The notes beneath the pieces are model-generated. The model was not told the DNA's origin and made no database searches. It saw nothing but the letters and a program-made list of their open reading frames with translations. Positions 1 to 64,000 of a stretch of DNA of 64,000 nt are shown in pieces (within the stretch, counting starts at the first letter, position 1; every line of letters begins with the position of its first letter). The translations under genes were made by a program, and so were the position numbers. The DNA comes from Devosia rhodophyticola (GTDB taxonomy: Bacteria; Pseudomonadota; Alphaproteobacteria; Rhizobiales; Devosiaceae): the NCBI RefSeq assembly GCF_028816475.1, contig NZ_CP118247.1, forward strand, positions 2,472,001-2,536,000, read 5' to 3'.

Positions 1-2
1 AC

Positions 3-671
3 GGCAACAAGAGCCAGAATGCACGGCAGGCGGCACTCAAGGGTTTTTCCTCGGGGCAGGTTCGCCTGCTTGTCGCAACAGACATTGCGGCGCGTGGCAT
101 TGATGTGCCCGGCATTACCCATGTGATCAATTATGAACTGCCTGATGATCCGGAAAATTATGTGCATCGCATTGGCCGGACAGGCCGCAATGGGGCGTCC
201 GGGATCGCCATTACCCTTTGCGATGGTAGCGAACGGCTCAAGTTGCGCGATGTTGAACGGCTGATCCGCAAGAGCCTGCCGGTTTCCGGTGAGCTGCACT
301 TAGCCAATGATACCGGCGTCGTGGAAGCGCCGCGCTCGGCCTACAAGGCCAAGGGTAATCGCGGATCGCAGCAGCCGCGCGGCGCCCGCAATCCCAAGGG
401 GCAGGGCGATCGACGTTCTCCGGCAGAGCGTCGCCCATTCGCAGCATTTGGCGAAGGTGCGGGCAAGCCGAACCGGCCGTCCAAGCCAGCGGAAGCGGGT
501 CGAGCCGATGGGCAGGTCACTCGCGTTCGTCGCGACAGCGAAACCGGAAAGCCGGTTGGCGCAAAGCCCGTTGCCAACAAACAGCGTTGGGGCAAAACAC
601 AGAAGGACGCGGCCAAATCGGCCCAGCGTACCGAGGGTGGACGGCGTCCGCGCAACGAACGCGTGGCTTAA
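3..671 (+). CDS. DEAD-box RNA helicase, C-terminal part (RhlE-like), 5' truncated
   Basis: The reading frame is open from the window edge, so only the C-terminal 222 residues are visible. Helicase motif V (ATDIAARGIDV) and motif VI (HRIGRTGRNG) identify the second RecA-like domain of a DEAD-box ATP-dependent RNA helicase. After about residue 90 the protein becomes a low-complexity tail rich in Arg, Lys, Gly, Pro and Ala, the type of basic RNA-binding extension seen in RhlE/DeaD-type enzymes. Expected roles are remodelling of structured RNA, ribosome assembly or cold adaptation. The exact subfamily cannot be settled without the N-terminal domain. A strong intrinsic terminator follows. Confidence 0.9.
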   Translation, partial: GNKSQNARQAALKGFSSGQVRLLVATDIAARGIDVPGITHVINYELPDDPENYVHRIGRTGRNGASGIAITLCDGSERLKLRDVERLIRKSLPVSGELHLANDTGVVEAPRSAYKAKGNRGSQQPRGARNPKGQGDRRSPAERRPFAAFGEGAGKPNRPSKPAEAGRADGQVTRVRRDSETGKPVGAKPVANKQRWGKTQKDAAKSAQRTEGGRRPRNERVA

Positions 672-683
672 CCTTAAGTTAAG

Positions 684-711
684 AAAAGAGCGGCGTTGCG
701 CCGCTCTTTTT
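684..711 (+). terminator. Rho-independent terminator after the helicase gene
   Basis: A 10-bp perfect stem (AAGAGCGGCG paired with CGCCGCTCTT) closes a 3-nt loop and runs into a T tract. It lies 13 nt after the helicase stop codon. Confidence 0.9.
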
Positions 712-777
712 CATCAAACTGCAAAAATTAATGTATTATGAACGGGTCGGGCGGATCTGGTTCAAGGGCGAAGCATT

Positions 778-930
778 ATGAATCGAATAGTGTTTTCGGA
801 ACTTCGCAAAATGACCCAGTTTTTTCTTACCGCCCTATTCATTCTTGCCCTGAGCGTTTTGACGTTTGCCGCATCCTTTGCCGAAGTGCCAAGGAGCGAA
901 ATCGTGGCAAGCGCTGTGACAACAGAATAG
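778..930 (+). CDS. Possible small single-span membrane or secreted protein (50 aa)
   Basis: A 50-codon ORF starts MNRIVFSELRKM and continues with a hydrophobic stretch (about residues 13-33) that looks like a signal anchor or signal peptide, then a short polar tail. It ends 3 nt before the stop of the convergent deaminase gene, so it fills an otherwise empty gap. No strong Shine-Dalgarno is present (AAGGGCG lies about 9 nt upstream). Family unknown; the call rests on the hydrophobic pattern and the fit to the gap only. Confidence 0.4.
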   Translation: MNRIVFSELRKMTQFFLTALFILALSVLTFAASFAEVPRSEIVASAVTTE

Positions 931-933
931 AAT

Positions 934-1557
934 TCAGGCCAGCGGTATATTTTTTCCACCCTTGTCGGCCTGGTAGATGGCCGACAGATCCGCATAAAGC
1001 GCGGCCAAATCATCAAATCGCCCCAACAAGGCCTCTCGTCCGCCACGGTCCAGGCTGGCGATCATCTGCACGATGTTGTGACTCTGCCAATATTGATTGG
1101 TCCGGTTATAAAGCGGCCGATCCGGCGAGACCATGCCGGTCTCTGGCTCGGGGACTGCGTAGACCCCTTTGAGAATGGCAATGTCGTAGGGAATGGCAAA
1201 ACTGTCGCGGGTGTCCTGATAGCTGAACAAATAATAGAAATTGTCAAAACCTGACCATGTAATGCCCGAAAGGCAAAGCGAGCACGGCTCGTGGGTGGCA
1301 AGGAACAGGCAATCCTTGACGTCGGGACGGGTGGTTGGATCGAGTTCGAAAAATCGTTTGATGGCATGCATTTCACCGTGCCACAGCGGATTTTCGGTCT
1401 CGTTGTTGGTTTCGGCAATGACAACGGACAGGTCGGATTTGCGCAGAATGGCGGCTCCGAAAACCTTGTTGCCGTCCTTGACGCCGAGGCGTGTCTTGGG
1501 CGCGATTTCAGTTTCGATGACGTCGAGCAGCCGATCAATCAGTTCGCTGGTCTGCAT
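934..1557 (-). CDS. Nucleoside/nucleobase deaminase family protein
   Basis: A 207-aa protein of the zinc-dependent cytidine/deoxycytidylate deaminase fold. The zinc ligands are visible as an HGEMHA segment (His plus catalytic Glu) and a downstream PCSLC motif. The start at 1557 is chosen because AGGGG lies just upstream and similarity to the fold begins there; the ORF extends further upstream without deaminase-like content. The substrate is not determined. The neighbouring purine genes make a nucleobase such as guanine possible, but a dedicated GuaD lies further along, so it could equally act on another amine. It is convergent with the 50-aa ORF. Confidence 0.75.
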   Translation of the reverse strand: MQTSELIDRLLDVIETEIAPKTRLGVKDGNKVFGAAILRKSDLSVVIAETNNETENPLWHGEMHAIKRFFELDPTTRPDVKDCLFLATHEPCSLCLSGITWSGFDNFYYLFSYQDTRDSFAIPYDIAILKGVYAVPEPETGMVSPDRPLYNRTNQYWQSHNIVQMIASLDRGGREALLGRFDDLAALYADLSAIYQADKGGKNIPLA

Positions 1558-1609
1558 GGCTACCCCTGAATCTTTGTTAGGGGCAGTCAGCCAGCAGGCA
1601 CGGGTAATG

Positions 1610-2413
1610 TCAATTGTGTCCGGCGCGCAAGTGGAGCAGGTCGGATCCATCGGCGCCGAAAAGGACCAGTTCCGGCCCCGTAAGCTTATAGCTGTCAACG
1701 TTGGAGAGGGCGGCAAAGAGGGCCGCTTCCTGCACCATAACGGCGGGTGCGCACGCCATCCGAGTCGCCGCGATCGGGCCAACGCTCATCTTGTCGCCGG
1801 TCAATACAAGCTGTGCAAAATATTGGTTGCAACCGGCGTTGCCGCCACTGCGATAGTCAGCTGCGATTGAAAAAGTCAGGCCGGTCTGGGTCGTAACGGG
1901 ATTACCGGCAATGGCCATGATTTGCCATTTCGTTTCAAACAATTGTCCCGAAACCGCGAGGCTGACGCTGGGGCTGTCGGCGATGGGGAAAAAAGTGGGT
2001 GTGCCCGCTTCGGCCATCGACAGGGTCAGAGCCAGTGATGGATTGGTGCCGAACTGGAGTGGTACTGGACGCGGACTGGCAAACCAGATCTGGTTGTCGG
2101 CAATGATCTGGGCAATCAGCCCGAATTGTCCGCCTGCATTGATGAGCCGTGAGTGCACCGAAAAATCAAACTGAAGCGGTACCTGGCCGGTCGGTGAAAT
2201 AGCAGCGGTTGCGGCGACTATTTCTGGCAGGTCTGGCTTTGCCATATCAACGATTGCCATGCGCAGACTGGCGCCTGGGGGCAGGGCGATGCGTTCGCGA
2301 TAGGTTATCTGGCCGACCATGTTTTGGGCCGGTTCAGCCGCATAGGTCGGCAGCCAGCCTGCCAAGAGCAGCACCAACACCAATATCGGGGCAACCAGAG
2401 TTCGGCCAGCCAT
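1610..2413 (-). CDS. Secreted protein with YbaY-like and META domains
   Basis: A 267-aa protein. Residues 1-25 form a signal peptide (hydrophobic VLVLLLAGWLPTYA then AEP). Residues about 33-140 match the YbaY/type III pilotin-like beta fold (GQITYRERIALPPGA start). Residues about 150-262 match the META/HslJ domain (GCNQYFAQLVL and TRMAC pieces), often found in secreted heat-shock or stress proteins. Expected location is the periplasm or envelope; no lipobox cysteine is seen after the signal. GGAGG lies 10 nt upstream of the ATG. The molecular function is unknown. Confidence 0.75.
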   Translation of the reverse strand: MAGRTLVAPILVLVLLLAGWLPTYAAEPAQNMVGQITYRERIALPPGASLRMAIVDMAKPDLPEIVAATAAISPTGQVPLQFDFSVHSRLINAGGQFGLIAQIIADNQIWFASPRPVPLQFGTNPSLALTLSMAEAGTPTFFPIADSPSVSLAVSGQLFETKWQIMAIAGNPVTTQTGLTFSIAADYRSGGNAGCNQYFAQLVLTGDKMSVGPIAATRMACAPAVMVQEAALFAALSNVDSYKLTGPELVLFGADGSDLLHLRAGHN

Positions 2414-2504
2414 GGCAATCGTCCTCCAACATTTATGCCACCACTATATGATGTGGCTGACGCAGGGCCAAGAGCAAGTGGTTGCCGTCGTTAATCCCGG
2501 CGGC

Positions 2505-2633
2505 CTAGAGCGCCGGGCGTTCCAATAGAGTCGGAACGTGCGCCCTATTTTTTGATGTAGCGTCGTTTTTGCGGAAAACAGGTTCCCACGCCCGCCTTCG
2601 CGGGAACAGGCATTTTTCCGCACGGTGCTCTAG
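2505..2633. repeat. Palindromic intergenic repeat element with CTAGAGC/GCTCTAG ends
   Basis: A 129-bp unit begins CTAGAGC (2505-2511) and ends GCTCTAG (2627-2633). Inside are two hairpins. The first pairs GCGTTCC with GGAACG around 2517-2540. The second is a nested stem, with outer arms TGCGGAAAA/TTTTCCGCA and inner arms GTTCCC/GGGAAC. This layout resembles the short palindromic repeats scattered through Hyphomicrobiales genomes. Its right end supplies the stop codon of allA (2630-2632). It fills most of the 216-bp gap between allA and the META gene. Confidence 0.65.
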
Positions 2634-3136
2634 GTCGTCGCGGCGATCAAATATGGGGTACTGAAGTGATGTTCTTCCAGATTATTGCCATCGCCGCCGC
2701 GATCAATGACAACGAAATCGCAGGTTTGCTGCAGCGGGGTCAAAACGCCGTGCCAGACATTCTGGGCGATGTTGATGCCCTGACCCGGTGCCGTGATGAA
2801 GGCAAGTGGCCGTCCCGGTTGGCCGTTGTTGTCGGGGGCCACAACGACGACAAAGGGGATTGCTGAGAGCGGATAAAAGGCCTGGCTGCCAAGGGGGTGC
2901 CGTTCCATCATTTTGAGCGGCAGCGGCAATTGATAGGGTTGACCGCGAAAGATGGAAATCAGCGGCCGGGGGTTCGCCCCAGTCAGTTCGACGGCGGCCA
3001 GATCGTGATAGCGTTCGGTCATGCCGGCATTGATCGCGTAGTGATCGGCACCCTCGGTTTGGATGACCTGCCCAAAAGGCAGAAACGCTGCTGCCGTCAA
3101 GGGGTGAAGGTCAATCTGTTGCATCTCAATGTCCAT
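2630..3136 (-). CDS. allA: Ureidoglycolate lyase
   Basis: A 168-aa protein close to the usual AllA length. It converts (S)-ureidoglycolate, the allantoicase product, to glyoxylate and urea in the cytoplasm. Recognisable AllA segments are AFLPFGQVI near the N-terminus, MMERHPLGSQAFYPL in the middle and NVWHGVL near the metal-binding cupin core. The start overlaps the allantoicase stop as TGATG, indicating translational coupling; an internal ATG at codon 5 is an alternative start. The stop codon lies inside the palindromic repeat, so the last residues may be altered relative to relatives. Confidence 0.9.
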   Translation of the reverse strand: MDIEMQQIDLHPLTAAAFLPFGQVIQTEGADHYAINAGMTERYHDLAAVELTGANPRPLISIFRGQPYQLPLPLKMMERHPLGSQAFYPLSAIPFVVVVAPDNNGQPGRPLAFITAPGQGINIAQNVWHGVLTPLQQTCDFVVIDRGGDGNNLEEHHFSTPYLIAATT

Positions 3137-4155
3137 CAGGGCGCGAGTTTTCCAAATAGACGGAGGCGCGAAATGCCGCCATCAGGGAAGATGTTGACCC
3201 GCACATGGGTAACGGGGCCAATCGCGTTGACCGTCTTGAAGTCATGGATGGTGTCGGCAGACAGTTTTTGTTGCGGCAGCAGTTCTTGCCAGAACATGGC
3301 AGCGGTGACGACCGCGTCGTTGAGGTTATCGAAACCCCGGCCAAGATCGGCGGCCTGGACGGAGACTGCATCAGGGTAATTGCCCTTGTAGTGAGCGGTG
3401 TCGACCTCAATGGCATCGACAATGCCACGCGCGCCCAGCGCCAGTATGATCCAGTCATTGCCCGGCGTGCGGCGGCGGCGGGTTTCCCAACCATCGCCCA
3501 TATTGATACCGCGTCCGGGCGAAAGCAGGCGCTGGAAGGAGCCGTAGTGGGCATCCGAATAAGCGATAACGCGACCACCATTGAGGGCCGACGCCAGATC
3601 AAGATTTTGCTCACCGATACTGGCGCGGTCCAACTCAGGTTCGCCATAGACCTTAAGGCGGGCGACGCCCCCGTCGGGATAAATGTGGAGGCGAACGTGG
3701 GTCCAGACCTTGTCGGATGCACAGGCGAAGAAATGATGATTTGAGGCGGTCAGGCCGCTGATATCAACGATCTGGGTCCAGACGGTGGACTGGTCAGGGG
3801 GCAAGGCGCTGTTGCAGGCTTCAATAGCGCAGGCGGGCGGGAAATTGCCGGTGAACCATGACGTATCGACGTCAAACCCGCGAATGATACCGGGGACTGC
3901 AAGCTGGATGGTGGCATGGTCATGCCCGCCATTGCGACGGCGAATGCTTTCCCAGCCATCCATGTATTTGCCGTTGTCATCATAAAGATCGGGGTCGAAT
4001 GCGGGCGCGGCGTCGGACAGCATCCGGTTGACCTCGGCAAAAAAATCGTCGGTGCAGCTCAGCGCTTTGGCGCCCAATCCGGCTGAAGCAAGATTGACGC
4101 CGTTGCGGGCAAAGTCTGGAATGTCAGTTGCGGGTGGGGCGATAAGGATGCTCAT
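3136..4155 (-). CDS. alc: Allantoicase
   Basis: A 339-aa protein made of the two tandem allantoicase jelly-roll repeats. Each has a DGWE[ST]-R-RR segment (DGWESIRRRNG and DGWETRRRRTPG) and a second conserved stretch (VRLHIYPDGGVARLKVYG and VRVNIFPDGGISRLRLFG). It hydrolyses allantoate to ureidoglycolate and urea. The start at 4155 (MSILIAPP) fits the family length; an upstream in-frame extension would run close to the preceding puuE-uraD gene and has no allantoicase character. It is followed by allA with a 1-nt overlap. The order puuE-uraD, alc, allA follows the pathway. Confidence 0.93.
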   Translation of the reverse strand: MSILIAPPATDIPDFARNGVNLASAGLGAKALSCTDDFFAEVNRMLSDAAPAFDPDLYDDNGKYMDGWESIRRRNGGHDHATIQLAVPGIIRGFDVDTSWFTGNFPPACAIEACNSALPPDQSTVWTQIVDISGLTASNHHFFACASDKVWTHVRLHIYPDGGVARLKVYGEPELDRASIGEQNLDLASALNGGRVIAYSDAHYGSFQRLLSPGRGINMGDGWETRRRRTPGNDWIILALGARGIVDAIEVDTAHYKGNYPDAVSVQAADLGRGFDNLNDAVVTAAMFWQELLPQQKLSADTIHDFKTVNAIGPVTHVRVNIFPDGGISRLRLFGKLAP

Positions 4156-4235
4156 GGACTCGCACTTTTCAAAAAATGACTGTCGGCAGTTAGCCGCAGG
4201 CTTGGCTTTGCCGCAAGGGGCATCGCCGCAATTGG

Positions 4236-5651
4236 CTAAAGCAGGATGGCGTCGAGGCGAAGCCTTGCAATGCGTTCGACCTGGGCGCACGCGGCGTTGA
4301 ACTCTTCATCGGCATTATTGTTGATGCGGTTCTTGAAGGCATCCAGAATGGTGGCCCTGGTATTGTCCTTGACCGCGATGATGAAGGGGAAGCCGAATTT
4401 TTCGACATAGGCCGTGTTGAGGGCGGTGAAGGTTTCACGCTCCTCGTCGGTCAAGGCATCGAGCCCGGCTGAGGCCTGCTCATCTGTTGAGGCTTTGGTC
4501 AGCCGTCTGGCGGCCGCGAGTTTGCCAGCGAGGTCGGGATGAGCGCGTAGAACGCCTAGTTTTTCGTCGTGGCTGGCGAGGCGAAACTGGGTGCGCAATG
4601 CGAAGTGCAAGCCAACTGCTGTATTATTGGCGGGGGCGAGTTCACCCTCCCAAGCGCGTTCAGCGATCCAGGGGGAATGTTCAAAAATCGAACCAAAATG
4701 GTCAATGAAACCGGCTTTGTCGAGGTGGCTTGGTTGCAGGTCGGGCGATTGGTAGGGATGTTGGCTGGCCCAGTGGCGGGCAATTTCAAGGCGTGTCGGG
4801 ACCCAGACCTTTTCGTGGGTGGCGATATAGTCGAGGAACCGTTGCAGGCCCATTGCGCGACCGGGTTGACCGACCAGGCGGCAATGAAGACCGACGCTCA
4901 TCATTTTTGGGCTGCCGGATTTGCCCTCTGCATAAAGGCAATCAAAACTGTCCTTGAGGAACTGGAAATAGGCTTCACCATTGTCGAACCCGGAAGGGGT
5001 GACAAAGCGCATGTCGTTGGCTGAAAGCGTATAGGGAATGATCAATTGCGGGCGTTCGTCGTGGACGCGCCAATAGGGCAAATCATCGTCATAAGTATCC
5101 GAAATATAGGCGAAGCCGCCTTCTTCGGAGACCAGATCGACCGTATTGAGCGAGCAGCGGCCCGTGTACCAGCCCAGAGGGCGCTCGCCTGTCGCGATTG
5201 TGTGCAGATGGATGGCTTGCCGGATTTGCTCGCGTTCGGTTTCGGGCGGCATATCCTTGTGTTCGACCCATTTGTAGCCATGGCTGGCGACTTCCCAGCC
5301 TGCGGCCTGCATGGCTTCAAGTTGAGCCGGGGCCCGCATCAAAGCCGTTGCCACGCCATAAATGGTCAGGGGCAAATTGGCATTGGTGAATATGGCATGC
5401 AGACGCCAAAATCCGGCACGGGCGCCATACTCATACATCGATTCAATGTTCCAATGGCGCTGGCCGGGCCAAGGGGCGGCGCCGACAACGTCGGCCAAAA
5501 AGGCTTCGGAAGCCTCATCGCCATGCAAAATATTGTTTTCGCCACCTTCCTCATAATTGAGGACAAATTGCACCGCGATATGGGCGCCGCCCGGCCAGTT
5601 TGCCTTGGGCGGGGTGGCGCCATAACCATGAAGATCGCGGGGGTAACGCAT
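4236..5651 (-). CDS. puuE-uraD: Bifunctional allantoinase PuuE / OHCU decarboxylase UraD fusion
   Basis: A 471-aa protein with two domains. Residues 1 to about 305 are the polysaccharide-deacetylase-like, cofactor-independent allantoinase PuuE (RYPRDLHGYG start, FVLNYEEGGE, GWYTGRCSLNT). Residues about 310-471 are 2-oxo-4-hydroxy-4-carboxy-5-ureidoimidazoline decarboxylase (HSPWIAERAW, LRAHPDLAGKLA, EQASAGLD, FPFIIAV). UraD makes S-allantoin from OHCU and PuuE opens it to allantoate, so the fusion joins two consecutive steps with the later enzyme at the N-terminus. It is the first gene of the leftward operon and diverges from uraH. Confidence 0.93.
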   Translation of the reverse strand: MRYPRDLHGYGATPPKANWPGGAHIAVQFVLNYEEGGENNILHGDEASEAFLADVVGAAPWPGQRHWNIESMYEYGARAGFWRLHAIFTNANLPLTIYGVATALMRAPAQLEAMQAAGWEVASHGYKWVEHKDMPPETEREQIRQAIHLHTIATGERPLGWYTGRCSLNTVDLVSEEGGFAYISDTYDDDLPYWRVHDERPQLIIPYTLSANDMRFVTPSGFDNGEAYFQFLKDSFDCLYAEGKSGSPKMMSVGLHCRLVGQPGRAMGLQRFLDYIATHEKVWVPTRLEIARHWASQHPYQSPDLQPSHLDKAGFIDHFGSIFEHSPWIAERAWEGELAPANNTAVGLHFALRTQFRLASHDEKLGVLRAHPDLAGKLAAARRLTKASTDEQASAGLDALTDEERETFTALNTAYVEKFGFPFIIAVKDNTRATILDAFKNRINNNADEEFNAACAQVERIARLRLDAILL

Positions 5652-5685
5652 GAAGACATCTCGCTGTTATTTACTCGAGTTTAGC

Positions 5686-5704
5686 TGTTGGGATTGTAAC
5701 AACA
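5686..5704. promoter_or_regulatory. Candidate operator between puuE-uraD and uraH
   Basis: TGTTG-N9-CAACA is a 5-bp inverted repeat centred in the 159-bp divergent promoter gap. It would be well placed for a regulator of both purine operons. The arms are short, so chance is possible, and no regulator is encoded nearby. Confidence 0.25.
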
Positions 5705-5810
5705 AGATGCACAAAAATAGACCAAATGGTAAAAATCTGTTGCGCCCCCCTTGGAACGCACGAAATTTGCGATAGTCTGCGTCCTTGGGGCAAAGCAAAG
5801 GATTGCATAA

Positions 5811-6167
5811 ATGGCGGGATCGGGGCGCCTGACAACGCATGTTCTGGACACCATGCATGGCAAGCCAGCGCGGGGGATGCGCCTTGATCTGCTTTATGTG
5901 CACGGCGACCACACCCATCATATTGCCGAAAGTTTTACCAATGCCGACGGTCGAGTGGATCAGCCGCTTCTGGAAGGTGAGCAGTTCGACAAGGGAATAT
6001 TTGAGATACAATTCCATGTCGGCCAGTATTTCGAACGGCTGGGCGTTGAGCTTGAGAACCCGTTTCTGGACGTGGTGCCGATTCGTTTTTCCATTGGTGA
6101 AGACAGCCACTATCATGTGCCGTTGCTGGTGAGCCCATTTGCCTATTCAACCTATCGGGGCAGCTAA
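5811..6167 (+). CDS. uraH: 5-hydroxyisourate hydrolase
   Basis: A 118-aa transthyretin-like protein. The N-terminal HVLDTMHGKPA and the C-terminal YHVPLLVSPFAYSTYRGS motif (ending in the YRGS tetrapeptide) are diagnostic of HIU hydrolase. It converts 5-hydroxyisourate, the PuuD product, to OHCU for UraD. It is the first gene of the rightward purine operon, and its stop lies one base before the xdhA start. Confidence 0.95.
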   Translation: MAGSGRLTTHVLDTMHGKPARGMRLDLLYVHGDHTHHIAESFTNADGRVDQPLLEGEQFDKGIFEIQFHVGQYFERLGVELENPFLDVVPIRFSIGEDSHYHVPLLVSPFAYSTYRGS

Positions 6168-6168
6168 A

Positions 6169-7692
6169 ATGGCAGAAGTGCGCAACGCGATCCGGTTTAT
6201 CCTCAATGATGAGGATGTCACGCTGACCGAGGTCTCGCCCACAACCACATTGCTGGATTTCCTGCGACTGGAGAAACGGTTGCGCGGCTCCAAGGAAGGC
6301 TGTGCGGAAGGCGATTGCGGGGCGTGCACGGTGTTGGTGGGGCGGTTGTCGGGCGACGAAATCATTTATGATTCCGTGACGGCGTGCATACGCTTTGTCG
6401 CCAGCCTTGATGGCTGTCACGTGGTGACTGTTGAACACCTTGCCGCCAGGGATGGGACATTGCACCCGGTGCAGCAGGCGCTGGTGGATCATCACGGCAG
6501 CCAATGCGGATTTTGCACACCCGGCTTTGTGATGTCGCTTTACGCATTGTGGATGCGCAATCCAAATCCATCGACCCTGGCGATCGAGCGCGCTTTGCAG
6601 GGCAATTTGTGCCGGTGCACCGGCTATGCGCCGATTATTCGCGCGGCCAAATCGATTTCCTCATATGGTGCCCCTGAGGCGGATCCCTTGCGGGCTGAGC
6701 GCATCGCGATCAAGGCACGGGTCATTGCGCTTAATGATGGCGCGCGGGTCGAATTGGGCGAGGGCAGCGAGAAGGTCATTGTCCCGGCACATCTGGATGA
6801 TTTTGCCGAACTCTATGCAGAAATGCCTTCGGCGCGGATTGTTGCTGGCTCAACCGATGTCGGTTTGTGGGTGACCAAGTTCATGCGCGACATTGGGCCT
6901 GCCATCTATATTGGCAACATACCCGAGTTGCGACGGATAGCGGAAAACGACAGCGAAGTTCGGTTTTATGCTGGCGTTACCTATTCAGAGGCGTTGCCCG
7001 TCATCGAGAACTATTTTCCGCAGTTGGGTGAATTGTGGAACCGGTTTGCAGGCGAACAGGTGCGGAATATGGGCACGATTGGCGGCAATATTGCCAATGG
7101 ATCACCGATTGGGGACACGCCACCGCCACTGATCGCCCTGGGTGCGAAGTTGCACCTGCGGCAGGGGGAACACCGGCGCGAAATAAAGCTGGAAGACTTT
7201 TTTATTGACTATGGAAAGCAGGATCGGCGGTCCGGTGAGTTCGTGGAAAGTGTGACTATCCCACATCTGCCGGTTGGTGAGCAGTTTGCCACCTACAAGA
7301 TTTCTAAAAGGCGCGACGAGGATATTTCGGCGCTTTGCGGGGCTTTCCGCGTATTTGTCAATGATGCGGGACTGGTCGGCATGGTGCGGATTGCATTTGG
7401 CGGAATGGCCGCGACGCCCAAGCGCGCAAATGGGGTGGAAGCGGCGCTGGTAGGTCGGCCTTGGACGGTCGATACAATTGAAGCAGCCGTTGGTGCCTTT
7501 GCCAGCGATTTTCAACCGATCAGCGACATGCGGGCCTCGGCGGAATATCGGTTATTGGTCGCGCAAAATCTATTGCGCCGGTTTCACGCTGAAACGACTG
7601 GCATTGGCCAGCGGTTGGTGCGGGGGCTGCCTGATGAACAAGCACCCAAGCGTGCCGCGAACCCAGATGCACGAAGCTACCCGCCACGATAG
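6169..7692 (+). CDS. xdhA: Xanthine dehydrogenase small subunit (2Fe-2S and FAD)
   Basis: A 507-aa protein with three parts. The N-terminal plant-type ferredoxin domain has GCAEGDCGACTVLVG. The second 2Fe-2S domain has QCGFCTPGF and NLCRCTGY. The C-terminal half holds the FAD-binding domain (IVAGSTDVGLW, MGTIGGNIANGSPIGDTPP) and the CO dehydrogenase flavoprotein C-terminal domain. It passes electrons from the molybdenum subunit to NAD+. The start at 6169 is preferred because an upstream in-frame codon lies inside uraH. The 3' end overlaps xdhB by 59 nt. Confidence 0.95.
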   Translation: MAEVRNAIRFILNDEDVTLTEVSPTTTLLDFLRLEKRLRGSKEGCAEGDCGACTVLVGRLSGDEIIYDSVTACIRFVASLDGCHVVTVEHLAARDGTLHPVQQALVDHHGSQCGFCTPGFVMSLYALWMRNPNPSTLAIERALQGNLCRCTGYAPIIRAAKSISSYGAPEADPLRAERIAIKARVIALNDGARVELGEGSEKVIVPAHLDDFAELYAEMPSARIVAGSTDVGLWVTKFMRDIGPAIYIGNIPELRRIAENDSEVRFYAGVTYSEALPVIENYFPQLGELWNRFAGEQVRNMGTIGGNIANGSPIGDTPPPLIALGAKLHLRQGEHRREIKLEDFFIDYGKQDRRSGEFVESVTIPHLPVGEQFATYKISKRRDEDISALCGAFRVFVNDAGLVGMVRIAFGGMAATPKRANGVEAALVGRPWTVDTIEAAVGAFASDFQPISDMRASAEYRLLVAQNLLRRFHAETTGIGQRLVRGLPDEQAPKRAANPDARSYPPR

Positions 7693-9961
7693 TGGCCCCA
7701 AACATGTTGCCGGGGCGGCGGAGTATATTGACGATATCGTCGAACCAGCCGGAACGATGCACGCCTATCTGGGATTGTCGCAATCTGCCCATGCGCAAAT
7801 TGTCGACATTGACCTGAGTGCGGTAAGAACCGCGCCGGGGGTGATTGGGGTTCTGGGAATTGAGGACATTCCCGGCCACAACGATGTCAGCCCGAGCCAC
7901 AAGCATGATGAGCCGGTTTTTGCCGATGGCGTTGTGCAGTTCTGGGGGCAGCCGATGTTTGCAGTCGTGGGGGAAACCCGCGAGGCAGCGCGTCGGGCCG
8001 CACAATTGGCCAAGGTCGAGTTAAAGCCACTGCCGTTTGTGGGCGATGTTCGGACCGCGCAAGCGGCGGGCAGCAAGTTGGTGACGGAGCCTCTTAAACT
8101 GGAACGCGGCGATGTCGCTGCGGGATTGGCCGCGGCGCCGCGCCGGGTAACTGGCAACATGACCATCGGGGGGCAGGACCATTTTTACCTCGAAGGCCAG
8201 GTTGCCATGGCTATTCCGGGCGAAGATGAAGATGTGACGGTTTTTTCCTCAACCCAGCATCCCAGCGAAGTGCAGTTGATGGTGGCCAATGTGTTGGGTA
8301 TTCAGCAGCATGCGGTGACCGTCAATGTGCGGCGCATGGGCGGTGGATTTGGTGGCAAGGAGACGCAGGGCAACCTGTTTGCAGCCGTTGCGGCGCTCTC
8401 CGCAAAAAAATGGAAACGCGCCTGCAAGATCCGCCCGGATCGTGACGATGACATGAGTGCCACGGGCAAGCGACACGATTTCGTTGTCGATTATGATGTC
8501 GGCTATGACGATACCGGCAAAATTCTGGCGGTTGATGCCGTCTACGGTGCACGGGCCGGATTTTCATCGGACCTGTCGGGGCCGGTGACCGATCGGGCGC
8601 TGTTCCATGCCGATAATGCCTATTGGTATCCCGCTGTCCGGGTGCGATCAGAGCCGCTCTATACCAATACTGTTTCCAATACGGCGTTTCGAGGATTTGG
8701 TGGGCCGCAGGGCATGCTGGCAGCGGAGCGGTGGATTGAGGACATTGCCTATGCGCTGGATCGTGATCCGCTCGACATTCGCAAGGCCAATTTTTACGGC
8801 ACTGACGACAACAATATAACGCCCTACCACCAGACGGTTGGCGACAATATCGTTCACCGCATCGTCGATGAACTGGAACAATCCTCCGACTATCAGGCGC
8901 GCCGGAAGGCGGTCAAAGCCCATAATGAGAGCAGTAATGTGCTCAAGAAGGGCATTGCCCTGACGACGGTCAAGTTCGGCATCTCGTTTACGGCTACCTG
9001 GTTCAACCAGGCGGGCGCGCTGGTGCATGTTTATAAGGACGGCTCGATCCATTTAAGCCACGGCGGCACCGAAATGGGGCAGGGGCTTTTCATCAAGGTT
9101 GCCCAGGTTCTGGCCGACGCTTTTGGGGTTGGGCTGGATGCCATCAAGATCATGGCGACATCGACCGGCAAGGTTCCCAACACGTCGGCGACTGCGGCGT
9201 CTTCCGGGTCTGACCTCAATGGCATGGCGGCCTATGATGCGGCGCGCCAGATCAAGGAGCGGCTGGTGGTGCACGCCGCCAAGATCTATCAATGCGCCGA
9301 GGAGGCAGTGCTCTGGGTGCCGGGGGGTGTTCAGGCGGGCGACGAGTTTGTGCCATTTAATTCATTGGTTGCCTCGGCCTATCTCAGCCGGGTGCAATTG
9401 TCGGCGACCGGTTTTTACACGACGCCGAAAATTCACTGGGATCGCGCCACGGGGCGGGGGCATCCGTTTTATTACTTCGCTTATGGCGCGGCAGTTTCAG
9501 AAGTCACCATCGATACGCTGACCGGGGAATATCAGGTGGATCGGGTTGACATCTTGCACGATGTCGGCAAATCGCTGAACCCGGCGGTGGATATGGGCCA
9601 GATAGAGGGCGGCTTTATCCAGGGCATGGGCTGGCTGACCACAGAGGAGTTGGTGTGGGATGACAAGGGGCAGTTGCGTACACACGCGCCCTCGACTTAC
9701 AAAATTCCATTGGCCTCTGATGTGCCGCCGATTTTCAATGTGGAACTGGCGGAATGGTCGGTTAATCCTGAGCCAACCATTGGCCGCTCTAAAGCGGTGG
9801 GTGAACCGCCGCTAATGTTGGCGATGAGCGTGGTGGAGGCGCTGTCAATGGCGGTGGCTAGCGTTGGCGAATACAGGATTGCCCCGCGGCTCGACACGCC
9901 GGTGACCCCTGAAAGAGTGCTGATGGGATGTGAACGGGTTAGGCGCGAGGCACGTGGATGA
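7634..9961 (+). CDS. xdhB: Xanthine dehydrogenase large (molybdopterin) subunit
   Basis: A 775-aa protein, the normal XdhB length. It contains the molybdopterin-binding GGGFGGKET segment, the FRGFGGPQG loop and a GEPPLMLA-type C-terminal segment with the catalytic Glu region. It oxidises hypoxanthine to xanthine and xanthine to urate. The start at 7634 (MNKHPSVPR) lies inside the xdhA 3' end; a longer upstream in-frame reading is out-of-frame xdhA sequence. It overlaps xdhC with an ATGA junction. Confidence 0.95.
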   Translation: MNKHPSVPRTQMHEATRHDSGPKHVAGAAEYIDDIVEPAGTMHAYLGLSQSAHAQIVDIDLSAVRTAPGVIGVLGIEDIPGHNDVSPSHKHDEPVFADGVVQFWGQPMFAVVGETREAARRAAQLAKVELKPLPFVGDVRTAQAAGSKLVTEPLKLERGDVAAGLAAAPRRVTGNMTIGGQDHFYLEGQVAMAIPGEDEDVTVFSSTQHPSEVQLMVANVLGIQQHAVTVNVRRMGGGFGGKETQGNLFAAVAALSAKKWKRACKIRPDRDDDMSATGKRHDFVVDYDVGYDDTGKILAVDAVYGARAGFSSDLSGPVTDRALFHADNAYWYPAVRVRSEPLYTNTVSNTAFRGFGGPQGMLAAERWIEDIAYALDRDPLDIRKANFYGTDDNNITPYHQTVGDNIVHRIVDELEQSSDYQARRKAVKAHNESSNVLKKGIALTTVKFGISFTATWFNQAGALVHVYKDGSIHLSHGGTEMGQGLFIKVAQVLADAFGVGLDAIKIMATSTGKVPNTSATAASSGSDLNGMAAYDAARQIKERLVVHAAKIYQCAEEAVLWVPGGVQAGDEFVPFNSLVASAYLSRVQLSATGFYTTPKIHWDRATGRGHPFYYFAYGAAVSEVTIDTLTGEYQVDRVDILHDVGKSLNPAVDMGQIEGGFIQGMGWLTTEELVWDDKGQLRTHAPSTYKIPLASDVPPIFNVELAEWSVNPEPTIGRSKAVGEPPLMLAMSVVEALSMAVASVGEYRIAPRLDTPVTPERVLMGCERVRREARG

Positions 9962-10824
9962 TAGACAAGGCCACCGAGATCGCTGCATTTTTTGAGCACG
10001 AACCGGTTGCCGTCATGGCCCAATTGAGCGAAGTGCGCGGTTCCAGTCCCCGCGCGCAGGGCACGTTCATGCTGGTGGGGGAGACCAGTGAATTTGGCAC
10101 CATTGGCGGTGGGACGCTGGAATATATGGTGTTGGATCAGGCGCGCCGACTGATCCGGAGCGGGGAGAATATGACGCGTCTCGACGTGCCGCTCGGACCT
10201 GAAATCGGTCAATGCTGCGGGGGGCGGGTTGGCGTTTCAATGGATTTGGTGACGCCCGACATTCGCGCGGCGCTGGTTACCAACGCTGCTGCGGACGACG
10301 CGGAACTGACGCCGGTTTTTGTCTTCGGGGCCGGCCATGTTGGGCGGGCTCTAGCAAAGATTCTCGATTTGCTGCCGGTCAAGGTTTGCGTCGTTGATAC
10401 CCGTTCCGAGGAGTTGGCCTTGTTGCCGAGTGGGATCAAATCCAGACGCGTGGCGATGCCAGAGGCAGTTGTGCGCGAAGCGCCTATTGGGAGTGCCTTT
10501 GTTATATTGACGCACGACCATGCGCTCGACTTCCTGATCGCTCAGGAGGCGCTGAGCCGAAGCGACAGTCCTTACGTCGGCATGGTGGGCAGCAAGACAA
10601 AACGTGCGAAATTTTCGAGCTGGTACAGGGGCGAGGGGGGAAGTGTGCAAGCACTGGAGCGACTGGTTTTACCCATTGGCAATCAAGGGCTTGTGGACAA
10701 ACGCCCAGAGGTTATCGCGGCGCTGGCGGCGGCCGAAATTATGGTCCATATTGGTCGATGGGAAGCAGATATAGCGGGCGTGCAAGGCACCAAACATTGG
10801 GGGGCCGCTAATGGACGCCAGTAG
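9958..10824 (+). CDS. xdhC: Xanthine dehydrogenase accessory protein XdhC
   Basis: A 288-aa protein. The N-terminal XdhC/CoxI part has GSSPRAQGTFMLV and GTIGGGTLEY. The C-terminal Rossmann-like part has VFGAGHVGRALAK. XdhC binds molybdenum cofactor, helps its sulfuration and inserts it into XdhB. The gene is coupled to xdhB by an ATGA overlap and overlaps the ABC ATPase start by 14 nt, so enzyme maturation and uptake are on one transcript. Confidence 0.93.
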   Translation: MIDKATEIAAFFEHEPVAVMAQLSEVRGSSPRAQGTFMLVGETSEFGTIGGGTLEYMVLDQARRLIRSGENMTRLDVPLGPEIGQCCGGRVGVSMDLVTPDIRAALVTNAAADDAELTPVFVFGAGHVGRALAKILDLLPVKVCVVDTRSEELALLPSGIKSRRVAMPEAVVREAPIGSAFVILTHDHALDFLIAQEALSRSDSPYVGMVGSKTKRAKFSSWYRGEGGSVQALERLVLPIGNQGLVDKRPEVIAALAAAEIMVHIGRWEADIAGVQGTKHWGAANGRQ

Positions 10825-12361
10825 GCCTTTCAGGCTGGAATTAACGGGAATAACCAAGCGGTTCCCCGGCGTTGTCGCCAATGATCATGTCAGTTTTTCG
10901 GTCAAACCCGGCGAAATTCACGCGCTTCTGGGCGAGAATGGCGCGGGCAAATCCACATTGGTCAAGATGATCTACGGGATCATGCAGCCCGACGGTGGCG
11001 AGATTGGCTGGGATGGGCAAAAAGTTGTCATGTCCAACCCAAAGACGGCCCGCAAGCTGGGCATTGGCATGGTGTTTCAGCATTTTTCGCTGTTTGAGGC
11101 GATGACGGTGCTGGAAAATATTGCACTGGGTATGGACGCAAAAATACCGGCGCGCGAACTTGAAGCTGGTATTCGCAAAGTGATGGACGAATATGGGCTG
11201 GTGCTTGATCCGCATCGGGTAGTGTCGACCTTGTCGGTGGGGGAGCGTCAGCGGATCGAGATCGTGCGGGCGCTATTACTCAATCCAAAACTGCTGATCA
11301 TGGACGAGCCCACATCGGTACTGACCCCGCAGGAGGTCGAGCAATTGTTCGGCGTGTTGCGCAAGTTGGCGGTCGAGGGGTGCTCGATCCTTTATATTTC
11401 CCATAAGCTGCACGAAATCAAAGCCTTGTGCCACACGGCCACAATCCTGCGGGCAGGTAAATTGGTTGATACATGCGATCCGGGCGAAGAAACATCGCGC
11501 AGCATGGCCGAAAAAATGATCGGCGCCAGTCTCAAGGACATTGTGCGGGGTGAGGGGCGCGAACTCGGCGAAGCCAAGTTTATTGTTTCGGACCTGTCTA
11601 CCGGCAAGTTGGGACATTTCGATGTTGCCGTTGAAGCTGTGAGTTTTTCGGTGCGCGCGGGAGAAATTCTGGGCATTGCCGGGGTGGCCGGCAATGGGCA
11701 GAATGCCTTGCTCAATGCGCTGAGTGGGGAAATATTGGCCCATGACGCCAGTGACGTAACGCTTGATGGTCAGCCTTTGGGACGTCTGGATACAACTGGA
11801 CGCCGACGGCATGGTCTATGTGCTGTGCCTGAGGAACGCAACGGCCACGCCGCCATCGGGGATTTCTCGTTGGCGGAGAATACGATTTTGACGGCTCGAG
11901 ACCGCATGAGCATGGTGGTCATGGGGCTGATCAATTCGGGGGCTGCGCGCACCTATACTGGCAAGGTTATTACAGAATTTGCGGTCAAGGCGCTGGGACC
12001 AGCGGCGTTGGCGGGGTCGCTATCGGGCGGCAATTTGCAAAAATACATTATGGGGCGCGAGATACTGCAGCGGCCGAGTGTTTTGATCGTGAGCCAGCCG
12101 ACGTGGGGAGTGGATGCGGGCGCTGCTGCGGCCATCCATCAGGCGTTGGTGGATCTGGCGGCGGAAGGTTCGGCGATTGTGGTGATTTCACAGGATCTGG
12201 ATGAACTGCTGGCGCTGTGCGACACGATGGCGGTGATCAACAATGGACGATTGTCGCCAAGCATGCCGGTGGGTACGGTAACGGTCGAGGAGATCGGACT
12301 GCTCATGGGCGGCGTGCACGGTGAAAAGGCAGCGGAGGACACGCATGCAGTTCCGGCTTGA
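10811..12361 (+). CDS. Nucleoside/nucleobase ABC transporter ATP-binding protein (double NBD)
   Basis: A 516-aa protein with two fused nucleotide-binding domains of the BMP/NupO type. The first has intact Walker A (GENGAGKST), signature (LSVGERQR) and Walker B (LLIMDEPTS). The second is degenerate: its P-loop reads GVAGNGQNALL and its Walker B ends IVSQPTWGVD, while LSGGNLQK is retained. One canonical and one degenerate site is common in this family. It should energise uptake through the two permeases that follow. The substrate is probably a purine base, nucleoside or related catabolite, given the operon. Confidence 0.88.
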   Translation: MDASRPFRLELTGITKRFPGVVANDHVSFSVKPGEIHALLGENGAGKSTLVKMIYGIMQPDGGEIGWDGQKVVMSNPKTARKLGIGMVFQHFSLFEAMTVLENIALGMDAKIPARELEAGIRKVMDEYGLVLDPHRVVSTLSVGERQRIEIVRALLLNPKLLIMDEPTSVLTPQEVEQLFGVLRKLAVEGCSILYISHKLHEIKALCHTATILRAGKLVDTCDPGEETSRSMAEKMIGASLKDIVRGEGRELGEAKFIVSDLSTGKLGHFDVAVEAVSFSVRAGEILGIAGVAGNGQNALLNALSGEILAHDASDVTLDGQPLGRLDTTGRRRHGLCAVPEERNGHAAIGDFSLAENTILTARDRMSMVVMGLINSGAARTYTGKVITEFAVKALGPAALAGSLSGGNLQKYIMGREILQRPSVLIVSQPTWGVDAGAAAAIHQALVDLAAEGSAIVVISQDLDELLALCDTMAVINNGRLSPSMPVGTVTVEEIGLLMGGVHGEKAAEDTHAVPA

Positions 12362-13430
12362 GAAACGGCAAGAACCAAGCCGGTTCATGCTTTATGCCAC
12401 CCCGGTTGCCGCGGTGGTTCTGACAATGGTGCTGGGGGCGATCATCTTCACCACTATCGGTTTTGATGGCGTTGGTGCCGTAAGGGAAATTTTCCTGACG
12501 CCGCTGATCAATCCACTGAAATGGCAGGATCTGGCGGTCAAGGCGTCGCCGCTGATCATTATTGCGGTGGGCCTGTCCATCGGCTATCGGGCAAACGTAT
12601 GGAACATCGGAGCCGAGGGGCAATATATCGTTGGGGCGCTGGCGGGCACTGGTGTGGCGTTGGCAACCTGGGAAATGACCGGTTGGTGGCTTCTGCCGCT
12701 GATGATTATTGCCGGGGTTGCCGGGGGTATGGCCTATGCTGCCGTGCCGGCACTGTTGCGGGTCAAGTTCAAGGTCAATGAGATTTTGACGACACTGATG
12801 CTGACCTATGTGTCGGTGCAGTTACTCAATTATCTGGTCCTTGGTCCGTGGATCAATCCAACCGGTTATGGGCAGGCGCAGACACGGCTGTTCAATGCAG
12901 ACCAGACCTTGCCCTACATCATTCCGGGCACCATCGTGCAATTGGGCACGCCCATTGCGCTGATCGTTGCCCTGGTTGCCTGGGTCCTGATGTCCAAATC
13001 CATGTTCGGCTTCCAGATCCGGGTGGTCGGGCTTGCGCCCCATGCGGCGCGCTATGGCGGATTTTCTGAAAACCGGACGATATGGCTGGCCTTGCTTGTC
13101 GGGGGCGGTCTGGCTGGACTTGCAGGCGTTTTGGAGGTCGCGGGACCGTTCGGGCGCATGGTGCCGAGCTTTCCGACCAATTATGGCTTTACAGCCATCA
13201 TTGTCGCCTTTCTCGGGCGGTTGAATCCGTTGGGTATTGTGGTCGCGGGGATTGTTCTGGCGATCACTTTTGTCGGTGGGCAGGTGGCACAAACCACCAT
13301 CGGATTGCCGTTTCCTGCGGTTGGCCTGTTTCAGGCGATGATGCTGTTCTTGTTGTTGGCTGGTGACATTCTGGTGCGTTACCGGCTGCGCCGCGTTGTC
13401 CGGCTGCCAGCGGCGGGGGAAGTCGCATGA
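12345..13430 (+). CDS. ABC transporter permease, BMP/nucleoside family (first)
   Basis: A 361-aa polytopic membrane protein of the branched-chain-permease-like fold used by BMP-family nucleoside importers. YRANVWNIGAEGQYIVGA is the family hallmark near the second and third membrane segments. The start at 12345 has GGAGG seven bases upstream and overlaps the ATPase end by 17 nt. It pairs with the next permease to form the channel. Confidence 0.88.
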   Translation: MQFRLEKRQEPSRFMLYATPVAAVVLTMVLGAIIFTTIGFDGVGAVREIFLTPLINPLKWQDLAVKASPLIIIAVGLSIGYRANVWNIGAEGQYIVGALAGTGVALATWEMTGWWLLPLMIIAGVAGGMAYAAVPALLRVKFKVNEILTTLMLTYVSVQLLNYLVLGPWINPTGYGQAQTRLFNADQTLPYIIPGTIVQLGTPIALIVALVAWVLMSKSMFGFQIRVVGLAPHAARYGGFSENRTIWLALLVGGGLAGLAGVLEVAGPFGRMVPSFPTNYGFTAIIVAFLGRLNPLGIVVAGIVLAITFVGGQVAQTTIGLPFPAVGLFQAMMLFLLLAGDILVRYRLRRVVRLPAAGEVA

Positions 13431-14356
13431 GCCCTGAATTGCTGATCGGCATTATCATAACGCTAGTGGGGGCATCGACACCCATCCTCTTTGCAGCGCT
13501 GGGTGAATTGGTGGCCGAAAAGAGCGGCGTGCTTAACCTGGGCGTCGAAGGCATGATGCTGGTGGGGGCGGTTATCTGCTTTGCGGTTACCTACAACACC
13601 GGCAATCCCTGGCTGGGCATCCTCTCGGCCGCCTTGGCTTCGGCTGCGGTTTCAATGATTTTTGCCGTGTTGACGTTGGGCCTTTCGGCCAATCAGGTGG
13701 CCACAGGACTGGCGTTGACCATATTTGGCACCGGGTTTTCGGCGTTGTTTGGACGCGCCTATACCGGCAAGCCACTGGCATTGTTCAAGTCGGTATTTCC
13801 TGATGCATTGGCCACCCATCCGCTATTGCGCGCGGTTTTTGGCTATAGCCCACTGGTCTATCTTTCGCTAGCAATGGTGGCGCTGGTCTGGTGGTTCCTG
13901 GCCAAGACGCGGGGTGGTCTTATCCTGCGTGCCGTCGGGGAAAGCGATATTTCGGCCCATTCCATGGGCTATTCGGTCATCGGTGTTCGCTATGCAGCAG
14001 TTGCCTTCGGCGGCGCGATGGCCGGTATTGGGGGAAGTTGCTTTCCGCTGATGCTGACGCCGCAATGGGTTGAAGGATTGACCGCCGGGCGCGGCTGGAT
14101 TGCGCTGGCGCTGGTGGTGTTTGGCGCCTGGCGACCGATCCGCCTGTTGGGCGGTGCCTATCTGTTTGGTCTGGTAATGACCATTGAACTTTATGCAAAA
14201 GCGGGCGGCGGTATTGCCCATGTGGTGCCGTCACAATTCTGGGCGGCGCTGCCCTATCTTGCAACCATCCTCGTTCTCGTGCTGATCTCACTCAGACAAT
14301 CGAGCAATACGAGTGCCCCGGCCTGCCTTGGCAAGCCGTTCCTGCCCACCAACTGA
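13427..14356 (+). CDS. ABC transporter permease, BMP/nucleoside family (second)
   Basis: A 309-aa polytopic membrane protein. AEKSGVLNLGVEGMMLVGA is the counterpart of the NIGAEGQ motif in the first permease, and LSANQVATGLALTIFGTG is also typical. It is coupled to the first permease by an ATGA overlap and followed by the binding-protein gene after 21 nt. Confidence 0.88.
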   Translation: MSPELLIGIIITLVGASTPILFAALGELVAEKSGVLNLGVEGMMLVGAVICFAVTYNTGNPWLGILSAALASAAVSMIFAVLTLGLSANQVATGLALTIFGTGFSALFGRAYTGKPLALFKSVFPDALATHPLLRAVFGYSPLVYLSLAMVALVWWFLAKTRGGLILRAVGESDISAHSMGYSVIGVRYAAVAFGGAMAGIGGSCFPLMLTPQWVEGLTAGRGWIALALVVFGAWRPIRLLGGAYLFGLVMTIELYAKAGGGIAHVVPSQFWAALPYLATILVLVLISLRQSSNTSAPACLGKPFLPTN

Positions 14357-14377
14357 TAAGTCTTTTGGGAGACCAAT

Positions 14378-15457
14378 ATGAGCATGCTTTCACGTCGTAA
14401 TATTTTGAAGATCGGCGGTGCCGCCGCCGCTCTACCGTTGCTTGGCCAAGGGGCATTCGCCCAAGAGCCACTCAAAGTCGGTTTCGTCCTGATTGGCACA
14501 CCCGATGACAATGGCTGGAACCATGGCCACGACATGGGCCGTGAGGCGATGGAAGAAGCGCTGGGCAGCAAAGTCACCAGTACCGTTGTGACTAATGTGG
14601 CCGAGGGCCCGGACAGCGAGCGTGTGTTCCGTGAACTGGCCCAGCAAGGCCACAAGCTGATTTTCGGCACCAGCTTCGGCTTTGGCGATTATATGCTCAA
14701 GGTCGCCAAAGAATTTCCCGATGTGAAATTCGAATGGGCCACGGGCAACGCGACTTCGCCCAATCTTTCGACCTACAACGCCAAATTCCACGAAGGCCGC
14801 GCCGTGCTGGGCACAATTGCGGGTATGATGACCGAAACCAACAAGCTGGCCTATATCGGTTCGATCCCCATTCCAGAAGTTCGCATGGGCATCAACTCGT
14901 TTGCGCTTGCCGCGCGCAAGGTCAATCCGGATGTGTCGGTCAAGGTGGTCTATATCGACAGCTGGTTTGATCCAGCCAAGGAAGCCGATGCGACCCGGGC
15001 GTTGATCGATCAGGGCGTTGATGTATTTGCTTCGCACATGGATGGTCCGGTCAGTCTGCAGATCGCTGAAGAGCGCGGTATCATTGGCGGGTTCGGTCAG
15101 GGCGCGGACATGAGTGCGTTTGCACCCAAAGCGCAGCTGACATCGATCATCGACGTTTGGGGCCCACATTACATTGAGGCTGCCCAGCAGGTTCTCGATG
15201 GCACCTGGGCGGAAAGCAGCACCTGGCCCGGCCTTAAGGAAGGCGAAGTGGTGATCGGGCCTTACAATGAGAAAATTCCAGCTGACGTTGTTGCGGCGGC
15301 TGAAAAGGTCCGCATGGGCATCATCGATGGTTCGTTGCATCCGTTCGCCGGCCCAATCATGGACAATGCCGGAACCGAGCGGGTTGCTGCAGGTGATATC
15401 ATTGACGACGGCGAGTTCTGGGCTGTCGATTGGTATGCTGCGGGCGTTGAGGCGTAA
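14378..15457 (+). CDS. BMP-family substrate-binding protein of the purine/nucleoside ABC transporter
   Basis: A 359-aa periplasmic binding protein of the basic membrane protein/PnrA family. The N-terminus carries a Tat-like signal (SRRNILKIGGAAAA, cleavage near AFAQ), rather than the lipobox typical of spirochaete BMPs. Family segments include DNGWNHGHDMGREA and AYIGSIPIPEVRMGINSFALA. GGGAG precedes the start. A terminator follows, so it probably closes the uraH-xdh-transporter unit. The ligand is not proved; a purine or its oxidised product fits the context. Confidence 0.88.
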   Translation: MSMLSRRNILKIGGAAAALPLLGQGAFAQEPLKVGFVLIGTPDDNGWNHGHDMGREAMEEALGSKVTSTVVTNVAEGPDSERVFRELAQQGHKLIFGTSFGFGDYMLKVAKEFPDVKFEWATGNATSPNLSTYNAKFHEGRAVLGTIAGMMTETNKLAYIGSIPIPEVRMGINSFALAARKVNPDVSVKVVYIDSWFDPAKEADATRALIDQGVDVFASHMDGPVSLQIAEERGIIGGFGQGADMSAFAPKAQLTSIIDVWGPHYIEAAQQVLDGTWAESSTWPGLKEGEVVIGPYNEKIPADVVAAAEKVRMGIIDGSLHPFAGPIMDNAGTERVAAGDIIDDGEFWAVDWYAAGVEA

Positions 15458-15483
15458 GAGCCTTAATCTGCGAAACTGACTGG

Positions 15484-15516
15484 GGAGGCGGGGTATCGCC
15501 CGTCTCCTTTTATTTT
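15484..15516 (+). terminator. Rho-independent terminator after the BMP gene
   Basis: A 9-bp stem (GGAGGCGGG with CCCGTCTCC, one G-T pair) with a 6-nt loop is followed by TTTTATTTT. It separates the transporter operon from puuD. Confidence 0.8.
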
Positions 15517-15554
15517 GACGAGCGATCGGGCGCCAAGGGCGCAGCAGGCGGGGG

Positions 15555-16787
15555 ATGGAGATGGGCGATTTTGCGATCTTTTGGGAATGGCTGAGCTTTG
15601 CCGCGCGCTGGCTGCATGTCATCACCGCTATTGCCTGGATCGGCTCGTCGTTCTATTTCATCGCGCTCGACTTGGGCCTGCGCAAAACGCCGAGCCTGCC
15701 GCCTCTGGCGCACGGGGAAGAGTGGCAGGTGCATGGGGGCGGGTTCTATCATATCCAGAAATACCTGGTGGCGCCCGAGTTCTTGCCTGAGCATTTGACC
15801 TGGTTCAAGTGGGAAAGCTACGCCACGTGGCTCTCGGGCTTCGCTCTTTTGGCCATCATCTATTACGTAGGGGCGGACCTATATCTTATTGATCGGCATG
15901 TGCTGGACGTACCGCAATGGGGGGCGGTGGCGATATCCATTGCTTCGATCATTGTGGGCTGGATCGCCTATAATGCTCTGTGCCGTTCGCCAATTGGCAA
16001 GAGTCAAAACGGGCTGATGCTGGTGTTGTTCGGCATCCTGACGGCGATGGCGTGGGCCTATACCCAAGTGTTCACCGGCCGCGCGGCAATGCTGCATATG
16101 GGCGTTTTTACTGCGACAATCATGACGGCCAATGTGGCGATGATCATCATCCCCAACCAGAAAATTGTGGTGGGTGATCTCAAGGCTGGACGGGTTCCCG
16201 ATCCCAAATATGGGGCCATCGCCAAGCAGCGTTCACTGCATAATAATTACCTGACGTTGCCGGTTATCTTTTTCATGCTGTCGAGCCATTATCCATTGGC
16301 GTTTGCGACGCAGTGGAACTGGCTGATCGCCAGCCTGATCTTTCTGGTTGGTGTTGTCATCAGGCATTATTTCAACACGCGGCACGCGCGCAAAGGCAAC
16401 CCGCACTGGACGTGGCTGGCGGCGGTTGTGCTGTTCCTGATTATTGCCTGGTTGTCGACGGGGCCAAAACTGGCAAACTCTGGTGGTGAGGAGGTGGCGT
16501 CTCGGGCGGCCGAACCCTTTCTGGCAGCCAGCAATTTTGCCGAGGCAAGCCTGACCGTTCAGACCCGTTGCGCCATGTGCCACACCATCGAGCCTGCCTG
16601 GGAGGGCGTTCACGAGCCGCCAAAAAATGTCATTCTGGATAACGACGTTGCCATTGCCAACCATGCCAAGGATGTGGCCATGCAGGCTGGTTTTTCTCAC
16701 GCGATGCCACCGGGCAATGTTACCGATATTACCCCCGAAGAGCGCGCCCTGATCGTTGCCTGGTTCCGTGAGGGATCGGGGCAATGA
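15555..16787 (+). CDS. puuD: Membrane urate hydroxylase PuuD with C-terminal cytochrome c domain
   Basis: A 410-aa integral membrane protein. Residues 1 to about 315 hold the PuuD region with eight or so hydrophobic segments (WLHVITAIAWIGSSFYFIALD start). The C-terminal 90 residues form a cytochrome c domain with one CAMCH haem-binding motif. PuuD oxidises urate to 5-hydroxyisourate, passing electrons to the respiratory chain instead of to oxygen as soluble uricase does. It supplies UraH. Two ATGs six bases apart (15555, 15561) are possible starts. It overlaps guaD by 4 nt. Confidence 0.92.
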   Translation: MEMGDFAIFWEWLSFAARWLHVITAIAWIGSSFYFIALDLGLRKTPSLPPLAHGEEWQVHGGGFYHIQKYLVAPEFLPEHLTWFKWESYATWLSGFALLAIIYYVGADLYLIDRHVLDVPQWGAVAISIASIIVGWIAYNALCRSPIGKSQNGLMLVLFGILTAMAWAYTQVFTGRAAMLHMGVFTATIMTANVAMIIIPNQKIVVGDLKAGRVPDPKYGAIAKQRSLHNNYLTLPVIFFMLSSHYPLAFATQWNWLIASLIFLVGVVIRHYFNTRHARKGNPHWTWLAAVVLFLIIAWLSTGPKLANSGGEEVASRAAEPFLAASNFAEASLTVQTRCAMCHTIEPAWEGVHEPPKNVILDNDVAIANHAKDVAMQAGFSHAMPPGNVTDITPEERALIVAWFREGSGQ

Positions 16788-18094
16788 GCGCCAAAATTCT
16801 GCGCGGGCGGGTGTTGAGCTTTATGCGGGAACCGCAAGGGGCCGACGATCACGAGGCCTATCAATATTTTGAAGATGGCGCCGTCACCATTTCTGACGGC
16901 AAGATCGTGGCGGTTGGACCCTTTTCAGCATCAGCAGAAGGAGAGGTAGTCGACCATCGACCGCACCTGATCATGCCCGGCTTTATCGATTTGCATTTGC
17001 ATTATGTGCAGGCTCAGGTTGTTGCCTCTTACGCTGGATCACTCCTCGAGTGGCTTAATAGCTATACATTCGTTGAGGAGCAGCAGTTTGCCCATCAGGG
17101 ACACGCCGGGGCGATTGCCAGCGCTTTTTTTGACGAACTGATCCGCAATGGTACGACCACGGCCGTGGCCTATTGTTCAAGCCATCCGCAATCTGTTGAT
17201 GCTTTTTTTGCCGAGGCGGAAAAGCGCAACATGCTGATGGTGGGCGGCAAGGTGATGATGGATCGCAACGCGCCGGAGGCGCTATGTGACACAGCCCAGT
17301 CGAGCTACGATGATACGCGGTCCCTGATCGACCGGTGGCATGGACGGGGTCGGGCGTTTTACGCGATTTCACCGCGGTTTGCCATTACATCGACACCGGA
17401 GCAGATGGCGGCGGCGCAGACTTTGGTGAGCGAGTTCCCCGATTGTTATGTGCAAACGCATCTAAGTGAGAACGATGCTGAAATTTCGTTTTCGATGCAG
17501 CTTTATCCCGATGCCAAGGACTATACCGGTATTTATGAAGACTACGGCCTTTTGGGATCGAAGACCCTGCTTGGCCACTGCATCCATCTCAATCATCGTG
17601 AAGCGTGCGTTCTGGCCGAAACGCGGGCAGTTGCGGTTTTTTGCCCGACCTCCAATCTCTTTCTGGGGAGTGGGCTTTTTGATCGTGACCGGATGGCGGC
17701 GGATGGCGTGCGCATCGGGGTCGCAACCGATATCGGCGGGGGCACGGATTACGGCATGCTGGCGACCATGGCTGAGGGATATAAAGTGCTGCAGCTGCGT
17801 GGGCAAAGGCTCAACCCACTACAGTCATTTTACATGATGACCCTGGGCAACGCTCAGGCGTTGTCACTGGAGAGAACGATTGGCCGGGTTGCGCCGGGCA
17901 ATGCCGCGGATCTGGTCGTGCTCGACGCGGGGGCAACACCGGCAATGGCGTTGAGACAAAAAACCATCGCGAGTTTAAGCGAAGAGTTGTTTTTATTACA
18001 AACGCTTGGCGATGATCGCAGTGTTGTTGAAGTCTATATTGCAGGTGAGCGTACCAAGTTTGCTTTGGAAGGCTTGGCAGACGCGTTGGCATAA
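16784..18094 (+). CDS. guaD: Guanine deaminase
   Basis: A 436-aa amidohydrolase. PGFIDLHLHYVQ supplies the metal-binding HxH, LEWLNSYTFVEE is typical of guanine deaminases, and QTHLSEN, GHCIHLN and ATDIGGG hold the remaining metal and catalytic residues. It deaminates guanine to xanthine, feeding XdhAB. The ATGA overlap with puuD shows they are cotranscribed. Confidence 0.93.
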   Translation: MSAKILRGRVLSFMREPQGADDHEAYQYFEDGAVTISDGKIVAVGPFSASAEGEVVDHRPHLIMPGFIDLHLHYVQAQVVASYAGSLLEWLNSYTFVEEQQFAHQGHAGAIASAFFDELIRNGTTTAVAYCSSHPQSVDAFFAEAEKRNMLMVGGKVMMDRNAPEALCDTAQSSYDDTRSLIDRWHGRGRAFYAISPRFAITSTPEQMAAAQTLVSEFPDCYVQTHLSENDAEISFSMQLYPDAKDYTGIYEDYGLLGSKTLLGHCIHLNHREACVLAETRAVAVFCPTSNLFLGSGLFDRDRMAADGVRIGVATDIGGGTDYGMLATMAEGYKVLQLRGQRLNPLQSFYMMTLGNAQALSLERTIGRVAPGNAADLVVLDAGATPAMALRQKTIASLSEELFLLQTLGDDRSVVEVYIAGERTKFALEGLADALA

Positions 18095-18127
18095 CCTAAA
18101 ACCGGCTTAGACAACAAGGAACGTTTT

Positions 18128-20308
18128 ATGAGTCAAGACCAGAAGCAATCCGGGCTAACCATCTCTCCCCTTCTGGTAGATTTTATTGAGAATGAGGCGT
18201 TGCCGGGGCTTTCTGTTAGCGCTGAACAGTTCTGGAACGGGTTGGCGAGCCTTGTGGCAGAACATGGCCCAACCAACGCCAGACTGCTCGCCAAGCGCGA
18301 TGATATTCAGATGAAAATCGATGATTGGCACCGCAAATACGGGCCGGTCAGCGCCAATCGTCAGGGATATGAGCTGTTCTTGAAGGATATCGGCTATCTG
18401 GTGGCAGAGCCAGCCGACTTCGCTGTCGAGACCGATGGGCTTGATCCTGAAATCAGCACCTTGTGCGGTCCCCAACTTGTGGTGCCGGTGTCCAACGCGC
18501 GTTACGCGCTTAATGCCGCCAATGCACGGTGGGGCAGTCTTTATGATGCGCTTTATGGCACTGACGTAATTGAGCGTTCTGGTGATTTGAAGCCAACCAG
18601 GGAATTCAATCCTGTGCGCGGTGCCGCTGTGGTTGAGCGGGCTGCCGATTTTCTTGATGAAGCCTTTCCCCTGGCCTCTGGCAGCCACAAGGCCGTGACC
18701 TCCTATGTGGTGGCTGTGCAGGGCGGGACAGCAGCGCTTGCCATAGCGACCAGCGCCGGTCCTACGACCCTCAAGGATCAGTCAGCCTTTGTCGCCTATG
18801 CCGACAAGGGCGACAAAGCCGAGATCGTCTTGCGTCATCATGGATTGCACGTCGTTCTGGTTATCGACAAAGACAATCCAATCGGTGCCAACCATCCAGC
18901 CGGGCTGGCCGACGTGCTGATTGAAGCCGCCCTGACCACCATTCAGGATTGCGAAGATTCGGTGGCCGCGGTTGATGATGTCGATAAGGTTGGCGTTTAT
19001 CGCAACTGGCTGGGCCTGATGAAGGGCGACCTCAAGGATAACTTTGAGAAGGGCGGGAAGCGAATGACCCGCACCCTGAACCCTGATCGAGAGTATCGTG
19101 GGGCTACCGGCGAGCCGCTGGTGCTCAAGGGGCGGGCGTTGTTGCTGGTGCGTAATGTCGGGCATTTGATGACGACTGGCGCGGTCAAGACCGATGCTGG
19201 CAAGCCTATAGGCGAGGGCCTTCTGGATGCCATGGTGACGGTCTTGTGCGCCATGCACGACACGCAGAACAGTCGCACTGGCGCCATCTATATCGTCAAA
19301 CCCAAGATGCACGGACCTGAAGAGGTTGCGTTCGCCTGCTCCATTTTTGCGTCGGTCGAAAAGGCGCTGGGACTGAGGCCGCTAACGGTCAAAATCGGCA
19401 TCATGGACGAGGAGCGACGCACGTCGGCCAATCTCAAAGCTGCAATTCATGCAGCGCGTGAGAGGGTGTTTTTCATCAATACCGGCTTTCTTGATCGGAC
19501 CGGCGACGAAATCCATACCTCGATGGAAGCGGGACCCGTGTTGCGCAAGGACGAGATCAAGTCCGAGCGCTGGATCGAAGCCTACGAAGACCGCAATGTG
19601 CTGATTGGACTGGCGTGCGGACTGTCAGGCCGGGCGCAGATCGGCAAGGGCATGTGGGCACGTCCCGATGATATGGCGGCAATGATGGAAGCCAAGATTG
19701 GCCATCCGCGCGCTGGCGCCAATACGGCCTGGGTGCCTTCGCCAACGGCGGCCACGTTGCATGCCCTGCATTATCATCAAGTCGATGTGTTTGAGGCGCA
19801 GAAACGCCGGCATAACGAGGCAACGCCTGGACTTGAGGAACTGTTCTCAATGCCGGTTCAGGAACCATTCTCGCTGAGCCGTGAAGAGATCATTCGCGAG
19901 TTGGAAAACAATGCCCAGGGCATTCTTGGCTACGTTGTGCGCTGGGTGCAGCAGGGCGTTGGATGTTCCAAAGTGCCCGACATCAATGATGTCGGCTTGA
20001 TGGAAGACCGCGCCACTTGCCGGATATCTTCACAGGCAGTGGCAAACTGGCTGCGCCATGGGCTGATCAGCAAGGACGAGGTGACGTCAATTTTTGAACG
20101 GATGGCGGGCGTCGTTGACGAACAAAATGCGGGTGACCCGCTTTATCGGCCGATGGCCGAAAACTTTCAATCCATAGCGTTTCTTGCCGCCCTTGATCTG
20201 GCGTTGCATGGGGCTGATCAGCCTGCCGGTTATACCGAGCCAATCCTGCACGCGCGCCGTCTCGAAGTTAAGGCCAGAGAAGCGGGCAAGCCGGCGGCGA
20301 TCGCCTAG
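18128..20308 (+). CDS. glcB: Malate synthase G
   Basis: A 726-aa protein, the standard malate synthase G length (isoform A is about 530). Landmarks include [37 protein letters not shown] and the late [11 protein letters not shown] segment. It condenses glyoxylate with acetyl-CoA to malate. Placed 33 nt after guaD, it removes the glyoxylate released by AllA and lets purine carbon enter the TCA cycle. AAGGAA precedes the ATG. Its stop codon shares a CTAG tetranucleotide with the stop of ade. Confidence 0.95.
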
Positions 20309-22014
20309 TCGACAAAGTCAAACTTGTCGACGTCGAACAATCCGCGGTCTGTCATTTTTAGATGCGGAATAACCGGCAACGCCAGAAATGCGACCTGCAG
20401 AAAGGGTTCGGGTAGCACGCACCCCAGTTGTTTGGCGGCATCGCGTAGGTCAGTGAGCTTTTCGGCAACCGTTTCGAAGGGTTCCTGGCTCATCAAACCG
20501 GCAATGGGCAGGGCCAGCTCGGCGGTTATCTTGCCGTCCTGGGCAACCGCAAATCCGCCGCCGAGGGCGATCAGCCGGTTGACCGCCAATGCCATATCCG
20601 CGTCGTTGGCACCGATGACAGTGATATTGTGGCTGTCGTGACCGACCGAGGAGGCAATGGCGCCAGTCTTTAGGCCAAAACCTGTAACGAAGCTTCGCCC
20701 GATGTTGCCGTTGCGCCCGTGACGTTCGACGACGGCCAGCTTGATGACGTCGGCTGCGAGATCTGGTTGCAGGCCCGTCTTAGTCTGTTCAAGCGTTGCG
20801 CTTTCGCGGAAGGTCAGGATTAGGCCCGGCTTTACCCCGATAACCGGAGTTTCATTGCGACCTGGCTTGGCGGGGGTATCAAAACTTGCGGGCGTTACCG
20901 CTGTCGCCTTCATCGAATCCAGACCAACCGGCAAAACGATCTCCCGGGTGTCGAATAAAGCCGGTTCGACCAATCGACCGCCCGAGATCGTGTCCGAGAC
21001 GCGGCAGTCCTCAAGACTTTCCAGCAAAGCAATGTCGGCGCGCCAGCCCGGGGCGACAAGCCCGCGATCGCTTAGCCCGAAGATGCGGGCCGCTGAATGA
21101 GAAGCGGCGCGATAGACATGGTGGAGCGGTCGGCCCATGGCGATTAGGCGCCGAATGGAGCTATCGAGATGACCCTCCTCGGCAATATCCAATGGATTGC
21201 GATCATCGGTACATAGTGCCACAAAACTAGATGAGTTTTCGTCCAGAATTTCGGCGAGCGCTGTCAAATCCTTTGAAACCGAACCTTCGCGAATAAGAAT
21301 CGCCATGCCTTTGGCGAGCTTTTCGCGGGCCTCGGCCGCCGTGGTTGCTTCGTGATCAGTGCGGATTCCGGCGGCCAGATAACCATTGAGTGGAAGACCG
21401 CGCAGCAGCGGAGCGTGTCCATCGATATGGCCATCCTGAAAAGCCAGCAGTTTGGCGAGAATGCCCGGATCGGCATTGAGAACACCAGGAAAATTCATCA
21501 TTTCGGCCAACCCGATAACCTTTGGGTGGCTGCGGAATGGCTCAAGATCCTGGATTTCCAGCTGTGCGCCCGACGTTTCAAAGGCGGTTGCGGGCACGCA
21601 GGACGAGAGATTGACCCTAATGTCCATGATGGTCTGTTCGGCGCAATCGAGGAAGTAGCGAACGCCAGTAGCGCCCAGAACATTGGCAATTTCGTGGGGA
21701 TCGCAAATGGCAGTGGTGACGCCGTGAGGCAGCACGCAGCGGTCAAATTCGAACGGGGTTACGAGCGAAGATTCAATATGCAAATGGGTATCGATAAATC
21801 CAGGGACGGCAAATCGGCCACTGCCATCGATCTGCTTCTTGCCTTCGTAGTTGGCATGGGTGCCGACAATGCGATCAGCGACAATGGCGATATCGGTTTG
21901 CGTAACAATCCCGGTAATGACGTCGAGCAGGCCGACATTGCGGATAACCAGATCGGCGGGCGCGTTGCCTTGGCCGACTGCGATCATATGGGAAAGCGTT
22001 TGGGTTGAAAGCAT
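20305..22014 (-). CDS. ade: Adenine deaminase
   Basis: A 569-aa amidohydrolase of the bacterial adenine deaminase (Ade/AdeC) type. [17 protein letters not shown] carries the metal Hx[17 protein letters not shown] is family-specific, and [12 protein letters not shown] lies in the C-terminal domain. It makes hypoxanthine from adenine for XdhAB. The start at 22014 (MLSTQTL) is preferred to a site seven codons upstream because a GGA-containing site lies at suitable distance. It is convergent with glcB; a short GTCGACAA/TTGTCGAC inverted repeat follows the glcB stop inside its last codons. Confidence 0.93.
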
Positions 22015-22127
22015 TGGATATCCGTTCAGTGGCAATCAGGCAAAGTCGGCCGCCAACGGGGCGGCGTCAAGTGCGGGAACTCGAGAGGGTCGGGTGTCGT
22101 TGGGATTAAGAGAACGGAGTTCAACCC

Positions 22128-22295
22128 ATGAAAACCTACGATCCGCACAAAAGTACGAATGATGTCCGTCAGGGAAACCGGCGGAAGGCCAATATGCGTG
22201 TGCTGGTAATATCCACAGCATTGATCGTTCTGGCGTTTATCGTTCTCTATGTGATCTACACCATGACCCAACCGGGCACGACTGGCGTGGCCTAA
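22128..22295 (+). CDS. Small single-span membrane protein (55 aa)
   Basis: A 55-codon ORF has a polar, basic N-terminus (KTYDPHKSTNDVRQGNRRK), one transmembrane helix (VLVISTALIVLAFIVLYVIY) and a short exposed tail. ACGGAG lies about 10 nt upstream of the ATG. The pattern of a DP-KS-(x)-VRQG-RR motif before a single helix is one I associate with conserved small hypothetical proteins of Hyphomicrobiales, but I cannot name a family. Its TAA overlaps the stop of the convergent GGDEF-EAL gene. Confidence 0.7.
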   Translation: MKTYDPHKSTNDVRQGNRRKANMRVLVISTALIVLAFIVLYVIYTMTQPGTTGVA

Positions 22296-24517
22296 GCGAC
22301 GTTGCGGTGCGATTTGCCGCTGCCGGGGTCAGCAAATATCCGGGCAATTTCGTCGGCGGGTACCGGCCGCGAGAAGAGGTATCCCTGAAGGGTGTTGCTG
22401 CCCAACTGGATTAGAATTTCAGCCTGCTCTTCAGTTTCAACGCCTTCGGCAGTGATTTCTATATCCATGGCATGAGCAAGCGATATGATTGCCTGCACAA
22501 TAGCTACCGAGGCATGACCCTTGCTGAGTTGACTGACAAACGAACGGTCAATCTTGATCCGGTCGACAGGATAGCGCCTCAGATAACTTAGCGATGAATA
22601 TCCGGTGCCGAAATCATCAAGGGCGATGTGGATGCCTGAAGACCTGAAAGTGCGCAGATTTTGAGAGGAGACGTGCTCGTCATCAAGCAGGATGCTTTCG
22701 GTGATCTCTAGTTCGAGATCGGTGGCGCGCATGCCCGTTTGGTGCAGAATGTCGAATACGCGGGTGGCAAATGTGGGATTGCGTAGCTGGGTGGGCGAGA
22801 TGTTGACGGCGATCGTCCGCCCCGGCCACTGGGCTCCCATTTCGCAAGCCCGGCGCAGGACAAACTCACCCAGGTCTTCGATCAGCCCGGAATTTTCGGC
22901 GACCGGGATGAACTTTGCTGGTGAAATTTTGCCGTATTTGGGATGAAGCCAGCGCGCCAATGCTTCTGCGCCGCCTATGTCGCCATTTGGCTGGGACATC
23001 AGGGGCTGGAATTCGACTGACAGTTGATCGGATTGACGCAGGGCTTCGCGCAATTCGGACTCGATGGTGCGCTGCAGTTGCAGCACTTCGTTCATGCGCT
23101 CCTCATAGACCACAGCTCGATTGCGTCCGCCTGACTTGGCTTTATAAAGTGCAATATCGGCTTTTCGCAGCATTTCGCGCGGCTCGGCGTCGCCGGCCGA
23201 CGTGCTGACGATGCCAATGCTGGCGCCAATAAAGGCTTTGCCGCGCTTGGTTTCAAAGGGTGTCTGCAAGGCAGCAATGATGTTGTGGGCAATTGCCGTT
23301 GGATCGGGCGTACCCAGATAGGTCACGTGCACAACGGCAAATTCATCGCCGCCGAAGCGAGCGACAATATCATCCTCAGATAGTGTGTCGCGCAAGCGCC
23401 GTGCGACGCCGCTCAACAATTCATCGCCGGCGTGGTGGCCCATGGTGTCGTTGACCTGCTTAAAGCGGTCCAGATCGAGCATCATCAGCGTAACCTGTCC
23501 GCCATCGGTGTCGCGGCGCGCAAGCGCGTCGGCGAGATCGGCGTCAAATTTTGCGCGATTGGCCAGCCCGGTCAGCCCATCAAAATTAGCCTGATGATGA
23601 GAGAGCTGCCGTTGGGCTTCCAGCTCGTTGGTCGAGCGGCGCAGGCGGCGGGTCAGGTAGAGGACCAGAATGGCGGCAACAGCGAAGGCGCCGATCATTG
23701 CCGGGCCGGTGTGACGCAATAAATGGCTTCCGGGGCGATCTGGGGTCCACTCAAAAAATCCCTTCAGACGTCCCGCGGCGTTGATTAGTGGAAAAGCCGA
23801 TTTGTCCGGATCCTGTCCATCGATACCGGTGAATCGGGCATTTTCAAACAAGGTGCCATTCATCGCCCAACTGGGGGTGGCCGTCAGCGACACCAGGCTA
23901 ACGACAATGAGTTCGGTGCCAGCCTGCTGGGAAATTGTTCGTGTGTTCGACACGATTGGAGACAGACTGACAATTGCGGGTTGGCCGCCAATGACGACAA
24001 TGTCGGATAATTGCAAAGGCATGTCGGATTGACCGCTGTTAAAGGGGACAAGCCCCCCTGCGGCAATCTCGTTGCGCAATTGCTGGACCAACGGCAGAAC
24101 GGCGGGGGCAATCGCCGAAAATGTGTTGGTAGACACACTGTTGCCGTTCTGCATGACATAGAGCGGCTGATTTTCGGGATCCAGGAGAATGGTCCCGTCA
24201 TGCCCAAAAAATGCAAACATGCATTTACCCAACTGTTGATCGACCCAGTCCGGGTTGAAGTCGAAGCGGGTATTCAGAAGGGTTTCATCGCGCATGGCGA
24301 TGCTTTGCTGCTCCTTGAGGAGGCTATCCCGTCGGGCCGCAAGTACTTTGGCGGCCAGATCCGTCTGCTGGGTCATGGCGCGGCTGTCGATATTGGAGGT
24401 TGTCCAGAACACGAACCCCATTACGCCAGCCACGGCAATTACCATCGCAAGAATGGCTGGTAGCAGAACGCTGGCGGAAAGGTGCCTCGTCTGAATGGGT
24501 ATATTGTTCTCGCGCAT
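22292..24517 (-). CDS. CHASE4-GGDEF-EAL cyclic-di-GMP signalling protein
   Basis: A 741-aa inner-membrane protein. An N-terminal helix (about 14-38) precedes a periplasmic CHASE4-like sensor region (about 40-265), a second helix (about 270-290), a GGDEF domain (RFGGDEF intact, about 320-480) and an EAL domain (GAEALARW, EITES, DDFGTGYSSL, AEGVET, about 490-735). Both catalytic motifs look intact, so it could make and degrade c-di-GMP. The inhibitory I-site RxxD is absent: the residues five before GGDEF are SEDD. CAGGAG lies 17 nt from this ATG but in good position for an out-of-frame ATG at 24530, so initiation is uncertain. Confidence 0.9.
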   Translation of the reverse strand: MRENNIPIQTRHLSASVLLPAILAMVIAVAGVMGFVFWTTSNIDSRAMTQQTDLAAKVLAARRDSLLKEQQSIAMRDETLLNTRFDFNPDWVDQQLGKCMFAFFGHDGTILLDPENQPLYVMQNGNSVSTNTFSAIAPAVLPLVQQLRNEIAAGGLVPFNSGQSDMPLQLSDIVVIGGQPAIVSLSPIVSNTRTISQQAGTELIVVSLVSLTATPSWAMNGTLFENARFTGIDGQDPDKSAFPLINAAGRLKGFFEWTPDRPGSHLLRHTGPAMIGAFAVAAILVLYLTRRLRRSTNELEAQRQLSHHQANFDGLTGLANRAKFDADLADALARRDTDGGQVTLMMLDLDRFKQVNDTMGHHAGDELLSGVARRLRDTLSEDDIVARFGGDEFAVVHVTYLGTPDPTAIAHNIIAALQTPFETKRGKAFIGASIGIVSTSAGDAEPREMLRKADIALYKAKSGGRNRAVVYEERMNEVLQLQRTIESELREALRQSDQLSVEFQPLMSQPNGDIGGAEALARWLHPKYGKISPAKFIPVAENSGLIEDLGEFVLRRACEMGAQWPGRTIAVNISPTQLRNPTFATRVFDILHQTGMRATDLELEITESILLDDEHVSSQNLRTFRSSGIHIALDDFGTGYSSLSYLRRYPVDRIKIDRSFVSQLSKGHASVAIVQAIISLAHAMDIEITAEGVETEEQAEILIQLGSNTLQGYLFSRPVPADEIARIFADPGSGKSHRNVA

Positions 24518-24724
24518 TGGCAGTTCGCATTATCTCCTGAACCCGTACTTTATCTGGACATGCTTGATGACTCCTTACCTCGCGAGAATTTTCATTCCGC
24601 TAACCTGGCAAACAGAATATTCCGTTCAACAGCGCGCGTTCGCATGGCGTGGACAATATCTTGGAGTGCTGATTGAATGCTAGAACGCAGGCAAAGAACC
24701 GGCGCTGAAATTGTGGGATAATTC

Positions 24725-25773
24725 ATGACAGAAGTTAGGGCACTGGTGCTTGAACGCCAGCATGTATTGGCGTTGCGCGACATTGATCTGCCGATGGCGG
24801 TTGGGCCCGGCATGGTCAGGATTGCGATCCATACTGTGGGAGTATGTGGATCCGATGTGCACTACTATACTCATGGCAAAATCGGGCCGTTTGTGGTCGA
24901 TGCGCCAATGGTTTTGGGGCATGAAGCGGCCGGGACGGTTGTTGAGGTCGGCGAAGATGTCAGCCATTTGCGGGTTGGCGACCGCGTGTGCATGGAGCCG
25001 GGAATCCCTGACCCAAATTCGCGCGCTTCACGTATGGGCCTCTATAATATCGATCCGACGGTGCGCTTCTGGGCGACACCGCCGGTGCATGGTGTTTTGA
25101 CGTCGCAGGTCGTGCATCCCGCCATTTATACCTTCAAATTGCCTGATAATGTCAGTTTCGCCGAAGGGGCGATGGTTGAACCATTTGCGGTCGGGATGCA
25201 GGCGGCGTTCAAGGCGGGGATCAAACCGGGCGATACGGCGGTTGTTCTGGGGGCAGGGCCGATAGGCACCATGGTTGCCCTAGCGGCCCTGGCGGGGGAT
25301 GTGCGCGCGTGGTCGTGGCCGATCTTGCCCAGCCAAAGCTGGATATTGCGGCCCGCTACCAAGGGGTTATTCCGGTCAATATTCGCGAAAATGATCTGGC
25401 GACAGAAATTACGCGGCTCACCGACGGGTGGGGCGCCGATCTGGTTTTTGAATGTTCGGGATCGCCGCGTGCCTGGGAAGGCATCATGGCACTGCCGCGG
25501 CCGGGGGGCGCCATCGTGGTTGTTGGCTTGCCAGTGAAGCCGGCCCCGTTTGATATCGCCACGGCATCGACCAAGGAATTGCGCATTGAGACGGTATTTC
25601 GTTATGCTCATCAATATGATCGGGCGTTGGCCCTATTTGGTTCAGGACGCGTTGATCTCAAGCCGCTGATTTCGGAAACTTTTGATTTCGAAGATTCCAT
25701 CGCCGCATTTGATCGAGCGGTTGAGGGTAGGCCGAGCGATGTTAAATTGCAGATCCGGATCGGTAAGGACTGA
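24725..25773 (+). pseudogene. Zinc-dependent polyol/alcohol dehydrogenase with a one-base frameshift
   Basis: Two overlapping frames together encode one medium-chain dehydrogenase of the sorbitol/xylitol dehydrogenase type. The first frame supplies [25 protein letters not shown] and the start of the Rossmann motif ([19 protein letters not shown]). The second continues from [14 protein letters not shown] to the C-terminus. The break is at the five-G run 25294-25298; one additional G restores a 349-aa protein of family length. The downstream codons show no further decay. It is either a recent mutation or a consensus error. Substrate is probably xylitol, sorbitol or a similar polyol. Confidence 0.85.
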
Positions 25774-25853
25774 TCCAGGCTGCGTTCCCGCCGGACGGGG
25801 AACCTTTCGCGGCATTTCCGGGTTGATTTGAAGCAACCCGGAAGGAACGCGAA

Positions 25854-26429
25854 ATGGATTTTGGCAATAGCTTTGGGTTGGTGGAAAGCTACCTGCCTTT
25901 GCACATTGTCTTGATCCGCCTGCTTATTGCTGCGGTATTGGGTGGCGTTATCGGTATTGAGCGCGAAGTGCACACCGCGGAGGCAGGTTTGCGCACTCAC
26001 ATTCTAGTGGCAGTCGCGGCGGCCCTTTTTACCATTTTGACCTTCGAGATTTTTCATACGATTTCTGAAAACGGCGAAATGCCGCGGGCCGATCCCATTC
26101 GTGCCATTGAAGCTGTAACAGCGGGCATCGCATTTTTGGGCGCTGGCGCTATTTTTCGCCGCGGCGCGGGGGTTCAGGGGCTGACGACGGGCGCCGGCAT
26201 GTGGCTTGCAGGGGCGGTCGGGGTGGCTTGTGCCCTGGGCTACTACTTGATTTCGCTCGTGGTTTCGATGTTTGCCATAGTTGTATTGGCGGCCCTGCGG
26301 GCGTTGGCGCACGGCGTTATTCGTCGTGAGGGCAAGGATAGCGAGCAGGCCGAAGGAGACGGAAATGCCAGCAAAATCGAAAGCCCAGCAAAAGGCCGCG
26401 GGCGCCGCCCTGTCGGCCAAGCGCGGTGA
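25854..26429 (+). CDS. MgtC/SapB family membrane protein
   Basis: A 191-aa protein with four to five hydrophobic helices. LIAAVLGGVIGIERE, GLRTHILVAVAAALFT and GVQGLTTGAGMWLAGAVGVACALG are the conserved MgtC blocks. MgtC proteins are linked to survival at low magnesium and to ATP synthase modulation. The last 40 residues are polar and low in complexity and overlap the DUF3008 gene by 65 nt, so the natural C-terminus may be shorter. AAGGAA lies before the ATG. Confidence 0.88.
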   Translation: MDFGNSFGLVESYLPLHIVLIRLLIAAVLGGVIGIEREVHTAEAGLRTHILVAVAAALFTILTFEIFHTISENGEMPRADPIRAIEAVTAGIAFLGAGAIFRRGAGVQGLTTGAGMWLAGAVGVACALGYYLISLVVSMFAIVVLAALRALAHGVIRREGKDSEQAEGDGNASKIESPAKGRGRRPVGQAR

Positions 26430-26550
26430 AACCAAGGTCGACGAACTCAAGGGCGCCTCAAAATCGATGTATGAATCGATGAGCGAGAAAGAGCTCGATG
26501 AATTGGCGAGCACCGACCGGAAATCCTTGCCTGACAAGAAGGGCGACTAG
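26365..26550 (+). CDS. DUF3008 family small protein
   Basis: A 61-aa, highly charged protein (MPAKSKAQQKAAGAAL, then MSEKELDELASTDRKSLP). This matches the small DUF3008 family, of unknown function, widespread in alphaproteobacteria. GAAGGAG sits eight bases upstream of the ATG. The gene begins inside the 3' end of mgtC and ends 4 nt before the stop of the convergent murD2. Confidence 0.85.
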   Translation: MPAKSKAQQKAAGAALSAKRGETKVDELKGASKSMYESMSEKELDELASTDRKSLPDKKGD

Positions 26551-26554
26551 GGTT

Positions 26555-27856
26555 CTACCCGGTGTTCCGGTTCGAAAACAGCTGTTGGGCGAGGCTGACA
26601 AAGTGGTGGCCGCGCTCCTCGAAGTTCTTGAACTGATTATAGGATGGTGCGCCCGGCGACAGGATAACGGTGTCAAAATTTTGCCGTTCCACCAGTGCCC
26701 GCATGGCTGCCTCAAGGTCGGGCGCGCGCAGAACCTCAATGGATGAAGTGCAGTTTTCTGCCGTTGCCGCCAGGCGCTCACCCGTGACGGGAAGACAGAT
26801 GAGGATTGCCACGCCGCGACTTTCCAGCAGGTCTGCCAACTCGTTATAATCTTGCTCACGCTCGTGCCCGCCCGCGATCAGCGCTATGTGACGATCGGGA
26901 TATGCAGCGAGCGCGGCCTTGGTGGCTTCGGGTGTGGTCGAGATGGAATCGTTGACGAAGATCAACTCGCCAATCTGATGTTCTTCCAGTCGGTGGGGAA
27001 GTGGAGCAAAAGCTGCGATGCCAGCAATGACACCCTCAATGGTCGCACCCGTGCCCAAAGCAATTTGCGCGGCCAGTAGGGCATTGTCGCGGTTATGGTT
27101 GCCTCTGAGCCGCGAACTGTCGATTGCGCGATTAATCGCCAATCGTTGCATTTCGCTTGGCCTGGATAGCAAGCGATCCTCGCCGCCGAGCGCCGACAAT
27201 ACCAGGCTATTGGTCTGTGCCGCCGTGCCGAGGGCGATCCGCACAGGTCCTTCACGCGAAATCAGGTGCAGCTTGTCCTCGTAATATTGCGCCACGCTGC
27301 CGTGCCAATCGACGTGTTCGGGATATAGATTGGTGATGGCCGCAATATCGGGCAGAAAATCCATATCGGCGGTTTGGTAACTGGAGAGTTCCAGCACCAC
27401 GGTTGGATACTTGTCGGCCAATTCGAGCGGCGCAACCCCAACATTGCCCCCCAACCCGGCATCGATCTCACTTGCGGTTAGCATCAAGTGAACCAGCGTC
27501 GCTGTGGTCGATTTTCCCTTGGTGCCGGTAATGGCAATCACGGTTCGGCTCTGCCGGAACGTGGCGCCCCAAAGATTGAGATTGGAGGTTACGGCGATAC
27601 CGGCGCGTTCGGCCAGAGCGAAGATCGGCTTGTAACGCGATACACCGGGGCTTTTGATGATGTGGGCAAATTTGCGATCGGTGATGGCCCGCTCGATCTC
27701 GTCAGGCGCGATGAATGCGGCGTCGGAAATATTGGTCTCGCCGCTGTCGGCAGTCACATAGACGCGCAATTTGGGTTGCTGGCGCGCCAGAAAAGCCCTG
27801 GTGGAAATGGCCTCGCGCCCAGCGCCATAGAGCAGGACCGGCGCTTCAAACAGCAT
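26555..27856 (-). CDS. murD2: UDP-N-acetylmuramoyl-L-alanine--L-glutamate ligase (MurD2-type)
   Basis: A 433-aa Mur ligase. The central domain has the ATP loop GTKGKSTTATL, the metal-site stretch ELSSYQTAD and NLYPEHVDWHG; the C-terminal domain has NDSISTTPEATKAAL and APSYNQFKNFEERG. Sequence alone would fit MurD, but it lies directly after and overlaps a MurL gene by 11 nt. In the pathway described in Xanthomonas, MurD2 adds L-Glu rather than D-Glu to UDP-MurNAc-L-Ala and MurL then epimerises it. I infer the L-Glu specificity from this pairing. Confidence 0.85.
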   Translation of the reverse strand: MLFEAPVLLYGAGREAISTRAFLARQQPKLRVYVTADSGETNISDAAFIAPDEIERAITDRKFAHIIKSPGVSRYKPIFALAERAGIAVTSNLNLWGATFRQSRTVIAITGTKGKSTTATLVHLMLTASEIDAGLGGNVGVAPLELADKYPTVVLELSSYQTADMDFLPDIAAITNLYPEHVDWHGSVAQYYEDKLHLISREGPVRIALGTAAQTNSLVLSALGGEDRLLSRPSEMQRLAINRAIDSSRLRGNHNRDNALLAAQIALGTGATIEGVIAGIAAFAPLPHRLEEHQIGELIFVNDSISTTPEATKAALAAYPDRHIALIAGGHEREQDYNELADLLESRGVAILICLPVTGERLAATAENCTSSIEVLRAPDLEAAMRALVERQNFDTVILSPGAPSYNQFKNFEERGHHFVSLAQQLFSNRNTG

Positions 27857-29171
27857 GGGGCGCTACCCGGGCAATAACCTCGGCAGGTATGTGATGATCA
27901 TCGGCATCTTCGAATAATGCCTGCCGGGCGGATGTCAATTTCGCGGTGCCATATTGGGATTCCAGATCAGCCCTCAACGTGGCGACGATGGCGTCGTTTT
28001 CCCAAGCGGGGCTGGTGGTCAGGGCATGAAGACAGGCCGCCGCTTCAAGGATTTCGCCGACACATTCCCATGGCTTTTGCCCGGCCAATCCGGTCAATTC
28101 GCGAAACGAGGTCTCATGATCTGGATCGTCGAGCAAATTCCGGCCAAAAATGTCGATAAGCCGCTGCTTGTCCATGACGGGAGCAAAAATCAAGAAGACG
28201 AAATGACATTTCGGACATTCGCCGCACCATAACGGGCCATCGTGGCCTGATAGGCGGAAGTTGCGGTTGCAGCTTGAAAACACTTTGTCATAGCGCGTCT
28301 GGCGGGCAAATAGCGCCGCAATGCGCGCTTCTGAATAAGGCCGGAGCAAGGAAAAATACTGCAATGTGCCATTTGTGGCGTCGGCCAGCGTCCTGGCAAT
28401 CAACCGTTCAAAATCGAGCGATTTTGAATGCTGATGATTGGCCTGCCGCCCGTCGAATTCGACATTGCCTTCGCTGGCCGAACGCTCATTGGACAGCACG
28501 ATCCGGTTATAGCCAAAAAGCAGGGCGCAGAGCGCCGCGATCATCGAATTGATGGCCGTGGAGGGGACATGGCCATTAAGAAAGCCGGGCAGGCCCGACA
28601 GCCGGATCATTTCAGGATCGAGCTTACGGTTGACGTAAATCGGCGAGGTGCCGATTTTGGCGACGCTGGTTAAAATGGGGCCTTTCGGGTTCACCGCAAA
28701 AGGCGTGAAATCGATGCCGGCGGCCTGCAATAGCTCAACGCTGACCAAGGAATCCTTGCCACCACCGATGGGCAGCAAGGCTCGGTCAAGCAGTTTGGGC
28801 GCATCAACGGCAAAACCTTCACTGATTGGGGTATCAAGGACCAACCGACCAAAGCGCAGCAGGTTGTTGCGTGCATAAAACTCGCCGAGACCATTTTCGT
28901 AAATGTCGATAACGAAGGCACGTTGGTCGGTGGACAATGGCAGGTCGGGGGCGGAAATATGTAGAGGCGCCTTGAGCTTGAAGTAGCTGACGCCGAGTAC
29001 AAAAGCAGTCAAATTGAGCAGAAGTGTAAAGGCGGGCGCGTCGAGGTTTTCTAACGACTGATCGCGTGGAAATTCCAGGGCTTCGACGAAATGCAGATCG
29101 TCGAGCTTGTAGCCAAAGCGGGCCACGCCGCTGGCAGCGTCAAATTGGGGGCGTTCGATCAGAAACTGCAT
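27846..29171 (-). CDS. murL: UDP-MurNAc-L-Ala-L-Glu epimerase
   Basis: A 441-aa protein. LLPIGGGKDSLVSVELL resembles the ATP-pyrophosphatase P-loop that MurL uses to activate the glutamyl carboxylate; CGECPKCHFVFL gives a CxxC pair, and LSNERSASEGN is a further conserved block. MurL inverts the terminal L-Glu of UDP-MurNAc-L-Ala-L-Glu to D-Glu, using ATP and Mg2+, so D-Glu enters peptidoglycan without glutamate racemase. ATG 29171 (MQFLIERPQF) is preferred; a GTG 14 codons earlier is the alternative. Neither has a good ribosome-binding site. Confidence 0.87.
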   Translation of the reverse strand: MQFLIERPQFDAASGVARFGYKLDDLHFVEALEFPRDQSLENLDAPAFTLLLNLTAFVLGVSYFKLKAPLHISAPDLPLSTDQRAFVIDIYENGLGEFYARNNLLRFGRLVLDTPISEGFAVDAPKLLDRALLPIGGGKDSLVSVELLQAAGIDFTPFAVNPKGPILTSVAKIGTSPIYVNRKLDPEMIRLSGLPGFLNGHVPSTAINSMIAALCALLFGYNRIVLSNERSASEGNVEFDGRQANHQHSKSLDFERLIARTLADATNGTLQYFSLLRPYSEARIAALFARQTRYDKVFSSCNRNFRLSGHDGPLWCGECPKCHFVFLIFAPVMDKQRLIDIFGRNLLDDPDHETSFRELTGLAGQKPWECVGEILEAAACLHALTTSPAWENDAIVATLRADLESQYGTAKLTSARQALFEDADDHHIPAEVIARVAPHAV

Positions 29172-29240
29172 GTCGGAATAGGGTCCAGCCAACGTCGGGC
29201 GACGGTATCGCACCCTATATAGCGATTGAAACCAGATTCG

Positions 29241-30131
29241 TCAGTAGATGCGCATTTGCAGGCGCATGACGATATCGGTCCCCAACCGCTGATAGCCATA
29301 TTCGCGCATGGTGCAGGTCCAGCCATTGCCGTTTTTCTCGATGCGGAACAGGTTGTAGCGGGCCGGATCATCGAGACCACTGCCTTGGGCAGCGCTGGCA
29401 GCTGCCACACCAATGACCGGCACTTCGTGCTCGAGCCCGGAAATCGAGTGGATCGAGGAGCGATGGGTGTGACCATGCAGAATTAATTCAGCACCGTGCT
29501 CGGCAATGATGCGGCGGAACAGCTTGTGCCCTTTTAACCCAAACGAGGGATGCTGCAGTTCAGGATTGGGCGGGTGGTGGATCATCACAACACGGAACAG
29601 GCCAGCCTCACCAGTCTCGGTCAGAATTTTTGCCAGCCGTGCGGCCTGTTCTTGATCAAAGCGCCCGGTTGCCAGAAATGGTCGGGTCGGTACGGCACTG
29701 GAACAGGAAATAATTGCCGTATCATCGAGGCGCCGGACAAAGGGGAAGGCGCTGCCATGCGCACTGTCGCCCTGCAAATAGGGGCCCCACTCATGCTGGG
29801 CGCGCTCGAGAGCGCCGGGCACATAGGCATCATGATTGCCGGGGCAGACACACACAGTTTGGGCCGGACCGACGGTTTTAAGCCATTCGCCAGCGCGGAT
29901 AACCTCGGCCTTGAGGGCAAGGTTGGTCAAATCGCCGGTGACGGCGGTAAAATCGGGGTTCTGGTCGCGCATATGGTCGACAAGGGCTTTCAGACCCTCG
30001 CCGCTGAGCGTGTCGCGGCGCATGATCTTCCAGTTGAGGAACCCGGTAAGCCGCTTTCCCAATAGATCCTTGAAGGAAATGTGGGGCAGGGGGGCAAGAT
30101 GGATATCGGAAATGTGGGCAAGTGTTGTCAT
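29241..30131 (-). CDS. Metallophosphoesterase (Icc/CpdA-like)
   Basis: A 296-aa calcineurin-like phosphoesterase. All the metal motifs are present: DIHLAP, GDLTN, GNHDAY, MIHHPP and HGHTHRS. Architecture and length fit the class III cAMP phosphodiesterase/Icc group, but this fold covers many substrates. It lies upstream of murL in the same orientation with a 69-nt gap and diverges from a Nudix gene. Confidence 0.85.
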   Translation of the reverse strand: MTTLAHISDIHLAPLPHISFKDLLGKRLTGFLNWKIMRRDTLSGEGLKALVDHMRDQNPDFTAVTGDLTNLALKAEVIRAGEWLKTVGPAQTVCVCPGNHDAYVPGALERAQHEWGPYLQGDSAHGSAFPFVRRLDDTAIISCSSAVPTRPFLATGRFDQEQAARLAKILTETGEAGLFRVVMIHHPPNPELQHPSFGLKGHKLFRRIIAEHGAELILHGHTHRSSIHSISGLEHEVPVIGVAAASAAQGSGLDDPARYNLFRIEKNGNGWTCTMREYGYQRLGTDIVMRLQMRIY

Positions 30132-30241
30132 TGCAGGGGTAATGGCACGCCTGCGCGATCAAGAAAATGGGCAATTGACGTCGCTGACAATTTTGTCATG
30201 CCGCCGTTCCTGTTATCCATGGTGCAAAGCAGGAGCCAATC

Positions 30242-30715
30242 ATGCAGATGAGTCGCTTTCAGAGAGTGCGCGCCAAGGTCTATTTGAACGCCATGGGCCT
30301 GTGGCGGCGGATGACGCTGGGCACGCGAACCATGCTGGTGGACGGCGACAAGGTTCTGCTAATTCGCCACACATATGTTCCGGGCTGGCAGTTTCCTGGC
30401 GGCGGGGTGGAGCCAGGGGAAACGCTGGCTGGCGCTGCGGCGCGCGAATTGCAGGAAGAGAGCGGTTATCGCGTCATCGCGCCGACGCTGTTCGGCATGT
30501 ATCACAATACCAGCCCGATCACCGATCGCGATCATGTGGCTTTTTTTGTCAGCCACAAGTTTGAAAAGGCATTTGAGTTCAAGCCCAGCTATGAGATCGC
30601 CGAGGTTGGTTGGTTTGACCGCGCGCATTTGCCCGACAAAGTGACGCCGGCCACCTCGCAGCGCATCGACGAATATTTCGACCGCGCGCCGCGTCGGGAC
30701 ATCTGGGGTTACTAG
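30242..30715 (+). CDS. Nudix hydrolase
   Basis: A 157-aa protein with a full Nudix box (GGGVEPGETLAGAAARELQEESGY) preceded by MLVDGDKVLLIRHTY. The 45-residue N-terminal lead and GWQFPGGG arrangement match a rhizobial Nudix group of unknown substrate. CAGGAG lies 6 nt upstream of the ATG. Its TAG shares a CTAG with the stop of the convergent yqjG gene. Confidence 0.85.
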   Translation: MQMSRFQRVRAKVYLNAMGLWRRMTLGTRTMLVDGDKVLLIRHTYVPGWQFPGGGVEPGETLAGAAARELQEESGYRVIAPTLFGMYHNTSPITDRDHVAFFVSHKFEKAFEFKPSYEIAEVGWFDRAHLPDKVTPATSQRIDEYFDRAPRRDIWGY

Positions 30716-31667
30716 CGCAGAAATGCCAATTCCGGCCCTACTGGAATGATCCGGTGTGGATTGATTGTGGGATGGCTCCAGTAATAATGGGTGCGAATGT
30801 GGTCCATATCGACAGTTTCCTTGACGCCTGGAACCTCATAAAGCGCCTTTAGATAATGGGACAGGTTGGGGTAATCGGCGATGCGCTTGCGGTTGCATTT
30901 GAAATGGCCAACGTAAACCGCGTCGAACCGCACCAGGGTGGTAAATAGTCGCCAGTCCGCTTCGGTTATGGCGTCGCTGGCAAGATAGCCGGTCTGGCCT
31001 AGAATTTCCTCAACCCAGTCAAGCGCCTCGAACAGCTTTTCGACCGGTTCGTCGTAAGCCTCCTGGGTCGTGGCAAAACCGGCCTTGTAAACGCCATTGT
31101 TGATGTCGTCATAGACCCGCGCGTTGATCTCGTCGATACGGGCACGCAGGGCTTCAGGATACAGATCGTCCGAATTTCCCGTCAGTTCGTTGAAAGCCGA
31201 ATTAAACATGCGGATGATTTCGGAGCTCTCATTGGAAACAATGGACTTGGTTTTCCTGTCCCACAACACAGGCACAGTCACGCGGCCGGTATATTTGGGA
31301 TCCGACTTGGCATAGACTTGCCAGAGATAGTCGTTGCCCGACAAAGCGTCGCCGGTTGCCCCCTCATCGGTAAAACTCCAGCCTGTTTCATCGGGCATTT
31401 TGGGCGCGACGATAGAAACCGGGATCAGATCTTCGAGTTGACGCAGTTTGCGCACGATCAAGGTGCGGTGGGCCCAGGGGCATGCCAGCGAAACATAAAG
31501 GTGATAGCGATCGGCTTCTGCCTTAAATCCGCCTTCGCCACTTGGCCCAACACCGCCGTCAGCTGTTATCCAGTTGCGAAAACCCGACTGGGCGCGCACG
31601 AACTTGCCGCCGGTTTTTTTGTGTCGTACCATTGGTCTGACCATTTTCCGTCTATCAGCATGCCCAT
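30712..31667 (-). pseudogene. yqjG: Glutathionyl-hydroquinone reductase with a one-base frameshift near the N-terminus
   Basis: The intact downstream frame gives GGKFVRAQSGFRNW, the catalytic SLACPWAHRT (nucleophilic Cys), TVPVLWD, SNESSEIIRMFN and the C-terminal YYWSHPTINP. These define the YqjG/ECM4 glutathione S-transferases, which reduce glutathionyl-hydroquinones. The expected N-terminus (MGMLIDGKWSDQWYDTKK) is present at 31667 but in another frame. The frames join at the seven-T run 31614-31620; an eighth base restores a 318-aa protein. Without it, translation would have to start at 31644 inside the conserved region. Compared with E. coli YqjG from memory. Confidence 0.85.
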
Positions 31668-31999
31668 TTCTTCACCCTTTGTTGTCGTGCCGGTTCGCCT
31701 TGTGCGCCCCTACTGGAACGCATGGCGTGTTATCCCGTTCACTTAGCTACCCGTCGCCAAAAAACTAGACGCTATATCGGCAACACATTGTTGCGCGTCC
31801 CCAGTGGCGGCGGCCAAAATTCTGCCTGATCGAGCGAGCTTTTTGTTTACGTGGAGATTGTGCGATGCTATTCGGAAATCAGGCGTGGAGGCGCCCAGGA
31901 TGGTAAAAGTTAGCCTGCGGACACGACGACCCTGATGGGTATTACGGGCACACAGCGGTGCGCCCATAAACGTTCCTGCTTTGCTTTTGGACCAGTCCC
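31668..31999. other. 332-bp intergenic region without a supported gene
   Basis: This gap holds the divergent promoters of yqjG (left) and the GNAT gene (right). A 74-codon leftward ORF (31743-31967) and a 13-codon rightward ORF (31864-31905) exist, but neither has a good ribosome-binding site or recognisable protein features. I see no strong hairpin, repeat or RNA gene. Confidence 0.5.
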
Positions 32000-32545
32000 A
32001 TGATCGCTCCCAACGCTTCTTCAGCTGTTGCTGAACCTGCCACCCGTGCGCCGATAGTTCGGCCTGCTACATCAGCCGATGATCAATTTGTGGAGGATTT
32101 GCAGGCGCTTGCCTTCGGTCCAGGGCGGTTTGCACGAACCGCATTTCGGGTGAGAGAGCGTTTTCCCATTGATCCTGGTCTGTCACTGATTGCAGAGGTT
32201 GATGGAACCGCCTGCGGGTCAGTGTGGATGACGCCGATCAGTGTTGGTGGCATCAATGGATATTTGCTGGGACCGTTGGCAACACACCCCGAATTTCGCA
32301 AGCGTGGCGCGGGAAAACTGCTGGCGCGAGAGGTCAGCGTACGCGCGTTGGCCCGCAAGGATGGTCGGTTTGTGCTGCTGGTCGGTGATCAGGACTATTA
32401 TTGCCCATTGGGCTGGCAGCCGACAACACAGGGCGCTATCCAGTTTCCCGGCCCGGTTGATCCGACGCGTGTGTTGGTGATGTCCCACGAGAACGAACTG
32501 GGCAAGAGTTTGGCGGGGCCGATCTCGGCCTATCGCGTCGGTTAG
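32000..32545 (+). CDS. GNAT family N-acetyltransferase (YhbS-like)
   Basis: A 181-aa acetyltransferase. The acetyl-CoA binding loop is LATHPEFRKRGAGKLLARE (motif A), followed by VLLVGDQDYYCPLGW, which places it with the YhbS group (COG3153). The acceptor substrate is unknown. The first 18 residues look unstructured. Confidence 0.85.
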   Translation: MIAPNASSAVAEPATRAPIVRPATSADDQFVEDLQALAFGPGRFARTAFRVRERFPIDPGLSLIAEVDGTACGSVWMTPISVGGINGYLLGPLATHPEFRKRGAGKLLAREVSVRALARKDGRFVLLVGDQDYYCPLGWQPTTQGAIQFPGPVDPTRVLVMSHENELGKSLAGPISAYRVG

Positions 32546-32649
32546 AAACCTGATCGTGCAAGCGTGACAATTGGGCCCGCTGTCGGGGGTGCAGGTTTGG
32601 CGATCATTGCTTATGGTAGCGCGCAGGATTTGATGGTCTGGGATGCGCC

Positions 32650-33276
32650 GTGCTGATGGACGCCAGCATAATTGACAACATCGCCGGACGCCTTTTGGCG
32701 CATCCGCCGGGCTATGACGCCCATGGCGCGCTGGTTCCCGACTGGGCGCCGAGCAAACCGTTTGATCGCCCGCCGGTTTACGCGGCCGTTTTGATCAGTC
32801 TGATCGCGCGGCCCGAAGGGCACACAGTGCTCTATACCGAGCGCTCGTCGGGGTTACGCGCGCATTCAGGGCAAGTGGCGTTTCCGGGTGGCAAACTTGA
32901 TCCCGAAGATTTTGACGCAGGCGATGCGGCGCTGCGCGAAGCGGGCGAAGAGGTTGGCATGGTGCGCGATGAAGCGCGCATACTGGGGTTCATGCCCACC
33001 TATTTTACCGGCACCAACTATCTGATCACCCCGGTTGTCGCCGAAGTTGCGCCGACGCGGCCATTTGTGCCCAATCCAGGCGAGGTGCAGTCCTTGTTTG
33101 AGGTGCCACTGGCGCGAATTCTGGACGCGCGCACCTATGGTGCCTTCCGGATCAAGCGTGATGGAAGAGAGCATCAAACCTGGCAGATCGACCATGATGG
33201 CCATAAGATCTGGGGCATTACCGCCAATTTGACCCGTCTGTTCTGTGACCGGGTCAATGGCGAGGCGCGGCGATGA
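32650..33276 (+). CDS. CoA pyrophosphatase, Nudix family
   Basis: A 208-aa protein. LRAHSGQVAFPGGKLD directly followed by the Nudix box (DAGDAALREAGEEVGM) is characteristic of the NudL/PCD1 CoA diphosphatases, which cleave CoA to 3'-phosphoadenosine 5'-phosphate and 4'-phosphopantetheine. The GTG at 32650 has GGG seven bases upstream; ATG 32656 is the alternative. It is coupled to cca by an ATGA overlap. Confidence 0.88.
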   Translation: MLMDASIIDNIAGRLLAHPPGYDAHGALVPDWAPSKPFDRPPVYAAVLISLIARPEGHTVLYTERSSGLRAHSGQVAFPGGKLDPEDFDAGDAALREAGEEVGMVRDEARILGFMPTYFTGTNYLITPVVAEVAPTRPFVPNPGEVQSLFEVPLARILDARTYGAFRIKRDGREHQTWQIDHDGHKIWGITANLTRLFCDRVNGEARR

Positions 33277-34465
33277 GCATTCCAGCCGAGAGCCGGTTGC
33301 ATCAAGCTGAATGGCTGCGGGACAAGGCAGTTCAGGAAATTTTTGCGCTACTCGATGGCCAGAATGGTCGGACCCGAGCCGTCGGGGGGATCGTGCGCGA
33401 CACAATTCTTGAGCGACTGACAGCGCAAAACGACATTGATATGGCGACCGAGTTGGTGCCAGAAGAAGTTCTGGCGCGGGCCAAGGCTGCCGGGATTGCC
33501 GCCTATCCGACTGGGATTGAGCATGGCACGGTCACCCTGCGTCATGGCGACGTCGGCGTTGAAGTCACGACGCTCCGGCAGGATGTGGTAACCGATGGTC
33601 GACACGCTGTGGTTGAGTTTGGGCTCGACTGGCTGGCTGATGCAGAGAGACGCGATTTTACGCTCAATGCGCTTTATGTGGACATGAACGGGGCGCTCTT
33701 TGATCCGATCAGCGGCATTGGGGACTGCCTGAGTGGCCACGTGCGGTTTATTGGCGATGCGGAAAAGCGAATTGCCGAAGACGGTTTGCGAGTCTTTCGC
33801 TTTTTCCGGTTTTCTGCCAGTCATGGGCAGCAGAATTTTGATGGAGCGGGGCTGGCCGCCTGTGGCGCTGCTGCCGGACGGTTATCGCATTTGTCACACG
33901 AGCGTGTCGGGGCTGAAATGCGCCGAATGTTTGAATTGCCCCGTATAGCTGTGACACTGGCCAAGATGCGCGCTCTTAACCTGTTGACGTTCCCTGAACA
34001 GGCGATAGGGGCATTACAGAACTATGAACGGCAGGCAGGCAAGCCGCAATGCATCAGCCGTATGGCGTTGGTTCTGGGTGCGTTGCCCGCCAAAGAATTA
34101 CAGCGGCAATGGCGATTGTCGAATAATGTGCTCAACGAAGCCCAATTGTTGCGAAAAGCCGCAGCCTTGATTGCAGAAATGAAACTGCATGAGGCAGGCT
34201 ATCGCTACCCTGCCGCCATAAATGCTGCACTCGACGTCGCTGCCGCGGAAGCGGGCTGGGGGAGGCCGGAAAAGCGGCAGTTTTGGCAAGTCTTGAAAAG
34301 ATCGCACCAAAGGCGCTGCCGATTAGTGGCAAAGACCTTCTGTCTGCCGGATTCGCGCCTGGTCCATCGTTGGGGCAAGCTTTGGCGGCAGCGGAAATTG
34401 CCTGGATTGCAAGCGAATTTACGCTCACCCCAGACAGGTTACTTGCAATGTTGACGTCGGGCTAA
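33273..34465 (+). pseudogene. cca: CCA tRNA nucleotidyltransferase with a late one-base frameshift
   Basis: The N-terminal nucleotidyltransferase domain is clear: RAVGGIVRDTIL, then the catalytic NDIDMATE, GTVTLRHGD, RRDFTLNALY and EDGLRVFRFFRFSA. The original frame runs to 34454 but goes out of register after AAEAGWG near residue 328. Adding one G to the five-G run at about 34256-34260 brings in the frame ending ASLEKIAPKALPISGKDLL and LAAAEIAWIASEFTL, restoring 397 aa with the usual C-terminus. It adds or repairs the 3' CCA of tRNAs. As the only such gene type normally present it is essential or nearly so, which argues for a sequence error. Confidence 0.87.
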
Positions 34466-34478
34466 ACTCGGCGGTCAA

Positions 34479-34673
34479 TCAGTGTTTACTGGGCTGATCA
34501 TCGACATCCACGATGCGCTCCTTGATGCGCTCAATCATGTCTGGCCGCACTTGCGTTTCGCCGTGTAGGCTTTTGAGATTTTCAACGGCGCGACGGACAA
34601 CTTCGGCTTCATTGTCGGCCTCGGCGCGCCACGTCGAACCGGGAATAAGTGAGCCTGAATCAAAGCGCTTCAT
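34479..34673 (-). CDS. DUF1059-like small protein
   Basis: A 64-aa protein (MKRFDSGSLIPGSTWRAEADNEAEVVRRAVENL). The layout SLIPG-x-(T/W)-A-x-(D/N)E-EV-RRAV-(x)-HGE matches the DUF1059 family. Relatives usually have Cys at the two positions that are Ser here (FDSGS and PGS). GAGGTG lies 9 nt before the ATG; a longer form starting 12 codons earlier is possible. Function unknown. Confidence 0.75.
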   Translation of the reverse strand: MKRFDSGSLIPGSTWRAEADNEAEVVRRAVENLKSLHGETQVRPDMIERIKERIVDVDDQPSKH

Positions 34674-34744
34674 CTGTGTCACCTCACCTGAATGTGGTTG
34701 AGTAACCACAACGCAGTTGGACGAGCGTTGGTTCCGAAAAAAAA

Positions 34745-35617
34745 TCAGGGCCAGCGAACGTCGGGCGGCATTGAAGAGAGAATTGCATCGACATTACCCC
34801 CGGTTTTCAAGCCAAATGTGGTGCCGCGATCATAGAGGAGGTTGAACTCAACATAGCGGCCGCGTTGGACCAGCTGTTCATGCCTGTCAGCCTCGGTCCA
34901 GGGTGTTTCGAAATTTCGGCGGACTAGTTGGGGGTAAATCTGGAGAAAAGCGCGGCCCACATCCTGGGTGAAGGCAAAATCAGCGTTCCAATCACCTGAA
35001 TTGTGCTGGTCGTAAAAAATGCCACCGGTTCCGCGAGGCTCATTGCGGTGAGGCAGGTAAAAATACTTGTCGCACCATTGCTTGAAATGCTCGTAGTCTA
35101 CGCTTGGATGAACTTCGCAGACCTGACGCATGGCGGCATGAAAATCGACAGTGTCAGCATCGGTCTGCAGCCGTCGGCGCGCCAGCACCGGGGTCAGGTC
35201 TGCGCCGCCGCCAAACCATTGCCTGCCGGTCACGATCATGCGGGTGTTCATGTGAACCGCCGGCACATGCGGATTGCAGGGATGCACGATCAAGGAAATG
35301 CCGGCGCTCCAAAAACTGGCGCCTGCTTCGGTGCCCGGCATCTGTTTGGCAAACTCTTCGGAGAATTCGCCATGCACCACAGAAATGTGGACGCCTGCCT
35401 TTTCGAAAACCCGGCCATGAAGCATCGACATTTCGCCGCCACCACCAGCAGCGCGCTGCCACGGGGTTCGCACAAATCGGCCCGGTGCGCGGTCGACATT
35501 GGGGCCGTGGACGTCGCTTTCAATACTTTCGAAGGCCGAGCAGATACGGTCGCGCAGTTGGCGGAACCAGTCAGCGGCTATGGTTTTTTTGTCTTCAATG
35601 TCGGAGGGGAGTGTCAT
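34745..35617 (-). CDS. hemF: Oxygen-dependent coproporphyrinogen III oxidase
   Basis: A 290-aa HemF. Diagnostic blocks are [49 protein letters not shown] and the C-terminal [13 protein letters not shown]. It oxidatively decarboxylates coproporphyrinogen III to protoporphyrinogen IX with O2. It is coupled to trmL upstream by an ATGA overlap. The bc1 operon diverging from trmL means haem synthesis and haem use are neighbours. Confidence 0.95.
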
Positions 35618-36084
35618 GATAAAGTGGCAAATCCATTGGTCTGACGCTTGGCTTCGCCGATAATAAGGGTTGCGGACAGCGCAACATTGATCGAGCGCAA
35701 ACCAGATCGCATTGGAATGCGAACCTTCAGGTCGGCTGTGTCGGCAACGCTATCGGGCACGCCAGCACTTTCACGTCCCAGCAGCAAGATGTCCAACGAC
35801 TGATATTGCGCCGCGTATGCGGACTGGCTGGCCCTGGTGGTCAGGAGGACGAGGCGCCGATCGGCCTGCCGTCGCCAGGCGTCAAACTGGGCAAAGCTAC
35901 TGTGTTCCTCAAAATCGGCATGTTCGAGATAATCCAGGCCGCTACGTTTCATGGCGGCGCGCGAAAAATGAAAGCCGGTGGGGTGGATAATATGAACACG
36001 TACATCGAGGCACGCCCCGAGCCGCAACAATGTGCCGGTATTGAGGGCGATGTCGGGTTGATAAAGGGCGATTTCAACAGGCAA
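35614..36084 (-). CDS. trmL: tRNA (cytidine/uridine-34 2'-O)-methyltransferase
   Basis: A 156-aa SPOUT methyltransferase. The N-terminal [21 protein letters not shown] and the knot region [14 protein letters not shown] and [22 protein letters not shown] are typical of TrmL. It methylates the ribose at wobble position 34 of leucine tRNAs. It is the first gene of the trmL-hemF pair and is divergent from petA. Confidence 0.93.
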
Positions 36085-36333
36085 GTGCAGTTCCTGGCTG
36101 ATAGCAAAGGGCGGTTGCGTCGGGGTTTACGCCGATAATGAGGCGGAGAACATGGGTATAGTGTCGCAGATTAGGCTTGTCACGCGGAGGCACTCTGGAC
36201 AAGTGTCGGGGACAGTGCAAAAAGAACCGCGAATGACGGGCCGCTTGGGAGCGGACGGCAACCGATTCTACGTATGCGTGGAGATCGGGTCTGCTGCTGG
36301 CGCGTCTCGAAGATTTTGGACGGGGATCGTACC

Positions 36334-36858
36334 TTGGCTACGCAAGCAGAACATCAATCGACGCGGCGGGATTTTCTCTTTGTCGCAACTGGCGCAGTCG
36401 GCGCCGTGGGCGTTGGGGCCGTGGTTTGGCCGCTGATCAATCAAATGAATCCGGATGCATCGACACTGGCTCTTGCCAGCATCGAATTCAGTCTGGTCGG
36501 TATCGAGGTCGGTCAGTCGGTCACGATTCTCTGGCGTGGCCTTCCCGTTTTTGTGCGTAACAGGACGCCCAAGGAAATCGAGGAAGCCAAGGCAGTGCCG
36601 CTGAGCGAGCTTAAGGATCCGGCAACCGACGAGGAACGCACCAAGGAAGGTCACGAAAACTGGCTGATCATGATCGCCAATTGTACGCACCTTGGTTGTA
36701 TTCCAGTTGGTGAATCGGGCGAGTACGATGGCTGGTTCTGTCCATGCCATGGTTCGGTTTACGACACTGCTGGTCGTATCCGCAAAGGTCCGGCACCGAA
36801 AAACCTGGTTCTGCCGCCATATGAATTCATCAGCGATACGCTGATCAAGATCGGCTAA
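36334..36858 (+). CDS. petA: Cytochrome bc1 Rieske iron-sulfur subunit
   Basis: A Rieske protein of 174 aa when started at TTG 36334 (preceded by GGGGA). The N-terminus has a Tat-type RRDFLF followed by a membrane anchor. [14 protein letters not shown] is the alphaproteobacterial signature and CTHLGC plus CPCHGS bind the 2Fe-2S cluster. It carries electrons from ubiquinol to cytochrome c1. An ATG at 36274 would add 20 residues of unusual sequence, so the TTG is preferred; this should be treated as tentative. First gene of petABC. Confidence 0.92.
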
Positions 36859-36872
36859 TGGGGGCGTTTCCG

Positions 36873-38120
36873 ATGTCTGAACATTCGACTTACATTCCAG
36901 GCAACGGCGTCGAGAAGTGGATCGACGAACGTTTGCCAATCATCCGGTTCTCCAAAGAGCACCTGATGGATTTTCCGACGCCTAAGAATCTCAACTACTG
37001 GTGGACGTTCGGCGGTATTCTCGCGATCATGCTGGTGGTGCAGATCGTTACCGGCGTCATTCTTGCAATGCACTATACGCCCAACATCGCGATGGCGTTC
37101 AATTCGGTCGAGCACATTCGCCGCGACGTCAACGGCGGTCGCATCATTCAGGCAACCCACGCGGTGGGTGCCTCGATGTTCTTTGCGGCAGTCTATGTCC
37201 ATATTTTCCGCGGCATGTACTTTGGCTCTTACAAGGCACCCCGCGAAATTCTCTGGCTGCTCGGTGTTTTGATTTTCGTTTTGATGATGGCAACTGCGTT
37301 CATGGGCTATGTGTTGCCCTGGGGGCAAATGAGCTTTTGGGCTGCGACCGTGATCACCAATATCTTTGCGGCCATCCCCATTGTCGGTAATCCGATTCTG
37401 GAACTGTTGCGCGGTGGTTTTGCGGTGGGCAATCCGACGCTCAATCGTTTCTTCTCGCTGCATTACCTGTTGCCGTTCGTGATTGCGGCGGTCGTGATCC
37501 TGCACATTTGGGCATTGCATGTCCCCGGAAACAACAATCCGGTTGGCGTTGAGGTTAAATCGGATCGCGATACCCTGCCGTTCCATCCCTATTATACGAT
37601 GAAGGATCTTTACGGCATCGTGCTGTTTGCGATCCCGTTTGCGTGGTTCGTATTCTTCATCCCCGACATTCTGGGGCACCCTGACAATTACATCATGGCC
37701 AACAGCCAGGTGACGCCTGCCCACATTGTGCCTGAATGGTACTTCCTGCCATTCTACGCAATTTTGCGCGCTATCGATTTCAATATCTTGTTCATCGACA
37801 GCAAGTTGGGCGGCGTTATCTTCTTTGCCGGCTCGATTGTCATCCTGTTCTTCCTGCCATGGCTGGACAATTCCAAGACTCGCTCGGGCACGTTCCGTCC
37901 AATGTTCAAGTGGTTCTATTGGTTGTTTGTCTTGAATTTTGTTGGTCTCACCTATCTCGGTTCCGCCCCGGCGGAAGGGATCTACGTGGTCCTGGCCAAG
38001 ATTTGCACGGCTTACTACTTCATCCATTTCCTCATTATCCTGCCTGTTCTCTCTCGCATAGAAACGTCGCGGCCACTGCCGACGAGTATTTCCGAGAGCG
38101 TGCTTGGCAAAGCGCATTGA
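36873..38120 (+). CDS. petB: Cytochrome b subunit of the bc1 complex
   Basis: A 415-aa polytopic haem protein. It starts [10 protein letters not shown] and has [60 protein letters not shown] with the haem histidines, and the Qo-site [21 protein letters not shown] lies seven bases before ATG 36873, which decides this start over an ATG five codons upstream that overlaps the petA stop. Oxidises ubiquinol at the inner membrane. Confidence 0.95.
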
Positions 38121-38980
38121 TGGCGGGGTCCAGTAGTATGTTGAAGATCAAGACAATCCTCGCTGCGGTCACTCTGAGTGCAATATGTGCTCTGCCAGCC
38201 ACTGCCCAGGAACACGAGACTGTGCATATCGAAAAGCAAAATTGGAGCTTTGCCGGTATTTTTGGAACCTACGACACCAACCAGTTGCGTCGTGGTTTTC
38301 AGGTTTTCCGGGAGGTTTGCTCTAGCTGTCACAGCGCCAACCTGATCGCGTTCCGCACGCTCGCCGAAGAAGGCGGTCCGCATTTTTCCGAGGGTCAGGT
38401 AAAGGCTTTGTCAGCCGAATACGACATTGCTGATCCGTCGGCTGATGACGGCACCCGCAAGGGTGTGGCGTCGGACTTTTGGCCTGCGCCATTTGTCAAC
38501 GAGCAGGAAGCCCGCGACGCCAATGGCGGGGCGTTGCCGCCAGATTTTTCGGTTCTGGCTAAAGCACGTGGCGTTACGGATGCCTTCCCATGGTGGGTTA
38601 CCAACTATTTCACCGGCTATGCTGAAGGTGGACCTGACTATATCCATGCGCTGATGAACAGCTACGAGGAAACGCCGCCTGAGGGTGTCGAAATTCCTGA
38701 AGGCAAACATTACAATGCTGTGTTCCCGGGCCATGCCATTGGCATGGCGCCGCCCTTGGCTGATGGCATCATCACTTATGTCGCCGAGGAAGGGCAGGAG
38801 CCTGTTCCTGAAACAGTCGACCAGTACTCCAAGGATGTTTCGGCCTATATGATGTGGCTGGCCGAACCCGGACTGGTTTCGCGCAAGGAGACGGGCTTCA
38901 AGGTCTTGCTGTTTCTCATTTTGTTTGCAGGCCTGATGTATGCCACCAAACGCAAGATCTGGTCGGGCATCGAGCACTGA
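38120..38980 (+). CDS. petC: Cytochrome c1 subunit of the bc1 complex
   Basis: A 286-aa protein with an N-terminal signal peptide (ILAAVTLSAICALPATAQ), one CSSCH haem-binding motif, the distal methionine region GHAIGMAPPLADG, and a C-terminal membrane anchor (FKVLLFLILFAGLMYATKRKIW). ATG 38120 overlaps the petB stop as TGATG. ATG 38138 (MLKIKT) gives a more standard signal peptide and may be the real start. A strong terminator follows, closing the petABC operon. Confidence 0.95.
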   Translation: MAGSSSMLKIKTILAAVTLSAICALPATAQEHETVHIEKQNWSFAGIFGTYDTNQLRRGFQVFREVCSSCHSANLIAFRTLAEEGGPHFSEGQVKALSAEYDIADPSADDGTRKGVASDFWPAPFVNEQEARDANGGALPPDFSVLAKARGVTDAFPWWVTNYFTGYAEGGPDYIHALMNSYEETPPEGVEIPEGKHYNAVFPGHAIGMAPPLADGIITYVAEEGQEPVPETVDQYSKDVSAYMMWLAEPGLVSRKETGFKVLLFLILFAGLMYATKRKIWSGIEH

Positions 38981-39009
38981 TGCTTGCCGTATAGACGCTA
39001 TTTGTATCA

Positions 39010-39030
39010 GGGGGCCGTTGGCCCCCTTTT
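39010..39030 (+). terminator. Rho-independent terminator of petABC
   Basis: A 7-bp GC stem (GGGGGCC/GGCCCCC) with a 3-nt loop is followed by TTTT. Confidence 0.9.
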
Positions 39031-39121
39031 CAATTTCCGAACCCTGATTTCGGCTTCGTCACTTGCCATCGGTGATCGCACTTGCGAAAGATGGTGGTGA
39101 GGCAGGTACAGGGAGAGTCGA

Positions 39122-39316
39122 ATGTCAGCTATACGTGTTGCGGTTGTCGTTCTGAGTGCCGCCGTTGCTGCGAGCCGTAGCTCTGCGGTTCGCACGGGCG
39201 TGCGTGCGGTAATGACAAACGACAACGCCCGCGACACGGCAATTCGTCTCACCCGACAAGCCGCCTATGGCGCTGGCGTTGCTGCGCGCCATTTGGTTGG
39301 GCGGCGCACTCAATAA
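39122..39316 (+). CDS. Possible small basic protein of unknown family (64 aa)
   Basis: A 64-codon ORF with a very good ribosome-binding site (AGGGAGAG, seven bases from ATG). The N-terminal 18 residues are hydrophobic (IRVAVVVLSAAVAA) and the rest is Arg- and Ala-rich. It stands alone between the petABC terminator and apt, 17 nt before apt. An ORF of similar length on the other strand lacks such a site. Family not recognised. Confidence 0.5.
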   Translation: MSAIRVAVVVLSAAVAASRSSAVRTGVRAVMTNDNARDTAIRLTRQAAYGAGVAARHLVGRRTQ

Positions 39317-39333
39317 TCACATCAGGTACATCA

Positions 39334-39867
39334 ATGACACTCGATCTCAAGGCACTCGTGCGCACAATTCCTGACTATCCGAAAAAGGGAATATTGTTCC
39401 GCGACATAACAACACTGATTGAGCACCCGGAAGGTTTCAAGGAAAGTGTCGAGCGCATCGCTGCGGCGCATCGCGGACAGAATATTACCCATGTGGCGGG
39501 CATTGAGGCGCGCGGCTTCATCTTCGGCGCGGGTGTTGCAATTGCTCTTGGCGTCGGGTTTGTTCCCATTCGCAAGAAAGGCAAATTGCCCGGCGAAACC
39601 ATCGGGCAAAATTATGCACTTGAGTATGGCGTGGACACAATCGAAATCCACGCGGATGTTTTGAGTGCGGGGGACAACGTCCTTTTGGTCGACGATCTGA
39701 TTGCGACCGGTGGAACCGCTATTGCGGCCGTTGGTCTATTGCGTCGGACCGGCGCGACGATCAACAAAGCTGCCTTCGTAATCGATTTGCCAGATCTTGG
39801 TGGTGCAGACAAACTGCGGGCCGAAGCGGTTGATATTCACGAACTTATCAGCTTTGAAGGCGATTGA
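39334..39867 (+). CDS. apt: Adenine phosphoribosyltransferase
   Basis: A 177-aa type I phosphoribosyltransferase. GILFRDITTL, GIEARGFIFG, RKKGKLPGETI and the PRPP-binding VLLVDDLIATGGTA are all typical of Apt. It salvages adenine to AMP and so competes for the substrate of the Ade deaminase encoded elsewhere in the window. It is convergent with the GFA gene, 2 nt between stops. Confidence 0.95.
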   Translation: MTLDLKALVRTIPDYPKKGILFRDITTLIEHPEGFKESVERIAAAHRGQNITHVAGIEARGFIFGAGVAIALGVGFVPIRKKGKLPGETIGQNYALEYGVDTIEIHADVLSAGDNVLLVDDLIATGGTAIAAVGLLRRTGATINKAAFVIDLPDLGGADKLRAEAVDIHELISFEGD

Positions 39868-39869
39868 GC

Positions 39870-40250
39870 TCACCAGAGGTTTCGCCCGTCGATCTCGACA
39901 ATGGGCAACCCCGTCAAATCAAAATCATCAAATAGTTTGACGTTCAGGCCAATCTTGCGGGCCGTGGGCACGCTCGGCGTGTCGTTGCCGATATCGGTTT
40001 CGGACCAATCGGGTGTGTCGCCATAAGTATTAGTGCCGCAATTGGCACAGAAGTGGTGCAGGTTCATGCCTCGCGGCGCGTAGATTTTATCGTTGTCGGC
40101 CGTGATGATGCGTACCTCGTCAGGGCGGTAGTAGGCCCACAGGGCACCCGATTTTGAACAATATGTGCAGGTGCAGGCCGTTGCATTTTCAGGGGCGCGA
40201 TCCACTTCAATTCGGATGGCACCGCAGTGACAGGTTGCAGTCAGGGGCAT
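39870..40250 (-). CDS. GFA (glutathione-dependent formaldehyde-activating-like) family protein
   Basis: A 126-aa zinc-binding CENP-V/GFA domain protein. The ligands are visible as CHCGAIRIEV, CTCTYC and HHFCANCGTNTYGD. Members are often annotated as S-(hydroxymethyl)glutathione synthases, but most have no proved activity. Confidence 0.85.
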   Translation of the reverse strand: MPLTATCHCGAIRIEVDRAPENATACTCTYCSKSGALWAYYRPDEVRIITADNDKIYAPRGMNLHHFCANCGTNTYGDTPDWSETDIGNDTPSVPTARKIGLNVKLFDDFDLTGLPIVEIDGRNLW

Positions 40251-40309
40251 GGCAGATCTCCTTCTGACCCCAAATTACCTCAGTGCCGCGTCAAAAATTG
40301 GCAGCAGAG

Positions 40310-40702
40310 TCAGGCAGCAATATCTTCACGGGCATCGACCAGGCAGAATTGGTTGCCTTCGGGATCGCGTAGGACGGCGTACGTGGGCAGCATCTGTACG
40401 ACGGCTGCACCAGCTGCGGTCAGACGTTCTACTTCCTCAGCGCGGTCTTGCACGAGAATATCAAAGTGGACGCGATTGTTGTCGTAGCGACGCCCTTCCA
40501 CATTCTGAAAGCACATGCTCGGTCCAGGTCCGTCAGCAAAAACCGCTGTATCGGTTTCGGGATTGAAGCCCAGCGCCGCAAGCCGATCCACCGCCACCTG
40601 GTCAAAGTCGCGTACATGGTAGCCTTCCAATATTTCGGCCCAGAAGTTGGCAAGATTGGCGGGATTTTCACAGTCAAAGACGATTTCCTGAATCGAACCC
40701 AT
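40310..40702 (-). CDS. VOC (glyoxalase-like) family protein
   Basis: A 130-aa protein with one glyoxalase/bleomycin-resistance type beta-alpha-beta-beta-beta repeat pair. IVFDCENPANLANFWAEILEG and RVHFDILVQDRAEEVERLTAAGA followed by LRDPEGNQFCLVD are typical of the Glyoxalase_6 group. Metal ligands are not certain and the substrate is unknown. It is same-strand with the upstream small secreted gene but separated by 157 bp. Confidence 0.82.
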   Translation of the reverse strand: MGSIQEIVFDCENPANLANFWAEILEGYHVRDFDQVAVDRLAALGFNPETDTAVFADGPGPSMCFQNVEGRRYDNNRVHFDILVQDRAEEVERLTAAGAAVVQMLPTYAVLRDPEGNQFCLVDAREDIAA

Positions 40703-40858
40703 GGGTGGTCTCCTTTGGCGATCCGAAAAGGTTAACGACCAATTGCGGCAACACTGGAGCAGTGGAAAGCCGACGCGGCCACGTCGGTTTCGTTCTCACT
40801 AGCAGCTCTTGGCGGCGGCATTGCCAGCCAGGCTGGGGTAGGTTGAATGGGTTCTGGC

Positions 40859-41200
40859 TTAGCGGGGCGTGCACACCATGACGATGTCGCTGGAGCTTTC
40901 CAATTGCATGGCGGTGCCCACGGTTGGATCGTTTACGAGACGAGCAGCTACAATACCGCCATTAGTCAGCAGAGGGCCGTCAGCGAAACCGACGCCGTCG
41001 GTATAGCCGTTAATGGTGCCAATACCCGAGGATTTGTCGCCGAAGGTGGCCGAGGCGAACCCATAGCCGTCGCCATAGATGGTGAGCATGCCGGCGGTGA
41101 TGCCATTTGCCGTACACCCCCAATTGCCGGCATACGACTGTGCCCAAACTGGCTGGGCAAGAAGGATCGAGATGAGGACGGTGGTGATGATTCGGTGCAT
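40859..41200 (-). CDS. Small secreted protein of unknown function (113 aa)
   Basis: A 113-aa protein with a clear signal peptide (MHRIITTVLISILLAQPVWA then QSYAGNWGC). The mature part is rich in Gly, Thr and Asp with a beta-rich look and two Cys (GNWGC and IVMVC), possibly one disulfide. AlphaFold-level fold not predicted here; no family recognised. The start at 41200 gives the signal peptide; a TTG 12 codons upstream does not. Confidence 0.6.
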   Translation of the reverse strand: MHRIITTVLISILLAQPVWAQSYAGNWGCTANGITAGMLTIYGDGYGFASATFGDKSSGIGTINGYTDGVGFADGPLLTNGGIVAARLVNDPTVGTAMQLESSSDIVMVCTPR

Positions 41201-41232
41201 GGCGCAAAGATTGGCGGGTTGGCGCGCAGCTT

Positions 41233-41790
41233 TCAAGTCATTCGGGCCAGGACGCGGCCGAGCAGGGGAACTTTCGCCAGACCCTGCAAAAGCTTCAATC
41301 TGGCCGGCATGGTATAATCGCGCAGCTTGGAAAAACTGATCAGTTCGGCGGTGTAAACTGTTTCGCCACGCTGATTAGCCGCGGTGATCTGGTTGAACAG
41401 GACACCCCATCCAGGAATGGAGTTGGAGCGTCGTTTGTTGGTAACGGTAAGCGAAAATGTGACTGTGTCGCCCGGCCGGACCGGTACTGTGAAAGTCATG
41501 GCGTTGACACCGGGGGACGGTCCGGCAACGCCGGGCTTTTGACCGAGGCCGCGAAGGCGCTCTTCCTCGGCCGACAGGGCGTCAATCATTTTGCGTTGCC
41601 CGACGCAGACCGTGTGCCAGCCGCTGGCGATAAGGCCGCCGAAGTGACTATGGCGCGCCGCTTCGGGATCGATGTGAAAATATTGCGGGTCATACTCGGT
41701 AGCAAAATCGATGATTTCCTGGGCGGAGAACAGATGACTCCCCAGATGGAAGACCTCATTGACAGCGATATCTTCAAACCAACGGGTCAT
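41233..41790 (-). CDS. MaoC-like hot-dog dehydratase (second of pair)
   Basis: A 185-aa MaoC-type protein. The hydratase motif FATEYDPQYFHIDPEAARHSHFGGLIASGWH contains the Asp/His pair typical of R-specific enoyl-CoA hydratases. RPGDTVTFSLTVTNKRRSNS is a further family block. It overlaps the upstream MaoC gene by 4 nt, so the two are cotranslated and may form a heterodimer. ATG 41790 is chosen because sequence upstream belongs to the other frame. Confidence 0.85.
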   Translation of the reverse strand: MTRWFEDIAVNEVFHLGSHLFSAQEIIDFATEYDPQYFHIDPEAARHSHFGGLIASGWHTVCVGQRKMIDALSAEEERLRGLGQKPGVAGPSPGVNAMTFTVPVRPGDTVTFSLTVTNKRRSNSIPGWGVLFNQITAANQRGETVYTAELISFSKLRDYTMPARLKLLQGLAKVPLLGRVLARMT

Positions 41791-42254
41791 TGGGTGCGTA
41801 CCTCGACCAGATTGGCCAGTCGCATGGTCAAGACCGATGCGCCCTTTTGATTGCGAACGTCGAAATCCAGCGTGACAATGCCCCATTGTGGGTGGCTGTT
41901 GGAGCGCCGAAGGTCGGCAACAGTGATGGTGCCGTCGATGGTGTCGCCTGCCATGACCGGATTTTTCCATTTCAGATTGGAAAATCCGAGCCCCCCTGCG
42001 GAGGCTATGCCCGAGAGGAAACCATCAACCAGTGCGCGCAAGCCAAGTGCCCCAGTTTGCCAGCCACTGGCGGCCAATCCGCCAAGCAGAGACGCTTTGG
42101 CTGCTGTTTCATCGAGGTGGAATGGCAGCGGATCGAATTGGCGTGCGAAACTGGTGACCATCTGTTTGTTGACTGTGGTCTTTGCGATCTTGATGATTTC
42201 GCCGACGGCAAGATCTTCAAAGTGGCGTCGGTTCGCCGTTACTGGATTGGTCAT
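41787..42254 (-). CDS. MaoC-like hot-dog dehydratase (first of pair)
   Basis: A 155-aa MaoC-type protein. FARQFDPLPFHLDETAAKASLLGGLAASGWQ aligns with the active-site stretch of its downstream partner, and MAGDTIDGTITVADLRRSN matches the second block. The two proteins are clearly paralogues. Substrate unknown; fatty-acyl-CoA or mesaconyl-type hydration are possibilities for the family. Confidence 0.85.
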   Translation of the reverse strand: MTNPVTANRRHFEDLAVGEIIKIAKTTVNKQMVTSFARQFDPLPFHLDETAAKASLLGGLAASGWQTGALGLRALVDGFLSGIASAGGLGFSNLKWKNPVMAGDTIDGTITVADLRRSNSHPQWGIVTLDFDVRNQKGASVLTMRLANLVEVRTQ

Positions 42255-42415
42255 TTGATTGCCCTATACGTCAACGTGATTTTGCACGAATTGACGTGGC
42301 GGGCAAGCTATTGGGAGAATTTTGACAACGGTTAGGAAGTGGGGCCGTTGCCGCGATCCATGGAACGATCGAAGCCGAGGACCGGCAGCGCCCGGAGGCC
42401 GCCGGTCCGGCAATT

Positions 42416-43003
42416 TTAAAGCCAGCCCAAGAGGACACCTACACCACCAAGGGCGAAGGCACCGCCGGCGACTTGAGCGATGAGTTTGCCGTGTTTGCCC
42501 AAAATCTGATTGATCCCGGCGGCGGCCAGAAAACCGGAAGCGTGCAAGAGGGCTGTTGCGCCGACAAAGCCCGATGCATAAAGGATGCCTGCCGTGTTGG
42601 CGGGCATTTCGGCGCCGTGGGCCTGCCCGTGAAAGATCGCAAAACTGCCCACCAGCGCCATGGCACCGGCTATTGGCATTGGGCGCCCGAGTGCTGCTGC
42701 GGCACCAATGACAATGCTGGAGGCAGCAATTGCCACTTCAACCATGGGCAGATCGAGGCCGGACACACCCAGTGCGAAACCGACCAGCATCATCGCCAAA
42801 AAGCTCAGGGGAACAAGGAATAAAGCACGCCCGCCGAGCACATAGGCAAATACGCCGACGGCCAGCATTGCCAGGACGTGATCATTGCCGCCGAGTGGAT
42901 GGGCAAATCCGTGAATCAGGCCAAGGCTGCCTGTTGGATCGGGATGGGCAAAAGCTGCCGTCGGAAAAATCAGGGCCAAGCCCAAAGCCAAGAGAATACG
43001 CAT
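42416..43003 (-). CDS. hupE: HupE/UreJ family metal transporter, probably cobalt
   Basis: A 195-aa membrane protein with a cleavable-looking N-terminus (LLALGLALIFPTAAFA then HPDP) and about six helices. The HupE/UreJ hallmark is HGFAHPLGGNDHVLAMLAVG, which supplies histidines and an Asp for metal. HupE/UreJ proteins move nickel or cobalt. A cobalamin riboswitch upstream points to cobalt. AAGGAG lies six bases before ATG 43003; a longer upstream reading would run through the riboswitch. Confidence 0.88.
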   Translation of the reverse strand: MRILLALGLALIFPTAAFAHPDPTGSLGLIHGFAHPLGGNDHVLAMLAVGVFAYVLGGRALFLVPLSFLAMMLVGFALGVSGLDLPMVEVAIAASSIVIGAAAALGRPMPIAGAMALVGSFAIFHGQAHGAEMPANTAGILYASGFVGATALLHASGFLAAAGINQILGKHGKLIAQVAGGAFALGGVGVLLGWL

Positions 43004-43034
43004 AATGCTCCTTAATGGGACCCACCGTCCCGTG

Positions 43035-43215
43035 TGCGTTGGTGGAATGGTCGGTCTCCTGACTCCAGACCAATCTTCGCCCGCCTTCCCAGTCGCAAAC
43101 CAGTGGCCGGGCTTTGAACCCGAGGGCGAAGTGTTGTCTGTCACAGTCGCGGGGGCGGCGCCGGTATTTCACCGGCTTCCCGTTTCCATTCACAGTTGCA
43201 GGTGTCGCAGAATTT
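43035..43215 (-). promoter_or_regulatory. Cobalamin (B12) riboswitch upstream of hupE
   Basis: Read on the minus strand, the leader contains the conserved core: GGGAAGCCGGTGAAATACC, then the GCGACTGTGA segment, a CACTGG element, TGGGAAGG, and the B12 box AGTCAGGAGACC (43053-43064). Their order and spacing match the class of riboswitch that binds adenosylcobalamin. A GGGAC/GTCCC stem lies between the aptamer and the ribosome-binding site, so control is probably at translation start. Aptamer boundaries are approximate. Confidence 0.9.
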
Positions 43216-43261
43216 GCCGGGATAAGAAAGGCTTGGCAGCGATTATGTCGAGAAAAATCCC

Positions 43262-43876
43262 TTAAGCCAGTGCATTGGACTGAGCGAACGCCAATTTGGT
43301 CCAGGTAACGTCTGGCTGGTTGCCGCTACTGGCTTGATCCAGCAGGCACAATGTTGGGGCAAGGCCACAGGTCTTAGCCAGGGCGATGGTCTCGCTCGCG
43401 GTGACATTGAACATGCGCCGACCGGCGGGAACCGGGCCATGGCGCAGGGTCAGAACGAGCGAGGCTTCGGGCTTAAGCAAACTGGTAATGATTGGTAGGG
43501 CCAATTTTCGCTCGGTCGCATCGAGATGCATCCATACGGCAGTCATGATGATGAGGTCGAACTGCTTGGCACGCCCTGCAATTTTAGATAGGTGCGGCAG
43601 GCAATCGTCGACCCATTCGATGGCGGGATCGGGATGACGTCTGGCGGCGGGTAGACGAAACTCGTCGACCGGCTCTACTGCAATGACTTTATGTCCAATT
43701 GCAGCGAAACCTGCAGCATCGCGGCCAGTGCCCGCCCCGATATCGAGAACCGTTCCGGGGGCTTTCGGAAACAGATGCGCGACCTGACGATGAACGTCAA
43801 TATAGCCGCGACTTTCGTAGATGGGGACAAGCGCTTCCGCGGTTTCGGGGTATCCTTGCGTGCTGGGGATTTTCAT
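43262..43876 (-). CDS. Class I SAM-dependent methyltransferase
   Basis: A 204-aa protein. The SAM-binding motif I is VLDIGAGTGRDAAGFAAIGHKVIAVEP, followed by FDLIIMTAVWMHLD (motif for the post-I/II strand). Closest in look to the Methyltransf_11/25 small-molecule methyltransferases. The substrate is unknown. It stands alone, between the hupE riboswitch and the ychF terminator. Confidence 0.82.
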   Translation of the reverse strand: MKIPSTQGYPETAEALVPIYESRGYIDVHRQVAHLFPKAPGTVLDIGAGTGRDAAGFAAIGHKVIAVEPVDEFRLPAARRHPDPAIEWVDDCLPHLSKIAGRAKQFDLIIMTAVWMHLDATERKLALPIITSLLKPEASLVLTLRHGPVPAGRRMFNVTASETIALAKTCGLAPTLCLLDQASSGNQPDVTWTKLAFAQSNALA

Positions 43877-43956
43877 CTTGGTCCCGTCGCGTCAGATTGG
43901 ATCGGTGCGGCACTTATCGGGCCATGCGAGGCATCGCCCTTATGACTTTGAAGTCT

Positions 43957-43981
43957 AAAAACGCTCCACTGGAGCGCTTTT
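43957..43981 (-). terminator. Rho-independent terminator after ychF
   Basis: A 6-bp stem (CGCTCC/GGAGCG) with a 3-nt loop is followed on the minus strand by TTTTT. It lies just past the ychF stop and has a shorter T run on the plus side. Confidence 0.75.
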
Positions 43982-43997
43982 ACGCGGAGTGCCATCC

Positions 43998-45095
43998 TCA
44001 AGTATTGAACTTGAACAGCATGACGTCGCCATCCTTGACGACATATTCCTTGCCTTCGTCGCGCGCCTTGCCCGCTTCCTTGGCAGGTTGTTCGCCGCCA
44101 AAGCTTACATAATCGTCAAAAGCGATGGTTTGGGCGCGGATGAAGCCGCGTTCAAAATCGGTATGGATGACGCCTGCTGCAGCAGGTGCCTTGTCGCCCT
44201 TGTGTATCGTCCAGGCGCGCGCTTCCTTGGGGCCGACGGTAAAATATGTCTGCAGCCCCAACAGACCATAGGCTTCGCGAATCAAGCGGTTGAGGCCCGG
44301 TTCATGCAAGTCGAGGCTTTCCAGATATTCTGCCTGTTCAGCGTCCGGCAATTGGGCGAGCTGACTTTCGATCTCGGCGGAGATGACGACGGTGGCGGCG
44401 TTATGTTGCTTGGCATATTCGGCCACTTTTTCAGTCATGGCATTGCCCGTTGCGGCGGCGACTTCGTCGACGTTGCACACGTAAAGGGCGGGCTTTGAGG
44501 TCAGGAGTTGCAGTTCCTGAAATGCCTTTTCTTCTTCGGCTGAGCGCTCGACATGACGGGCGGACTTGCCTTCACGCAGAAGAACAAGGGAACGGTCGAT
44601 CAGTTCGAGCGACTGTTTGGCTTCCTTGTCGTTGCCCTTGGCCTTCTTTTCGACGCCAGTGCGGCGACGCTCAAGGCTTTCGAGATCGGCGAGCATCAGT
44701 TCGGTTTCAACCACTTCGGCGTCAGCGAGAGGATCAACGCGGTTGGCGACATGAATGACATTGTCGTCCTCAAAGCAGCGCAGCACGTATGCCACCGCGT
44801 CACATTCGCGGATATTGGCGAGAAACTGGTTGCCGAGACCCTCACCGCGACTGGCGCCCTTCACGAGACCGGCAATGTCTACAAAACTCATGCGGGCTGG
44901 CAGTTTGGTGGCCGACTTGCCGATTGTTGCCAGTTTGTCGAGCCGGGCGTCCGGCACGGATACTTCGCCCACATTGGGTTCGATGGTGCAGAAGGGAAAG
45001 TTTGCTGCCTGTGCGGCGGCGGTGCGGGTGAGCGCGTTGAAAAGCGTCGACTTGCCAACGTTGGGCAGGCCAACAATGCCCATTTTGAAACCCAT
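43998..45095 (-). CDS. ychF: Redox-regulated ATPase YchF
   Basis: A 365-aa Obg-family P-loop protein. GLPNVGKSTLFNALT is Walker A, DIAGLVKGASRGEGLGNQFL the switch II region, and the C-terminal TGS-like part ends VKDGDVMLFKFNT. YchF prefers ATP over GTP and binds ribosomes. It is the last gene in the conserved rplY-pth-ychF order, 116 bp after pth. Confidence 0.95.
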   Translation of the reverse strand: MGFKMGIVGLPNVGKSTLFNALTRTAAAQAANFPFCTIEPNVGEVSVPDARLDKLATIGKSATKLPARMSFVDIAGLVKGASRGEGLGNQFLANIRECDAVAYVLRCFEDDNVIHVANRVDPLADAEVVETELMLADLESLERRRTGVEKKAKGNDKEAKQSLELIDRSLVLLREGKSARHVERSAEEEKAFQELQLLTSKPALYVCNVDEVAAATGNAMTEKVAEYAKQHNAATVVISAEIESQLAQLPDAEQAEYLESLDLHEPGLNRLIREAYGLLGLQTYFTVGPKEARAWTIHKGDKAPAAAGVIHTDFERGFIRAQTIAFDDYVSFGGEQPAKEAGKARDEGKEYVVKDGDVMLFKFNT

Positions 45096-45211
45096 GGGGA
45101 ACTCCTGAAACTGTTGCCCCTGACATCCTTCGGATAGCGCGATAAGTCAATGCGCAGCCGGAATTTTGGGACGTTAAGGTCGATCCAATCGTCGGTTTTG
45201 GTAGAGGGGAG

Positions 45212-45907
45212 TTAGCCGTCGCCGAACAGCTTTTTGAGCATTGCAGCCATTGGGCCTGAGCTTGGTGCAGGTACCGCCGGTTTAGTGGAGCGGGCCTGAC
45301 GGATGTGGGATTGAGCTTTGGAAGCCTGTTTTGGCTCTGCGTCGGGTTTGGTGGCCAGAGCAATCTTGTTCATGAAGCCGGCGTCATCGCCTTTGACCAG
45401 AAGTCCGATATTTTTGGCAATCGCATCCAGCAAAGGGTCGAGCCAGACCTGATCAGCCTTGGCGAAGTCGCCCAGAACATGATGGGTGACAAACTCCTTG
45501 CCGGGATGGCCGATGCCGAGGCGGACACGTTTGTAGTTGAGGCCCAGTTGGGGATCGATGGAGCGCAGTCCATTGTGGCCGCCATTGCCGCCGCCGATCT
45601 TGACGCGGATCTTACCGGGGACCAGATCAAGTTCGTCATAGAGGACGATGACGTCTTCGGGCGCAATTTTGAAGAATTTCGCGGCCGCCGCGACGCTATC
45701 GCCGGAACGGTTCATGAAGGTTTGGGGTTTGAGCAACAGGGTACGTTGACCGTCAATTTCGCCGTCGGCCAAATGGCCGTTGTGCTTGGAACGAAAAGAG
45801 GTAAAGCCGTGTTGGCGCGCAATTTGGTCGGCGGCCATGAAGCCAATGTTGTGGCGGTTTTGACGATACTGATCGCCGGGATTGCCCAATCCAACGACAA
45901 GTTTCAC
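45212..45907 (-). CDS. pth: Peptidyl-tRNA hydrolase
   Basis: A 231-aa Pth. [20 protein letters not shown] contains the catalytic His and Asn, and [22 protein letters not shown] and [12 protein letters not shown] are conserved. It frees tRNA from peptidyl-tRNA dropped by ribosomes. About 40 residues at the C-terminus are an Ala/Ser/Pro-rich extension beyond the enzyme core. A GGAGGCG/CGCCTCC hairpin (45929-45952) lies in the 71-bp gap from rplY. Confidence 0.95.
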
Positions 45908-45978
45908 GAGCGCTCTCCCAAAATGGCAGGAGGCGACCCACGGGCCGCCTCCAATTGATTAACAATTCCGCGTGGGGA

Positions 45979-46629
45979 TTATTCCTTGTCGTCTTCGTCG
46001 GCTTCTTCTGCAGCAGCGTCGGCTTCATCTGCTTCCGCGTCGGCATCGCCGGAAGACTTAAGCGCCGAAGGCGCAACGATCGTGGCGATAGTCGCGTCGT
46101 CTTCATGGCTGTGGTCAAGAACGCCCTTGGGCAACGTGATCGAAGACATGTGGACGGTGTCGCCGATTTCGAGGCCGGTCAGGTCGACAGTGATCTCTTC
46201 GGGAATATTGTCGGCGCTCACATTCAAGTCGAGCGTGTGGTGCACAATGTTGAGCGTGCCGCCGCGCTTGAGGCCGGGGCTGGCTTCTTCATTGATAAAA
46301 TTCACATGCACCTGAACATTGAGCTTTGTGCCCTTGCCGACGCGCAGAAAATCAACGTGCATCGCAAAATCCTTGACCGGATCAAGCTGATAATCACGCG
46401 GGATCACCTGATGCTTCTCGCCTTCAACATCAAGCGTGAGGATGTGAGAGAGAAAGCCGCCTGAATAGATGCTCTTCATTGCATCCTTGTAGGCAATCGA
46501 AATGGTGACGGGGGGCTTCTTGTTGCCGTAGATAACAGCAGGGATTTTACCCTGACGACGCAATTCACGAGCGGCCCCCTTGCCGACAAGCGAACGCGCC
46601 TGAGCCTTAAGCTCTTTAGTCGCAGCCAT
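45979..46629 (-). CDS. rplY: 50S ribosomal protein L25/Ctc
   Basis: A 216-aa long-form L25 (TL5/CTC). The 5S rRNA-binding domain starts [35 protein letters not shown]; the C-terminal beta domain follows and the protein ends with a very acidic tail. ATG 46629 matches the family start; upstream in-frame ATGs at 46641 and 46662 are possible. Confidence 0.95.
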
Positions 46630-46765
46630 GGAACTATCCATTCTGGTTGGTGTATGGGCCATTACAACGCCATACGCGCCCGTCCTCCAGGGGTGACGAG
46701 CGCTTCATGGGGCGGCTATAGCCCAAAGCGGGGGACTGGGCAAGTAGATGGTGCAGGTGGATCAG

Positions 46766-48046
46766 TTATCCGTCGCGCAACCCAACAATTTGTTGCCGCA
46801 AATATTGGCGCACTGCTTCGTCGCTCGACAGACCAATCGCCAGGGTCAAGGCCTCATAGGCGTCGTCCTTGTATCCGGCTCGGGCCGCCAGATGTCCACG
46901 TGTGGCCCAGTATGGCTGATAGTCGGCCATGCGCTTGTCGGCAGCCAGGGCCACAATTGCCTGGTGGGCGACGATGGGCCCCTTGGTTTCAGCAAGCGCT
47001 GCTATGTGGTTGAGCGCCACAACGGGAGAGGCGACGATCGTCTGCAAATGCTCGTAGAGCGCGACGATGGCGGGCCAACTGGTTTGGCCGGAAAGGCGAC
47101 GGGCGGTGTGGGCCGACTGGATCGCGGCTTCGATCTGGTAACGTCCGCTGGGGCCCGCGCGATTTGCCTGATGCAGGAGTGTTTCGGCCTGACCTATCCG
47201 ATGGACGTCCCAAAGCGCGGTGTTCTGCTGCTCGAGCGGTACAAAAGCGCCGTCGGCGTCGCGGCGGGCCGAGCGGCGCGCCTCGGCGTAAAGCATCAAG
47301 GCCAGCATGCCCTTGGCTTCGGGCTCGTCGGGTAGCAGTTGCACGGTTAGTTCGCCCAACCAAACAGCCTCTTCGACCAATTGTGGTGTGTCGCCGGGTT
47401 CAATCTCGTTCCAGCCCCTGGCATAGGCGGCATAAACCGCCTCGAGAACTGCGTCGAGTCTTTCGGGCAGGTCCTGGCGCTCAGGCAGGGAAAAGGCGAT
47501 GCCAAGGTTTTTTATCCGGGCTTTGGCTCGCACCAGACGCTGACCCATGGTGGCGGGCGAAATCATGAGTGCTGCCGCGACATCGTGAGCCGGCAGGCCA
47601 AGAATTGTTTGCAGGATCAAGGGGGTGCGCATGGCGCACTCGATTTCTGGATGGGCGCACGCGAACATCAGGGCCAGACGCCGGTCCGGTATTTCGGCAG
47701 GCGCTGCCGTGGCGGCCTCGATTTCTTCGGCCATGAGACTTAGATGCTCCATGCCCTTCTGGCGCGTCTGGTGGCGGCGCAGGGCGTCGGTTTGACGGTG
47801 GCGGGCGACAGTCAACAACCATGCATCGGGATTTTCGGGGATGCCTTCGCTCGGCCAGAGCCGGAGGGCGGCGGCAAAGGCGTCTGCCAGCGCATCCTCG
47901 GCGCCCGGAAGGTCACGAGTACGGGCCGCCAGAAATGCAACAAGACGGCCGTAGCTTTGTCGTGCAATCTGCTCGGCGACGCGATGGCTGCCATGATTGA
48001 GGTCGTTAGGCATCAGTCTTTGCGGCCAGCAGCAACGGGCGCACAC
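46766..48046 (-). CDS. ECF sigma factor, ECF42-type with C-terminal TPR-like extension
   Basis: A protein of about 426 aa. Residues about 30-190 hold sigma regions 2 and 4 (EDALADAFAAALRLWP, AWLLTVARHRQTDALRR, ISPATMGQRLVRAKARI). The long C-terminal helical extension (about 200-420, including RRDADGAFVPLEQQNTALWD) is typical of ECF42, which has no anti-sigma and is paired with a DGPF protein. That partner lies directly upstream. GGAGG is well placed for GTG 48046; it also serves an 11-codon out-of-frame ORF (ATG 48047) that ends at the in-frame ATG 48013. Start is therefore uncertain. Confidence 0.88.
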   Translation of the reverse strand: MCARCCWPQRLMPNDLNHGSHRVAEQIARQSYGRLVAFLAARTRDLPGAEDALADAFAAALRLWPSEGIPENPDAWLLTVARHRQTDALRRHQTRQKGMEHLSLMAEEIEAATAAPAEIPDRRLALMFACAHPEIECAMRTPLILQTILGLPAHDVAAALMISPATMGQRLVRAKARIKNLGIAFSLPERQDLPERLDAVLEAVYAAYARGWNEIEPGDTPQLVEEAVWLGELTVQLLPDEPEAKGMLALMLYAEARRSARRDADGAFVPLEQQNTALWDVHRIGQAETLLHQANRAGPSGRYQIEAAIQSAHTARRLSGQTSWPAIVALYEHLQTIVASPVVALNHIAALAETKGPIVAHQAIVALAADKRMADYQPYWATRGHLAARAGYKDDAYEALTLAIGLSSDEAVRQYLRQQIVGLRDG

Positions 48047-48118
48047 ATAAAATACCTCCAAATTGTACATCGGGTGCCAACACCCGATGCACGTCAGCGA
48101 ACCGGCTTCCTGGCGGCT

Positions 48119-48475
48119 TTATTCGGCGCGCGTTGGCCAGATGGGGCGCACTTCGATGGTGCCCAAACGGGCGGCGGGGCAGCGAGCCGCCCACTGAACG
48201 GCTTCATCGATGCCAGACACGTCGATCATGTAATAGCCGCCCAATTGTTCGCGCGTTTCGGCGTAGGGGCCATCCAGAACCTGGGTGCCATCTTCGCCGA
48301 CCCTGACGCTGGCGGCCTCTTTCGTGGGCCGCAGGCGTTCGCCGCCGAGCAATACGCCGGCTTTCGCCATGGCATTGTTATAAGCATGATAATCGGGGCT
48401 CATGCCGGTTTCATCGACAACAGTGGCAGCGCTCATTTTTGATTCATCGCCGTGGATCAGCAGTAAATACTTCAT
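48119..48475 (-). CDS. DGPF/YCII-domain protein, ECF42 partner
   Basis: A 118-aa YCII-related protein beginning MKYLLLIHGDE. LDGPYAETREQLGGYYMIDV carries the DGPF signature (here DGPY). Genes of this family sit beside ECF42 sigma factors and are thought to be their targets or co-factors. AAGGAGA is correctly spaced for ATG 48475 rather than the ATG one codon earlier. Confidence 0.88.
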   Translation of the reverse strand: MKYLLLIHGDESKMSAATVVDETGMSPDYHAYNNAMAKAGVLLGGERLRPTKEAASVRVGEDGTQVLDGPYAETREQLGGYYMIDVSGIDEAVQWAARCPAARLGTIEVRPIWPTRAE

Positions 48476-48676
48476 CATGGTCTCCTTGAAGGGCACGGAG
48501 CGAAATGCCCCGATATTACAATGACGCGGCGGAGAGGCCAATTTCTACTTCTGGAGAGATCTATTTGTGCTCGACGTGAGTGGGCGGCCAGAATTTCAAT
48601 CTGCCCCCGGTTGCCGACGGCAGTTTTCCGCCCGATTGATCGTGCGGCATTTGGACGAATGGAACAGAAACTGCGC

Positions 48677-49609
48677 CTAGTCGAGCAGGCTGGAGACGCT
48701 TTGCTCGCTGGCGGTACGGGCAACGGCTTCGCCGATCAGGGGCGCGATGGGGACGCGGCGAATATTGGGAGCCTTGGCAGTCTCTTCGGTTTCTTCGATG
48801 GAATCGGTTATGACCAGTTCCTTGAGTTTGGATGCGGCAACCCGCTCGGCGGCACTGTTGGAAAGGACGCCATGGGTAATATAGGCGGAAACGTCGAGTG
48901 CCCCGGCTTTGAGCAGGGCTTCAGCCGCATTGATCAGCGTGCCGCCAGAATCGACGATATCGTCGATCAGGATGCAATGCTGGCCCGAGACATCACCGAT
49001 GATATTCATGACTTCGGAGACACCGGCGCGAGGACGGCGTTTGTCGACAATTGCCAGATCCGCGCCGATGCGCTGGGCGATGGCGCGCGCACGGGCGACC
49101 CCGCCGACGTCAGGCGACACGATCATCAGGTTGGATGTGTCGTAATGGTCCTGAATGTCGCGGGTCATGACTGGTGCCGAATAGAGATTGTCGGCAGGAA
49201 TATCAAAAAAGCCCTGTATCTGGGCCGCGTGTAAATCGAGCGTGATAACGCGATTGACGCCAGCTTCGGTGAGCAGATTGGCTACGAGCTTGGCGGAAAT
49301 GGGGGTGCGGGAGGCAGATTTTCTATCCTGCCGAGCATAGCCGAAATAGGGCATGACCGCTGTGATCCGTCGAGCCGAGGAGCGTCGCAGCGCGTCGGTG
49401 ATGATCAGCAGTTCCATCAAATTGTCATTGGCGGGAAAGCTGGTTGACTGGAGGATGAAGACATCTTCTCCGCGCACATTCTCGTGCACCTCGACGTAAA
49501 TTTCCTTGTCGGCAAATCGTTTGACCGTACAATCGGTCAAGGGAAGTTCAAGGTAACTGGCGACAGCCTGAGCGAGGGCACGATTGGAATTGCCAGTCAC
49601 CAGCTTCAT
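48677..49609 (-). CDS. prs: Ribose-phosphate pyrophosphokinase
   Basis: A 310-aa PRPP synthase. [44 protein letters not shown] and the PRPP loop [14 protein letters not shown] are diagnostic. It makes PRPP for nucleotide synthesis and for salvage by Apt. In relatives rplY usually follows directly; here the ECF42 pair intervenes. Confidence 0.96.
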
Positions 49610-49715
49610 AGCGCGATCCTGTGGTCATGTCGGGCCGGGAAAGGCGGCCCCTCCAGTTTCGAGGCAAGCTCTATAGTGTGTAGAGTGCAATCACAATGTC
49701 ACAATTGGTAGAATG

Positions 49716-50492
49716 CTAAATTTTCTCCAGTCCGATCAAGGCGATCTGTCGTCCGGTGGTTTGGGCCGCATGGGTGGCATGGCGATGGGAAAAGTAGCGG
49801 TCAGGCGCACCATAGGTGCAAATTGCCAGATCCTGGATGGTGCCGACGCCGCTGTTGGCGAGTTCGCTGGCAACAAAGCCCGGCAGATCGAAGTGTTCGC
49901 GACCATTGCGGGGCGTGACAAAAAACTGCTGGCCATCGGGATGGCTCGCCAGAAAATCGGTCATGAATTGGGGGCCAACTTCATAGTTGCCCTGACTGAT
50001 GGTCGGGCCAATCGCGGCAACCATTCGGGCAGGATTTGCCCCGAGCGCGACCATTGCTGCAACCGTATTGGCGATAATGCCATCGGCAGCGCCTTTCCAG
50101 CCCGCATGGGCGGCGCCAATGATTCTGGCAGTCGGATCAATCAGAAGGATCGGGGTGCAATCGGCTGTCAGGATGCCGAGCAATCGGCCCGGTACGTTGG
50201 TCACGAGGGCATCTGCCTCCCGCAACCCGTCGGCGTCCCGCTTTTCCGACCGGGTTATGACATTGTTGGAATGGGTCTGGCGGAGCGTTGCCATGGCATC
50301 GGGCGAAAAATTGAGGGCTTTGGCCGCGCGGGCGCGGTTTTCCGCCACATGTGCGCCATCGTCTCCAGTTGAAACGGACATGTTGAGGCTATTGAACGGG
50401 GCGGGTGAGATACCACCCTGTCGGCCAAAAAACGCGTGGCGAAGACCCGGAATTCCAACAAGTGCCGGCGCGGTATCAAAGGGCGGTATCAT
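49716..50492 (-). CDS. pgeF: Multicopper-type purine nucleoside phosphorylase/laccase-domain protein (PgeF/YfiH)
   Basis: A 258-aa protein of the YfiH/LACC1 family. HAFFGRQGGISPAPFNSLN, QTHSNNV, ADCTPILLID and AAHAGWKGAADGI carry the conserved His and Cys residues that bind zinc. Bacterial members act as purine nucleoside phosphorylase/adenosine deaminase and have been linked to peptidoglycan editing. ATG 50492 overlaps the midA stop as TGATG. Confidence 0.9.
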   Translation of the reverse strand: MIPPFDTAPALVGIPGLRHAFFGRQGGISPAPFNSLNMSVSTGDDGAHVAENRARAAKALNFSPDAMATLRQTHSNNVITRSEKRDADGLREADALVTNVPGRLLGILTADCTPILLIDPTARIIGAAHAGWKGAADGIIANTVAAMVALGANPARMVAAIGPTISQGNYEVGPQFMTDFLASHPDGQQFFVTPRNGREHFDLPGFVASELANSGVGTIQDLAICTYGAPDRYFSHRHATHAAQTTGRQIALIGLEKI

Positions 50493-51574
50493 CAATAAAA
50501 GCCGGGTGGAGTGAGGCCGGGACTGGCGGCGCAAAATGCCTTGAACAGGGTGCCCATCTGGTTAGCGTCGGTCAGGCGCGCGCTGGCGGCGGCAAGATCG
50601 GTCGCAGCGCTGGGGTTGGCCAGACTGAGGGCTTTGGTGCGATCAGTAAGACCGAGGCGATCCAGAAAACTGGCTTGGGTCGCCAGCGGGTGAACGTTGA
50701 GACCCGACTTGGCCGCAACATTGCCCAGCGCTTCAAAATCGACATGGGCAGAAAGATCAATGGCGCCGGGATTGTCCAGCACGTTTGCAAAACCGTGCCG
50801 GGCAACACCTTGTAGCGTCTCGCCGGTTTGCGTCTGGTTGTAGCCATAGTCGATGGTCAGAATGGCGCCGCCCTGCGTGGATACGGTTCGCGCCAACCGC
50901 GACATGACCTCGCCACCCGCCAAGGCCACCTCGAAGACGCTATGAATTTCTGCGTCCTGAACGACGTCGGGCAAGGCGGCGTTGGGAATGGGGGTGGGGG
51001 AAAGCCCGAAAACCAGATTGTCACCTTCCAGGCCAATGACGCGCTCGTGCCATCCGTTTTCACCGCGCACGAACTGCCGGATGGGCAATGCATCAAAAAA
51101 CTCATTGGCGATCACCAGCAGTGGTCCGTCGCCGACTTTGTCCAGTGCATCGACCCATTGCGGCCCGTAGGGCTCGAGGCGCGCATGCTGTTCGGCGATC
51201 AGAGCGGGATTGGTTTCGAACAGGCGAAGATCGAGTCCGTCCCGAAAACCTTCAGCCCGGCAGGCGACGCGCAATATATCGGCCATCAATGTGCCGCGCC
51301 CGGGGCCGAGTTCCATTAGGGTAAAGGCCTTGGGCGAGCCCATCTGCTGCCACAGATTGACAACGTAAAAGCCGATCAACTCTCCGAACATCTGGCTGAT
51401 TTCGGGCGCGGTGATGAAATCACCTGCGGTTCCAAGCGGATCAGCATTCTTGTAGTAGCCCATCGCGGGGTGAGTCAGACAAAGACCCATAAAATTGGCA
51501 ACGGACATCGGGCCATTGGCGCGAATTTGGGTCGCGATCAGGTCGGGCAATGTTGGTTTGGGTTCAGCGGCCAT
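50492..51574 (-). CDS. SAM-dependent methyltransferase, MidA/NDUFAF7 family
   Basis: A 360-aa protein. THPAMGYYKNADPLGTAGDFITAPEISQMFGE is the family N-terminal hallmark, and MELGPGRGTLMADILR the SAM loop; ANEFFDALPIRQ is also conserved. The mitochondrial counterpart methylates an arginine of complex I NDUFS2; the bacterial target is presumed similar. It overlaps lgt by 11 nt and pgeF by 1 nt, forming an lgt-midA-pgeF run. Confidence 0.92.
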   Translation of the reverse strand: MAAEPKPTLPDLIATQIRANGPMSVANFMGLCLTHPAMGYYKNADPLGTAGDFITAPEISQMFGELIGFYVVNLWQQMGSPKAFTLMELGPGRGTLMADILRVACRAEGFRDGLDLRLFETNPALIAEQHARLEPYGPQWVDALDKVGDGPLLVIANEFFDALPIRQFVRGENGWHERVIGLEGDNLVFGLSPTPIPNAALPDVVQDAEIHSVFEVALAGGEVMSRLARTVSTQGGAILTIDYGYNQTQTGETLQGVARHGFANVLDNPGAIDLSAHVDFEALGNVAAKSGLNVHPLATQASFLDRLGLTDRTKALSLANPSAATDLAAASARLTDANQMGTLFKAFCAASPGLTPPGFY

Positions 51575-52379
51575 GTTTTTTCCTCATGGCGAACAGGGCG
51601 ATCCCGATACCCGCAAGTAGCAGCGGCAGGCTGAGGACCATGCCCATTGTGAGCCAACCACCATAAATATAGCCCAATTGCACGTCTGGCAGGCGCACGA
51701 ACTCCACCGCGATGCGCGACATTGAGTAACCAATAGCGAAAATGCCCGCGACAAGTCCGGGGCGCCGCAGACCGTAGCCAACATGGGTCACAATTCTGAT
51801 GACGAGGAAGAGCAATAGTCCTTCAAGCGCTGCTTCATAGAGCTGGCTGGGATGGCGTGGCACCTGCATCGGATCGGTCGGAAAAATAACGCCCCATGGC
51901 AGGCTGGTTGGGGCGCCATAAAGTTCGGCATTGATGAAATTGGCAACGCGGCCAAGAAAGATGCCAATGGTTGCGGCCGTGCCCAATAAATCGAGCGATG
52001 ACAGCAGGTTGCCGCCCTTGGAGCGGGTAAACAACAGTACCGCCAGACAGATACCGATCATGCCGCCATGGTAGGACATGCCGCCATCCCAGATAGCGAA
52101 GGCTTCAAGCGGATTGCCCATATAGTAGGGCAGATTGTAAAACAGCACATAGCCAATGCGGCCGCCAATAACGATGCCCAGAACCGCCCAGAAAGCGAAG
52201 TCGAACACGTCATCGGGGGCAAAGGGCGGGGCGTTGTTGGCCCACAATGATTTGCGGGCGAGCAAGAAACGGCCATAAAGCGCGCCTAGACCAACGCCAC
52301 CAAGATAGGCGAGCGCATACCAGCGAATTGCAAAGGGGCCGATGGCCAGAGCGATGGGATCGATATTGGGAAAGGGCAA
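51564..52379 (-). CDS. lgt: Prolipoprotein diacylglyceryl transferase
   Basis: A 271-aa inner-membrane enzyme with about seven helices. AIRWYALAYLGG, GGRIGYVLFYN, GGMSYHGGMIGI and GRVANFINAELYG (Lgt signature) are present. It attaches diacylglycerol from phosphatidylglycerol to the lipobox cysteine of prolipoproteins. First gene of the leftward lgt-midA-pgeF unit, divergent from ubiK. Confidence 0.96.
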   Translation of the reverse strand: MPFPNIDPIALAIGPFAIRWYALAYLGGVGLGALYGRFLLARKSLWANNAPPFAPDDVFDFAFWAVLGIVIGGRIGYVLFYNLPYYMGNPLEAFAIWDGGMSYHGGMIGICLAVLLFTRSKGGNLLSSLDLLGTAATIGIFLGRVANFINAELYGAPTSLPWGVIFPTDPMQVPRHPSQLYEAALEGLLLFLVIRIVTHVGYGLRRPGLVAGIFAIGYSMSRIAVEFVRLPDVQLGYIYGGWLTMGMVLSLPLLLAGIGIALFAMRKKHGR

Positions 52380-52499
52380 TGTAGGCTCCGCTGAACTTGC
52401 CGGACAATTGCCGCTTCGCCTGCTCTGGTCAAGTCAGAGATGCTCGCCTACATATTCGCCATGGCGTCCGTGGACGCAATTTTACATGCAAGGTGTGCG

Positions 52500-52751
52500 A
52501 TGAGCCAGAACAACAAAGTTTTTGACGGCCTGGGCCGGGTCATGAATGAAGCTGCCGGGGTTGCAGACGGATTGCGGCGCGAAGTCGAAACGGCGGTAAA
52601 ATCGCAGGGACAACGGATCGTGGCCGATATGGATCTGGTCAAGCGGGCCGACTTTGATGCGCTGCGCGAATTGGTGCAGGTTCAAAGCGAGGAGATTGAT
52701 CAGCTGCGCAAGGATATCGACGCCCTGAAGTCCACCAGGAAGGCCAAATAG
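52500..52751 (+). CDS. UbiK/BMFP family accessory factor
   Basis: An 83-aa protein. FDGLGRVMNEAAGVADGLRRE is the membrane-fusogenic N-terminal helix, and the C-terminal half (FDALRELVQVQSEEIDQLRKDIDALK) is a trimeric coiled coil. UbiK (YqiC) supports ubiquinone synthesis under aerobic growth. ATG 52500 has AAGGTG upstream; a longer ORF upstream lacks the family sequence. Confidence 0.87.
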   Translation: MSQNNKVFDGLGRVMNEAAGVADGLRREVETAVKSQGQRIVADMDLVKRADFDALRELVQVQSEEIDQLRKDIDALKSTRKAK

Positions 52752-52753
52752 GT

Positions 52754-53476
52754 TTGCGTTTCGCCGTTATTTCGGATGTGCACGGCAACGGGCTGGCGCT
52801 CGATGCCGTATTGACTGATATTGCTGTTCAAGGCGTTGATGCGACGCTTTGTCTGGGCGACCATGTGAGCGGACCGATGGATCCGGGCGCGGTGGCTGAA
52901 CGATTGATGGGTCTGAGCGGATCAATGATCCGTGGCAATCATGATCGCTGGGTGAGCGAAACCGAGCCGGACGCACTCGATCCGGTTGACGGATTTGCCC
53001 GCGCAAAACTGGCGCCGCGCCATCTGCTGTGGCTTTCGGGGCTACCCGACACCGCGGTGTTCAATGGCGAAGTGTTTCTCTGCCATGGTACGCCGCAAAG
53101 CGACACCGAGGTTTGGCTCGACAATTATTGGCAGGGTCGGCAGTCCACCCTGCCTGATCCCGATACTATTCTGGGGCACGCGGCGGGGATCGACTACCCG
53201 ATCATTTTGTGTGGGCACACTCATATTGCCCGTTCGGTGCGGTTGCCCGATGGTCGCCGCATAATCAATCCGGGCAGCGTTGGCTTGCAGCTGGTGCACG
53301 GTTCGCCCGATGCGCGCTACGCGATCATCGAGAGGCGGGCAGGGCGCTGGCTGACCAGCATCCGGGTTGTGGAATATGATTGCGCCGCTGCCGCGCGGCA
53401 AGCGGTGGCCAATGGCTTCAAACAATGGGCGCCCGCTTTGGCAACCGGATGGGTGGGGCCTGAAGGGTTGTTCTAA
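52754..53476 (+). CDS. Metallophosphoesterase family protein (TTG start)
   Basis: A 240-aa protein of the YfcE/MJ0936-type calcineurin-like group. SDVHGNGLALDAVLTDI, LGDHVSGP, IRGNHDRWV, CHGTPQSD and CGHTHIARSV are the metal-binding motifs. The TTG start lies 2 nt after the ubiK stop and puts the SDVHGN motif at residues 7-12, as usual. Substrate unknown. Confidence 0.85.
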   Translation: MRFAVISDVHGNGLALDAVLTDIAVQGVDATLCLGDHVSGPMDPGAVAERLMGLSGSMIRGNHDRWVSETEPDALDPVDGFARAKLAPRHLLWLSGLPDTAVFNGEVFLCHGTPQSDTEVWLDNYWQGRQSTLPDPDTILGHAAGIDYPIILCGHTHIARSVRLPDGRRIINPGSVGLQLVHGSPDARYAIIERRAGRWLTSIRVVEYDCAAAARQAVANGFKQWAPALATGWVGPEGLF

Positions 53477-53719
53477 AGGTCACACCGACCTGTCGATGGT
53501 GCTGGCGTTAACCAAGCGTTAACCATGTTGGTCCGATCATCCACAAGAGATTAGTGTCCTTTGCTGGGTGTGCGTCCCCTGAATCAGTGGCGCAGTGTAG
53601 GGTTAAAAGATCAGGACGATTCGTAGGCTCAGGCGTGCGGCAAGTTCAATTAGTATCCCATGCGTAGGCCATCAAGGACGGTGGCTTTCAAACACGAATT
53701 GCCAGGACGGGTATCGTCA

Positions 53720-54220
53720 ATGTCACTTCTGCAGATCGAGCCCGACCGGATCGTACATCCGGTTGATATCATCGAGCACATCGCCAATATCAACGACTGG
53801 ACGTTTGAACGTCAGGGCGCTGATGAGATCTCGATTTCCGTTCGCGGAGGTTGGAGCGATTATCACGTGTCGTTCAATTGGATGGAAGACCTTGAGTCTT
53901 TGCATATCGCCTGTGCTTTTGATCTCAAGGTGCCCGACGGGCGCCGCAATGAAATCAAGCAATTAATCGCCATGATCAATGAGCAATTGTGGATCGGGCA
54001 TTTCGACATCTGGAACAAGGAAGGCGTTGTCCTGTTCCGCAATTCACACCTGTTGACCGGCGGCGCGGAGGTTACTCCCCAGCAGTGCGAAGCGCTTTTG
54101 CGCTCGGCCAGTGACAGCTGTGATCTCTATTATCAGGCGTTTCAGTTCGTTGTCTGGGCTGGCAAGAGTGCCCCCGATGCACTTAGCCACGTCATGTTCG
54201 AGACAGTCGGGGAAGCATGA
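53720..54220 (+). CDS. YbjN domain-containing protein
   Basis: A 166-aa protein of the YbjN family (type III secretion chaperone-like fold). DIIEHIANINDWTFERQGADEISISVRGGWSDY and IAMINEQLWIGHFDIWNKEGVVLFRNS are typical. Function is not established; E. coli YbjN affects motility and stress. It is coupled to proC by an ATGA overlap, an arrangement common in this bacterial group. A 243-bp gap upstream holds its promoter and nothing else I can identify. Confidence 0.87.
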   Translation: MSLLQIEPDRIVHPVDIIEHIANINDWTFERQGADEISISVRGGWSDYHVSFNWMEDLESLHIACAFDLKVPDGRRNEIKQLIAMINEQLWIGHFDIWNKEGVVLFRNSHLLTGGAEVTPQQCEALLRSASDSCDLYYQAFQFVVWAGKSAPDALSHVMFETVGEA

Positions 54221-55041
54221 GCGCGATTGATTTGACCGATGTTGGCCCTATCGTCTTGCTTGGCGCTGGCAAGATGGGCATGGCGCTGGTGCGCGGCTGG
54301 CTTGATGCTGGGCTCAAACCTGAAAATCTGGTTCTGGTGTCGCCGCGTCCCAAGCCCGACCTGATAGAGTATGCCGCCCAAAAAGGCGTTCAGTTGATGC
54401 CTGCCATGGATGGCACGGTGCCACGCGTTCTCGTGCTGGCGGTCAAGCCGCAAGTCTTGCGCACCATATTGGGCGAGATCGCGCCGACGATTGACTCAAA
54501 AACCCTCGTACTTTCAGTAGCAGCAGGCATTTCGATGCTGGCACTTACTGAAGGGTTGAAGACAAAGCGCGTCATCCGGACGATGCCCAACACACCCTCC
54601 CAGGTTGGCAAGGGTGTCACTGGATTGGTGCCGGCAGACATTGATACTGCAGACCGCGAAATTGCTCAGGCGCTTTTTGCTGCGTCGGGCGCTGTTGTCT
54701 GGCTCAAGAACGAAGCTGAGCTGGATGCACTGACCGGTGTCTCTGGCTCGGGGCCGGCCTATGTGTTTCACCTCGTGGAGGCGCTCAGCGAGGCAGCCCG
54801 CCGGCATGGGTTGAGCGATGACGTTGCTGACCTTCTGGGGCGCCAGACGGTCATTGGCGCCGCAGCGCTCATGGAGGCTGATTCTGCCTCGGCCGAACAA
54901 CTGCGCATCAATGTAACCTCGCCAAAAGGCACGACGGCTGCCGCCTTGGCTATATTGATGGGCGAGGGTGGTTTTGTTGATCTGGTCGACAAGGCCGTGG
55001 CTGCCGCTCGGGCGCGCAGCGCGGAAATCGGCCGCGAATAG
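54217..55041 (+). CDS. proC: Pyrroline-5-carboxylate reductase
   Basis: A 274-aa P5C reductase. LLGAGKMGMALVRGWL is the NADPH-binding loop, VLSVAAGISMLAL and RTMPNTPSQVGKG follow, and the family signature region is TSPKGTTAAALAIL near the C-terminus. It makes proline from pyrroline-5-carboxylate. Its stop is 8 nt from the stop of the convergent marR. Confidence 0.95.
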   Translation: MSAIDLTDVGPIVLLGAGKMGMALVRGWLDAGLKPENLVLVSPRPKPDLIEYAAQKGVQLMPAMDGTVPRVLVLAVKPQVLRTILGEIAPTIDSKTLVLSVAAGISMLALTEGLKTKRVIRTMPNTPSQVGKGVTGLVPADIDTADREIAQALFAASGAVVWLKNEAELDALTGVSGSGPAYVFHLVEALSEAARRHGLSDDVADLLGRQTVIGAAALMEADSASAEQLRINVTSPKGTTAAALAILMGEGGFVDLVDKAVAAARARSAEIGRE

Positions 55042-55049
55042 TATCCTGA

Positions 55050-55562
55050 CTAGAGATTTTGCGTCAGGCTAAGACGATCAAGCCTTGGCCGATCGCTTTT
55101 CTCGACCATGCTGGCCAGAAAACCGCGCACAATCCTGTCCGAGCCGGGGGGCAAGCTGGCAATGGCAGCCTCAATGCGGCTCGCCTGACTTTTTGACAGG
55201 ATCGCAAAGAACTCGCGCCCCTTGTCGGTGGCGTAAAGCAGACGCTGGCGACGGTCCATCGGCCCGGTCTGCTGTTCAACATAACCGTTATCAATCAATT
55301 GGCGCAGGACGCGAGCCAGGCTCTGCTTGGTGATCTTGAGAATGTCGAGCAGGTCAGCCACCGGCATGCCCGGCTTGAGATTGACGAAATAGAGTACCCG
55401 ATGGTGGGCGCGCCCAAAGCCCTGGCGCTCCAGCAAGGCGTCGGCATCACCCACGAAATCCCGATAGGCAAAGAAAAACAGGCCCATGATATCGAGCGGT
55501 AAAGGCTTGGCGCTTCCGGAATTTATGTCAGCTATGTTGACATTTATTTTATTCACTGCCAT
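55050..55562 (-). CDS. MarR family transcriptional regulator
   Basis: A 170-aa winged-helix regulator. PVADLLDILKITKQSLARVLRQLIDNGYVEQQ is the recognition helix region and RRQRLLYATDKGREF the wing. ATG 55562 has TGGGGC upstream. It is divergent from ilvE, which is the likely regulated neighbour. A palindrome lies within its first codons. Confidence 0.88.
   Translation of the reverse strand: MAVNKINVNIADINSGSAKPLPLDIMGLFFFAYRDFVGDADALLERQGFGRAHHRVLYFVNLKPGMPVADLLDILKITKQSLARVLRQLIDNGYVEQQTGPMDRRQRLLYATDKGREFFAILSKSQASRIEAAIASLPPGSDRIVRGFLASMVEKSDRPRLDRLSLTQNL
55525..55543. promoter_or_regulatory. Candidate MarR operator (palindrome)
   Basis: ATGTCA-N7-TGACAT is a perfect 6-bp inverted repeat of 19 bp overall, the size of typical MarR operators. 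It lies in codons 7-13 of the marR gene and 157 bp upstream of the ilvE start. Autoregulation is possible; the role is not shown. Confidence 0.4.
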
Positions 55563-55699
55563 TGTTGCCCCACAAAGATGTCGACGTTTCTTATCCCGCA
55601 GCTGTTGTTGTTTGCCAAGGGTCAGGTCGTCGGGCATGATCAAAGCAATGGGTTTTGGTGGGAAGCCAGCCCTGAATTAAAGCAATGTGGGAGAGGATC

Positions 55700-56590
55700 A
55701 TGGCGGGCCTGCCAATGGATCAGCGCGATGGTTGGATTTGGTATGATGGCGCAATGGTGCCATGGGGGGATGCCAAGGTGCATGTGCTGACCCATGGATT
55801 GCACTATGCCAGCAGCGTATTTGAAGGCGAACGCGCTTATGGTGGCGAAATTTTCAAGCTGCGTGAGCACACGGATCGATTGATATTTTCGGCCGACACG
55901 CTCGACTTCGAACTTCCTTATTCGGCCGATGAGATCGACGAGGCGTGCCGTCAGGTATTGGCGAAAAACAGTCTGGTTGATGCCTATGTGCGGCCCGTCG
56001 CGTGGCGCGGCTCGGAAGAGCTCAGCGTCCCCGCCCGCAACAACAAGGTGCATCTGGCAATTGCTGCCTGGGTCTGGCCGAGCTATTTTTCGCCTGAGGA
56101 AAAGCTCAAGGGTATTCGTCTGGAATGGAGCAAGTGGCGGCGTCCGTCGCCGGAAACCATCCCCTGCAAGGCCAAGGCAGCCGGGCTTTATATGATTTGC
56201 ACGCTGTCCAAGCATGCGGCGATGGACAATGGCTTTGCCGACGCCTTGATGCTGGACTATCGCGGCTATGTTGCTGAAGCAACCGGCGCCAATGTGTTCT
56301 TTGTCAAAGGCAAAGAAATCACGACGCCGAAGCCGGATTGTTTCCTTGACGGCATCACGCGTCGGACGCTGATCGATCTGGCCAAGCGCAATGGCTACAC
56401 GGTTACCGAACGGCACATGAAGCCCGAAGAGTTGGGCCAGTTTGACGAATGTTTCCTGACGGGTACGGCGGCGGAAGTAACGCCCGTATCTCTGATCGGC
56501 GATGTGGCGTTTACGCCTGGGGAAGCCTGCCGTACATTGATGGATGCCTATAGCGTCGAAGTTCAGCCCAAGAAGGCCGCAGCTGAATAG
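55700..56590 (+). CDS. ilvE: Branched-chain amino acid aminotransferase
   Basis: A 296-aa class IV PLP aminotransferase. LTHGLHYASSVFEGERAY, YVRPVAWRGSEEL, CKAKAAGLY (region of the PLP lysine), GYVAEATGANVFFVK and GITRRTLIDLA are typical of IlvE. It interconverts leucine, isoleucine and valine with their 2-oxo acids. GGGAGAGG directly before ATG 55700 decides this start over one five codons upstream. Confidence 0.93.
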   Translation: MAGLPMDQRDGWIWYDGAMVPWGDAKVHVLTHGLHYASSVFEGERAYGGEIFKLREHTDRLIFSADTLDFELPYSADEIDEACRQVLAKNSLVDAYVRPVAWRGSEELSVPARNNKVHLAIAAWVWPSYFSPEEKLKGIRLEWSKWRRPSPETIPCKAKAAGLYMICTLSKHAAMDNGFADALMLDYRGYVAEATGANVFFVKGKEITTPKPDCFLDGITRRTLIDLAKRNGYTVTERHMKPEELGQFDECFLTGTAAEVTPVSLIGDVAFTPGEACRTLMDAYSVEVQPKKAAAE

Positions 56591-56612
56591 ACTGTTTGGT
56601 CGCCAAGTCTAA

Positions 56613-56640
56613 AGCCGGACCCCGCGTGTCCGGCTTTTTT
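56613..56640 (+). terminator. Rho-independent terminator after ilvE
   Basis: An 8-bp stem (AGCCGGAC/GTCCGGCT) with a 7-nt loop is followed by TTTTTT. Confidence 0.9.
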
Positions 56641-56644
56641 GTGA

Positions 56645-57091
56645 CTATTTCCAGCGCGCCTTGGCGCGGTCATCTGCGGATTTGGCGTCGACCCATTTGG
56701 TGCCTGTCGGTCCGGTTTCCTTTTTCCAGAAGGGGGCATCGGTCTTGAGATAATCCATCAGGAACTGCGCCCCTTCAAATGCTGCCTCGCGGTGAGGGGA
56801 CATTGTCATGACCTGAACGATGGGGTCGCCGGGAACCATGGTGCCATAACGGTGAATGATCGTGGCCGCCAGTAACTCAAAGCGGGTCAAGCCTTGGGCC
56901 AAAATGGTCTCAACTTGATTGATGGCCAGGTCGGGATAGCATTCCAGCATTAGGGAGGTGATGGGATCGCTCGGGCTTGACCGGACCAGACCGGTAAAGG
57001 TCACCACTGCCCCTGCGCTGTTATGCTCTTTCAGAAAGAGATTGGTCTGCCCGCCGGGATCAAATCCATGCGCGATTACCCTGACGGTCAT
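56645..57091 (-). CDS. moaE: Molybdopterin synthase catalytic subunit
   Basis: A 148-aa MoaE. AVVTFTGLVR, LECYPDLA, IIHRYGTMVPGDPIVQV and the catalytic DYLKTDAPFWKKE stretch are diagnostic. With MoaD it adds two sulfurs to precursor Z to give molybdopterin, which the xanthine dehydrogenase encoded in this window needs. It follows moaD by one base. Confidence 0.95.
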   Translation of the reverse strand: MTVRVIAHGFDPGGQTNLFLKEHNSAGAVVTFTGLVRSSPSDPITSLMLECYPDLAINQVETILAQGLTRFELLAATIIHRYGTMVPGDPIVQVMTMSPHREAAFEGAQFLMDYLKTDAPFWKKETGPTGTKWVDAKSADDRAKARWK

Positions 57092-57092
57092 A

Positions 57093-57344
57093 TCATCCCC
57101 CGGTCATTGGCGGGAAAAAGGCAATGGTATGCGCATCGGCAATCGGGGCGTCATGATCGACGATCTGGGCGTTTACTGCGGCGCGGATCAGCTTGCGGTT
57201 TTCAAAAGCCAGCGCGATGGCTTCGTCGTTCTGTGCAAGCCAGTCAATCAGATCGGCAACGGTTTTGACATGTTCAGGCGGCTCAACCTGCTGTTGGCTG
57301 CGATCCAACCGCTCGCGCAGCCAGGCAAAGTATAGGATATTCAT
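57093..57344 (-). CDS. moaD: Molybdopterin synthase sulfur-carrier subunit
   Basis: An 83-aa ubiquitin-like protein ending in the Gly-Gly tail (PPMTGG) that becomes the thiocarboxylate sulfur donor. ILYFAWLRERLD is the usual N-terminus. It overlaps pgsA by 4 nt and is followed directly by moaE. Confidence 0.94.
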   Translation of the reverse strand: MNILYFAWLRERLDRSQQQVEPPEHVKTVADLIDWLAQNDEAIALAFENRKLIRAAVNAQIVDHDAPIADAHTIAFFPPMTGG

Positions 57345-57910
57345 GGAGTATCACCGGACAGATGGGGCCAGCTGGCGCGGAAATACTGAATGCCGGTCCA
57401 TAATGTCAGAACGGCCGCCAGCCAAATCAGCGCCGTACCGATAACATCGAGGACGGGCATGGCCGGCACCAGCAACAATATTGCGATAGCGATCAACTGC
57501 GTCGTCGTCTTCCACTTGGCCAGCATTGATACGGGTAGCACGACTTTGGTGTTGCCCAAGAATTCACGCAGGCCGGAAATGAAGATTTCGCGAAACAGAA
57601 TGGTGCAGGCGGGTATGAGGTCCAGCGCGCTCAATGTGTGGTCATAGGCCAGGACAACCAGCATGACGCCAACCAGAAGCTTATCTGCAATCGGGTCAAG
57701 CATCCGTCCGAGCGGCGAGGTCTGGTTCCATTTGCGGGCCAGATAGCCATCGACCCAGTCGCTGGCTGCTGCCAAAACATAGAGCACCAATGCGAATAAT
57801 CGCAGGCCGGGGTCTGCCATGATCACAAGCCAGGCAATCACGGGGATTGCCACAATGCGGGCGATGGTGATCAGGTTTGGAATCGAGGTTATTTGGGACG
57901 CATTTGCCAT
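57341..57910 (-). CDS. pgsA: CDP-diacylglycerol--glycerol-3-phosphate 3-phosphatidyltransferase
   Basis: A 189-aa inner-membrane enzyme. The CDP-alcohol phosphotransferase motif DWVDGYLARKWNQTSPLGRMLDPIADK contains the D-G-x2-A-R-x8-G-x3-D-x3-D residues. SIPNLITIARI is the usual N-terminus, supporting ATG 57910 rather than the far upstream codon at 58042. It makes phosphatidylglycerophosphate, precursor of the phosphatidylglycerol used by Lgt. Head of pgsA-moaD-moaE. Confidence 0.95.
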   Translation of the reverse strand: MANASQITSIPNLITIARIVAIPVIAWLVIMADPGLRLFALVLYVLAAASDWVDGYLARKWNQTSPLGRMLDPIADKLLVGVMLVVLAYDHTLSALDLIPACTILFREIFISGLREFLGNTKVVLPVSMLAKWKTTTQLIAIAILLLVPAMPVLDVIGTALIWLAAVLTLWTGIQYFRASWPHLSGDTP

Positions 57911-58118
57911 GAGCGGAGACAATAGGAAGCGCGCCGAGCGGTCAAGGCGCGATTTCCTTGATGTTAACGTCGAAATCTGGCCAAAAATTGTTAGGGTGCG
58001 ACATGATTGCGATCGCCTGATAAATTTTGCATGCGCCACCAAATAGGCAAGCAGATATGAAACACAAGTGTGGTGCGTATTTAGCCGCCCACCAGTTCAA
58101 TTAACCAGAGGCAACAAG

Positions 58119-59135
58119 ATGCAACTTGCAATGATCGGTCTAGGGCGCATGGGCGCCAACATGGTGCGGCGTCTGTTGAAGGCTGGCCATGAATGTGTGG
58201 TGTTCGATCTTGACCCGGCCAATGTTTCCGCCCTCGTCGACGTGGGGGCTGTCGGCGCGACCTCAATGGAAGATGCCGTAGCCAAGGTCGGCAAAACCGG
58301 TGCCGTGTGGTTGATGCTACCTGCGGCGGTGGTTGGTCCGACTGTCGAGAAGCTGGCCGACATGATGCAGGCGGGCGGCATCATCATTGATGGGGGAAAT
58401 TCGTTTTATCATGACGATATCGACCGCGGCGAAGCTTTGGCGGCGCGCGGGATCAACTATCTCGATGTGGGTACCAGCGGCGGCGTGTGGGGTCTTGATC
58501 GCGGTTATTGCCTGATGATTGGCGGCCCGGTCGAGGCGGTCAAACGGCTTGATGCCGTATTCGCGGCGCTTGCCCCTGGTCTAGACAGAGGCGCAGTCCC
58601 TCCTGTCGATGCGCAAAGCACCGCCTATCTGGGCTATTTGCATTGTGGACCAACCGGGGCGGGCCATTATACCAAGATGGTGCACAACGGCATCGAATAC
58701 GGGGTCATGGCGGCCTATGCTGAAGGTATCAACATTCTCAAGGCGGCGAACGAGGGCAAGGGTACGCGTGAGGTTGACGCCGAAACGACGCCCCTGCGTC
58801 ACCCCAAATATTATCAGTTTGATATTGATCTGTCCGAAGTTGCCGAAGTCTGGCGTCATGGCAGCGTTATCGGTTCGTGGCTGCTGGATTTGACTGCACA
58901 GGCGCTCAAGGCCGACGAGGGGCTGACTGGCTTTGGTGGCCGGGTTTCGGACTCGGGCGAGGGACGCTGGACCCTGCAGGCGGCGATTGAAACGGGCGTG
59001 CCAGCTCCTGTCCTGTCTTCGGCCCTGTTTGGCCGGTTCAGCTCGCGCGGCGAATCTGAATTTGCCGATCGGTTGCTTTCGGCAATGCGACTGGCATTTG
59101 GCGGGCATCTGGAAAAACCGGAATCCGATGAGTAG
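58119..59135 (+). CDS. gnd: 6-phosphogluconate dehydrogenase (decarboxylating), short form
   Basis: A 338-aa protein of the GndA/YqeC short group. QLAMIGLGRMGANMVRRLLKAGH is the dinucleotide-binding loop, IIDGGNSFYHDD and LDVGTSGGVWGLDRGYCLMIGG include substrate-binding residues, and GHYTKMVHNGIEYG holds the catalytic Lys. It oxidises 6-phosphogluconate to ribulose 5-phosphate; short forms often prefer NAD+. ATG 58119 has AGAGG upstream; the longer ORF start lacks one. Confidence 0.92.
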   Translation: MQLAMIGLGRMGANMVRRLLKAGHECVVFDLDPANVSALVDVGAVGATSMEDAVAKVGKTGAVWLMLPAAVVGPTVEKLADMMQAGGIIIDGGNSFYHDDIDRGEALAARGINYLDVGTSGGVWGLDRGYCLMIGGPVEAVKRLDAVFAALAPGLDRGAVPPVDAQSTAYLGYLHCGPTGAGHYTKMVHNGIEYGVMAAYAEGINILKAANEGKGTREVDAETTPLRHPKYYQFDIDLSEVAEVWRHGSVIGSWLLDLTAQALKADEGLTGFGGRVSDSGEGRWTLQAAIETGVPAPVLSSALFGRFSSRGESEFADRLLSAMRLAFGGHLEKPESDE

Positions 59136-59250
59136 CCAAACGGTTGAAGAGGCGGGCCAGGGCCAGCGCTGCCTCTTCCTTAGGATAGTCTTCTGGATAT
59201 TTGTCCTCGCAGTATAGGCCGGGCACCGGGCCCGGCCCGACTTTGGGTGC

Positions 59251-60324
59251 CTAGGCGACGGCGCGGGCGATGACTTTGCGCCGTGCGCTCACGGCGTCGG
59301 CAAGATTATCGAGCACGGTGACGGTGGTTTCCCAATCGATGCAGCCATCGGTAATGGACTGGCCATAGGTCAGGGTCTTGCCGGGGGCCAAATCCTGCCG
59401 CCCTGCGATCAGGTTCGATTCGATCATCGTGCCGATGATGCGCTGATCGCCAGCGGCTAGTTGGGTGCCGACGTTGGCGAGAACCAATGGTTGGTTTTCA
59501 GGCTTCTTGTGGCTGTTGGCGTGGCTGGCATCGACCATTATGGCGGGCCGCACCCCGGCTTGGCTCATTTCCACTGCCACGGCCTCCACACTCTGGGCGT
59601 CGTAGTTCGGCGCTGTGCCGCCGCGCAGGATGATATGGCAGTCTTCATTGCCGCTCGTCGAGGCGATGGCTGAGCGGCCATTCTTGGTGACGGCCAGGAA
59701 ATGATGGGGTTGGCTCGCGGAGCGCATGGCATCGAGCGCGATGCGGACATTGCCATCGGTCCCATTCTTGAAGCCAATAGCGCAGGAGGTGCCCGAGGCC
59801 AGTTCACGATGGATCTGGCTTTCGGTAGTGCGCGCGCCAATAGCCGCCCAGGAGACGAGATCTGCCAGATATTGCGGGGTGGTCATGTCGAGGAATTCGC
59901 AGGCGGCGGGCAAGCCGAGATTGTTGATCTCGAGTAAGAGATTACGCGCCAAGCGCAGGCCCTGATCGATCTGGAAGCTGCCATCGAGACCGGGATCGTT
60001 GATCAGGCCTTTCCAGCCGACAGTGGTGCGCGGTTTCTCGAAGTAAACCCGCATGATGATTTCGAGCCGGTCACCGAGCGTTTCGCGCAGGGCCGCCAGT
60101 TTTCGGGCGTAGTCGAGTGCGGCATCGGGGTCGTGGATCGAACAGGGGCCGACGATTACGGTGAGGCGATCATCGTGACCATGCAGGATATTGTGAACGG
60201 CGTGTCGGGCGCTAAGGACGGTACGGGTGGCAGGGTCAGTGCGGGGGAATTCGCGCATGACATCGATCGGGGTACTTAGTTCACGAATATCAAGGATACG
60301 GAGGTCGTCGGTGGATTTCAGCAC
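59251..60324 (-). CDS. aroG: 3-deoxy-7-phosphoheptulonate (DAHP) synthase, class I
   Basis: A 357-aa class I DAHP synthase of the E. coli AroF/G/H type. VIVGPCSIHDPDAAL, RVYFEKPRTTVGWKGLINDP, GARTTESQIHRELASG, IGFKNGTDGNV and DASHANSHKKPENQ carry the PEP and metal residues. It is the first step of aromatic amino acid synthesis. GTG 60324 with CAGGAG eight bases upstream is chosen; a TTG at 60360 lies inside the terminator T tract. Expression is probably set by the upstream leader-peptide attenuator. Confidence 0.93.
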   Translation of the reverse strand: MLKSTDDLRILDIRELSTPIDVMREFPRTDPATRTVLSARHAVHNILHGHDDRLTVIVGPCSIHDPDAALDYARKLAALRETLGDRLEIIMRVYFEKPRTTVGWKGLINDPGLDGSFQIDQGLRLARNLLLEINNLGLPAACEFLDMTTPQYLADLVSWAAIGARTTESQIHRELASGTSCAIGFKNGTDGNVRIALDAMRSASQPHHFLAVTKNGRSAIASTSGNEDCHIILRGGTAPNYDAQSVEAVAVEMSQAGVRPAIMVDASHANSHKKPENQPLVLANVGTQLAAGDQRIIGTMIESNLIAGRQDLAPGKTLTYGQSITDGCIDWETTVTVLDNLADAVSARRKVIARAVA

Positions 60325-60358
60325 GGTCGTGGCTCCTGATTGGGGACCAACCGGCGAC

Positions 60359-60386
60359 AAAAAAGCCGCCAGTTGAGGCTGGCGGC
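60359..60386 (-). terminator. Leader terminator (attenuator) upstream of aroG
   Basis: On the minus strand an 8-bp stem GCCGCCAG (60386-60379) pairs with CTGGCGGC (60372-60365), with a 6-nt loop and TTTTTT (60364-60359). It lies 35 nt before the aroG start and after the leader peptide stop. The same CTGGCGG occurs earlier at 60447-60441, inside the leader ORF, and can capture the 5' arm as an antiterminator. Confidence 0.85.
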
Positions 60387-60417
60387 GGCTTTTGGGATGA
60401 TTATTTGACTTGGTTGT

Positions 60418-60495
60418 TTAGATCAAGCGCGTCCCTGCCTCCGCCAGTATCGGATAGCTAAAATACCAAAACGAATACGTGGCGGAACGGGTCAT
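60418..60495 (-). CDS. aroG leader peptide rich in aromatic residues (25 aa)
   Basis: A 25-codon ORF with the run YSFWYFSY at residues 7-14: six of eight residues are Tyr, Phe or Trp. It ends 32 nt before the terminator stem. The composition, position before a DAHP synthase gene and mutually exclusive hairpins fit a ribosome-dependent attenuator that senses charged tRNA-Phe/Tyr/Trp. No Shine-Dalgarno is present; the predicted -10 box ends six bases before the ATG, so the transcript may be leaderless, as reported for rhizobial trpL. Confidence 0.8.
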   Translation of the reverse strand: MTRSATYSFWYFSYPILAEAGTRLI

Positions 60496-60501
60496 GGGGG
60501 A

Positions 60502-60530
60502 TTGATAGCGCAGCGGGGTCGACTTGTCGA
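60502..60530 (-). promoter_or_regulatory. Predicted promoter of the aroG leader
   Basis: TCGACA (60530-60525) and TATCAA (60507-60502) on the minus strand are separated by 17 bp, a fair match to a housekeeping sigma-70 promoter. It begins directly after the uvrC stop codon. Transcription would start at or next to the leader ATG. Confidence 0.55.
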
Positions 60531-62411
60531 CTACGACTTTTGATTGAAATGATCGTAGATGAGTTGGGCCATCTGATCTGAAATGCCGGGGACGAGCGCC
60601 AGATCCTGGAGTGAGGCACGCGCAACGGCCTTGGCGGAGCCGAAATGGTTGAGCAGGGCTCGTTTGCGGGTTGGCCCGATGCCGTCGATCTCGTCCAATG
60701 GATTCTTGATCTGATCTTTCTTGCGTTTGGCGCGGTGGGTGCCGATGGCAAAGCGGTGGGCCTCGTCGCGCAGGCGTTGAACATAATAGAGTACCGCGTC
60801 GCGGTGCGGCAGCATGAACGCATCGCGGCCCTCCATGAAGAATTTTTCCCGCCCCGCATCGCGTTCCTCGCCCTTGGCGATGCCGATAAAGGTGACTTCC
60901 TTGGGCAGGTTCATTTCCGCGATGACGCCGCGCACCGCACTCATCTGGCCAGCGCCGCCATCAATGAAAACAACGTCGGGCCAATCCGGCATACCGGTGC
61001 TTTCGTCCTCGTCCTCCGCCTCGCTCTCATTGACAAGGCGGGCAAAGCGGCGCGTCAGCACTTCGCGCATCATGCCAAAATCATCGCCGGGAGTGATGTC
61101 GGTCGACTTGATATTGAAGGTGCGATAGTGCTTTTTGGAAAAGCCTTCCTCGCCCGCCACGACCATGGCGCCGACCGCGTTGGTGCCCGAGATGTGCGAA
61201 TTGTCGTAAATTTCGATGCGGCGCGGCGTTTCTTCGAGACCAAAAAGTTCGGCCACCCCCTCAAGCAGGCTGCGATTGGTGGCGCCTTCTGCCAGTTGGC
61301 GACCAAGTGCTTCGCGCGCATTGTTGAGAGCGTGGTTGACCAGATCGCGTTTTTCACCGCGCCGTGGGGTCTGTACATAAACGCGACTACCGGCCCGACT
61401 TGAGAGTGCCTCTTCAAGCAATTCGGTTTCGATTGGTTGATGGCTGAGGAGAACAAGTTTTGGCGGGGTGCGGCTTTCGTAGAACTGGCTGATAAAGGCT
61501 TCAAGCACCTCAGTTTCGCTCAACGCTGCGTCAGCGCGGGGTCGGAAAGCGTGGTTGCCCCAGTTCTGGAAGGCACGGAAGAAAAATACCTGAACGCAGA
61601 ATTGTCCGCCTTCGTGATGTATGGCAAAGACGTCGGCCTCTTCGACCGATTTCGCCGTGGCGTCGCCCTGACTCTGGATCAACGCCAGCGCACCCAACCG
61701 GTCGCGCAACAAGGCCGCGCGCTCGAAATCGAGATGTTCTGCGGCAGCATTCATTTCACTTTGCATATGATCGCGCACACCTTGAGAGCGGCCGCTGAGA
61801 AATTCGCACGCTTCATCGACCAGTTCGCTATAACCTTCGACTGAAATTTCGCCAGTGCACGGAGCAGCGCAGCGCTTGATCTGATGCTGCAGGCAGGGGC
61901 GGGTACGCGCGGCATAAAAACTATCCGAGCAATTGCGCAGCAAAAAGGCCCTTTGCAGGCTGGCGATGGTGCGGTTAACGGCGGTGACCGAGGCGAAGGG
62001 GCCAAAATAGTGGCCCTTGCGACGACGGGTGCCGCGATGCTTCATCAGTTCGGGTGCTTCGTGATCGGTGGCGATCAGAATATAGGGAAAGCTCTTGTCG
62101 TCGCGCAGCAGCACATTATAGCGCGGCTTTAAGCGCTTGATCAGGTTGGCTTCGAGGAGCAGCGCTTCTGACTCGGTTTCGGTGCGCACAAACTCCATGT
62201 GCGCGGTAGCCGCGATCATGCGCTGGATACGCGTCGGCAGCCCTTCTGGCCGGGTATAGTTTGTGACGCGAGACTTGAGGCTGCGCGCCTTGCCGACATA
62301 GACGACGGTGCCCTCGGCATCAATCATGCGATAGACGCCGGGCGCTGCTGGCAGCGTGCGCACGAAAGCCTTGATGACGTCGGGGCCGGTGGGGATCGTT
62401 GACTCGGTCAT
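60531..62411 (-). CDS. uvrC: Excinuclease ABC subunit C
   Basis: A 626-aa UvrC. The N-terminal GIY-YIG nuclease domain has [19 protein letters not shown] and SRVTNY; the UvrB-binding region and the RNase H-like domain ([33 protein letters not shown]) follow; the C-terminal helix-hairpin-helix pair ends [15 protein letters not shown] and [18 protein letters not shown]. It makes both incisions in nucleotide excision repair. It overlaps the SDR gene by 4 nt. Confidence 0.96.
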
Positions 62412-63178
62412 TGGCGCGGGGTCGGTGCCGAACGCGATGAAAATTCGAGATGCTCGCCGCCGTCCAGCGCCAGCATCTGCCCTGTCATGGAGCGGGTCTT
62501 TAGCAGAAGCAGCACGCCCTCAGCGATGTCCTGCGGGGCGGCGTGGTGCTTGAGGAGTAATTGATCAACCGACCGGTCAAATTCATCCTGGCTTTGGCGC
62601 GAGTGCGGCAGCACCGGGCCGGGGCCAATGGCGTTGACCCGAATGGCGGGCGCCAGCGACTGAGCCAGCGTGCGCGTTGCGGTCCAGAGTACGGCCTTTG
62701 ACAAGGTATAGCTGAAATAGGCCGGGGACAGATTGAGTACTCGCTCGTCGATCATGTTGATTATATTGCCCTCGATCCCGTCGGGCAGCTGGGCGGCAAA
62801 GTCGCGGGCCAGAAACATTGGCGCTTCGGCATGAACGGCGAAGTGGCTGTCCCAAAGCGCCTCATCCAGATCGCGGGCGCTGTCAGGATCAAAAACCGAG
62901 GCATTGTTTATCAGCACAGTGAGGGGGCCAAACGCGTTTGCTGCGGCGGCAATCAGCTTTGCGCGTTCGGTTCTGTCGGCCAGATCAGCACAGATGTTGG
63001 CCGCCTGACCGCCTGCGTTGGTGATATCGGCACAGATTTTTTCGGCACCGGACTTGTCCGAGCGGTAGTGAATGACCACGGCATAGCCGTTGGCCGCCAG
63101 ATGTTTGGCGATGGTTGCGCCAATGCGGTCGCTGGCGCCGGTGATCAGGGCCACCGGATTCTTGGAAACGTCAGTCAT
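62408..63178 (-). CDS. SDR family oxidoreductase (pteridine reductase-like)
   Basis: A 256-aa short-chain dehydrogenase. [31 protein letters not shown] is the NADP-type Rossmann loop, INNASVF the NAG-like motif and [11 protein letters not shown] holds the catalytic Tyr-x3-Lys. The HYRSD loop and overall length resemble FolM/PTR1 dihydromonapterin or pteridine reductases. It precedes uvrC with an ATGA overlap, an order common in Hyphomicrobiales. Confidence 0.85.
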
Positions 63179-63378
63179 TGTTTGCTGATTCGACTTGGTA
63201 ATACGGGTTCAGATATACGCGATCATAAGCCGTTTTGCCCTCGATCAGCAATCTCTGCGCGGTGGAATCGGGTGATGAAATCGACAGTGTTATTGTCCTT
63301 TTGTTGGTGTTCATTCGGGGCTAGGTTTTGCTGGCGAGGGCAATCGCAATAGTTGGTGATTCTTGAAAGGGACATGAA

Positions 63379-63714
63379 ATGGAAATGATCTTACCACTTA
63401 TTGTACAACTGATTGGCGGGGGCGCTGGGGGCAATATCATTGCCCAGGTCGTCAAGAAGGTGGATTTGGGGCCGGCTGGCAACAGTATAGTTGGTGCCAT
63501 CGGCGGTCTTGCTGGCACTTGGCTGGCTGGCAAAATTCCGGGCCTTGACGGGTTGGTCGGCGGTATGGCCGCAACGGTCGACGCAGCGGGCACGGCCGCG
63601 AGTAGCGGGTTGGATGTTGGCGCCTTGGCGGGGCAGGGCGTAACCGGCCTCGTCAGCGGCGGAATCTTGACAGCGATCGCCGGGATCATCAAATCCAGCA
63701 TGGCCAAGGGCTAA
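63379..63714 (+). CDS. Glycine/alanine-rich small membrane-associated protein (111 aa)
   Basis: A 111-aa protein with many Gly-Gly and Ala-Gly pairs (LIGGGAGGNII, AIGGLAGTWLAGK, GLVSGGILTAIAGIIK) and several weakly hydrophobic stretches that could insert in or line a membrane. AAAGGGA lies before the ATG. No enzyme motif is seen. The composition is also seen in small hypothetical proteins of alphaproteobacteria, but I cannot assign a family. Confidence 0.65.
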   Translation: MEMILPLIVQLIGGGAGGNIIAQVVKKVDLGPAGNSIVGAIGGLAGTWLAGKIPGLDGLVGGMAATVDAAGTAASSGLDVGALAGQGVTGLVSGGILTAIAGIIKSSMAKG

Positions 63715-63771
63715 ATTCAAGTATAGAGCACTCTAGTGTTCGGGGCCGAAAAATGTGTCCTCCGGAAAGTC

Positions 63772-64000
63772 ATGGCTATGAATGCGCCTCTTAATGCCGT
63801 TCTGCCGGGCGAAAACCATACGCGCGCCATTCTGCTGACGATCACTACGGTGATGATTTTTGGCATGCAAGATGCAGTCGCCAAAGTGCTGGTTCAGACC
63901 TATTCCCCGTTCCAGATCACTATGATGCGCTATTGGGCATTTGCGGCCTTTTCCCTGTTTCTGGTGTCGCGTCGGGCGCCGTTGCGTCATGCGTTGCGTT
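63772..64000 (+). CDS. EamA/DMT superfamily transporter, 3' truncated
   Basis: The first 76 codons of a gene cut by the window end. A 20-residue polar lead is followed by ILLTITTVMIFGMQDAVAKVLVQTYSPFQITMMRYWAFAAFSLFL, the pattern of helices 1 and 2 of EamA (DMT) metabolite exporters, including the MRYWAF segment. ATG 63772 is used; ATG 63778 is possible. Confidence 0.75.
   Translation, partial: MAMNAPLNAVLPGENHTRAILLTITTVMIFGMQDAVAKVLVQTYSPFQITMMRYWAFAAFSLFLVSRRAPLRHALR

Follow-up and report, generated by a model that had tools for sequence, protein, structure and literature searches.

How much carbon enters the synthesis of all the aromatic amino acids is set by DAHP synthase. Among the leaders with which its control can be compared, the amino acid of trpL is Trp, and the control codons of Phe_leader (RF01859), the leader of pheA in enterics, are Phe only. 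The nearest known system is that of C. glutamicum, where aroR before aroF is reported to encode a Phe-Tyr-Phe leader peptide and to act by ribosome-mediated attenuation (PMC11802643, citing Neshat et al. 2014); a putative aroF leader peptide of this species is also mentioned in PMC4046766. It shares with the aroG element described here an aromatic leader peptide placed before a DAHP synthase gene, however aroR is actinobacterial, its leader is described in the accessible part of these sources without Trp, and the two are likened by description and not by sequence. In Acholeplasma, uORFC-13-1 is a uORF with a Phe codon and an intrinsic terminator upstream of aroF (DAHP synthase), but it belongs to another lineage, counts 24 representatives, has a ribosome-binding site and is described, in the portion of the source available, as Phe-based (PMC8632094). 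In Vibrio, putative attenuators are listed before aroA-I-alpha-Y > tyrA (Merino database, Table 7, PMC1173090), likewise ahead of a DAHP synthase of type I; the accessible part of that source presents them as prediction only and describes no leader peptide. In E. coli, the DAHP synthase genes are placed under TyrR/TrpR, and attenuation is named for trp and pheA in the available section of PMC5343134. An alphaproteobacterial system of similar kind is trpL of Sinorhizobium meliloti (rnTrpL/peTrpL), reported as a leaderless small ORF at the transcript start (PMC10117765; PMC7298713). Like trpL, the aroG leader is a small ORF, probably leaderless, in a probable alphaproteobacterial attenuator for an aromatic amino acid gene, but trpL controls trpE, and its RNA and peptide are described as having trans functions. 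The accessible parts of PMC2965389, PMC5082802, PMC1273637 and PMC1262725 hold nothing on the aroG element. No description of it was found in the literature searched, which covered few subscription papers, and an earlier prediction, e.g. by Vitreschak et al. 2004, may exist.

The locus lies in a window of 64,000 nucleotides from Devosia rhodophyticola, by which the whole stretch of DNA analysed is meant, and all parts of the element are on the minus strand. The upstream neighbour, outside the element, is uvrC (60531-62411, minus strand, TIGR00194) with its stop at 60531. It is followed by a -35-like hexamer TCGACA (60525-60530), of which GACA is kept in the 109-element alpha alignment, and, after a spacer of 17 nt, by a -10-like hexamer TATCAA (60502-60507). 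The leader ORF of 25 codons plus stop, MTRSATYSFWYFSYPILAEAGTRLI (60418-60495), has its ATG at 60495 and its stop at 60420-60418; the codons treated as control codons in the stall simulation, Y S F W Y F S Y, are residues 7-14 (60454-60477). Segment 1, TCCGCCA (60480-60486), is the partner of TGGCGGA in segment 2 in the minimum free energy fold and is weakly conserved. Segment 2 (60432-60447) consists of the CTGGCGG core (60447-60441) with the antiterminator extensions GGC and GGGA, and segment 3 (60379-60397) of UCCC (60397-60394), GCC (60389-60387) and GCCGCCAG (60386-60379). Segment 4, CTGGCGGC (60372-60365), together with six T (60364-60359) makes up the 3' half of an intrinsic terminator (60359-60372). 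AGGAG at 60333-60337, the ribosome-binding site of aroG, precedes the gene itself (59251-60324, minus strand, GTG start at 60324), a type I DAHP synthase by TIGR00034 (520.5 bits, cut-off 173.2). Its product reaches 550.7 bits against the AroG model NF006723, below the cut-off of 568, and two of the four solved structures that match it best carry Phe-regulated or Phe-sensitive in their names. The initial annotation, made from the letters of the same strand, had placed the promoter-like pair, the 25-codon ORF, YSFWYFSY, the four segments and the six T correctly to the base, and its identification of uvrC and of aroG as a DAHP synthase gene agrees with the two TIGR models. Downstream, at 58068-59135 on the plus strand and convergent with aroG, there is an ORF resembling 6-phosphogluconate dehydrogenase, as judged by eye from its translation.

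An aromatic leader ORF, defined by four or more F/W/Y within nine residues and by its expected place, was present at 182 of 184 related aroG loci of Alpha-, Beta- and one gammaproteobacterium, i.e. at 169/171 loci of a first set and at 13/13 further Devosiaceae loci, five of them from the divergent genus g4. Applied to controls, the scan returned 32 of 560 flank pieces taken at a distance from aroG and, among 840 dinucleotide shuffles, 65; with a stricter count the figures were 163/171 aroG loci against 11/560 and 27/840 respectively. Lack of conservation of the leader ORF, which the initial annotation had named as speaking against an attenuator, was thus not observed (182/184 against 32/560 controls). 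These percentages are not independent draws, because the loci are related and were picked by similarity to the AroG of the window. The 171 loci comprise 80 named ones and 91 from Devosiaceae, with the own genome counted twice and some Devosia contigs in both collections. Removal of duplicates left 145 distinct pairs of leader and terminator (109 alpha, 36 beta/gamma), the split between alpha and beta/gamma having been set by hand from organism labels, with the remaining loci all of the window's family; the 13 extra Devosiaceae loci entered the ORF count and stand outside the structure statistics. Two loci had no leader ORF: L037, which has only 157 nt upstream and starts inside a terminator, and L071, from a MAG labelled Chitinophaga. 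Within Devosiaceae, 106 of 136 genomes have an AroG match, and the leader was found in all 102 in which the upstream region was read, four genomes with fragmentary or weak matches being left out. The other 30 of the 136 have no AroG match, including all listed members of genera g13 and g15, in which absence of the type I enzyme would appear to be lineage-specific.

The alignments give an alpha core TTTTGGTAYTTTAGCTATCCG, a segment 2 of the form GGCGG(A)GG and then CCGCC...GGCGG-T6, and the ORF core is conserved in both the alpha and the beta/gamma alignment. What is conserved changes in character along the element. The peptide after the aromatic codons shifts frame between lineages (PLPAEAIAR, PLRRRLTRA, NGSRWQPEGRV), and the segment-2 motif GG[CT][GA][GC] stands in phase 2 in 121 of the 145 elements, in phase 1 in 21 and in phase 0 in one, the pattern missing two. 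As the motif stays while the reading frame changes, segment 2 seems to be selected as RNA and the part upstream of it as codons. A count of synonymous conservation at the Ser codon was dropped, for the pattern also caught an earlier Ser. Two departures from the usual peptide were seen: at L193 the RNA element is kept with a peptide, read by eye, that has Phe and Tyr only, and Rhizobium-type loci (L038/L052/L073) carry a different peptide, YAYASRFYSY, over the same segment-2 and terminator motifs.

A simpler account would see between uvrC and aroG an ordinary uvrC terminator and a spurious ORF, with no ribosome-mediated switch. The leader ATG stands only 35 nt past the uvrC stop and the terminator is strong, which fits such an account, but flanks of up to 2.5 kb contained uvrC at just 3 of the 80 named aroG loci, and leader and terminator are kept all the same; because uvrC adjoins so few of them, the element can be said to follow aroG. 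A spurious ORF does not agree with a core conserved across classes, nor with the ORFs upstream of other aromatic genes of the own genome, where at most three aromatics occur in seven residues. No comparable leader precedes the type II DAHP synthase, the trpE-like or the PDT gene there: the best ORFs of the first two have three aromatics in seven residues and stop 294 and 276 nt short of the scanned edge, and the scan found no short aromatic ORF upstream of the PDT gene. On this evidence the uvrC-terminator account is extremely improbable. The type II enzyme (G000 C1:515864-517177, L172; PF01474, 700.7 bits) is the second DAHP synthase of the genome, and since it has no comparable leader, aroG would be the regulated one of the two entry enzymes found. 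The same ORF scan gave no aromatic leader for the three DAHP synthase isozyme genes of E. coli K-12.

The protein tree has 84 rows, and 79 named loci together with the window make up a group of 80 with support 100/96, outside which fall L071 and the three E. coli isozymes; 78 of its 79 named rows have the leader, the 79th being L037. The AroG of the window groups with Devosia (97/82). The rows of AroF and AroH are long and their placement is unsure, and gain of the leader cannot be ordered against loss because the tree is rooted at the midpoint only. The AroG of L071 (MAG labelled Chitinophaga pinensis), which lacks the leader, falls just outside the leader-bearing group; it may represent contamination and may serve as a useful outgroup. 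Another record, L013, on a contig labelled Mycobacterium sp. KBS0706, has an aroG that groups with that of Inquilinus limosus (L030, 100/100) and an alpha-type leader, and is probably mislabelled or contaminated. When 385 genomes of the class, the own one included, were searched with a covariance model of the element, 14 full-length matches reached a score of at least 38 bits. Thirteen of them adjoin aroG and the 14th, L188, is at a contig edge; the best short ORF at the 13 has at least five aromatics in seven residues in 11 cases and four in L194, and the remaining one is L193 with its Phe-Tyr leader. Matches at E<=0.01 occur in 156 of the 385 genomes, but most of these rest on weak and mostly partial matches and were not counted as elements. 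In the own genome the window locus scores 121.4 bits, and the next matches, at 17.4 bits or less, are mostly terminator-like pieces.

The promoter-like pair proposed by the initial annotation is present, and its place matches that in relatives; as a promoter it is weak, with 9 of 12 consensus positions by hand count, and the consensus promoter scanner did not report it. Among the 109 distinct alpha elements, in which several matches per element are possible, most of the -35-like matches (146) begin at a distance of 35-38 nt from the ATG, with another 19 at 41, and most of the near TA matches (117) lie 11-14 nt before it. It is this position relative to the ATG in relatives that makes the pair credible. 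The base before the leader ATG is C in 39 of 40 alpha representatives, and an SD-like motif within 16 nt of the ATG occurs in 1 of 109 distinct alpha elements and in 9 of 36 beta/gamma elements. The earlier impression of a leaderless ORF fits these sequence features of alphas, and transcription in this class probably starts at the leader ATG itself, with a predicted start at 60495, its A, in the window.

The terminator is the best supported of the three pairings. Its stretch in the window folds with z -3.9 (0 of 200 shuffles as good), and a permissive search, run without a null, for a hairpin with five or more pairs and a run of four or more T behind it succeeded in 169/169 leader-bearing loci of the first set. 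The terminator of segments 3 and 4 with its six T stands as originally described. The stretch from segment 2 to segment 3 (60450-60379) gives z -4.3 (0/200), and when the RNA that begins just before segment 2 and ends with segment 3 is folded alone it forms an antiterminator of CTGGCGG/CCGCCAG, GGC/GCC and GGGA/UCCC, which confirms the pairing of CTGGCGG with CCGCCAG and makes it longer than the initial annotation had it by the last two helices. In alphas and betas alike, the antiterminator often has a second GGG/CCC helix, set apart from GGCGG/CCGCC by a purine-rich internal loop. The fold of the whole leader has z -3.5 (2/200 shuffles as good), and its minimum free energy structure combines 1:2 with 3:4. 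The claimed 1:2 pairing is seen in this full-leader fold, but its own stretch (60495-60400) is weak, with z -1.8 and 8/200 shuffles as good (z -1.6 and -1.5 with two longer 3' pieces), segment 1 is poorly conserved and the pairing is not general in Devosiaceae. In several members of this family (L003, L093, L103, L113) segment 2 finds its lowest-energy partner immediately 3' of the aromatic codons (AGCUAUCCGC). Either partner of segment 2, the 5' segment or AGCUAUCCGC, would lie under a ribosome that stalls in the core.

Covariation was scored on 38 alphas, i.e. the 40 alpha representatives minus L038 and L045, whose leaders are divergent; 27 of 28 representatives entered the beta/gamma alignment, L075 being left out. 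For the terminator, 92.9% of cells are paired in the 38 alphas, and the covariation score exceeds all 500 shuffles and all slid versions; five of its eight pairs are invariant and three show compensatory change, and the number of further pair types is unremarkable, being reached by 216/500 shuffles. The score of 2:3 (72.6% of cells paired) was reached by 171 of 500 letter-dealing shuffles and that of 1:2, taken as the pairing of the window (55.9% paired), by 132/500, again in the 38 alphas. Both have more cells paired than any slid version, and sliding 2:3 by three columns raises its covariation score from 0.028 to 0.050. Being invariant in the 38 sequences, the central GGC/GCC of 2:3 is uninformative in this respect. 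RNAalifold predicts the terminator only. Columnwise covariation was therefore dropped as proof of 1:2 and 2:3, since the terminator alone stands out; of what the initial annotation had proposed to look for in aligned relatives, the aromatic codons are kept, in the 182 loci counted above, and stems covarying beyond shuffles were found for the terminator only. The 1:2 and 2:3 pairings are conserved as sequence.

Comparison of arms gave a graded result. Own arms paired better than swapped ones in 47/66 cases for 1:2, 54/68 for 2:3 and 68/68 for 3:4, to which relatedness and differences in G+C may contribute. Within alphas the figures were 31/40, 29/40 and 34/40 respectively, and within beta/gammas 15/26 (near chance), 23/28 and 27/28. 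Against dinucleotide shuffles of the arms in 143 elements, p<=0.05 was reached in 20% for 1:2 and in 35% for 2:3, but this duplex-energy test is weak because segments 1 and 3 are C-rich, and segments 2 and 4 G-rich, in any order.

Two other kinds of leader have to be weighed against these results. The leader could control translation or Rho-dependent termination, e.g. by exposing the aroG start; an antiterminator whose covariation score lies within that of its shuffles leaves some room for this, but the hairpin and T run kept in every leader-bearing locus of the first set, if only by a permissive search, and the terminator pairs of the 38 alphas, compensatory where they are not invariant, make it very improbable. 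A metabolite-binding riboswitch or a protein-binding leader for aromatic amino acids is hardly credible: although the core and segment 2 are highly conserved in nucleotides, as such a device would lead one to expect, conservation tracks the ORF with its aromatic codons, the consensus structure holds no element besides the terminator, and Rfam 15 gave no family at gathering score in window positions 59800-61000 or at 13 relative loci. The best Rfam match over the whole element was Phe_leader (24.9 bits, E 0.15, gathering score 55), which the aroG element resembles in overall layout while scoring below its gathering threshold. Matches to asX2, P26, STnc310, RNAI and Bp2_287 were rejected as far below their gathering scores.

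The preferred reading of an attenuator, in which a stalled ribosome sets segment 2 free, was followed in a simulation where the RNA beyond the ribosome, its leading edge fixed 13 nt from the start of the A-site codon, was left free to fold as far as segment 3 reaches. The probability of 2:3 pairing, taken as the mean pairing of segment 3 with the leader, is in the window 0.87 for stalls at Y7 to F12, 0.73 at S13 and 0.36 at Y14; it is irregular at codons 15-18 (0.63 at P15, then 0.30, 0.48 at L17, then 0.20) and 0.00 from E19 onward. The claim that stalling at the aromatic codons frees segment 2 thus holds in the model for Y7-F12, and the pairing is lost once the ribosome has moved beyond the aromatic codons, but it does not hold well for Y14, which is probably too near segment 2 to make a good control codon. 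With no ribosome, and the RNA cut after segment 3, the value in the window is still 0.55. Over 145 elements the median probability was 0.62 stalled, 0.25 free and 0.07 past; stalled exceeded past in 145/145 and free in 135/145. By position, the mean was 0.61-0.65 over the eight codons ending at the last aromatic one and 0.43 at the next. Stalls before the core are nearly equivalent (0.51-0.60 on average, 0.79-0.87 at codons 2-6 of the window), and because they work about as well, only the 3' edge of the effective stall region, which coincides with the last aromatic codon, is informative. When the part that begins with the ATG and ends with the last aromatic codon was shuffled, the free probability of 2:3 rose in 54 of 68 representatives (33/40 alpha, 21/28 beta/gamma); since shuffles of it favour free antiterminator pairing, the real 5' part restrains segment 2 beyond what its composition would do.

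Joint control of aroG by Phe, Tyr and Trp, as the initial annotation had it, is suggested by the codons. The core has all three of F, W and Y in 39/40 alpha representatives against 8/28 beta/gamma ones. In the 36 distinct beta/gamma elements, the core has F in 36, Y in 35 and W in 10, whereas W is found in 106 of 109 distinct alpha elements. As W is general in alphas and scarce in beta/gammas, Trp sensing is proposed for the former and not for the whole clade. The attenuator could be real and yet be controlled by one or two amino acids, e.g. Phe and Tyr, with the Trp codon and the last Tyr as passengers. The lack of Trp in most beta/gamma leaders and the bad position of Y14 are in line with this, as is the C. 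glutamicum case, where aroR with its Phe-Tyr-Phe peptide is reported as enhanced under Phe limitation and Tyr is qualified in the accessible text (PMC11802643). The near-universal W of alphas speaks for a role of Trp, and W10 of the window is placed as effectively as F9 in the simulation (both 0.87). Control by fewer than three amino acids is unlikely, but it deserves serious attention.

Taken together, the stretch upstream of aroG has an ORF rich in codons for the end products, an intrinsic terminator and, in the thermodynamic model, an exclusive antiterminator with a partner that sequesters segment 2; these parts are conserved with aroG, and their folding logic holds in silico. Since an aromatic leader and an off-switch precede the gene in nearly every close relative, ribosome stalling probably decides aroG expression. 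With a probability of roughly 0.88, the stretch would be a ribosome-mediated transcription attenuator sensing charged Phe-, Tyr- and Trp-tRNA. From the sequence and the modelled folds we infer where transcription starts, that the leader is translated, how transcription ends and how each amino acid acts, as follows. RNA polymerase would start at the A of the leader ATG or at a neighbouring base and produce a leaderless message, and a ribosome would translate the 25-codon leader behind it. When charged Phe-, Tyr- or Trp-tRNA is short, the ribosome would stall in Y-S-F-W-Y-F and cover segment 1, the 2:3 antiterminator would form and the polymerase would continue into aroG. When all three are plentiful, the ribosome would run over segment 2 or finish the leader, and the 3:4 terminator with its U6 would end transcription about 135 nt from the start.

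The best reading is that the aroG element is real and widely conserved and belongs to the classical type of attenuator already known, this instance of it being apparently undescribed. A more far-reaching proposal is improbable: the leaderless peptide would be old and common to the alpha and beta members of one AroG clade, it would integrate three aromatic aminoacyl-tRNAs at the entry to the shikimate pathway, lineages would tune it by codon swaps (Trp being kept in alphas and missing in the majority of betas), and both the peptide and the terminated RNA, some 135 nt long, would act in trans, as is reported for rnTrpL and peTrpL. Three-amino-acid sensing and trans action of the leader RNA would, if true, lift the element beyond the known attenuator type. 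The covariance model offers a ready annotation rule for an element whose tested stretches reached the gathering score of no Rfam 15 family, and the aroG leader is a testable case of one leader weighing several amino acids. If the attenuator reading is true, many alpha- and betaproteobacteria would control DAHP synthase by an RNA switch that reads the supply of Phe, Tyr and often Trp.
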